This document shows positions 1-33,296 of a stretch of DNA of 33,296 bases, piece after piece. The translations under genes and the position numbers were made by a program. Every line of letters begins with the position of its first letter. The stretch's first letter is position 1. This stretch comes from Planctomycetaceae bacterium (GTDB taxonomy: Bacteria; Planctomycetota; Planctomycetia; Pirellulales; Pirellulaceae): the NCBI GenBank assembly GCA_024225195.1, contig JAAEMV010000621.1:1-33296 (forward strand), read 5' to 3'. The notes under the pieces are model-generated. The model was given only the letters and a program-made list of their open reading frames with translations. It was not told the DNA's origin and searched no databases.

Positions 1-1626
1 ACTTGCAGGCGATTCATCTATTGCCGCTTGACGATTTTCAGCATCTTCAATTTGCTTTAGAAGCTGCTTGCGCTGTGTATCCAACTCGTACAGACGCCGA
101 TAGTCGTCTTCATTGATAGGAAGTCCGGACGATTGGTCAGTTTTAATCTTTGAGTCAAGTTGATCGAACTCGAGCTCGACAGCTGCGAGATTTTCTCGAA
201 CATTTTGGACTCCAGTCATACCGAGCTTTTCAGATTCCCATTGTTCACGAAGACTAGCTAATTCCCGGCGTTTCTCTTCCATTTCAATTTGAACCGATTC
301 GAGACGCGATTTCACATCATCGTCGTTTTCATCAGCCAACTGGCGGGCCGCTAATTCCAATTGGGTAAGTCGCCGCTGGACTGTGTCGAGTTCCTCGGGA
401 ACGCTGTCGAGTTCCATTGCGAGTCTCGAGGCAGCTTCGTCGACAAGGTCAATGGCTTTGTCCGGCAGGAAGCGGTCGGCAATGTAGCGATTGGATAATT
501 GCGCCGCTGCGACAAGTGCGGAATCTTTAATTTGGACACCGTGATGTGTTTCGTATCTTTGTTTCAAGCCGCGTAAAATTGAAACGGTATCCTCTACTGT
601 GGGTTCACCTACGTAAACTGGCTGAAATCGCCGTTCGAGTGCTGCATCTTTTTCGATGTATTTTCGATACTCGTCGAGAGTCGTGGCCCCGATGCAGTGA
701 AGTTCGCCCCGGGCGAGTGCAGGTTTCAAGAGGTTGGCTGCATCGTTGCCTCCTTCGGCGGCGCCCGCACCTACAACGGTATGGAGTTCGTCGATAAAGA
801 GAACGATTTGACCTTCGGAATCCATCACTTCTTTGAGTACCGCCTTCAGACGGTCTTCGAATTCGCCCCGGAATTTCGCCCCGGCGATCAGCGCGCCCAT
901 ATCCAGAGCCATAACTCGTTTGTTTCGAAGGCTCTGAGGAACATCGTTGTGAACTATGCGAAGCGCGAGGCCTTCGGCGATTGCTGTTTTGCCGACTCCG
1001 GGCGCACCGATTAGGACTGGATTATTTTTGGTGCGACGTGAAAGGACTTGGATGACGCGGCGAATTTCTTCATCCCGTCCGATGACTGGATCGAGCTTTC
1101 CGGAGGTTGCCATTGCGACTAGGTCGATGCAAAATTTTTCGAGGGATTGGTATTTGTCTTCTGGATCTTGATCGGTGACGCGGTTGTTGCCCCGGATTTC
1201 TTTTAGACCTTCGAGCACTGCGGCCTCACTGACTGCGTTTAATTCTAGAAGTCGTTTGGCCTGCCCTTCGGTTTTTAATAAGCCCAAAAGTAAGTGTTCG
1301 GTTGAGACGAATTCGTCCTGCATGTTTTCCGAAATCGTCGCCGCGGAGTCGAGTACCTTCTGCAATTCCCGGCTAAGATCTGGTTTGTTGGTGCTGGTGG
1401 AGCTGGGAATCCGCTTGAGCTCGGTTTCAACCATGTCGGCTAATTGTTGTATCGGCGCATTCATCTTTTCCAACAACGGCGCAACGATCCCATCGGTCTC
1501 TTCCAGCAGCGAAGCCATCAGATGAACAGGTGTAATTTCGGGATGACCCATTACGCTTGCCTTATTTTGGGCATAGGCAATGGCTTGTTGGGCTTTGGTT
1601 GTTAATTTTTCAAAACGAAATGACAT
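1..1626 (-). CDS. clpB: ATP-dependent disaggregase ClpB, N-terminal 542 residues (cut by window edge)
   Basis: Hsp100 AAA+ chaperone that works with DnaK to extract polypeptides from aggregates in the cytoplasm. The frame opens at an ATG preceded by GAGGGAGG and runs off the window with no stop, so only the N-terminal 542 of the usual ~860-870 residues are present. Visible parts are the Clp N-domain (starting [16 protein letters not shown]), then NBD1 with Walker A GAPGVGKT near residue 206 and Walker B VLFIDE near 277. The start of the coiled-coil middle domain, rich in Glu/Arg/Leu, follows from about residue 400. That middle domain separates ClpB from ClpA and ClpC. It lies on the same strand as dnaK and a secreted protease upstream, forming a protein quality-control block. 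NBD2 lies outside the window and cannot be judged. Identification is very secure. Confidence 0.96.
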
Positions 1627-1706
1627 GGCAATCCTCCCTCAAAAACAGGTCGTAATTATTGGCAACGACGTTCTGGCAGACGAGACGTCTAACCAGTAAT
1701 AGAGGA

Positions 1707-1723
1707 TGCGAATTGCGTGCCAA
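1707..1723 (-). promoter_or_regulatory. Candidate sigma-54 (-24/-12) promoter of clpB
   Basis: On the minus strand the sequence reads TTGGCACGCAATTCGCA. It matches the RpoN consensus TTGGCAC-N5-TTGCA with one mismatch (TCGCA) and has the required GG-N10-GC spacing. It lies about 80 nt upstream of the clpB ATG. The -24 part sits inside the palindrome GTGCCTTGGCAC. A sigma-70 reading (TTGGCA, 16 nt, TATTAC) is also possible on the same bases. A near-identical element precedes dnaK, which favours the sigma-54 reading. Confidence 0.45.
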
Positions 1724-1857
1724 GGCACATAAAATACATGCGTTTTTATGCGAAAATTAAGCCCGTTTTACGCAGTTTTGGGCGGCCGGTCAGGTGACTG
1801 CCGGTATTTTCAATAGCTCTAGATGCTATGAAACGAACCTGAAGGCATTCGCGTCAA

Positions 1858-2673
1858 CTATTTTACCTGAGCAATGGTTTCGCGGATGAATTCGGTATGG
1901 ATAGCGATTCCGAGGCCTAAAGATGTGTGAACGGTGCGTTCTTCGTTGGGAGTTATCGTGCGATCGGTCTGGCGATGTTGACCGAGGATCATGCCAACTA
2001 TTTTCAGCCCCCGGTTCGCGTCAGCGGTTTGCTTGTTTAGTTTTTGGGAATTCAAGATTACCGGTGCACCACTGTCGCCCCCAAAAGCGTTGAAATCGAG
2101 GATGAACTGGGGATGTCGGTTCACGGGAGCGTTGGGAAACGAAGCCACGGTCGCGTTTCTCAAAACAGGCCAACCTGCTCGATTCCCTTCCATTTGAGCC
2201 GGGAAGGTTGGAATTAGGCATGGCTGCGCGGGGGGTAGTAATTCGGAAGCCGATTTTCCTTTGGTGAGTTGATTCAGTGGGATCAGTTTGACATGCGCAT
2301 CGTCGGGAAGAACGAGCTGGATAACGCCGATGTCAAATCGAGAATGTTGTTTCCAGAGTGGACGTGCTTTTTCGCGAATCGCAAATTTGTGCTCTAGCCT
2401 TGCAAAGGAACCGTCTTCAATCTTCTTCCTGAGGACAAGCGTCGCAGTTTCGCCATTTAGATTTTTAAAGACATGTGCTGCGGTAACGACAACAGTTTTT
2501 TGCGGGTTGGGGGATTCGGATGGAATCGAAACAAGCCAGGCGGTGCCCGATGTTCGACCATCGGTCAATCGAAACGTTGCCTGCATGATGTCTTGCCCCT
2601 CGTTTGCAAGGCAATCAGCAGGCGCAACTGTGGCGAGGTAAACGAGTGTTCCCAGAGTAAGTAAAAGTTTCAC
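1858..2673 (-). CDS. Secreted trypsin-like serine protease (chymotrypsin fold)
   Basis: A 271-residue protein with an N-terminal signal peptide (hydrophobic residues 2-17, likely cut near CLA-NE around residue 23) and a trypsin-like domain. The catalytic triad is readable: His67 in VTAAHVF, Asp114 in FDIGVIQL and Ser201 in GGDSGAP. There is no PDZ domain, so it is not a DegP/HtrA protein. The predicted location is periplasm or outside. The start is GTG, with GGAG seven bases before it; no in-frame ATG gives a comparable signal peptide. The gene follows dnaK and precedes clpB on the same strand, which suggests a stress or envelope quality-control role (inference). The dnaK terminator ends directly at its ribosome binding site, so transcription must either read through the hairpin or start within it. 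Confidence 0.85.
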   Translation of the reverse strand: MKLLLTLGTLVYLATVAPADCLANEGQDIMQATFRLTDGRTSGTAWLVSIPSESPNPQKTVVVTAAHVFKNLNGETATLVLRKKIEDGSFARLEHKFAIREKARPLWKQHSRFDIGVIQLVLPDDAHVKLIPLNQLTKGKSASELLPPAQPCLIPTFPAQMEGNRAGWPVLRNATVASFPNAPVNRHPQFILDFNAFGGDSGAPVILNSQKLNKQTADANRGLKIVGMILGQHRQTDRTITPNEERTVHTSLGLGIAIHTEFIRETIAQVK

Positions 2674-2684
2674 GATTGGGCTCC

Positions 2685-2717
2685 AAAAAAAAAGGAGTGG
2701 CGAATTGCCACTCCTTT
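2685..2717 (-). terminator. Rho-independent terminator of dnaK
   Basis: A perfect 11-bp stem (AAAGGAGTGGC / GCCACTCCTTT) with a 5-nt loop is followed on the minus strand by a run of nine T. It lies 52 nt after the dnaK stop codon and directly against the GGAG ribosome binding site of the downstream protease gene. Confidence 0.9.
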
Positions 2718-2740
2718 AGTTTAAACGATTTGTCACACGA

Positions 2741-2755
2741 TTCCTGAATCAGGAA
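2741..2755. repeat. 15-nt perfect palindrome between dnaK and its terminator
   Basis: TTCCTGA-A-TCAGGAA is a perfect inverted repeat with a one-base centre, 15 nt past the dnaK stop. It could be an operator or a chance palindrome. The one-base loop makes an RNA hairpin unlikely without opening two pairs. Confidence 0.5.
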
Positions 2756-2769
2756 CCATTTGAAGCAAA

Positions 2770-4695
2770 TTAATCTTTCACTTCGAATTCAGCATCGATC
2801 GCCTCGTCTTCCGAAGACGGAGTCTCACTGGCATCTGCTGTGGCTCCGGCAGTCTCGTCTTCCCCGTTTTCTGCTGCGTTGGCATACATCGCAGCACTCA
2901 TAGCGTGGGAAGCCTGCTCAAGTTCCTGGACAGCTGATTTTATTGCGTCCGTGTCGACACCTTTGGAAGCTTCGCGTACTTTTTCGATAGCAGCTTCAAG
3001 TGGTTCACGGTCGGTATCTTTCAGCTTGTCCTCATTTTCCTTGATCATCTTCTCGACCTGATAGCTCATGGTCTCACCTTCATTACGAGCGGTGACCAGT
3101 TCGTACTGCTTCCGGTCGTCTTCAGCGTTCATCTCCGCATCGGACTTCATTTTGTTGATTTCCTCTTCGGATAGTCCCGAAGATTCCTTGATTTCAACGT
3201 TAGCTTCTTTTCCACTGCCAAGATCCTTGGCCGAAACATTCAAGATTCCGTTTTGGTCGATGTCAAATTTGACTTCCACCTGAGGAACACCTCGTGGAGC
3301 GGGGGGAATACCGGTGAGATCGAACTTTCCGAGGATTCGATTGTTGGCAGCCATTTTTCGCTCGCCTTGGAATACCTGGATCGTCACTGCCGTTTGGTTG
3401 TCCGCCGCAGTACTGAACGTTTGCTTTTTCTCCGTTGGAATGGTCGTGTTTCGCTCAACCAACGCTGTCAGAATTCCACCTTCCGTCTCAATCCCGAGAG
3501 TCAAAGGGGTTACGTCTAGCAAGAGAACGTCTTTTCGATCTCCAGCAAGAACAGCACCCTGGATGGCAGCACCCACAGCAACAACTTCGTCAGGGTTAAC
3601 ACCTTGATGAGGGTCTTTTCCAAAAATAGATTTGACCATCGCCTGAACCTTAGGGACTCGTGTTGAGCCTCCGACGAGAACGATCTCATCGATGTCAGAA
3701 GGTGATAATTTTGCGTCCTTCAGTGCTTGCTGCACGGGAGTCTTGCATCGCTCGACCAACGGATCGACGAGCTCTTCGAATTTTGCTCGCGTGATGTTCA
3801 TCTGGAGATGTTTTGGTCCGCTCGCGTCTGCTGTAATGAACGGAAGATTAATGTCGGATGCTTGAGCCGAGCTAAGTTCTTTTTTAGCTTTTTCGCAAGC
3901 TTCCTGGAGTCGCTGCAGCGCCATTGTGTCGTTGCGTAGGTCGACTCCATTGCTCTTTTGGAATTCGTCTGCGACGTAGTGGATTAGAACTTCATCAAAG
4001 TCATCGCCACCGAGGTGTGTGTCACCACTGGTGCTGATTACTTCAAACACTTTCATGCCGTCGTCATCATTGAGTTCGAGGACGGAAACATCGAATGTTC
4101 CACCGCCGAGATCGAATACGACAATCTTTTGTTCTTTCTGTGCTTTGTCCAAACCATAAGCCATCGCTGCGGCGGTTGGTTCGTTGATGATTCGAGCAAC
4201 TTCCAAACCGGCAATTTGGCCAGCGTCCTTCGTGGCTTGTCGCTGTGCGTCGTTGAAGTAAGCAGGAACCGTGATAACGGCCTTGTTTACTTTATGACCA
4301 AGATAAGATTCGGCTGCTTCCTTGAGTTTACGAAGCGTCTTTGCCGAAATTTCCTGAGGTGTGTATTCTTTGTCGCCAATTCCGATTTTGACGTACTCAT
4401 CGGCGGCCCCTTTTACCTCGTAAGGGATCATTTTCTCTTCTGATTTAACTTCGTTATGGCGACGTCCCATAAACCGTTTAACCGAGTAAATAGTCCGCGT
4501 TGGATTGGTAACTCGTTGGTTTCTAGCCGGTGCACCTACGATAGTTTCGTCACCATCGGTGAACGCGATAACGCTCGGGGTGGTTCGATCACCCTCTTGG
4601 TTCGCGATGACCGTTGGCTCGTTGCCGTCCATGACGGCGACAACCGAGTTAGTCGTACCGAGATCGATGCCGATGATTTTTTCGCCTTGAGCCAT
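2770..4695 (-). CDS. dnaK: Molecular chaperone DnaK (Hsp70)
   Basis: Cytoplasmic Hsp70 that binds unfolded segments in an ATP-dependent cycle with DnaJ and GrpE. The chosen ATG is preceded by AGGAGG and gives the canonical start [19 protein letters not shown], 641 residues. An upstream in-frame start would add 19 atypical residues. Family landmarks are the phosphate loops GIDLGTTNS (residues 9-17) and [11 protein letters not shown] (about 195), the adenosine motif VGGSTRVP (about 340), the substrate-binding beta domain and helical lid, and an acidic tail ending EFEVKD. dnaJ and grpE are not adjacent. It is followed by a strong terminator and preceded by a consensus sigma-54 type element. No CIRCE element was found upstream. 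Confidence 0.98.
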
Positions 4696-4820
4696 GATTG
4701 GCCTCCTGTCTGTAATTATTGAAACGATCCCGACTTTGCCAGTTGCTGCCAAGATCTTATTTTTTGATTCAGTTTCTACCTGCCCTCCGGACAGATAAAC
4801 TGCGTAACAACGATCTATTT

Positions 4821-4837
4821 TGCAAAGCCTGTGCCAA
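4821..4837 (-). promoter_or_regulatory. Candidate sigma-54 (-24/-12) promoter of dnaK
   Basis: The minus strand reads TTGGCACAGGCTTTGCA. This is a full match to TTGGCAC-N5-TTGCA, with GG and GC ten bases apart. A start site about 12 nt downstream would give a leader of roughly 115 nt before the dnaK ATG. It shares 12 of 17 positions with the element upstream of clpB. Confidence 0.55.
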
Positions 4838-5032
4838 TTAAAGAAAACCGGGAAATAAGCTTGAAAGCGGGCTTAATGCAGCCAAATCGGCCATATCTTG
4901 GCGAATCTAAGGTGAGAAGCACCATGAAATCGCCTGAGGCTGACATATTGTCATTTTACAGGGCAAGCGGCCCAGGTGGCAACGCGACAAATTGTGAGCT
5001 CAACGGCAAAGAGAGTCAAAGCTGAAACGAAA

Positions 5033-5443
5033 CTAGCGTTTCTTCTTTTTGCTGTCGTTTCGCTTCAAACCAGCTCGATCCAGCAATGAATCTTTGAACA
5101 GATCATCCAACTGCTCGTCTTGGGGCGGAGTTCCGTAAGCGCCAAGTTTCGTGGGATTGTATCGAACTTCAAATTTGTGTTTTGCGATGGTGAGTTCAGC
5201 GTCGGGGTCGAGCCGGCGGCGAGAGCCAAGCATAATTCTCTTTCCATTGATTTTTATACCATTTCGTGACCGTAAATCACGAACAAACCAATAGCCTTCC
5301 TCAATTTCCAGTAGGCAGTGATGTGAAGAGACATTGCCGTAATTAAGGACAATATCGCAACCTTCGCGGCGTCCGATTCGGAGCCGTTTTTTCATCATTG
5401 GGATCGGGTCGCCGCCGCCCACCGGTACAAGTTCGCCGTACAT
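5033..5443 (-). CDS. FHA-domain protein
   Basis: A 136-residue protein made of one forkhead-associated domain, a phosphothreonine-binding module, plus a short basic tail (KRNDSKKKKR). FHA landmarks are in order: IGRR (residues 23-26), NVSSHH (37-42), RNGIKING (60-67) and a final beta strand near KHKFEVRY. The chosen start is the ATG giving MYGELVPVGGGDPIP. A TTG 33 bases upstream would add 11 residues but lacks a ribosome binding site; the ATG also lacks a clear one. No signal peptide or membrane segment, so it is cytoplasmic. The phosphorylated partner is unknown; the Ser/Thr kinase at 27142-28305 is too far away to argue a link. It lies upstream of dnaK on the same strand, separated by the dnaK promoter region. 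Confidence 0.85.
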   Translation of the reverse strand: MYGELVPVGGGDPIPMMKKRLRIGRREGCDIVLNYGNVSSHHCLLEIEEGYWFVRDLRSRNGIKINGKRIMLGSRRRLDPDAELTIAKHKFEVRYNPTKLGAYGTPPQDEQLDDLFKDSLLDRAGLKRNDSKKKKR

Positions 5444-5618
5444 ATTTGTGACGTGAATGAAATTCACGCTGTACAAAAGGAAGTTAAAGCCCCAAACTGT
5501 TGGGACAGGAACGATCGAACCACTATGTGTGTTTTGCTCACCCGTCGTTCGAACAATTTAAATTTAAGCGGTACTTACATTGTCGTCAACTAAAAACACC
5601 CCTCATAATCCGCAACTA

Positions 5619-6557
5619 ATGGACTGGAAAGCCGATGGTTTGCGGTATTTCGGTTATAGCTATTATTTGAAGAAGATTTTTGGCTATCGGGTACAAAGGG
5701 TCAGCATCGACGCGGGATTTACTTGCCCCAACGTGGACGGAACGGTCGCAACGGGTGGTTGTACGTTTTGTGACAATCGGAGTTTTAGCCCAAGTCGGCG
5801 GCTTCCGCGACAAGACATTCTGGACCAGCTCGAAGAAGGCATATCTCGGGTCAAGCGGCGATATAAGTGCAAACATTTTATGGCTTATTTTCAGCCGGCA
5901 ACCAACACCTATGCCCCGGTCGATGTGCTGCGGCCACTTTACGAACGTGCCATTTCGCATCCCGATGTCGTTGCGATGGCAATTGGGACAAGGCAGGACT
6001 GCGTGCCAGACGATGTTCTCGATCTACTTCAGGAGATGGGCGAAAAAGTTCCACTCACAGTTGAATACGGATTGCAAACCATCCATCAAAAATCGCTAGA
6101 TTGGATGAATCGCGGTGACAACCACGATTCGTTCGTGGATGCAATGGAGCGAAGTGTTGGCCGCGGGTTTGAATTGTGCGCGCACATCATGCTTGGATTG
6201 CCTGGGGAATCGCATGCCGACATGATGGCCACAGCCCGTGAAGTTGCGAACTGTGGCTTGGATGCCGTGAAAATCCACAATTTGTATGCTGTTGAAAAGA
6301 CACCGCTTGCCGAGCAAGTTCGCTCAGGCGAAGTAAAATTGATGGAGAGAGATGAGTACGTTTCAACTTTGGTGGATTTTCTTGAATTAATTCCCCCGAC
6401 GATGGTAGTCGAGCGGATCAGCGGTGAAGCTCCCGGAGACTATTTTGTTGGTCCAAGTTGGTGTATGAATAAATCTGCGGTGCTGCAGGCCGTTAAAGAC
6501 GAGTTCGAACGCCGCGACTCGTATCAGGGGCAACGTTTTTCGGCCAACAGCAATTAG
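5619..6557 (+). CDS. YhcC/YtqA-type radical SAM protein (TIGR01212 family)
   Basis: A 312-residue radical S-adenosylmethionine protein. The 4Fe-4S motif is spaced as in the YhcC family: FTCPNVDGTVATGGCTFC carries Cys36, Cys48 and Cys51 (C-x11-C-x2-C). Later family blocks are EYGLQT (about 150), GFELCAHIMLGLPGE (about 185) and VKIHNLY (about 215). The reaction of this family is not settled; some relatives have been linked to tRNA modification. The ATG at 5619 gives MDWKADGLRY. A TTG at 5580 would add 13 residues of low-complexity character; neither start has a good ribosome binding site. It is divergent from the FHA gene. It carries no sign of damage. Confidence 0.88.
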   Translation: MDWKADGLRYFGYSYYLKKIFGYRVQRVSIDAGFTCPNVDGTVATGGCTFCDNRSFSPSRRLPRQDILDQLEEGISRVKRRYKCKHFMAYFQPATNTYAPVDVLRPLYERAISHPDVVAMAIGTRQDCVPDDVLDLLQEMGEKVPLTVEYGLQTIHQKSLDWMNRGDNHDSFVDAMERSVGRGFELCAHIMLGLPGESHADMMATAREVANCGLDAVKIHNLYAVEKTPLAEQVRSGEVKLMERDEYVSTLVDFLELIPPTMVVERISGEAPGDYFVGPSWCMNKSAVLQAVKDEFERRDSYQGQRFSANSN

Positions 6558-7192
6558 AATCACGTGCCGACGGGTTTAACTTAGGCATTTTAAGTGGTTT
6601 GCAGATTGAATGACTTGCAGGTCAGTTTCGAGGATCCTGCGAAACTTTCGCATCGCTTTAGTTACCGATTTGCCTTGCGACGTGCGTTTGGGCGAGATTG
6701 GCTAATCAAGTGGCTCGATTTCAAGGTCATCCCGCTCACCGAGGATCAGGCTAGAGATAAACATAAGGCTGGTGGTTTTCTCTAATTCTTTTCGGTCGCC
6801 CCGATCCGGATCCTTATCTTCCTGAATACAAGCATTATTGACGAGTGATTCGATGGTTTGATCGACGGACTTATTGTTGTCTGAGATTTGATTAAAAGTA
6901 TTATTTAGCGGCTTGGTCATTAGAATAGCGTCGGTGAAAAACGGGCGATTGGTCAGTCATTGAAACTGTAGCTTCTCGGAGAATCAAAGGGTCTCGAGGA
7001 GAGATTAAAGTTCGAGATCGAATCTTCCGAACCATATCCAGTAAGGGTTATGTGGTTTATGTCAGCCGGGGTGAGACGTCAAAAATTGGGCTATCGGCTT
7101 ACCCAGACCACTTGACCGTCAAATTTTGATTCGATAGCGTGTAGATATTCGGAGTTTGTGACGTCCCACAGCGTCGCTGATTCAAAAACAAC
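6558..7192. other. Long intergenic region without a convincing gene
   Basis: 635 bp between the radical SAM gene and tRNA-Cys. Overlapping short frames exist on both strands around 6594-6920; the minus-strand one is listed separately as a weak candidate. No repeat, RNA gene or terminator could be supported. Confidence 0.6.
6702..6920 (-). CDS. Possible small hypothetical protein (72 aa)
   Basis: ATG-initiated frame of 72 residues with a composition plausible for a soluble protein: rich in Asp, Glu, Asn and Lys, with a short hydrophobic stretch (TTSLMFISSLILGE). No recognisable family, no ribosome binding site. A 63-residue frame overlaps on the opposite strand, so at most one is real. It is kept only because its amino-acid composition is better than that of typical shadow frames. 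Confidence 0.22.
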   Translation of the reverse strand: MTKPLNNTFNQISDNNKSVDQTIESLVNNACIQEDKDPDRGDRKELEKTTSLMFISSLILGERDDLEIEPLD

Positions 7193-7264
7193 GGCGTCGT
7201 AGCCAAGTGGCTAAGGCAGCGGATTGCAAATCCGCCATCGCGGGTTCGACTCCCGCCGACGCCT
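7193..7264 (+). tRNA. tRNA-Cys (anticodon GCA)
   Basis: All four arms fold. The acceptor is GGCGTCG/CGACGCC, the D-arm GCC/GGC, and the anticodon arm GCGGA-TTGCAAA-TCCGC with anticodon GCA. The T-arm is GCGGG-TTCGACT-CCCGC. Discriminator base T, as expected for tRNA-Cys. CCA is not encoded. Its length of 72 nt and the GCA anticodon exclude a selenocysteine tRNA. Confidence 0.97.
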
Positions 7265-7267
7265 CTG

Positions 7268-7302
7268 AAAGAGACACGGTTTTCACCGTGTCTCTTTTTT
7301 TT
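7268..7302 (+). terminator. Rho-independent terminator of tRNA-Cys
   Basis: A 13-bp perfect stem (AAAGAGACACGGT / ACCGTGTCTCTTT) with loop TTTC runs into eight consecutive T. It starts 4 nt after the tRNA. Confidence 0.93.
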
Positions 7303-7342
7303 GCTTTGTGCCAAATCCGCCATAAGCGAGTTGGCATTTAGT

Positions 7343-7381
7343 GCCGGGGTGGTGACGAATTAACCGGGAATTCGCCCCGGC
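7343..7381. repeat. GC-rich two-part hairpin upstream of the TGA-containing gene
   Basis: An outer stem GCCGGGG (7343-7349) / CCCCGGC (7375-7381) encloses an inner stem GAATT (7357-7361) / AATTC (7369-7373) with a 7-nt loop. It has no T-run, so it is not a classical terminator. A second, weaker hairpin (CAGCTCC / GGA-bulge-GCTG) lies at 7442-7462. The 7303-7600 gap holds nothing else that I can name. Confidence 0.45.
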
Positions 7382-7600
7382 GGTGCCCCATTCGCATGCT
7401 CCTCGTCGGCGCGACTTGGGACGGTTAAATCTTTTCAATACCAGCTCCTTAGGTGGAGGCTGTTATCAGGCAAATGTTTTCCGTCCGCCAACCCAAAGAG
7501 TTTTTTTAAAAGACGTGCGAGCGGTATTGAAATTAGTTACCCTAGGCACCTCGACTTAATGATCCGCAGGGTTCTGGACTTACCGGTGAGGCATGCCACG

Positions 7601-8719
7601 ATGAAAGCTAAAATAATTACCTTGTTTTTCGTTACTTCTCTGTGCGTTCAGGTGGCGACCGGTCAGGTAGAAGAGTCTCCCGATCAGAAATTTGAGGATT
7701 TGATTGCCGAGGTAGAAGTTGCCAATCAGGCTTGGAAGGCTCGGCTGGCGGCCCTTCGTGAAGCTGAGAAGAATGGTGGCCCCTCGATACCGGCGGATGC
7801 GTTTCAGTCCCCTTTGATTCCGTTCGTGGCGAAGTTCGACACCGCCGCAAAAACTTACGCCGACACGCCCGATGCGATCCCGTATTTGACTTGGCTGGCT
7901 CAAAACGCGCTGCCGATGGTTGGCGACCAACGGAAGGCAGCGAAAGACGCAGTCCGGACGCTCGTGACGACGCATCGCAAATCACCCAGTCTTGAAAAGC
8001 TTGAGTGGATGGTAGGGCGACTAGATTATTTCTATGACGAAAAACAAGCTCTGGAAGTCGGTTTGCAACTGGAAAAGGAATCACCTAGCTCGAAGGTTCG
8101 CGCTTATGCGACGTTCTCCAGAGTGGGAGCAACCATCAATAAAGCTCCAGTCGATTCGGATGATTTTCGTAAAGCGAAGTCGGAGATCTTGACGGTTTTG
8201 GAGGGGGTTGAGATTAAAGACCTCGCCTCGTCAGTTAAAACTAGAATCGAGATGCGTGAAAATTTTTCATTGGGCATGTCTCCTCCCGATATTGTTGGTG
8301 TTGATTTGGATGGAGCTGAATTCGCCCTGTCGGATTACAAAGGTAAAGTTTTGTTTATCGATTTTTGGGGAGATTGGTGAGGTCCTTGTCGGTTGTTATA
8401 CCCACACGAGCGGTCGCTCGTAGATGAAATGAAAAATCGCCCGTTCGCGCTGATTGGTGTTAATTCGGACGATCTCGATCGAGCACAAGCTGCGGTGCGA
8501 AAAAACGAAATTAATTGGCGAAGTTTTCAAAACAAGCGTAAGGGAAGTGAGAGCTCGATTTCTGATGATTGGCTGTTGTACACATGGCCGACAATCGTGG
8601 TGCTCGACGATGAATTCAAAGTGCGCTATCGCGGCGGCAATTGTGATGAAGCAACGGCTATCGCCCGTCAATTAGTCTCTGAATTAGACGGCAAGCCTGC
8701 CGAGGTAGATGGTCAATAA
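7601..8719 (+). CDS. Secreted TlpA/thioredoxin-like protein with in-frame TGA, probable selenoprotein (WUGPC)
   Basis: Read through TGA 8378-8380, one continuous frame gives 372 residues. It starts with a signal peptide (MKAKIITLFFVTSLCVQVATG), followed by a mostly helical region to about residue 225. The C-terminal domain is TlpA/AhpC-like. It contains KGKVLFIDFWGDW, then TGA as codon 260, then GPC (Cys263), YPHERSLV, GVNSD and the cis-Pro site TWPT. The redox motif is therefore W-(TGA)-G-P-C: the TGA replaces exactly the first Cys of WCGPC. There is no shift of frame and no other defect on either side. A hairpin with a GGUC loop follows the TGA at a SECIS-like distance. Insertion of selenocysteine is the best explanation; a nonsense mutation or sequence error is the alternative. 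The ATG has GAGG nine bases upstream. Expected role: extracytoplasmic thiol-disulfide or peroxide chemistry. Confidence 0.8.
8406..8421 (+). promoter_or_regulatory. Candidate bacterial SECIS element
   Basis: ACGAGC-GGTC-GCTCGT is a 6-bp perfect stem with a 4-nt loop GGUC, beginning 25 nt after the in-frame TGA and placing the loop 31 nt after it. Published bacterial SECIS models ask for a short stem, a small apical loop with G in its first two positions, and a loop 16-37 nt from the UGA. All are met. The loop resembles the GGUC-containing loop of E. coli fdhF that SelB binds (recalled). It lies within the codons for the family block HERSLV. Confidence 0.65.
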
Positions 8720-8868
8720 ACCACGGATCTAAAAGAGTGGGCCGTTTACCGGGAAAAATCTTGTGATCGTTGCGGATTACTAAACAGATGCGTTGACCGG
8801 CTACTTATTGGTCCGATAGTTAATCGCTTTGCCACGCCTCAAAGTATGTCTGATCAGTACTTGGCAAA

Positions 8869-8888
8869 TCTGATTCTCCAGAATCAGA
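8869..8888. repeat. 20-nt inverted repeat
   Basis: TCTGATTCT-CC-AGAATCAGA has 9-bp perfect arms and a 2-nt centre. It lies 150 nt after the probable selenoprotein gene. No T-run follows, so it may be an operator for the downstream region or a weak terminator. Confidence 0.5.
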
Positions 8889-8907
8889 ACGATTAGGCTT
8901 AGTTGCG

Positions 8908-9050
8908 AACCGAACCGTAGCCAAGGTTTAGGTTTTGTGCAGGGCGGCGAACGCGACATGCCGTTAGCGGGCGAGATCGTCAGTTTTATAGGGCAGGCCC
9001 AGTTGGTACCGGGGATTCAGTAGCCATCCCCTAACGGTTCTGCACTTTTT
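8908..9050 (+). ncRNA. Candidate structured RNA of unknown class
   Basis: Complementary segments nest in order. GTGCAG (8937-8942) pairs with CTGCAC (9040-9045), CCGTTA (8961-8966) with TAACGG (9032-9037), and GGGGAT (9011-9016) with ATCCCC (9026-9031). A hairpin AACC-G-AACC / GGTT-TA-GGTT precedes them at 8908-8934. The outer stem is followed directly by five T (9046-9050), as at a terminator. I do not recognise SRP, RNase P, 6S or tmRNA signatures. No reading frame covers this 467-bp gap (8720-9186). Chance pairing cannot be ruled out without covariation. Confidence 0.3.
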
Positions 9051-9186
9051 GCCGCTCTTGGAAAGACCACCAGGCTCACCCTACCCTAACCCTAGTTGGT
9101 GATTTCTTGGAAAAAATAGAATAAAGGCTGGTTTGCGTGGTTGGTATATCTCGAAGAAAGATGCATCTATTTATTTCTGAAGTCCG

Positions 9187-10230
9187 ATGTACATGCGGTT
9201 ATCGCGTCGGCAACTGATACGAGGTAGTCGCTGCATTTTGTCTACGAAAACTAAACTATCTGTCATTCTTGGGTTGTGCCTTCTTCTACCTGCTCAAAAC
9301 TTGTTTGCGTGGAATGGCCACGGACACCGAGTTATCGCGTCGATTGCGTTCCTGAAACTCTCTCCGGAAAGCCGGTTGGAAATTGCAACCCGCATCAAGA
9401 ACCATCCACGCTGGGAATCTGATTTTGCTTCGAAGGTGCCCGATGAGGTGAAGGCTGGGGATGAGCAGGTCCAGGCAGAATGGATCTTTCAACAGGCAGC
9501 TTGTTGGCCAGACACAACGCGCGGCCTAAAGGGTGACGAGTACAAGCGATTTAACCACTCGACTTGGCATTACATTAATCTTGTTGATTATTTGAACCCC
9601 AAAGAAACCGACGGGATTGACACATCGAGAGTTAACCTCGCGATGCAACCGCCATCCAGCCCTAATGATCTGTACAGGATGAACGCTGTGCAGGCGATCC
9701 AATATGCTCAGTCGAAGATTGCCGATTCAGCCACTTCTAAAGAAGATGACGCACTGATGCTCTGCTGGTTACTCCACGTTTACTCCGACATTCACCAGCC
9801 TCTGCACACGACCGCGCTGTTTTCCAAAACACTCTTGCCGAAAGGTTGCCGTGGTGGAAACTCGATCTATACGAAACAGGGTCGCAACCTGCATTCGCTC
9901 TGGGATGGGTTGTTAGGCAAGGATAACAAATACCAAGCGTGTCACAATCAAGCGGTGCGAATGCTTGCAAACGAAAATCTCGCATCGCTCGGTAAACGCG
10001 GAGCGAGTGTGACTGACGCCGAGTCGGTTTGTCGAGGTTCTAATTTGTGCTGCAAAGAATTCGCGTACGCGACTGAAGTCCGGGCGCACTTGCAACGATT
10101 GGAAGACAACGGCGAAACAAAAATTGTTGCCGTGGATCTGTCCGATCTTTATCTCAAACGAGCCGGTACCGTTGCTGAACAACAGGCGAGTCGCGCGGGA
10201 TGGCGACTGGCAAAGTTGTTGAGCCAGTAA
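9187..10230 (+). CDS. Secreted S1/P1-family nuclease
   Basis: A 347-residue zinc-dependent single-strand nuclease of the S1/P1 (phospholipase C-like) family. The signal peptide is long and basic (residues 1-41, hydrophobic core SVILGLCLLLPA). Cleavage after LFA would leave Trp42 as the first mature residue, as required because the N-terminal Trp backbone binds zinc in this family. Metal-ligand blocks are visible: WNGHGHR (42-48), HSTWHYIN (about 118), LHVYSDIHQPLH (about 196), GGNS and LHSLWDGLL (about 238). The protein acts outside the cytoplasm, degrading RNA or DNA, probably for phosphate or nucleoside supply (inference). An ATG two codons later (9193) is an alternative start. Single gene; no partner is evident. 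Confidence 0.92.
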   Translation: MYMRLSRRQLIRGSRCILSTKTKLSVILGLCLLLPAQNLFAWNGHGHRVIASIAFLKLSPESRLEIATRIKNHPRWESDFASKVPDEVKAGDEQVQAEWIFQQAACWPDTTRGLKGDEYKRFNHSTWHYINLVDYLNPKETDGIDTSRVNLAMQPPSSPNDLYRMNAVQAIQYAQSKIADSATSKEDDALMLCWLLHVYSDIHQPLHTTALFSKTLLPKGCRGGNSIYTKQGRNLHSLWDGLLGKDNKYQACHNQAVRMLANENLASLGKRGASVTDAESVCRGSNLCCKEFAYATEVRAHLQRLEDNGETKIVAVDLSDLYLKRAGTVAEQQASRAGWRLAKLLSQ

Positions 10231-10695
10231 GCCAAGTACGGCACCTGTCGGGGCGACCAGCTTAGCGGAACCGGTGCGGCGAACCTTGTCTCTTTTGCTT
10301 TTAGCAGACAAACACAAACCGATTTTCTGTTGAGGCTTGGAATACTTGGAAGGTATTGGATGCCCGTTTCTCATCGTGGCTTCGATTCAAGCGTTGATCT
10401 CGAGGAACGCTTCAAGCCAAATTAGGTTTTCTGAATTGGCGATTTGTCTGTGGCCTTGGCCTCTAAATAATGAAGTCCCGCGAGATGGCCTTGGTTTTCT
10501 CAAGCCGCAGTTTGCTGCTTTTCGGTTTCAAACTCGGAGTGATTCGCGGAGGTTCTTTACGCGCTCATCGGTTCTGTCCCCACGTGTAGAGAGAGATAAA
10601 ATTTCTTGGCACAACGCTTTGGAAAAATACGCACTGTTAGTCATTGGGAGACAAGAAGGAGAGTTTCAAGCAGTTGTTCACGAAAGGAATGGAAA
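10231..10695. other. Intergenic region without a supported gene
   Basis: 465 bp after the S1/P1 nuclease gene. Short open frames occur, but none has protein-like composition or a ribosome binding site. A weak hairpin TTGTCT / AGACAA lies near 10288-10313. Nothing else is supported. Confidence 0.5.
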
Positions 10696-10818
10696 ATGAA
10701 AGAAGAAACGGTAGTCGCAAACGTTTTGGAATGGTCCGTGATGATTGGGTTTTGCATCTTACTTGTTAGGGTTGACGTTTTTGGGTTCCTCACTCAATTG
10801 GTGGCGATGGTTTTATAG
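10696..10818 (+). CDS. Possible 40-aa single-span membrane peptide
   Basis: ATG-initiated frame preceded by AAAGGAATGGAAA, a usable Shine-Dalgarno. The product starts with an acidic MKEET head and continues with one hydrophobic segment of about 20 residues (VMIGFCILLVRVDVFGFLTQ), ending LVAMVL. It is too short to assign to a family. Its support is the ribosome binding site and the membrane-protein pattern. The frame is also open upstream to 10606, but that part looks non-coding. Confidence 0.3.
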   Translation: MKEETVVANVLEWSVMIGFCILLVRVDVFGFLTQLVAMVL

Positions 10819-10893
10819 GTCCTGATGCATGTCTCACGCCACGTGAAGATCGTGATCTCAACAGATTAGTGGATTGAATAGCGCTACATGAGT

Positions 10894-10917
10894 CCAGAAC
10901 GCGGTATCGAGTTCTGG
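10894..10917. repeat. 7-bp hairpin in the gap 10819-11091
   Basis: CCAGAAC-(10 nt)-GTTCTGG is perfect, with no T-run after it. It could be a weak terminator for the small upstream frame or a regulatory site ahead of the secreted protein at 11092. Little else is visible in this gap apart from a -10-like TATACT at 10997. Confidence 0.35.
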
Positions 10918-11091
10918 CTTTAAATGAAGCTAAATTCGTTGTTTGGGCTAAGCAGAGAAGTTTTTCAGGAAAGTGTGTGGGGAGATTTGTTCCAACTATA
11001 CTAGGCCGCTCAGAATGCCTGGAATGCAAACACTCGTTAGTAAGAGTGCCGCTCCATAGTCTTCATCATTTTCCATTAAGAGAGAAGCGTT

Positions 11092-11622
11092 ATGTCTGTG
11101 TCTAAAACATTGTCATTGCTGGTTGTCCTTGCTGCTGTTTTGGTAGCCGGAATCGTTGTCATTCAACCGCTTGCCGTTGAGGCAACGACTGGCAGCCTAG
11201 ATAAAAAGAATAAATCGAGCTTTAATCAAGGCTCTCTTTATGGTTCATACGGCACAGCCGGCCGAGCCAATGGATTCCAGTCACGGTCGGTCGGTGTTGC
11301 GGATTTTGATGGAAGAGGTGGGGTAACCCGAACGGTTCGAATTAATGCCAATGATGGTGATGGAGGTCGTCGCCTGATCGATCTAACTTCCGTTGGTACT
11401 TATTCTGTCAATTCGGATGGAACGGGAGAAATCTATTTCTTGAACATGAACTCAAGTGGTGACACGACTGCGGTAACCTACGATTTTGTAATTCGCACGA
11501 CCGAATCAGGTGGCGGTAAAAGCAAGTTGCTGGCAAGCTCCCTTGAGGCTATTCAGCGAGAACCCGGCGTTACCGCTTCTTTGGTTGAAGAATCTTTGAC
11601 TCGCCGCAGTGGCGTAAGGTAG
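11092..11622 (+). CDS. Secreted hypothetical protein with lipocalin-like repeat pattern
   Basis: A 176-residue protein with a clear signal peptide (MSVSKTLSLLVVLAAVLVAGIVVIQPLAVEA, cut near residue 31). A Gly- and Asp-rich beta domain follows: SLYGSYGTAG, VADFDGRGGVTRTVRI, VGTYSVNSDGTGEIYF. The series GxYG, FDGxG and GTYxVNxDGTG is typical of a widespread class of small secreted beta-barrel proteins of unknown function found in bacteria and fungi. The C-terminal 40 residues are charged and probably flexible. The ATG is preceded by GAGAGAAG. It stands alone, convergent with the STN-domain gene. No enzymatic motif is visible. Confidence 0.75.
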   Translation: MSVSKTLSLLVVLAAVLVAGIVVIQPLAVEATTGSLDKKNKSSFNQGSLYGSYGTAGRANGFQSRSVGVADFDGRGGVTRTVRINANDGDGGRRLIDLTSVGTYSVNSDGTGEIYFLNMNSSGDTTAVTYDFVIRTTESGGGKSKLLASSLEAIQREPGVTASLVEESLTRRSGVR

Positions 11623-11704
11623 GGCTCTCTCGCAGAGTACTTAGGTTTGGTTCCGTATATTCAAGAGCATTCAGGCTGAACTGCGAATGTCCCCGACAAG
11701 ACAC

Positions 11705-12889
11705 TTACTTCAGTGAGACCACAATTTCAGAGTCAGTCACTTTGAAAGCGAGTGGACTGCGGTCAACGGTCATTTCGAGCAAGCCGTTTAAGGATACGTT
11801 GACCGCTTGAATCGCGACCGGTTCCTTCAATGCCTTTGAAATAGCGGGATTGTTTTTGTCGTAGGAGAATTTTAGTCGGCTTCGTTGTGCTGCAGTGGCA
11901 AAGATTGCTCCCCGCGCTGCGCGGGTCGTCAGGGAGAATGTGATAGTTGATCCGGTGATCATTTCCGGTTTTTGAGATTCGATGGCTCGCATTCCTGCGA
12001 TTCCCACTGAGTCGGGTGAACCAGTGATTGAAATTTGATTTCGCCGCGTTGAAAATTTTAAGGATTTGAATTCATTCCTCAAAATTTTACTTACCGCTGG
12101 TGCGTCGCTGATATCTCCAAATGTTTGAGTCACCTGTTCGGGGGCTTTGAAGTCAACAATTTCAATTGTTTTGCCTGTCCCGCTGAACTGAAATGATTTG
12201 TCAAAACCTGCCAATAGAAGTGTAATCCGGCAAGCCAAAGACGAGGCGGGTAAGTCCAAGCCTGACCATAAATCATGCGGCAGGCCGTCAATCCCGTCGA
12301 TTTGGATGTCATTTGCCTTCGCGAGTTCCAGCAATAGCTGTTTAGGCTCGACAACCGTCGTAGTTCGGAGGTCTCCGCTCCGTTCCCAACGTAATTGAGT
12401 TCGCTTTCCAAATTTATTGGCTGCTTTGAGTAGCAATTCAGAGGTCGAAGCTAGTGAATTGGCGGTTTTTTTGGGGCCAAGGTAGTAGACATCCTCAATT
12501 TGACAGATGCCAATATCAAGCTGTTTGGCAATCTCCAGTAAGAACTGTTCGGTGGTAACGTTGTTTGAGGTGAGGTTGATAATGGTTGAAGGATCGACTC
12601 GCCGATCAAGAAAGATCGCGACGCGTTGGTTTTTGGAAAACCGCATCAACCGATCTTTTAGTTCGGCATCGCGCCACATGACTGAAATTGGCAGCGAGTT
12701 ATGCTCGGTTAGCGCCCCTTTTCTCAGCCAAGCGATTCCGTTTTTCTGATCTTGCCCGAAAACGTTGGTTGAAGAGCCACTTCTTAATACGCTCGAGAAG
12801 CTAATCGAAACAACTGTCACGATCATTAACCAAGGCATTGCTAGCACAAGGTGCCTTGGGAAGCGTAAGCCTGTCGGATTAGTCCTCAT
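11705..12889 (-). CDS. Hypothetical protein with STN-like repeats, membrane-anchored or secreted
   Basis: A 394-residue protein with a basic N-terminus and one hydrophobic segment (LVLAMPWLMIVTVVSISFSSVL, residues 14-35) acting as signal peptide or anchor. Two stretches resemble the short STN (secretin and TonB N-terminal) fold. One is around residues 88-136 (AIFLDRRVDPSTIINLTSNNVTTEQFLLEIAKQL, then VYYLGP). The other is at the C-terminus (LKFSYDKNNPAI, then ALKEPVAIQAVNVSLNGLLEMTV, then AFKVTDSEIVVSL). There is no secretin pore or TonB barrel domain. Such stand-alone STN proteins are common in planctomycetes and have no known function. No ribosome binding site precedes the ATG. The STN reading is from pattern only, so moderately sure. 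Confidence 0.7.
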   Translation of the reverse strand: MRTNPTGLRFPRHLVLAMPWLMIVTVVSISFSSVLRSGSSTNVFGQDQKNGIAWLRKGALTEHNSLPISVMWRDAELKDRLMRFSKNQRVAIFLDRRVDPSTIINLTSNNVTTEQFLLEIAKQLDIGICQIEDVYYLGPKKTANSLASTSELLLKAANKFGKRTQLRWERSGDLRTTTVVEPKQLLLELAKANDIQIDGIDGLPHDLWSGLDLPASSLACRITLLLAGFDKSFQFSGTGKTIEIVDFKAPEQVTQTFGDISDAPAVSKILRNEFKSLKFSTRRNQISITGSPDSVGIAGMRAIESQKPEMITGSTITFSLTTRAARGAIFATAAQRSRLKFSYDKNNPAISKALKEPVAIQAVNVSLNGLLEMTVDRSPLAFKVTDSEIVVSLK

Positions 12890-13111
12890 GAAATAACCTA
12901 TTCGTCATATTCGTTAAGGTTTGAAATAGATGGCATTATTGGAACCCGATTCCTCTCCATCTAGGCAGGTAATTGAATTCTTGTTGTTGTTTATCGCAAG
13001 GTCCCCAACTAGACTCGTAAAGCGAGACCGTTAGGCAGGCAGTTCCTATTAGCTTACCCGATCGGTTTAAACCTTTTACAGTGTTATTTAGTTTTTTGGA
13101 GTAAGGTCAAC

Positions 13112-13774
13112 ATGTCGGAATTTGATGTCCGATTACCGCTGCTGGATATATTCTACCAGCAATACTTGACCGACGAAAATTCGGCTTCGTTTATTGATTC
13201 GATTTCAAAGCTTTACTCGATCGGAACGATGGAGCGATTGGCGGTTTACGGTGGCCGTACGACACGTCGAGCTGCTATTTTAGGACTTGGGTTTCTCGCG
13301 GACTTTTCGGTCAACGAAATTATGGGCAACGCGCTCGTCGACGAGGATCGCGCTGTTAGGCTTTTGGCTGATCACAGCATTCGAGACATCTGGGTTCGGC
13401 AAGGAAATTTAGCTGAGCAAAATTCCATCAAAACGCTCTATCGGTTAGTAACTCAGGTTCGAATGGAAGAGGTGGTTGACGCAGCGACTCTAATAATCGA
13501 ATCCAATCCCGCATTAGGAGAAGCCTGGCATCAACGAGCCATTGCTTATTGTGCTCTAGGTTATCTGGACTCTGCGGTAAGCGATTGCCAGGAAACCCTG
13601 AATTGCAATCGGTTCCATTTTCCAGCGGCCATGGGAATGGCTCACTGTTATTTGAAGTTAGACAATGCTTCCCAGGCTTTAGAGGGTTTCCGAGTCGCCC
13701 TGCAGATAAACCCAGACCTTGAGGGCGTGCGTAGCCAAATTACCCACCTCGAGCGGCTTCTTAAAGAAGGTTAG
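13112..13774 (+). CDS. HEAT/TPR-repeat protein
   Basis: A 220-residue cytoplasmic protein without signal peptide. Residues about 50-100 resemble a HEAT-type helical pair (RRAAILGLGFLADFSVNEIMGNALVDEDRAVRLLADHSI). Residues about 140-215 hold two TPR units (NPALGEAWHQRAIAYCALGYLDSAVSDCQETL, then FHFPAAMGMAHCYLKLDNASQALEGFRVALQINPD). These are protein-binding scaffolds with no catalytic motif. The ATG follows GGAGTAAGGTC. It is divergent from the STN-domain gene, with 222 bp between. The combination of HEAT and TPR repeats is common in planctomycetes; the partner is unknown. Confidence 0.78.
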   Translation: MSEFDVRLPLLDIFYQQYLTDENSASFIDSISKLYSIGTMERLAVYGGRTTRRAAILGLGFLADFSVNEIMGNALVDEDRAVRLLADHSIRDIWVRQGNLAEQNSIKTLYRLVTQVRMEEVVDAATLIIESNPALGEAWHQRAIAYCALGYLDSAVSDCQETLNCNRFHFPAAMGMAHCYLKLDNASQALEGFRVALQINPDLEGVRSQITHLERLLKEG

Positions 13775-14111
13775 CCAGTTATTCTCGGTAATGTGCCGGT
13801 GGTAAAGGATCGGTTTCCAGCTATTGCTTGGTTTACACCCGTGGCGTCTGTCGTGGCTAATCAAAAATTCTATCTGCGTTTTGTTGAGTACGGCTATTTG
13901 CCTTGTTGCCTACGAAAAGTCGAAGGCTGTGGTCTCGGTCTGAATCCCACCCTCGAGGGGCATCCGTTATTCTATCGCCGATCACTTCATTGGCTGTCTC
14001 TTGCTCTATGAGGTGTTGTAGCAATCGAAGAGTCGGTGCCATCGACATTATTCCAAAATAGATAGAGCAATGACCTCCATTTGATTGACGACTTGTGTCC
14101 GTGGGATAAAA
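13775..14111. other. Intergenic region, no gene seen
   Basis: 337 bp between the TPR gene and the first sulfatase. Short frames on both strands have unlikely composition and no ribosome binding site. No hairpin with T-run was found. Confidence 0.5.
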
Positions 14112-15692
14112 ATGAGCGTTATGACAATCCTTGTACGACTGGGGCACTCGATGGGCTTTCAATTACAGCAATCCGCATTTTGGTTATTCGCATTTATTTC
14201 GTTGACAAGTTTCCTTTCTGTGGGACAAGCCGATTCAGGGGATCATAACTCAGCGTCGCCAAATCTAATTTTGATCATGACGGATGAGCACAATTTCAGG
14301 ACGTTAGGTTGTTATCGTGAAATGATGGAAAAACGGCAGGCTTATATGTGGGGTCCTGCCGTTGTTGAAACGCCTAATATCGATTGGTTGGCCGATCAGG
14401 GTGCGTTGTGTACTAGTTTTTACGCGACGACTCCCGTTTGCAGTCCTTCGCGAGGCTCGCTCATTTCTGGGCTCTATCCTCAGGCAACTCCGGTGGTTAC
14501 CAACAACATCCCTTTAAATGATGAGGTAATTACCTTTGCACACCTGCTCGGCAAAGCTGGTTATCAAACTGGCTTCGCTGGAAAGTGGCACCTTGATGGT
14601 TCGGGGAAACCTCAGTGGGCACCGGAGCGAAAGTTTGGTTTTCAGGACAACCGCTTCATGTTCAATCGGGGACACTGGAAGAATTTAAAGATTGGGGAGG
14701 ACGGACCCAAAGTTGGTGCGACCTCTAAGAACACGCCGTCGTACGCAGTGGGAGATGCTGACGAGAAAACATTTACCACTGATTTTCTGATGGATCGGAC
14801 CCTTGAATTTATTGACGCCAATAAATCGGTGCCGTTTTGTTACATGCTAAGTCTGCCCGATCCACATGGCCCGGATACGGTTCGAGCACCTTATGACACA
14901 ATGTATGCCGATCAAGTTTATGAAAAACCAACGACCTATGATGTCGATGACCGAGCAATTCCAGAGTGGGGCGAGCCTGCAAAGAAATTGGGGTTTGGCC
15001 AAAGTAAATACTACGGGATGGTTAAATGCATCGATGACAATATCGGTAGGTTGCTAAAGAAGTTGACAGACGATGGTATTCTCGACAACACGATGATCGT
15101 ATTTACCTCCGATCATGGTGACCTGAGAGGCGAGCACCATCGCCAAAATAAAGGCGTGCCTTGGGAAGGTTCAGCGAGAATTCCGTTTCTCGTTTTTTAT
15201 CCGTCAAAAATTAAACCCAAGACAGTGGTTAATCAGGCTCTTACCAGCGTCGATTTCTGTCCAACACTATTTTCGTTATTTGAAACAGATGCAAACGCGG
15301 ATTTTCACGGTCGGGATTTTTCGTCGTTGTTGACTCAAACGGCTGGGGATGACTGGGATGATGTGGCCTTTGCTCGAGGAACGGGCGATATCGCTGGTTG
15401 GTTGATGGCTGTTTCGGATCGTCACAAATTGGTTGTTGCTACCAGCGATCAACCGTGGCTGTTCGACCTGAAACGAGATCCAGACGAAATGATCAATATG
15501 TTGGATAATCCCGGGTACCGTGATACTGCTCGCGAGTTAGCAATCAAGCTCAAAGAATATGGAGTAAAGTATCAGGATCCAAGAATGGAATCTCCTCGTA
15601 TCAAAGCGGATCTTGGATGGTTGATTAATGGTAAGGGGGCGTACTCGACACCACAGATTACCTCACCACGCAAAAAGAAGCGAAAGGACTGA
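14112..15692 (+). CDS. Secreted formylglycine sulfatase (family S1)
   Basis: A 526-residue type I sulfatase of the alkaline phosphatase superfamily. The catalytic Cys110 sits in CSPSRGSL (C-x-P-S-R) and would be oxidised to formylglycine by a modifying enzyme not encoded here. Metal ligands are in LILIMTDEHN (Asp58) and FTSDHGDL (about 330), with the supporting block GFAGKWHLDG. A hydrophobic stretch (FWLFAFISLTSFLSVGQA) ending near residue 40 is the signal peptide. Start uncertain: ATG 14112 (GGGAT upstream) leaves a long N-region, while ATG 14151 gives a more compact signal peptide. Substrate unknown, probably a sulfated polysaccharide or ester. The DUF2891 gene follows by 77 nt on the same strand and may be co-transcribed. 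Confidence 0.93.
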   Translation: MSVMTILVRLGHSMGFQLQQSAFWLFAFISLTSFLSVGQADSGDHNSASPNLILIMTDEHNFRTLGCYREMMEKRQAYMWGPAVVETPNIDWLADQGALCTSFYATTPVCSPSRGSLISGLYPQATPVVTNNIPLNDEVITFAHLLGKAGYQTGFAGKWHLDGSGKPQWAPERKFGFQDNRFMFNRGHWKNLKIGEDGPKVGATSKNTPSYAVGDADEKTFTTDFLMDRTLEFIDANKSVPFCYMLSLPDPHGPDTVRAPYDTMYADQVYEKPTTYDVDDRAIPEWGEPAKKLGFGQSKYYGMVKCIDDNIGRLLKKLTDDGILDNTMIVFTSDHGDLRGEHHRQNKGVPWEGSARIPFLVFYPSKIKPKTVVNQALTSVDFCPTLFSLFETDANADFHGRDFSSLLTQTAGDDWDDVAFARGTGDIAGWLMAVSDRHKLVVATSDQPWLFDLKRDPDEMINMLDNPGYRDTARELAIKLKEYGVKYQDPRMESPRIKADLGWLINGKGAYSTPQITSPRKKKRKD

Positions 15693-15769
15693 GTCAATCC
15701 TCTTTGAGTTTGGGCCAGTTTTTTTGTTTGATAACAAAGATTGACGATCGGAAACACTTGGGAATTCAA

Positions 15770-16942
15770 ATGAAGTTAAGAACGTGCTACTTGCAATTAA
15801 AATCTAGCCTGATGCTTACATTGGTGTTCGTGATTTGTTTTGCGTATTTATTTACGACTGCGAGTGGTCAGGAAAGCGAGGCTGAGGAGGTGGCTGATAT
15901 TAAGATGCCTAAGCTTGGCGAAGTGTTAACTGGTGATCAAATCGAATCATTTGCCCAATTGGCACTCAAGAATATTCAAACGGAGTATCCCAATAAACCG
16001 GGCAATGTCGTTGTCGATCTTGCTTCTGTTCGAACGCCGAAGGAAATGCACCCGGCCTTTTATGGTTGTTTTGACTGGCACAGCAGTGTGCATGGTCATT
16101 GGATGTTAATTCGATTGCTCCGGTTGTATCCCAATCAAAAGCTAGAAACTGTAATTCGCGAGAAATTAAACCAAAATCTAAGCGCCGAAAACTTGGCGGG
16201 CGAACTTCGATATTTCGAAGAAAAGCAGCACAAGGCATTCGAGCGAACGTACGGTTGGGCGTGGTATCTTCGCATGGTCGATGAGCTTGAGGATTGGGAC
16301 GACGAAGATGGGAAGCGATGGCGTGAGAACCTCCGCGGATTGGAAGAGCTTCTTGTTAAACGGACGTTCGATTATTTACCGAAGTTATCGTTTCCTATTC
16401 GTACGGGGCTTCATGGCGATACTGGTTTCGCGCTAGGGCAGATTCTCGATTATGCCCGCAAGCTGAACAACGCTGAGTTAGAGGCTTTGATTGTTCAGCG
16501 GGCGAAGGATTATTACCTAGGAGATGTAAGCTATCCCACTAGGTATGAGCCTTCTGGACAAGATTTTTTCTCGTCGTGTTTGAACGAAGCGGATTTAATG
16601 CGTCGGGTTCTGACACCGGAGGAGTTTTCCCAGTGGTTTGATAGATTCTTGCCCACGTTGAAGGATGGGGACGGTGGGAATTTGTTGGTCCCTGTGGAGG
16701 TCAGCGATACCAAAGACGGCTATATCGTTCACCTGGCTGGTCTAAATCTGAATCGGGGATGGTGCATGCAGGGTATTTCTTCAAGCCTGCCGGAGGAGGA
16801 TTCTCGTGGACAGTTGCTCAAACGCTCAGCCGCTGACCATGCGGAGATGGGCTATAAGTATGTGTTCAGCGGTAACTATGAAGGAGATCATTGGCTCGCT
16901 ACGTTTGCAATTTATTTGCAGACAAACGTAGCAAAGAAATAG
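15770..16942 (+). CDS. Secreted DUF2891-family protein
   Basis: A 390-residue protein of the DUF2891 family, recognised from HPAFYGCFDWHSSVHGHWMLIRLLR (about residues 92-116), then ERTYGWAWYL (about 155) and the C-terminal block FSGNYEGDHWLATFA. The Trp/His-rich, all-helical character suggests an alpha/alpha-barrel like those of glycoside-active enzymes, but no reaction is established. The chosen ATG (GGGAA upstream) gives a signal peptide ending near ASG-QE, residue 33. A longer frame upstream to 15704 has no membrane-type start. It follows a sulfatase closely, which hints at a joint role in sulfated glycan breakdown (inference). Confidence 0.85.
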   Translation: MKLRTCYLQLKSSLMLTLVFVICFAYLFTTASGQESEAEEVADIKMPKLGEVLTGDQIESFAQLALKNIQTEYPNKPGNVVVDLASVRTPKEMHPAFYGCFDWHSSVHGHWMLIRLLRLYPNQKLETVIREKLNQNLSAENLAGELRYFEEKQHKAFERTYGWAWYLRMVDELEDWDDEDGKRWRENLRGLEELLVKRTFDYLPKLSFPIRTGLHGDTGFALGQILDYARKLNNAELEALIVQRAKDYYLGDVSYPTRYEPSGQDFFSSCLNEADLMRRVLTPEEFSQWFDRFLPTLKDGDGGNLLVPVEVSDTKDGYIVHLAGLNLNRGWCMQGISSSLPEEDSRGQLLKRSAADHAEMGYKYVFSGNYEGDHWLATFAIYLQTNVAKK

Positions 16943-17029
16943 AGACGTCGATTGGGTAATGTGTTCGATTTAACCAAATTGGGTTGACCTTAACCCCAGT
17001 CAAATCGCCTGAAATCTCAGCGGGACTCA

Positions 17030-17057
17030 TAGACCGCCAGACGTTTCGCACTATAAT
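17030..17057 (+). promoter_or_regulatory. Sigma-70 type promoter of the FKBP gene
   Basis: TAGACC (4 of 6 to TTGACA), a 16-nt spacer, then a perfect TATAAT at 17052-17057. A start near 17064 would give a leader of about 74 nt. Confidence 0.5.
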
Positions 17058-17137
17058 TTGTGCTCATTTAAATCAAAACTTCGCGGTCATTCTTTCGATG
17101 TCGTCGGTCTGCTTGCGAAATTAAAAGGGAGACTGTG

Positions 17138-18037
17138 ATGGTTCGTAATTATAGCAGCGTCGGAAAGGTGTCGATCACGATGCTTACTTCGTTTGCGTTG
17201 GTTCTCTGCATGTCGAGCGAGATTTTCGCTCAGGACGCAACTGCTGTTCCAGCTTTTGCGCCGACAGCGACGGTTCAGGACGAAGGTTCTTTAACCGACA
17301 AGGCAAGTTTCTTGATCGGCTATCAGATGATGGCCAACATGAAAAGCCAGTCCGGTGCTGACATCAACATGGAAGAGTTAGTTAAGGGCATGAAAGCCGC
17401 TGATGCTGGTGAAGACTTTGATAGTTTTATTGCCGGCTACCAGGTGATGACCAATTTCAAGAATCGAAGTTTCAATTTGAAACTGGAGAAGATCATCGAA
17501 GGTTGTGCGGCATCGGTTGGCGGTAAGCCGATTGGAATGTCTACACAGGATCAGGAAGCCATGATGCAGGCATTTCAAAAACTCGTCCAACAACGAGAGA
17601 TTGATAAAATGAAAAAGGTTGCGACTGAGAACGTAGCCGTTGCCGAAGCCTACATGAAGAAAAATGCGGCGACCAATCCCAAAGTGAAAATGTTGCCGAC
17701 CGGTGTTCAGTATGAGATCTTGACCGAGGGAACTGGGCCAAAGCCGACCGCAAGTGACCAAGTAAAGGTTGATTATCACGGAACATTTTTAGATGGCACC
17801 GTGTTTGATTCTTCGACTTCTCCACCTTCAGGGCGTCCAGCACAACCGGCGACGTTCCAAGTCAATGGAGTCGTTCCTGGATTTTCTGCGGCACTTCAAA
17901 ACATGAAGGTTGGCGGAAAATGGCGAGTTGTAATTCCCGGCGACCAAGGCTACGGCGTTCAAGGCGGTGGCGGTGGACTGATCGGACCTAACCAGGCTTT
18001 GATTTTTGAGATTTCTTTGCTTGAAATCGTGAAATGA
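17138..18037 (+). CDS. FKBP-type peptidyl-prolyl isomerase, secreted (FkpA/Mip-like)
   Basis: A 299-residue folding catalyst, predicted periplasmic. The signal peptide ends near IFA-QD (residue 32). The N-terminal dimerisation region (about 45-175) has two GYQ-type blocks, FLIGYQMMANMK and FIAGYQVMTNFK, then a long charged helix up to AYMKKNAA, as in Mip/FkpA. The C-terminal FKBP domain (about 190-299) carries the family blocks VKVDYHGTFLDGTVFDSS, GVVPGFSAALQNMKVGGKWRVVIPG, GYG and ALIFEISLLEI. The ATG is preceded by AGGGAG at 6 nt; a GTG one codon earlier is too close to it. It has its own TATAAT promoter and a terminator after the stop, so it is a single-gene unit. Confidence 0.94.
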   Translation: MVRNYSSVGKVSITMLTSFALVLCMSSEIFAQDATAVPAFAPTATVQDEGSLTDKASFLIGYQMMANMKSQSGADINMEELVKGMKAADAGEDFDSFIAGYQVMTNFKNRSFNLKLEKIIEGCAASVGGKPIGMSTQDQEAMMQAFQKLVQQREIDKMKKVATENVAVAEAYMKKNAATNPKVKMLPTGVQYEILTEGTGPKPTASDQVKVDYHGTFLDGTVFDSSTSPPSGRPAQPATFQVNGVVPGFSAALQNMKVGGKWRVVIPGDQGYGVQGGGGGLIGPNQALIFEISLLEIVK

Positions 18038-18103
18038 TCGTGGGCTGACCCGCGTTCAAATTAAGGCAGGTTTTAGAGTTTTAAAACTGTCATGTAGATA
18101 TCT

Positions 18104-18137
18104 AATCTCGCGGTCGTTTAGGCCGTGAGATTTTTTT
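18104..18137 (+). terminator. Rho-independent terminator of the FKBP gene
   Basis: Stem AATCTCGCGG / CCGTGAGATT (10 bp, one G-U pair), a 9-nt loop and a run of seven T. It lies about 65 nt after the FKBP stop and 38 nt before the next start codon. Confidence 0.88.
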
Positions 18138-18175
18138 ATGATTTATCAACGAACTGAATCAACGAGATAAGTGTT

Positions 18176-19075
18176 ATGAAGGTTGCTGTAACCGGCGCTA
18201 CGGGATTTGTTGGTACTGCGTTGTTGAACCGTTTTCACCACGCCGGCATTCAGTCGAGATGCTGGACACGCGGGAATTTATCGGGAAATCCAAATCACCA
18301 GGAAGGTGTTGAGTGGTTGGCGGGTGAGCTATCTGACAAACAATCAATGGAAAATCTTGTTCAGGGATGTGATGCAGTCGTCCACTCAGGTCTAGCCAGG
18401 TCGGGACGCTCGTTTCAAGCCAATGAGCTGGATGTTGTCGAATATGCCCGCGTGAATATTTTGGGCACGCTGGAGCTGATTGAAACCGCCAGGGCGGCGG
18501 GTGTGAAGCGGTTTGTATTTGTTTCGACGTGTGCGGTACACGACCACATTTTATCGGATCGAGTGCTCGACGAGGCACATCCGTTATGGGCAAACACCCA
18601 TTACGGTGCACAGAAAGCGGCAATTGAGAAATTCGTCCATAGTTATGGACTCGGGTGCGGATTTCCAATCTGTGCAATTCGGCCGACAGGCATTTATGGT
18701 GCGGCGAATCCTCTGGAGAATTCCAAATGGTTCAAGCTAATTGAGAATATCGTCCGAGGAGTTGACGTTGAAGTAAATAGTGGTGGTAAGGAGGTGCATG
18801 TTGATGATGTCGCACGGGCAATTGAGTTGCTGTTGGTAAGCGATGGAATCGAGGGACAGTCTTACTCGTGCTACGACCGCTATATTTCCGAGTTTGATGT
18901 GGCCAATGTTGCTAAAACAATTTGCAACAGCGCCAGTTCGATTGTTGGAGAGCAAAAACGTCCTAAGCACGAAATAGATGTCACCAAGATTAAGGATCTT
19001 GGTATGGAATTTGGGGGAGCCGAGAGACTTTACGAAACAGTTGAATTGCTGGTAAAGCAAATACGGAGGCGTTAG
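18176..19075 (+). CDS. NAD(P)-dependent epimerase/dehydratase (extended SDR)
   Basis: A 299-residue extended short-chain dehydrogenase. The nucleotide-binding motif GATGFVG sits at residues 7-13. Catalytic residues are Ser117/Thr118 in VFVSTCAVH and the Tyr143-x3-Lys147 pair in HYGAQKAAIE. The substrate block RPTGIYG lies near 170. The usual substrates of this group are nucleotide sugars or related carbonyl compounds, but the specific one cannot be read from sequence. It follows the FKBP terminator on the same strand and has no operon partner downstream. No signal peptide; cytoplasmic. Confidence 0.9.
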   Translation: MKVAVTGATGFVGTALLNRFHHAGIQSRCWTRGNLSGNPNHQEGVEWLAGELSDKQSMENLVQGCDAVVHSGLARSGRSFQANELDVVEYARVNILGTLELIETARAAGVKRFVFVSTCAVHDHILSDRVLDEAHPLWANTHYGAQKAAIEKFVHSYGLGCGFPICAIRPTGIYGAANPLENSKWFKLIENIVRGVDVEVNSGGKEVHVDDVARAIELLLVSDGIEGQSYSCYDRYISEFDVANVAKTICNSASSIVGEQKRPKHEIDVTKIKDLGMEFGGAERLYETVELLVKQIRRR

Positions 19076-19149
19076 TGTTTTAATCAACAGCACCAATCGG
19101 GGCCGAATGTTTGATTTTGTTTGAATCGCAATCCTGGATGCTGAATGGG

Positions 19150-19377
19150 TTAGCGGTTTTTAGAAATGGTTCTTAGGTACAGATTTTCTACCTTCTCGCG
19201 CGCCCACGGAGTTCGTCGTAAAAATTTAAGGCTCGAGTTGATCGACGGTTCATGGTTAAAGCACCGAATGTTGATTCTCAAGCCTAGGTCTTCCCAGCCA
19301 AGAGAATCGACGAGTGTTTCGAGAATATCCTTTAGTTTTACACCATGCAGGGGATTGTTCGGTTGTTCCTGGCTCAT
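19150..19377 (-). CDS. VF530 (DUF2132) family small protein
   Basis: A 75-residue protein matching the VF530 family across its length: [20 protein letters not shown], then [41 protein letters not shown]. This is a four-helix fold that I recall being compared with nucleic-acid binding domains, with no established function. It is full length for the family. It lies downstream of and on the same strand as the Nramp-type transporter, 61 nt after its stop, so the two may be co-transcribed. Confidence 0.92.
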
Positions 19378-19438
19378 TGGTTCGTAATTTTCTTAAATAG
19401 GTGAGGTCAGTTGCTGCAGATAATGCCGCGGTTTAGTT

Positions 19439-20863
19439 TTACTGTGATTGGCCAATCGATGTGAATATCATCTGCCACGGTACGACATCCTTCAGGGTCA
19501 TGACGGCAACGGCCAGGATTGCGATGACGCTCGTCCACAAGGCCGCGTCATAGAGTTTCGAGGGCATTAATCTAGGATCTAGTCGTCGGTATCGAAAGTA
19601 AATTGCGGCGAAGACCACGAGTAGCAGAATGATTCCGGTAATAACGCCCCCAATAATTACCAATTGCCCGGGTGCTTCGAAGAACAAATAGAGCGCGGCC
19701 CAGGTGAGTGGGAATAGGCAAGCAATCACACCGATTGCCTTGTTGCGGGATTTTGGATTGTGGAAATTGATTAATCCGATTTGACCGAGCGCATCGGCAT
19801 AAAGCCGAGTCCAAGCCGCTAAGGCAGCAAACATGGTGGAATATAGAACTACCACCGCACCGACAACAAAGATGAGCTTGGCACCCGGACCGAGCGTTTG
19901 GGTGTACATCGTGCCTAGTATCTCAATCAGGTTCCCTTTTGTCGGAAGCGTCCCGGCGCGGTGCAAGATTGCAGCGCCAAGCAGGTAGAACATTGAAGTC
20001 ATGAGGGTGTAGCAAATCATGGCGAGGATTGCGTCCCAGTACATGACACGTATCCAGCCTTTGGCACGTTGTTCCCAAGCTTGGGTGTTCTCGCGAGGTC
20101 CCGCGTAGGACGCATATCCTTTTTCAATCAACCAATAGTTGTAGGCAAGTATTTCATCCCCCCCTACCCCGGTGATTCCAAATGCGCCAATAGCGATTAA
20201 CAGAGTTGCTTGGTCAGGCCAGTTAGGAATCAGGCCGCTCGCGAATTCTGCCCCGGTGATTGCAGATGGAGTAGTCTGCAGCATAACGAGAGAAGCTAAT
20301 GTGAACACCAAAAAGATTGCGATCATGAGCAGAGATGCTTTTTCAAGGACTGAATAGTATCCTTTAAAAACGAGTAGTGAGACCGATAGTGCAATCACGA
20401 GGGTTGTCAGGAATCGCTTTGTAAAGAAACCACCGGTTAAATCAGGCGCGAGGCCGGGGAATAGTTGTTCGACACCGAGCACGACAGCTCCGATGATTCC
20501 GCCAAGTTGTAGGGTTTTAGTAAGCATCAGAACGAGCCAAAGCCAAATCGACCAGTTGGCGGATCCCAGTTTGGGGCCTGGTAATGAATTCAGTGCCTCC
20601 ATGGTCGTTTCTCCGGAGGAGACGGCGTGCTTGCCAAATTCGAGCTGGACCACCACTTTGATGACACAGCTAAAAATGATGAACCACAGGAGAGTGAACC
20701 CCGCCTTAGCGCCCATGAGGGTGGTTGCAATCAATTCGCCGGAGCCAACGATCGATGCAGAGAGAATAAAGCCCGGTCCCAAATGGCGAAGACTTGCCGC
20801 AAATGTCTCCGGGGGGGCGAGGATGCCACTCGAACATCGCGTGTAGGGGTCTTGTTCGGTCAT
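19439..20863 (-). CDS. Atypical Nramp-family transporter
   Basis: A 474-residue polytopic inner-membrane protein with about 11 hydrophobic segments. The overall Nramp pattern is visible: HLGPGFILSASIVGSGELIATTLMGAKAGFTLLW in TM1 (residues 28-61), then GAFGITGVGGDEILAYNYW in TM6 (about 226). In canonical Mn/Fe transporters TM1 carries DPGN and TM6 carries MPH; here they are replaced by VGSGE and GVGGDE. The protein therefore belongs to a side branch, and its substrate (Mg, another metal or something else) cannot be inferred. It is divergent from the CrtI-like gene across a gap with an 18-nt inverted repeat, and VF530 lies downstream. Confidence 0.85.
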   Translation of the reverse strand: MTEQDPYTRCSSGILAPPETFAASLRHLGPGFILSASIVGSGELIATTLMGAKAGFTLLWFIIFSCVIKVVVQLEFGKHAVSSGETTMEALNSLPGPKLGSANWSIWLWLVLMLTKTLQLGGIIGAVVLGVEQLFPGLAPDLTGGFFTKRFLTTLVIALSVSLLVFKGYYSVLEKASLLMIAIFLVFTLASLVMLQTTPSAITGAEFASGLIPNWPDQATLLIAIGAFGITGVGGDEILAYNYWLIEKGYASYAGPRENTQAWEQRAKGWIRVMYWDAILAMICYTLMTSMFYLLGAAILHRAGTLPTKGNLIEILGTMYTQTLGPGAKLIFVVGAVVVLYSTMFAALAAWTRLYADALGQIGLINFHNPKSRNKAIGVIACLFPLTWAALYLFFEAPGQLVIIGGVITGIILLLVVFAAIYFRYRRLDPRLMPSKLYDAALWTSVIAILAVAVMTLKDVVPWQMIFTSIGQSQ

Positions 20864-20931
20864 TTATTTAAAACACTAGTATTTAAGTTTTGACAATGGA
20901 ACGTTTTACCGAACGGTTTGAAATGAATTCC

Positions 20932-20949
20932 TACCATTGAACAATGGTA
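20932..20949. promoter_or_regulatory. 18-nt inverted repeat in the divergent promoter region, candidate operator
   Basis: TACCATTGAACAATGGTA has perfect 8-bp arms. It lies 68 nt from the Nramp-type start and 62 nt from the CrtI-like start. This position suits a regulator controlling one or both genes. I do not recognise it as a Fur, MntR or LexA site. Confidence 0.5.
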
Positions 20950-21011
20950 ACTAATCTTCTAATCTAACGGTTGGTTATGGACATCTGAACGACTCGAATT
21001 TTTGAACTTTT

Positions 21012-22457
21012 ATGCCAAAAGATTTCCTCAAAGGTACCGCTGACAGTTACGACGTGGTTGTTATCGGCAGCGGACTCGGCGGACTGACTTCCGCGAATAT
21101 CCTCGCTCGTAACGGCCTGTCAGTGCTCCTGTTGGAGCAGCATTATAAGCTGGGTGGGTTGGCGACTTGGTTTAAGCGACCAGGTGGGCATATCTTCGAT
21201 ATTTCGTTGCATGGTTTTCCCTACGGAATGGTCAAAAGTTGCCGACGATACTGGTCCAAGGAAATTGCCGATTCGATCGTTCAGCTTGAGGGAGTTCGAT
21301 TTGACAATCCAATGTTTTCCCTGACGACTTCGTTCGACAGGAATGACTTTACACGACTGTTGACCACCGATTTTGGAATTGCTCAAGAGAATGTTGATCG
21401 TTTTTTCGATTCTGCACGGAGTATGAATTTTTACGACGACCAGACGAAAACCACTCGCGAGCTATTTGAAGAATTTTTCCCCGGTCGTGAAGATGTAATT
21501 CGATTGTTGATGGAACCTATTACTTATGCCAACGGGTCGACCTTGGAAGATCCCGCACTCACCTATGGAATTGTGTTTTCGAATTTCATGTCCAAAGGTG
21601 TATTTGTGTTCCAAGGCGGCACTGACAAACTAGTCAAATCAATGGAAAAAGAGTTGGTGGCGAGTGGTGTTGATGTCCGGATCAATTGCGACGTAGAGAA
21701 AATTAATGTTGGTACGGGGGGAGTTGAATCTGTTGTTGTAAACGGAAAGACGATTAAGACATCAGCGGTTGTTTCCAATGCAAATCTTCGGGCAACGATT
21801 TTTGATCTTGTTGGCGAAGATAAGTTTGATCGCTCGTTTGTGGACGAAGCGAAAGAGGTCCGTCTAAATAATAGCAGTACCCAGGTCTACATGGCGTTGG
21901 GGAATGACGATACAGTGCCACGTGAAACGGGCGATTTGCTTTTCTCTAGTACCGCGGAAAGGTTTCAGACAGACCTGCTGCTCGATAGAAACGTGACGAG
22001 CCGAACGTTCTCATTCTACTATCCGGACACCCGCCCAGAGGGAAAAGGAAGGACGCTAATTGTGTCCAGCACCAATGCTAACTATTCCGACTGGGTCGGT
22101 ATGTCGAAAGAGGAATACGACGCGAGTAAGCAAGACCTTGTGGAGACGACTCTTGATGCTCTCGAGAAATACGTCCCCAATAGTCGCGAGAGAGTTGTGC
22201 ACGCTGAGGCTGCCACTCCCGTTACTTTTAAGCATTACACAAAACATATTTCCGGTGCGAGCTTCGGAACGAAATTTGAAGGGCTGATGGTGAGCCGAGC
22301 GCTCCCTGATCAAATTCGAGGTTTATACCACGCGGGCAGTTGTGGAATCATTATGTCCGGTTGGCTTGGCACCATTAATTACGGTGTAATTGTAGCGAAC
22401 GATGTTATTAATCAACTGAGCAAAATGCCCGCAACCTCCCCCGTCGCATCGAACTGA
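21012..22457 (+). CDS. CrtI/phytoene-desaturase-like FAD oxidoreductase
   Basis: A 481-residue flavoprotein of the CrtI / retinol-saturase group. The dinucleotide-binding fold [22 protein letters not shown] (residues 14-35) continues into [16 protein letters not shown] middle block [24 protein letters not shown] sits near 200. The C-terminal FAD block [27 protein letters not shown] sits near 438-464. No signal peptide. The family adds or removes hydrogens across C=C bonds of long lipophilic chains. No phytoene synthase or other carotenoid gene is nearby. Instead a FabZ-like gene follows after 6 nt and a FabI-like gene after that, so an acyl substrate is more likely (inference). The ATG has no clear ribosome binding site. 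Confidence 0.85.
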
Positions 22458-22463
22458 AATCCC

Positions 22464-22901
22464 ATGACCCATCCAAGTTTAGAAAAAATCCACGCCGCAA
22501 TTCCTCATCGGGCACCAATGTTGTTGGTGGACGAGATTGTTGAGCAGGATCAAAAATCAATTGTCTGCAGAAAGACGTTTCATCAGGATGAGTATTTTTT
22601 TCAAGGGCACTATCCTGAGCATCCGCTTACTCCGGGTGTCATTCTGTGCGAGTCCGCAGTTCAATCGGGAGCAGTCTTGTTATCCGAAATTGTTGAGGTG
22701 TCCGGCGGAGTTCCTGTTTTGACCCGCATGGGGGATGTTAAATTCAAGCGAATGGTCCATCCGGGAGACACAATTGAGAATCATGTCAAACTTGATGAGG
22801 TCGTATCTACGGCCTACTACATGACCGCGCAGATTAAGTGCAATGGTAAGATGGTAGCTCGGTTGTCGTTCACCTGTACAATTGCTCCGTCCGGTAGTTG
22901 A
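22464..22901 (+). CDS. FabZ-like 3-hydroxyacyl-ACP dehydratase
   Basis: A 145-residue hot-dog fold dehydratase that would remove water from 3-hydroxyacyl-ACP to give trans-2-enoyl-ACP. IPHRAPMLLVDEI (13-25) is the family start. The active-site helix block FFQGHYPEHPLTPGVILCESAVQSGA carries His49 and Glu63, the positions of the catalytic pair in FabZ. It starts 6 nt after the CrtI-like stop, so the two are almost surely one transcript. A FabI-like reductase follows. This may not be the housekeeping FabZ; the pairing suggests a dedicated pathway. Confidence 0.88.
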   Translation: MTHPSLEKIHAAIPHRAPMLLVDEIVEQDQKSIVCRKTFHQDEYFFQGHYPEHPLTPGVILCESAVQSGAVLLSEIVEVSGGVPVLTRMGDVKFKRMVHPGDTIENHVKLDEVVSTAYYMTAQIKCNGKMVARLSFTCTIAPSGS

Positions 22902-23008
22902 TACGAAAGATGGTACGATGCCATGCGTGAACCAAGCCTTTAGGCCTGTGAAACGCTCGAGGCGAGTTGCTTTTTGTAGCGGGAATTATTTTATATCGAG
23001 GGATTGTT

Positions 23009-23815
23009 ATGGACTTTCTTCAGTTGGCTGGAAAAACGGTTCTGGTTTTTGGGGTAGCTAATAAGAAAAGTGTTGCCTGGCATATTGGCAAAACGCTTGA
23101 AGAAGTTGGGGCCACCGTGGTTTATATCGTCCGCAGCCCAGAACGGAGAGAGTCAGTATCTAAGCTGATGGGAGACCGGCCCTGTTTTATTTGTGACGTG
23201 GAATTTGAAGATCAAATAAAGCGTTTAAGAACTGAAATAGAGGCGGAGTTTCCTGTTGTTCACGGTTTGGTTCACTCGATTGGGTTTGCCGACTATGACG
23301 AGTCTGGGATTAAACCGTTTCACGAGACGAAGAAATCTCAATTCTTACGGACAATCGACATCTCTTGTTTTTCGTTTATTTCGTTGGCAAACGAGTTCAA
23401 AGATCTGCTCGCCAAGGATGCGTCGGTAATTACCATTTCCATTTCAACGACTCGAATGGCATCTGAAAATTATGGATTTATGGCGCCAGTCAAAGCAGCG
23501 CTCGATAGTTCGCTCGTATTTTTGTCGAAGAGTTTTAGTAAATTTTCTGAGGTCCGTTTTAATGCGGTAGCAGCAGGCTTGCTGAAGACGTCAGCATCGG
23601 CAGGAATACCGGGCTTTGTCGATAGCTATATGTTTGCTGAAAAGGTCATTCCAAGGAAACGCGCGGTTTCAACCCAGGAAGTCGCAAATGCGGCCTGCTT
23701 CCTGCTCAGTCCGCGTTCCTCTGGAGTCAATGCACAAGCGGTTGTGATTGATGCTGCCATGTCGATAAACTATTTTGATGAGGAAATTGTGCAGGATTCC
23801 ATGAAGTTAAACTGA
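23009..23815 (+). CDS. FabI-like enoyl-ACP reductase (SDR family)
   Basis: A 268-residue protein with the FabI cofactor block [18 protein letters not shown] (13-30) and the FabI-specific Tyr-x6-Lys pair Tyr155/Lys162 in [15 protein letters not shown]. It would reduce trans-2-enoyl-ACP with NAD(P)H, the last step of an elongation cycle. When aligned by eye, the first of the two conserved FabI tyrosines (Tyr146 in E. coli) is Ile145 here. Activity or substrate range may therefore differ. The chosen ATG has GAGGG upstream; an earlier TTG would add an odd 14-residue hydrophobic head. It is third in the run after the CrtI-like and FabZ-like genes, 107 nt after the latter. Confidence 0.85.
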
Positions 23816-23914
23816 ATTTGAAATCACTGGCTAGGAGTGTGGATTCCAGTATTTTTCCGGTTACAATATGGCTTGGCCGTTGATAATCGTACACATCCAG
23901 ATTCAAAAGCAAGC

Positions 23915-24715
23915 ATGGGAATTCGGTTTACCTGTAAAAATTGTCTGAATCGACTGAACGTCAAAACGTCGCAGGCCGGTTGCAAGCGGCAGTGCCCTCA
24001 TTGTTCGGCGGAGGTAATTGTTCCAGCTGTGACTTCTGCTTCGATTGAGCGTACTCAAGATGTTTCTCGCCCGGCGGTAAGACCCCCAAAACAGAATTTC
24101 GCAATTGGGGGTAATGAAGGAAATAAACCAGGGACCATTTCGGTGAAGGAAACGTTGCCCAATCGAATCCGCCAACGAGTTAAGCGTCCTAAAGATCAGC
24201 TTTTAAAGCACCGTCCCCCAGATATCGCGCCTGAGGAAATTGGCCAGTCAGTCGAAACCTTCATGCTGGGTAAACCGCAATTGCCCCCAACTATGGGTAA
24301 GGTTGATCCAATTCTTCAGGCACCTAAACAGATTTGGTACTTGCGAAATAAAGAACTGGGTGAGCTCGGTCCATTGAAAGGCCGGCTGATGCAGAAGCGT
24401 CTTGATGCGGGGGACATCACGATCGGATCGCTTGTTTGGCGTGGTGATTGGGGAGGCTGGATTCCGGCTGAAAAGGTGTTTCCTAGTTTAGTTGCCAAGG
24501 CCGAGGGCATTCGTTTACAGCAGAAGCGGTCGAGGGCATTCAAGGAGTTGCCGATTGAGTTGCGTAAACCCGTACCTCGAAAGAAAAAGAAATTGACCGC
24601 AGTTGAAAAGAATCAAAGGAAAAATCGGTTTTTCGCTGCCTTTGTAATCAGTGGCATAATGGCAATTTTAGTATTACTGGTTGTGGCTATGAAAATTGTA
24701 ATTGATAATCCCTAG
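23915..24715 (+). CDS. Zinc-ribbon and GYF_2-type domain membrane protein
   Basis: A 266-residue protein in three parts. The first is an N-terminal zinc ribbon with Cys7-x2-Cys10 and Cys27-x2-Cys30 (MGIRFTCKNCLNRL, RQCPHC). A basic, Pro-rich linker follows. The next part is a GYF_2-like module around residues 140-195 (IWYLRNKELGELGPLKG, then LVWRGDWGGWIPAEKVF). One C-terminal transmembrane helix (FVISGIMAILVLLVVAMKIVI) ends the protein. The zinc ribbon and GYF part should be cytoplasmic in a tail-anchored layout. GYF_2 modules probably bind protein partners; no enzyme motif is seen. The ATG at 23915 starts exactly at the ribbon, while a frame open from 23837 adds nothing family-like. It lies 99 nt after the FabI-like gene. 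Confidence 0.78.
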   Translation: MGIRFTCKNCLNRLNVKTSQAGCKRQCPHCSAEVIVPAVTSASIERTQDVSRPAVRPPKQNFAIGGNEGNKPGTISVKETLPNRIRQRVKRPKDQLLKHRPPDIAPEEIGQSVETFMLGKPQLPPTMGKVDPILQAPKQIWYLRNKELGELGPLKGRLMQKRLDAGDITIGSLVWRGDWGGWIPAEKVFPSLVAKAEGIRLQQKRSRAFKELPIELRKPVPRKKKKLTAVEKNQRKNRFFAAFVISGIMAILVLLVVAMKIVIDNP

Positions 24716-24793
24716 CCAGCGGATCGTTTGCGGCTACGGAATTTGTAACGCGAGTTTGTTTTTTAGGTTGAATTTAAATTAAGGTAAGTGTTG

Positions 24794-25423
24794 ATGAGAT
24801 TTAGTGCTCAGAGAATTGCTTGTTTGGTTGGTTTTGTTTTTGTCGCGCTCGCTGTGAATAGCGGTGTTGGTCAAGAAACGGCAACAGATAAAAAACCAGC
24901 GGTGGCGGAATCAAAGGCCGCTCAGGAGAAACCATTGACGGTTTTGGTAGCCGAAGACAGCATCAAGTTTACCGCGACTGGTAATTGGAAATCAGTTCCC
25001 CCAAGAAGCCGGATGTTGGATGCTGAATTGAAGATTCCAAAAGTTAAAGGTGATGAAGCTGATGGTCGGCTAACGATCATGGGTGCCGGTGGATCAATCG
25101 AAGCAAATATCGTCCGCTGGCAAGGTCAGTTTACCCAGCCAGATGGCGGGGATACTGCTGACAAGACCAAGCAGTTAACGATGGAGATTGATGGCCAAAA
25201 AGTTAATTTTGTCGACATCACCGGGACGTTTATGGATGCCGTTGGTGGACCGTTTAGCGGAAAGCCTAAGGTAGAACGAAAAAATTATCGAATGCTCGCA
25301 GCGATTATCCAAACAGAAGCCAATGGAAATTACTTTGTGAAACTGTACGGGCCTAAACCGACGATTGACAAAAACGAGAAGTATTTCAAGAAGATGTTAG
25401 AAAGTTTGAAAGTTTCCGACTGA
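24794..25423 (+). CDS. Secreted conserved hypothetical protein
   Basis: A 209-residue protein with a signal peptide (MRFSAQRIACLVGFVFVALAVNSGVG, cut near residue 26) and an Ala/Lys/Glu-rich linker to about residue 45. A compact beta-rich domain follows. Its strongest blocks are FTATGNWKSVPPRSRMLDAELKIP, ADGRLTIMGAGGSIEANIVRWQGQF and a C-terminal YFVKLYGPKPTI. I recall similar secreted proteins in other planctomycetes but no function. The ATG has AAGG nine bases upstream; GTG and TTG codons just before it are alternatives. It is last in the plus-strand run that starts at the CrtI-like gene and convergent with the pseudouridine synthase. Confidence 0.72.
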   Translation: MRFSAQRIACLVGFVFVALAVNSGVGQETATDKKPAVAESKAAQEKPLTVLVAEDSIKFTATGNWKSVPPRSRMLDAELKIPKVKGDEADGRLTIMGAGGSIEANIVRWQGQFTQPDGGDTADKTKQLTMEIDGQKVNFVDITGTFMDAVGGPFSGKPKVERKNYRMLAAIIQTEANGNYFVKLYGPKPTIDKNEKYFKKMLESLKVSD

Positions 25424-25520
25424 ATTTTTTTCGACAACAGTTGGCATTGATTCGCCGACCTTTGATAAATGCCCGGTAGAAATTGTTCTGCGGGCTGTCC
25501 GGCGATATCTAGCAAAGTAA

Positions 25521-26555
25521 CTAAAGCAATGGCCTGAATTCTCGAATGGCCTGCTCTGTTTGTTGGATGTCGTCGGGGATCGGCGCTGAGATCGACATTT
25601 CGTTTCCGTCGATTGGATGCTTGAATTTTATGTTGCGGGCATGGAGCGCCTGTCTCTCAAGCAGGATCGTTTGATCCTGATTCTTTCGTGTGAGATCGTG
25701 CAAGTGTAGTTTGGCTCGACCGCTGTAAAGGCGATCGCAAAGCACGGAGCAACCAATGTGTGCCATGTGGACACGGATCTGATGAGTCCTACCCGTTTTT
25801 GGTTTGACTATCACGCTGGCAAAGCCCTGGTATCTTTCGATGACTTCGAAGAAAGAACTTGCGTTTCGACTTGTTGAATGACCGATTCGAATCGCTTTCT
25901 TTTCTCTTTGGTAAGGGTGGGCGCCAATTGGCTTATCGATGATGTCGCGATCATGGTTCGGAGACGGGGAAACGATTGCGAAATATTCTTTTTCGACAAC
26001 TCGTTTTTCGAACTGGCTTGCCAAGTTAATGTGGGCTGCATCTGACTTCGCCACCAAAATGACACCGCTGGTGTCGCGATCGAGGCGATGAACAATCCCG
26101 GGGCGAGTCGCACCGCCGATCGAACTGAGTTGTTGGAAATGAAATGCCAGAGCGCTGGTAAGCGTTCCGGACCAATGGCCTTTCGCAGGATGCACGACCA
26201 TCGAGGGTGGCTTGTTGATCGCAACGAGGTGGTCATCCTCGTAAAGAATATTCAGTGGGATGTCTTCCGGGATCGCATTTTCAGGTTCTGGTTGCGGGGG
26301 AAGGAATTCAATTTTTTGTTCGCGCTTAATTCGAGTCGAAGATTTAGCATTATTTCCATCGACACGTACCTTTTTCGCAGCAATTGCCCGTTGCAATTTG
26401 ACGCGACTGAATTTTGGAAAGTGACGAACCAGGAAAGCGTCGAGTCTCTCGAGATGCTCTTCCTCGGAGACCGTAAGCACTTGCCAGTTGGGCGTTGGTT
26501 CACCCAGTTGCGTTTCCTCGGATGCGATGTTTGGATCAGATTCGTCGTTGATCAT
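25521..26555 (-). CDS. RluA-family pseudouridine synthase (RluD-like)
   Basis: A 344-residue RNA pseudouridine synthase. An S4 RNA-binding domain (residues about 33-83, RLDAFLVRHFPKFSRVKLQRAI) precedes the catalytic domain. That domain carries VHRLDRDTSGVILVAK with catalytic Asp159, INKPPSMVVHP at about 114 and KTGRTHQIRVHM at about 255. The S4 domain and length fit the RluC/RluD subgroup, which modifies 23S rRNA; which site cannot be told from this sequence. The ATG follows GGGAAA. The first 25 residues are acidic and not conserved. Single gene, convergent with the secreted protein at 24794. Confidence 0.95.
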   Translation of the reverse strand: MINDESDPNIASEETQLGEPTPNWQVLTVSEEEHLERLDAFLVRHFPKFSRVKLQRAIAAKKVRVDGNNAKSSTRIKREQKIEFLPPQPEPENAIPEDIPLNILYEDDHLVAINKPPSMVVHPAKGHWSGTLTSALAFHFQQLSSIGGATRPGIVHRLDRDTSGVILVAKSDAAHINLASQFEKRVVEKEYFAIVSPSPNHDRDIIDKPIGAHPYQREKKAIRIGHSTSRNASSFFEVIERYQGFASVIVKPKTGRTHQIRVHMAHIGCSVLCDRLYSGRAKLHLHDLTRKNQDQTILLERQALHARNIKFKHPIDGNEMSISAPIPDDIQQTEQAIREFRPLL

Positions 26556-26917
26556 AGTTTTCCCGGGTCAAAATTCATGGCTCGCATCATACCAATAATC
26601 GCGATAATCTCAGCCCCTAAGAGCAAACCCCGAAGTTCACATTGCGGTAAATTGCCAACGAGGCTGATTGAATCTTTCACGTCGCTACTTCGGGGCGGCG
26701 CGGTATATGAATGGGCAAATTGAGTGAATATTGGAGTTTTGTGTCTAATCTGCCTATCATGGGAGTAGGAAGCGTCGAAAATGGAGTTGATAGAAATCAA
26801 TTTTGCTGATTCATTTCTGAATGTCTGCAATCTTCATTATTGAGTTAGTTAAATTCGGCTTAGATCTAATCGCTGACCATCGTTATTTGCCGCCAACAAA
26901 ATCATTCTGGATTGATT
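26556..26917. other. Divergent intergenic region, no gene seen
   Basis: 362 bp between the pseudouridine synthase and the 75-aa small protein. A minus-strand frame (26552-26830) has unlikely composition. No repeat or RNA gene was supported; it presumably holds both promoters. Confidence 0.5.
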
Positions 26918-27145
26918 ATGAAATTTATTGAGATGACTGGTGAAACATTAGACGAAATCATTAATGATGGAGAGTTGCACTCTCAAGACTTGTCCGCAGC
27001 CGGGGTCATGGTCTCGTCCATTGTGAGGGTCAATCAGCAAGGTGACATTGAGGTCAGGTGCCCCAACAAATGGAGAGTGATCGGTGGTTTGCTGGGTGAC
27101 TTCGAAGATCGAATCAAAAAAACGACCGGTCTCGACTGGGCTTAA
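26918..27145 (+). CDS. Conserved 75-aa planctomycete small protein
   Basis: A 75-residue soluble protein with a regular, gene-like sequence: MKFIEMTGETLDEIINDGEL, then VMVSSIVRVNQQGDIEVRCP, then WRVIGGLLGDFEDRIKKTTGLDWA. The pattern (helix, strand with GDIEVR, helix ending TGLDWA) recalls small conserved proteins in related planctomycetes, from memory. No catalytic residues or metal motif. The ATG lies six bases after a TTG in the same frame. Its TAA stop overlaps the TAA of the convergent kinase gene within the four bases TTAA. Confidence 0.75.
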   Translation: MKFIEMTGETLDEIINDGELHSQDLSAAGVMVSSIVRVNQQGDIEVRCPNKWRVIGGLLGDFEDRIKKTTGLDWA

Positions 27146-28305
27146 TTACTCGTTAGAAATCCGGGGCTGGCGGCCTCAATTTCCAGCAGCTCGTCAATCC
27201 AAATTCGGATGTCATTTTCGTATTCGGAGGCTAGATCATCCTTAACCAGTTGCCGATGGAAAGCTGCCGCGCCAATCTCAACTAAGTCTGCGGCTTCGGC
27301 AGACTGGAATCGTTTCTCAGGGTCGGGATCAATCAAGCCTTGGCAAAATGACATTAGTAAATCGTTGGTCGAGACTTCAACAGGTAAGAGCTCGTGCAGG
27401 CGTTCGGGGAGCGTCTGTTTTGCTTCAATTAACTTGGCAAAATCATTGATGCCCCCGAAGACCGGTTTACCCGCGAGTAGTTCGACAGTGACGTAGCCTA
27501 AACTGGCCAAATCACTGCGGGGCGTGTTGTCTGTGCCCTGCAAGACTTCGAGTGCGGCGTAAGAGGGCGTACAGGCGCGACGCTGCGGCGGATCGGCGAT
27601 GTCGAAGGCTGATCCAATGTCGATGATCTTTGCATGCCCACTTCTCTTCAGCATTATGTTTCCTGGTTTTACATCGCCGTGAACAATTCCATGGCGGTGC
27701 ATCGCAGCGAGAGCTTCGAGGCAGTCGCGAACGATCGCTATCGCGACTCCCGGTTTGAATCGTGGTTGTTCAGGGCCGACGGTAACCAAAACATCGTTGA
27801 TGTATTCCCAGCGTTTTTCACTAAACCGTTCTTTGACGGTTCCGAACATTTTCGGAGTGAGTAGTCTCCGAAGGTCAAACCCTTCGACCCATTCCATGAC
27901 CATCATTCGAATTCTGTCGCGGTCCAGAAAATTTTCGACTACCAGAAGATTCTCGTGTTGGATTCGAGCAACTTTCGCCGCGACCCGTCCCATTCGGGAC
28001 ATATCGGAGTCGTAGTGGTTGGGGGATGAGTAGCGTTCTGGCGAGAAAATTTTCAGGGCGACTGGAAGTGTGAATCCGTCCGAACCACGTCTTTCCGTCA
28101 AATAAACCACACCCTGTCCACCAGATCCTAATTTCGTCAAGAGCCGCAGGTGGGTCGTCCAGCTGTGTCTTTTTTCACGCAGGATCTCTTCGTAGAGTTT
28201 GTGGAGCTCCGCGCATTGATTGACATGGAAATCCCCTTCTTGGGTTACCGTGGGGGACAAGTCTTCTTCCGAAGTAATGTTTAGATTTTCGCCGTCAAAA
28301 TCCAA
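27142..28305 (-). CDS. Serine/threonine protein kinase (Hanks type)
   Basis: A 387-residue cytoplasmic eukaryotic-like kinase without a transmembrane helix or sensor domain. The Gly-rich loop GSGGQGVV (residues 60-67), VALK Lys85, catalytic loop HGDVKPGN (Asp211, Asn216) and metal site DIG (Asp229, in place of DFG) are all present. The APE motif has become ALE (TPSYAALE). HGD instead of HRD makes it a non-RD kinase, usually not controlled by activation-loop phosphorylation. The N-terminal 50 residues are acidic and unassigned. It starts at a TTG with GAGGAA seven bases upstream; no in-frame ATG is close. It meets the small protein gene tail to tail. Confidence 0.93.
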   Translation of the reverse strand: MDFDGENLNITSEEDLSPTVTQEGDFHVNQCAELHKLYEEILREKRHSWTTHLRLLTKLGSGGQGVVYLTERRGSDGFTLPVALKIFSPERYSSPNHYDSDMSRMGRVAAKVARIQHENLLVVENFLDRDRIRMMVMEWVEGFDLRRLLTPKMFGTVKERFSEKRWEYINDVLVTVGPEQPRFKPGVAIAIVRDCLEALAAMHRHGIVHGDVKPGNIMLKRSGHAKIIDIGSAFDIADPPQRRACTPSYAALEVLQGTDNTPRSDLASLGYVTVELLAGKPVFGGINDFAKLIEAKQTLPERLHELLPVEVSTNDLLMSFCQGLIDPDPEKRFQSAEAADLVEIGAAAFHRQLVKDDLASEYENDIRIWIDELLEIEAASPGFLTSN

Positions 28306-28457
28306 TGGATGGTTCCTCGGTGATGCTTACGTTTTTCAGTGCAATTGTTTGGTTGAGAATCGCCTTATTGAAGGATGTTAGCCGCCCTATATTGTGACAA
28401 ACCTCTTTCAGCGCGGCTACCTTGAATTCTTTGTCTTAGGTCATTCTTTCAGAAACT

Positions 28458-29465
28458 TTACCAGTTAAAAGGGATTCGATGTTCAGGGCGGGGGAAACCA
28501 ATATTTTTATCAACTAGATTCAGCAATGAATCGCCAGTCGTGAATCGTTTGATATTCTCGCAGAAAATGTCAATGGTGACTGGAATTCTAAGTGGAGACT
28601 GGGCTCCCACGTGTGGAGAGATAATTACATTGTCCATCTCCCATAAAGGTGAGGACGGGGGTAATGGCTCCGGTTCGACGACGTCGAATCCAGCACCTCC
28701 GAGTCGTCCGTTCGAAAGTGCATCAACCATGCTTTGAGTTTCCACAACTGAACCTCTCCCGACATTGATGACATAGGCTCCAGGCCTCAAAAGATCAAAT
28801 TGCTTTTTTCCAATTAGATTCTCATTCGAGGAGGAAAGTGGCAAAGTGATGATCAAGACATCGATTTCAGGGAGCATCTCATCCAAACCGGAGTCGGGGA
28901 GGATCTGATCAATGACTCCCTGGTTGAGCAAGTCAGTTGCGGAATCAACAAAACAGTCGGTGGCGATGATGCGGTTAACCATTGGCCGAAGTACATGAGC
29001 AATCCGTTGACCATTTCCGCCTAGTCCTGCAATCCCAATGGTTTTGCCGAACAGATTGTCTGTGGGGCGTCGGACAAACTGTTTTGCCTGTTGTGCTTTA
29101 AAAAATACTGGACTTCGTCGTATTAACCCCATTAGCAGCGACATCATTTGTTCACCGACTTGTGGTGCAAATAGCCCCGAACAACCGCTAACCAAAATGT
29201 TGGAATTTATAACCGGGGGGACTAGGCAGTGATCCAAGCCTGCCGCTGACGATTGAATCCACTTAAGTTTCCCTTGGGCGACAACACGCTCCCAGTTAAC
29301 TGGCACTTTGGCATGTCCGCAAAATATGTCAGCGTTAAAGATCTCTTCGGAAATGGTTTCTTGATTCGCAACAATCACCTCAAACTGCTCTGCAGCAACG
29401 CCGCGAATTGTATCGGCGTCTGATTCGGATAATGGAAAGCAGGTTACAATTGTTTGGGAGGACAT
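28458..29465 (-). CDS. D-2-hydroxyacid dehydrogenase, NAD-dependent
   Basis: A 335-residue member of the D-isomer 2-hydroxyacid dehydrogenase family, reducing 2-keto acids or oxidising D-2-hydroxy acids. The NAD motif GLGGNG is at 147-152. The catalytic trio is Arg237 (NVGRGSVVE), Glu264 (DVVEPEPLP) and His285 (ISPHVG). The substrate domain surrounds it at both ends. Substrate cannot be read; phosphoglycerate dehydrogenase is unlikely because no ACT domain is present. No ribosome binding site precedes the ATG. It is followed by the kinase gene on the same strand after 152 nt, without an obvious terminator between. Confidence 0.92.
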   Translation of the reverse strand: MSSQTIVTCFPLSESDADTIRGVAAEQFEVIVANQETISEEIFNADIFCGHAKVPVNWERVVAQGKLKWIQSSAAGLDHCLVPPVINSNILVSGCSGLFAPQVGEQMMSLLMGLIRRSPVFFKAQQAKQFVRRPTDNLFGKTIGIAGLGGNGQRIAHVLRPMVNRIIATDCFVDSATDLLNQGVIDQILPDSGLDEMLPEIDVLIITLPLSSSNENLIGKKQFDLLRPGAYVINVGRGSVVETQSMVDALSNGRLGGAGFDVVEPEPLPPSSPLWEMDNVIISPHVGAQSPLRIPVTIDIFCENIKRFTTGDSLLNLVDKNIGFPRPEHRIPFNW

Positions 29466-29715
29466 AGCGAGAGTTCAGATTAAATGAATTGCAAGTATTT
29501 GCGAATTCTGTGGAATTGAGGTGTGAGACTTGAATTTTAGTCTTGTTCGAACGCATTGCCGAGACCAGATTGACTTCAATTGGCAATTCCACGAAGTGCT
29601 TTGGTTACCGGTGCTAATTTTGAGAGTAATTATAATTCTTTGGAGTCTTGGTGGGAAATTGCTAGGATGAGAGTGTCTCGTGATTCAATTCAAAGATCTT
29701 TTAAGCTGATTCCAA

Positions 29716-31308
29716 ATGTCGTTCCACCAAAATCGCTCAAACGTTGTTTTTGCCTTTCCTTGTTTTGTTTTGCAGACACTATTCATTTTCGTGTTGTCGG
29801 CAGCGGACGATCACGGAATGGCAGATGAGATCGCACGTCGGCCAAACATTTTAGTCGCGATTTCGGATGACCAGTCATGGATGCATACCTCTGCGAGCGG
29901 TTGTCGAACTATTGCAACGCCTAACTTTGATCGCGTCGCCAAAGAAGGTGTGCTGTTCAATAATGCAATTTGTGCATCCCCCGGCTGTTCGCCGTCCCGA
30001 GCTTCGATTTTAACTGGTCGGTATCCCTGGCAACTCGAACAGGCTGGAACTCATGCGAGTTCCTTTCCAGCAAAATATTCTGTGTACCCCGAGCTTTTAG
30101 AGAAAGCTGGCTATTTCGTTGGCTATACGGGAAAAGGGTGGCAACCCGGTAATTTCAAGGCATCCGGTCGCGATCGCAATCCGGCTGGGGTTAGTTTTAG
30201 TCAGCTTAAAATTCAAAAGGTTCCTGCGACGGGGATTTCTAAAACTAACTACGCTGGTAATTTTGAAAAGTTTTTAGAGCAAAAACCTGCTGATCAGCCG
30301 TTCTGTTTTTGGTACGGCGGTCATGAACCGCATCGAAGCTTCGAAAGAGGGAGTGGGGTTGCGTTAGGGAAGCAGTTGGCTGCTGTCGAGGTGCCTGGTT
30401 TTTTACCTGATTCGGAAGAGGTCCGAAGTGACATCCTTGACTATTGCCTAGAAATCGAATGGTTCGATCGTCATTTGGGAAAAATGATCTCCGCTCTTGA
30501 GGCCAGCGGCGAGCTGAGTAATACATTGATCATTGTCACAAGTGATAATGGCATGGCTTTCCCCCGCGCAAAAGCAAATGTTTATGAGTACGGCATCCAT
30601 ATGCCGCTCGCAATTCGATATCCTGCTGCGGTACCAGCCGATCGGGTGGTGGATGACGTTGTTAGTCTCACGGATCTCGCTCCGACAATCCTTGAAATAG
30701 CGGGAGTTGAGCATCCTAAAGCGAAGGGCGAAGACAACTCAATGATTGGTGAAAGTCTCGTTCCGCTGCTGAAGTCCAATGAGTCCGGATTGACTCGATT
30801 CTGTCGTGAGGAGGTCTACAGTTGCCGGGAGCGACATTCTTCATCTCGTTGGGAAAACCTCACTTATCCGCAGCGGTGTATTAGGACCTCGCGTTATCTC
30901 TTGATCCGAAATATGAAACCGGAGCGGTGGCCTGCGGGAGCGCCAAGAAAAATGCAGTCTGGTAAATTGGGGCCAGAAGACGGTGGGTATCATGATATCG
31001 ACGCCTGCCCAACGCTCAGTTTTATGATTGCAGAAAAATTAAATCCTGAAGTTGCGCCCTTTTTCTCTCTCGCAGTCGCGCATCGCCCTGCCCTTGAGCT
31101 TTTTGATATTCAAAACGATCCGGCTTGCCTCAAAAATTTGTCTGGCGATTCTGAACATCAGGAAGTGAGTGCAAAGCTTGAAGCCAAGTTGAATCTATTT
31201 TTAAAGACGACCGGAGATCCAAGGCTCAATGGCGACGAGGATATTTGGGAGAAGTATATTCGGTATAGCAGATTGCGATCATTTCCCACCCCTAGTTGGG
31301 CAAAGTAA
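29716..31308 (+). CDS. Secreted sulfatase (N-sulfoglucosamine sulfohydrolase-like)
   Basis: A 530-residue formylglycine sulfatase. Cys91 lies in ASPGCSPSRASILTGRYP (C-x-P-S-R). Metal ligands are in ILVAISDDQS (Asp51, Asp52) and VTSDNGMAFP (about 275). The block YTGKGWQPG replaces the usual GKWHLG. The hydrophobic head FAFPCFVLQTLFIFVLSAA (12-30) is the signal peptide. The layout (SDDQSW, FWYGGHEPHRSFERG, CLEIEWFDRHLG) is like heparan N-sulfatase type enzymes, so a glycosaminoglycan-like substrate is plausible but not proven. A -10-like TATAAT at 29631 lacks a good -35. The next sulfatase follows after 129 nt on the same strand. Confidence 0.93.
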   Translation: MSFHQNRSNVVFAFPCFVLQTLFIFVLSAADDHGMADEIARRPNILVAISDDQSWMHTSASGCRTIATPNFDRVAKEGVLFNNAICASPGCSPSRASILTGRYPWQLEQAGTHASSFPAKYSVYPELLEKAGYFVGYTGKGWQPGNFKASGRDRNPAGVSFSQLKIQKVPATGISKTNYAGNFEKFLEQKPADQPFCFWYGGHEPHRSFERGSGVALGKQLAAVEVPGFLPDSEEVRSDILDYCLEIEWFDRHLGKMISALEASGELSNTLIIVTSDNGMAFPRAKANVYEYGIHMPLAIRYPAAVPADRVVDDVVSLTDLAPTILEIAGVEHPKAKGEDNSMIGESLVPLLKSNESGLTRFCREEVYSCRERHSSSRWENLTYPQRCIRTSRYLLIRNMKPERWPAGAPRKMQSGKLGPEDGGYHDIDACPTLSFMIAEKLNPEVAPFFSLAVAHRPALELFDIQNDPACLKNLSGDSEHQEVSAKLEAKLNLFLKTTGDPRLNGDEDIWEKYIRYSRLRSFPTPSWAK

Positions 31309-31437
31309 GCTCAGATGCCCTTGGGTTTTTTAGCTCTGAGGCAATTTCGTCGAGACCTGGTGTTGGCAGTTTTTTGGGAATTTGGCCGGTGAAATTTCTT
31401 CAAATTAGATCTATAGAGAAAGCGAGCGTAAGGCGAG

Positions 31438-33054
31438 ATGAACTTTTTCCAGTGGCGATTTCTGTTAGTTTCAATTTGCGTCTTTGTGACACTTACTATT
31501 TCTTTTTCAGCGAACGTCGTGTTTGCTGTAGACGGCGAGCGTTCTGACGATCGTCACCTCTCAGATTCACTTGGAATAAAGACGGAACAGGGTGAAAAAC
31601 CAAATGTGATTCTGATTATGGTTGATGACATGGGGTTCTCTGATATCGGGTGTTATGGAGGAGAGGTAAAAACAGAAAACTTAGACCGACTGGCCCGAGA
31701 CGGCATGCGGTTTACTCAGTTTTATAACAATGCGAAGTGCACCACGACTCGCGCATCAATTCTTACAGGGCTCTATCCGCGGGGAACAAATGGAAATCGC
31801 CATCTGCGAGCCAACATGGTGACACTCGGCGAAGCCATGCGGCAATGTGGGTACCGGACCTCGCTGTGCGGGAAATGGCATCTTGGGCGCGACGAAATCA
31901 ATCATCCATTTCATCGGGGATTCGATTCATTTTATGGGCTGCTTGACGGGTGTTGTAATTTTTTTAATCCAGTTCAACCCGATCCAACATACAAAGGTGG
32001 GCGGACGCGTGTGTTCGGTAAAGACGATCAATTAATCACTGATTTTCCAGCGGATTATTATACGACCGACGCATTCACCGACGCGGCAATTGACGCAATT
32101 CACGCAGCAGATCGAACTGAAAAGCCATTTTTTATTCACCTCACCTACACTGCCCCGCACTATCCGATTCAAGCGAAGCCGGCGGACATTGCGAAGTACC
32201 GAGGCAAGTTTAAGGGAGGTTGGAATGAGATGCGAGAAACCCGATTCAAACGTCAACAAGAAATGGGACTGGCTGCTGATTCTTGGAAGTTAAGTGAAGG
32301 TGACAGTCGGGCTTACGCTTGGGAAAGCGCAAACGAGGATTTCGAAGATCACCGAATGGCGGTTTACGCAGCGATGATCGACAGTGTCGACCAAAATATT
32401 GGCAGGCTGCTAAAAACATTATCGCAAACTGGACACGATCAGGACACGCTCATTCTGTTCTTATCGGATAATGGAGGATGTGCGGAGGAACCGGGTGGCC
32501 GCGATCCAGCTAAACGGAACCCCGGACCAGGCGATGACTATGTGGCGGTTGGACCAGCCTGGGGTTGGGCTCAGAATGCACCGTTTCGGCGCTATAAAAG
32601 TTGGCTGAATGAGGGGGGAATCACGACACCAATGATTGCGTGGTGGCCCAACGTTGTTCCACGCGGGACGATAAACCGCGAAGTGGCTCATATAATTGAT
32701 TTTCTGCCAACCTTGGTCGAGGTGGGTGGAGGAGTATATCCGAAACAATTTAAAGGGACCGAGCTTCTCCCAGTTGAAGGTAAGAGCATGGTCAACTTGT
32801 TGAAAGGGAATTCGCGTCAAGGACATGCCCAGCTCTGCTGGCAATGGGCGGGGAATCGCGCAATTAGGGAGGGGGATTGGAAGTTAGTGTGGGATAAACT
32901 TAATCCAGAAAAAAAATGGCAACTGTACGATCTTTCTGTTGATCGGTGCGAGATCACTGACCTCGCAGGCAAAGACCCGCAACGAGTTAAACGTTTGGCC
33001 GACTGCTGGTTTGACTGGGCTGAGGAGATGGAGTTGAAAGTAAAACGGCGGTAA
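31438..33054 (+). CDS. Secreted arylsulfatase-type sulfatase with CTTTR active site
   Basis: A 538-residue formylglycine sulfatase with signal peptide (LLVSICVFVTLTISFSANVVFA, cut near residue 30). Metal block VILIMVDDMGFSDIGCYGGE carries Asp63 and Asp64. Cys101 is in NNAKCTTTRASILTGLYP, where the usual Pro/Ala at +2 is Thr; the LxGR-type context is otherwise intact. Further blocks are LCGKWHLG (about 144), YTAPHYPIQA (about 237) and LFLSDNGGCAEE (about 340). The C-terminal part matches arylsulfatase A-like family members. It follows another sulfatase, suggesting a shared catabolic role. The ATG is preceded by AAGGCGAG. Substrate unknown. Confidence 0.94.
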   Translation: MNFFQWRFLLVSICVFVTLTISFSANVVFAVDGERSDDRHLSDSLGIKTEQGEKPNVILIMVDDMGFSDIGCYGGEVKTENLDRLARDGMRFTQFYNNAKCTTTRASILTGLYPRGTNGNRHLRANMVTLGEAMRQCGYRTSLCGKWHLGRDEINHPFHRGFDSFYGLLDGCCNFFNPVQPDPTYKGGRTRVFGKDDQLITDFPADYYTTDAFTDAAIDAIHAADRTEKPFFIHLTYTAPHYPIQAKPADIAKYRGKFKGGWNEMRETRFKRQQEMGLAADSWKLSEGDSRAYAWESANEDFEDHRMAVYAAMIDSVDQNIGRLLKTLSQTGHDQDTLILFLSDNGGCAEEPGGRDPAKRNPGPGDDYVAVGPAWGWAQNAPFRRYKSWLNEGGITTPMIAWWPNVVPRGTINREVAHIIDFLPTLVEVGGGVYPKQFKGTELLPVEGKSMVNLLKGNSRQGHAQLCWQWAGNRAIREGDWKLVWDKLNPEKKWQLYDLSVDRCEITDLAGKDPQRVKRLADCWFDWAEEMELKVKRR

Positions 33055-33296
33055 GTTTGAGACGAATTACATCAATCGCCCCGGGTTGTTCCTATTGATC
33101 GTGGGCTGATTCTTGGGATGCGGATTCATGCGAATCGGCTGGCGGTAATCCTCATTGGAAATGTCACAACCGGTTTGTTACCAGGAACCGGTATTTCGAA
33201 AATCTTAATTTCGTTTGGTTGATTGCAGCAGTTTAGGGTAAGCTGCTTAGCTTGAATTATTAAGTTTATCGAGGTGCTCTCATTGAAGAATGAAAC
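33055..33296. other. Window end, intergenic
   Basis: 242 bp with no complete gene. ACCGGT occurs twice in a short interval (GTCACAACCGGTTTG, GGAACCGGTATTTC). A start codon (TTG or ATG) may open a gene in the last 15 bases, but too little is present to support it. Confidence 0.4.

Follow-up and report, generated by a model that had tools for sequence, protein, structure and literature searches.

The gene at positions 7601 to 8719 of the window almost certainly encodes a selenoprotein, as judged from its sequence and that of its relatives. The window is the whole stretch of DNA that was analysed, 33,296 nucleotides of contig JAAEMV010000621.1 from a marine planctomycete, a Planctomycetaceae bacterium (assembly GCA_024225195.1). 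The protein is a new member of the already known UxxC selenoproteins of its domain; what we would call surprising is a phylum-wide, nearly invariant bSECIS common to a diverged paralogous family. On balance we lean towards the view that a family of exported UxxC thioredoxin-like selenoproteins is old in Planctomycetota, has expanded there and is tied to a single bSECIS hairpin. The peptide HERSL right after the active site would be dictated by the RNA signal rather than by protein function, the hairpin would decay upon a change from selenocysteine (Sec) to Cys, and a double-Sec ULTU subfamily would be served by a single hairpin. The features of the gene are:

7601-8719, forward strand: predicted selenoprotein gene, TlpA/ResA-like thiol-disulfide oxidoreductase, probably exported, 372 aa with Sec260 (translation, Pfam, orthologues, alignment)
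7601-7666, forward strand: putative signal peptide spanning roughly residues 1-22 (recognised by eye; the model has low confidence over most of residues 1-18)
7679-8266, forward strand: all-helical N-terminal domain, residues 27-222 (AlphaFold2 model)
8273-8635, forward strand: thioredoxin-fold (AhpC-TSA/Redoxin) domain, about residues 225-345 (Pfam, structure matches, AlphaFold2)
8378-8380, forward strand: TGA codon 260, predicted to be read as selenocysteine, the attacking residue of UxxC (frame, pattern counts, alignment)
8387-8389, forward strand: codon of the resolving Cys263 (translation and alignment)
8406-8421, forward strand: candidate bSECIS hairpin ACGAGC-GGUC-GCUCGU, six pairs, loop GGUC at 8412-8415, 31 nt from the TGA (UGA-to-loop)
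8588-8590, forward strand: codon of P330 in TWPT (translation and alignment)

The initial annotation had read a probable selenoprotein from a single TGA in an otherwise continuous frame of 372 codons, with KGKVLFIDFW, Cys263, GVNSD and TWPT intact and no further lesion, and translation of 7601-8719 confirmed each of these points. The sole internal stop is the TGA at codon 260, preceded by FWGDW and followed by GPCRLLYPHERSLV, and the frame closes with a terminal TAA. Cys263 and Pro330 are invariant in an alignment of 35 sequences; the latter is presumably the cis-Pro of the thioredoxin fold. A start at 7601 is likelier than one at another in-frame ATG, upstream at 7559, because the orthologues align from 7601. 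The window holds five TGA-bridged frames with at least 80 codons on each side, among which only 7601-8719 unites, as judged by eye, two halves of one domain.

Pfam searches with the read-through protein gave AhpC-TSA (PF00578; 5.7e-14, 52.6 bits, cut-off 26), Redoxin, Thioredoxin_8 and Thioredoxin, all spanning the TGA and with U260-x-x-C263 at the attacking-Cys position. No Pfam family was found over the N-terminal helical domain at E values up to 0.001. The AlphaFold2 model, computed from an alignment of 35 family members, has a mean pLDDT of 90.4 and is made up of helices (27-222) followed by a thioredoxin fold (about 225-345), in which strand 250-256 precedes the TGA and Sec260 stands immediately ahead of helix 261-264. 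Foldseek matched the model best to ResA (4nmu, TMt 0.85; 1st9), BVU-2223 (4grf, TMt 0.88) and other thiol-disulfide oxidoreductases; the top matches are about 140 columns long, the size of the C-terminal domain, and 4yod gave a longer match of 309 columns but with an rmsd of 12.9. A sequence comparison with solved structures ranks ResA/TlpA-type proteins first (4nmu, E 7.2e-13). The scores stay below the NCBIfam ResA/TlpA cut-offs (51.1 of 170 and 43.6 of 230 bits), and we therefore term the protein only ResA/TlpA-like. From the signal-like N-terminus, the fold and the motif we infer an exported protein acting as a thiol-disulfide oxidoreductase via Sec260 and Cys263; a natural guess at its role is the reduction or shuffling of disulfides in exported proteins.

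The order of the domains, helical before thioredoxin-like, and the existence of an ORF from TTG 8393 to 8719 would suit a genuine stop at the TGA, with a 259-aa helical protein and a thioredoxin part made separately via re-initiation at that TTG. The TGA lies inside the thioredoxin fold, however, after strand 250-256, so that neither piece would be a whole domain. The restart product would moreover be devoid of the first active-site residue, and several Cys homologues are unbroken. We regard a genuine stop as very unlikely.

The orthologues support a selenoprotein read through codon 260. These were found in five other genomes (three of Mariniblastus sp., one of an uncultured Pirellulaceae bacterium and one of a Planctomycetota bacterium), are 76-88% identical over 372 residues, and carry TGA at codon 260 in all five cases. 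Between pairs, 23-86% of synonymous sites differ. The dN/dS ratio is 0.013-0.076 in 12 of 15 pairs 3' of the TGA, the other three being saturated, and 0.037-0.114 in nine of 15 pairs 5' of it, the other six being saturated; by this measure the region past the TGA evolves as protein. In a wider alignment of 107 distinct sites, column 260 has 85 TGA, 22 TGC/TGT and no other codon. Thus the comparison of homologues that the initial annotation had proposed returned TGA in close homologues and TGC/TGT in others.

Two of the five orthologue loci share with the window the neighbours HSP70, radical SAM, tRNA-Cys and S1/P1 nuclease, and in the remaining three none of seven other tested window genes was found. 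Two of these three are short contigs; the third, L055, is long, and the gene therefore occurs in at least one different setting. The tRNA-Cys (GCA) is located at 7193-7265, about 340 bases ahead of the selenoprotein gene; it is also upstream in L054 and L056, and was not found in L052, L053 or L055. Its relevance to the TGA was considered and set aside, given a normal anticodon and a place beside the gene in just two of the five orthologue loci.

We searched 99 genomes, the own genome plus relatives at the level of genus, family and order, for the active-site motif F-W-[GA]-x-W-X-x-x-C as DNA, varying the codon at X and using the reversed pattern as control. TGA was found at X at 73 places in 28 of the 99 genomes, and TGC or TGT at 21 places in 19 of them, these being counts of related family members and so not independent. 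TAA or TAG at X did not occur in the 99 genomes, and the reversed pattern gave no match in the TGA, TAA/TAG or TGC/TGT searches. The own genus is represented by 28 genomes, of which 18 have such TGA places; some of the other ten (G001, G002, G008, G011 and G015) have TGA members with a slightly variant motif.

These data bear on whether the gene could be a pseudogene with a recent nonsense mutation, or the TGA a sequencing error. Either would account for a broken frame, yet the TGA is kept in five of five orthologues despite the synonymous differences between them, purifying selection past it is strong, the motif occurs with 73 TGA and no TAA or TAG, and the frame has no other lesion. A read error is very unlikely since the same TGA is present in six assemblies. 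We consider a pseudogene or error exceedingly improbable.

For a Sec codon the genome also has the machinery. The initial annotation had advised looking for selA, selB, selC and selD, and all four are located in the same assembly (6.4 Mb, 1063 contigs, 94% complete). In brief, the tRNA-Sec has anticodon TCA (UCA) and scores 67.4 bits (cut-off 47), selA scores 592.8 bits (cut-off 267.9), selB 365.9 bits (cut-off 242.25) and selD 257.4 bits (cut-off 125); the selB product has EF-Tu domains as well as the SelB winged-helix domain. The selD gene forms a fusion with a pyridine-nucleotide-disulfide oxidoreductase domain (L147:164-2386, reverse strand, contig C223 of the own genome); a selD fusion of such kind is mentioned in PMC2398784.

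Among the surveyed genomes, a tRNA-Sec of at least 60 bits, a line of our own choice set after viewing the list, is present in 24 of the 28 with TGA places versus 36 of the 71 without (Fisher p 0.0013), and selA above its cut-off in 23 of 28 versus 39 of 71 (p 0.012); the genomes are not independent and the p values serve as a guide only. Of the 99 genomes, 79 have a match above the Rfam tRNA-Sec cut-off of 47; other tRNAs with a long variable arm apparently score above it as well. Five of the 28 TGA genomes are without selA above the cut-off (G003, G004, G018, G021 and G023) and four without a tRNA-Sec of at least 60 bits (G004, G021, G023 and G027). Neither gene is over its line in G004, G021 and G023, which are 80, 83 and 71% complete; in G021 and G023, pieces of selA occur at the ends of contigs. 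Many surveyed genomes encode Sec genes without this active-site pattern.

The initial annotation had further suggested a SECIS check. Compared directly with the published bSECIS model, as laid out in PMC13188914, the hairpin after the TGA falls within the constraints given there, with a loop GGUC of 4 nt, 6 bp and 31 nt to the loop. Its conservation was counted at sites for which the active-site pattern was the sole criterion, regardless of the hairpin. The 73 TGA places reduce to 71 distinct sites by a 150-nt key, with three identical places merged. The four upper pairs form in all 71, thus at all 73 places, and six pairs in 70 of 71; with a shorter 75-nt key the upper pairs form in 66 of 66 distinct sites. 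At the Cys places the four upper pairs form in two of 21. One of these, L184, has the hairpin itself, and the other, L233 in G036, is a chance case outside the family, its frame being stopped right after the motif. The hairpin is thus missing from 20 of the 21 Cys places. The upper pairs are likewise not formed in L057, a Dyadobacter Cys locus beyond the 21 places.

In the wider set of 85 TGA rows, a mixed selection by protein, active-site pattern and hairpin, 84 have the four upper pairs if G-U is counted, and the loop is GGUC in 75, GGAC in seven and AGUU in three. The codons over the hairpin are close to fixed in this set: Glu is GAG in 79 of 79, Arg CGG in 82 of 82, Ser TCG in 75 of 75, Leu CTC in 98% of 85 and His CAC in 98% of 82. 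Elsewhere in the same genes these codons make up 37% (GAG), 20% (CGG), 23% (TCG), 16% (CTC) and 57% (CAC) of their amino acids' codons, and most adjoining conserved codons are variable, unlike those of the hairpin. No stretch identical in all six orthologues is longer than the 25 nt at 8397-8421, which consist of the hairpin and the 9 nt upstream of it; the next longest has 9 nt.

The peptide HERSLV can be coded in 3456 ways, 128 of which (3.7%) give six pairs. Against shuffled sequences the 24-nt hairpin stretch stood out by its folding (z -2.44), with five of 200 shuffles equally good. A longer SECIS including the region right after the TGA was considered and rejected: the 48-nt stretch from the TGA folds no better than its shuffles (z -0.41), and a pair beneath the six-pair stem is formed in just 21 of 85 rows. 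An Rfam search of the window at the gathering score returned tRNA only and no SECIS match; at E values up to 5 over 8360-8480 it returned a single weak, irrelevant match.

An exact search for the 16-nt hairpin gave 70 matches, spread over 32 of the 99 genomes. The reversed-sequence control gave four matches, and a few chance hairpin matches are therefore to be expected. A TGA stands at the fixed distance from 67 of the 70, a TGC from one, and two are outside the family (L151 in G094 and L155 in G090), which we took as chance. Sixty of the 70 are active-site-pattern places, that is 73 less 13 with variant hairpins, and the ten others were inspected singly.

A change of the code or plain suppression, with UGA standing for Cys or Trp throughout, might be suspected from the Cys that homologues align with the TGA and from the tRNA-Cys just upstream, and is scarcely credible: this tRNA has the normal GCA anticodon, TGA terminates six of the 22 larger ORFs selected in the window, a UCA tRNA-Sec is present in the genome with selA, selB and selD, and the hairpin accompanies TGA but hardly Cys codons. 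The selenoprotein reading is supported by the Sec genes, the TGA in five of five orthologues and the hairpin. The initial annotation had also named what would speak against it, namely a genome without Sec genes, raw reads with TGC or TGT at this codon and homologues with unrelated stops nearby; among the results examined none of these was seen, and the Sec genes are present.

We suggest that SelB carrying Sec-tRNA-Sec(UCA) would bind ACGAGC-GGUC-GCUCGU downstream of the UGA and deliver Sec at codon 260, and that the 372-aa product would be exported. In its thioredoxin-fold domain, which would act as a thiol-disulfide oxidoreductase, Sec260 would be the attacking and Cys263 the resolving residue. 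Termination at the UGA would instead yield a 259-aa product ending within the thioredoxin fold, and competition by RF2 would bear on the yield of Sec. Being part of the coding sequence, the hairpin would also fix the peptide HERSL and its codons.

The TGA-hairpin module spans the phylum with patchy presence. Among 392 genomes drawn across Planctomycetota, 66 have it, at 107 sites in all, as do 46 of 267 genera (control 0); these matches required the hairpin core and are uninformative on hairpin variability. All of the 31 module sites inspected, in 30 loci, encode the same thioredoxin-like domain. In IMG/VR viral contigs neither a stricter active-site pattern with TGA nor the TGA-hairpin module gave a match.

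Sec and Cys appear to have been exchanged several times. The Cys rows require five changes in the tree, which has 134 rows, and well-supported branches force at least three of these; the tree has few columns, many weak forks and sampling from a Sec-type query. From the tree and the wider codon set, three of 22 Cys rows were dropped for an E value above 1e-15 (two of L088, one of L057). The TGC member L184 (G026:C166:28300-31300) has a fully intact hairpin and sits nested among TGA genes, joining one of G010 (support 100/92). It probably represents a recent change from Sec to Cys in which the signal has not yet decayed. The double-Sec type U-LT-U was found in four genes of three genomes (twice in G051, once each in G068 and G070; loci L188, L189, L190 and L182). 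Each has two TGAs and carries the hairpin at the usual spacing, counted from the first of them; together they make up one clade (100/99). Three Sec members, L104, L098 and L108, have HEQLLV and the loop AGUU; they group with a 12-row Cys clade that includes L139, has mostly HEQEL and is without the hairpin.

Selenoproteins of related type have been described before. UxxC selenoproteins of pfam00578 and pfam13905, and also UxxU for pfam00578, are given in PMC9312934, Prx-like 1/3 and Trx-like 1 selenoproteins in PMC2398784, and related entries in PMC1088965 and PMC13188914. By these accounts, the Prx-like and thiol-disulfide isomerase-like selenoproteins share with the present family common Pfam domains, a UxxC with Sec for the attacking Cys, a downstream bSECIS and a UxxU subgroup. 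What sets the present family apart from the Prx-like and Trx-like selenoproteins, as far as their summary descriptions go, is a long all-helical N-terminal domain, one nearly invariant hairpin and, in many Planctomycetota, several paralogues to a genome. Proteins of the ResA/TlpA/DsbE type have a like fold, as the matches to 4nmu and 4grf show, whereas the present protein has Sec for the first Cys and an extra helical domain. The ResA-like WAxxUGC motif protein NF041054 (WAxxUGC_long) has in common with it, by name, a ResA-like domain with Sec in the motif; that motif is UGC rather than UxxC, and the score is 25.9 bits against a cut-off of 300. The SECIS of E. coli fdhF has the identical loop GGUC on a short stem, but its UGA-to-loop distance is 18 nt as compared to 31 here, and the stem sequence and the protein differ.

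Within the same phylum, selenoproteins and full Sec gene sets are recorded for the planctomycete Porphyra isolates P1 and P2, with fdhA and fmdB named (PMC4807772); the family may already figure in table S9 of that work. Open-licence literature was searched for Planctomycetes, Planctomycetota or Mariniblastus together with Sec; among the matches listed no title or abstract opening dealt with the family or the hairpin, and earlier mention in other literature is possible. One of the listed papers, PMC1794560, has the word 'planctomycetes' a single time. The string 'Planctomycet' is absent from the main texts of PMC13188914, PMC2398784, PMC9312934, PMC12013277, PMC5029168 and PMC9402790.

Automatic annotation likely splits such genes or labels them pseudogenes, so that redox proteins of planctomycetes may be missed. 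The family also amounts to a natural experiment in overlapping codes, with the upper stem kept at 73 of 73 TGA places and the hairpin lacking at 20 of 21 Cys places. It lets one ask how an RNA signal inside a gene constrains the protein, and what comes of an exchange between Sec and Cys.

The own genome has seven matches, and four of the five listed have TGA. A short member in the same genome, L138 (G000:C156), is about 187 aa long, too short for the helical N-terminal domain. Tandem pairs of family genes, about 1.0-1.6 kb apart, were seen in L166, L030, L137 and L208, and also in G292:C53 and G477:C200.
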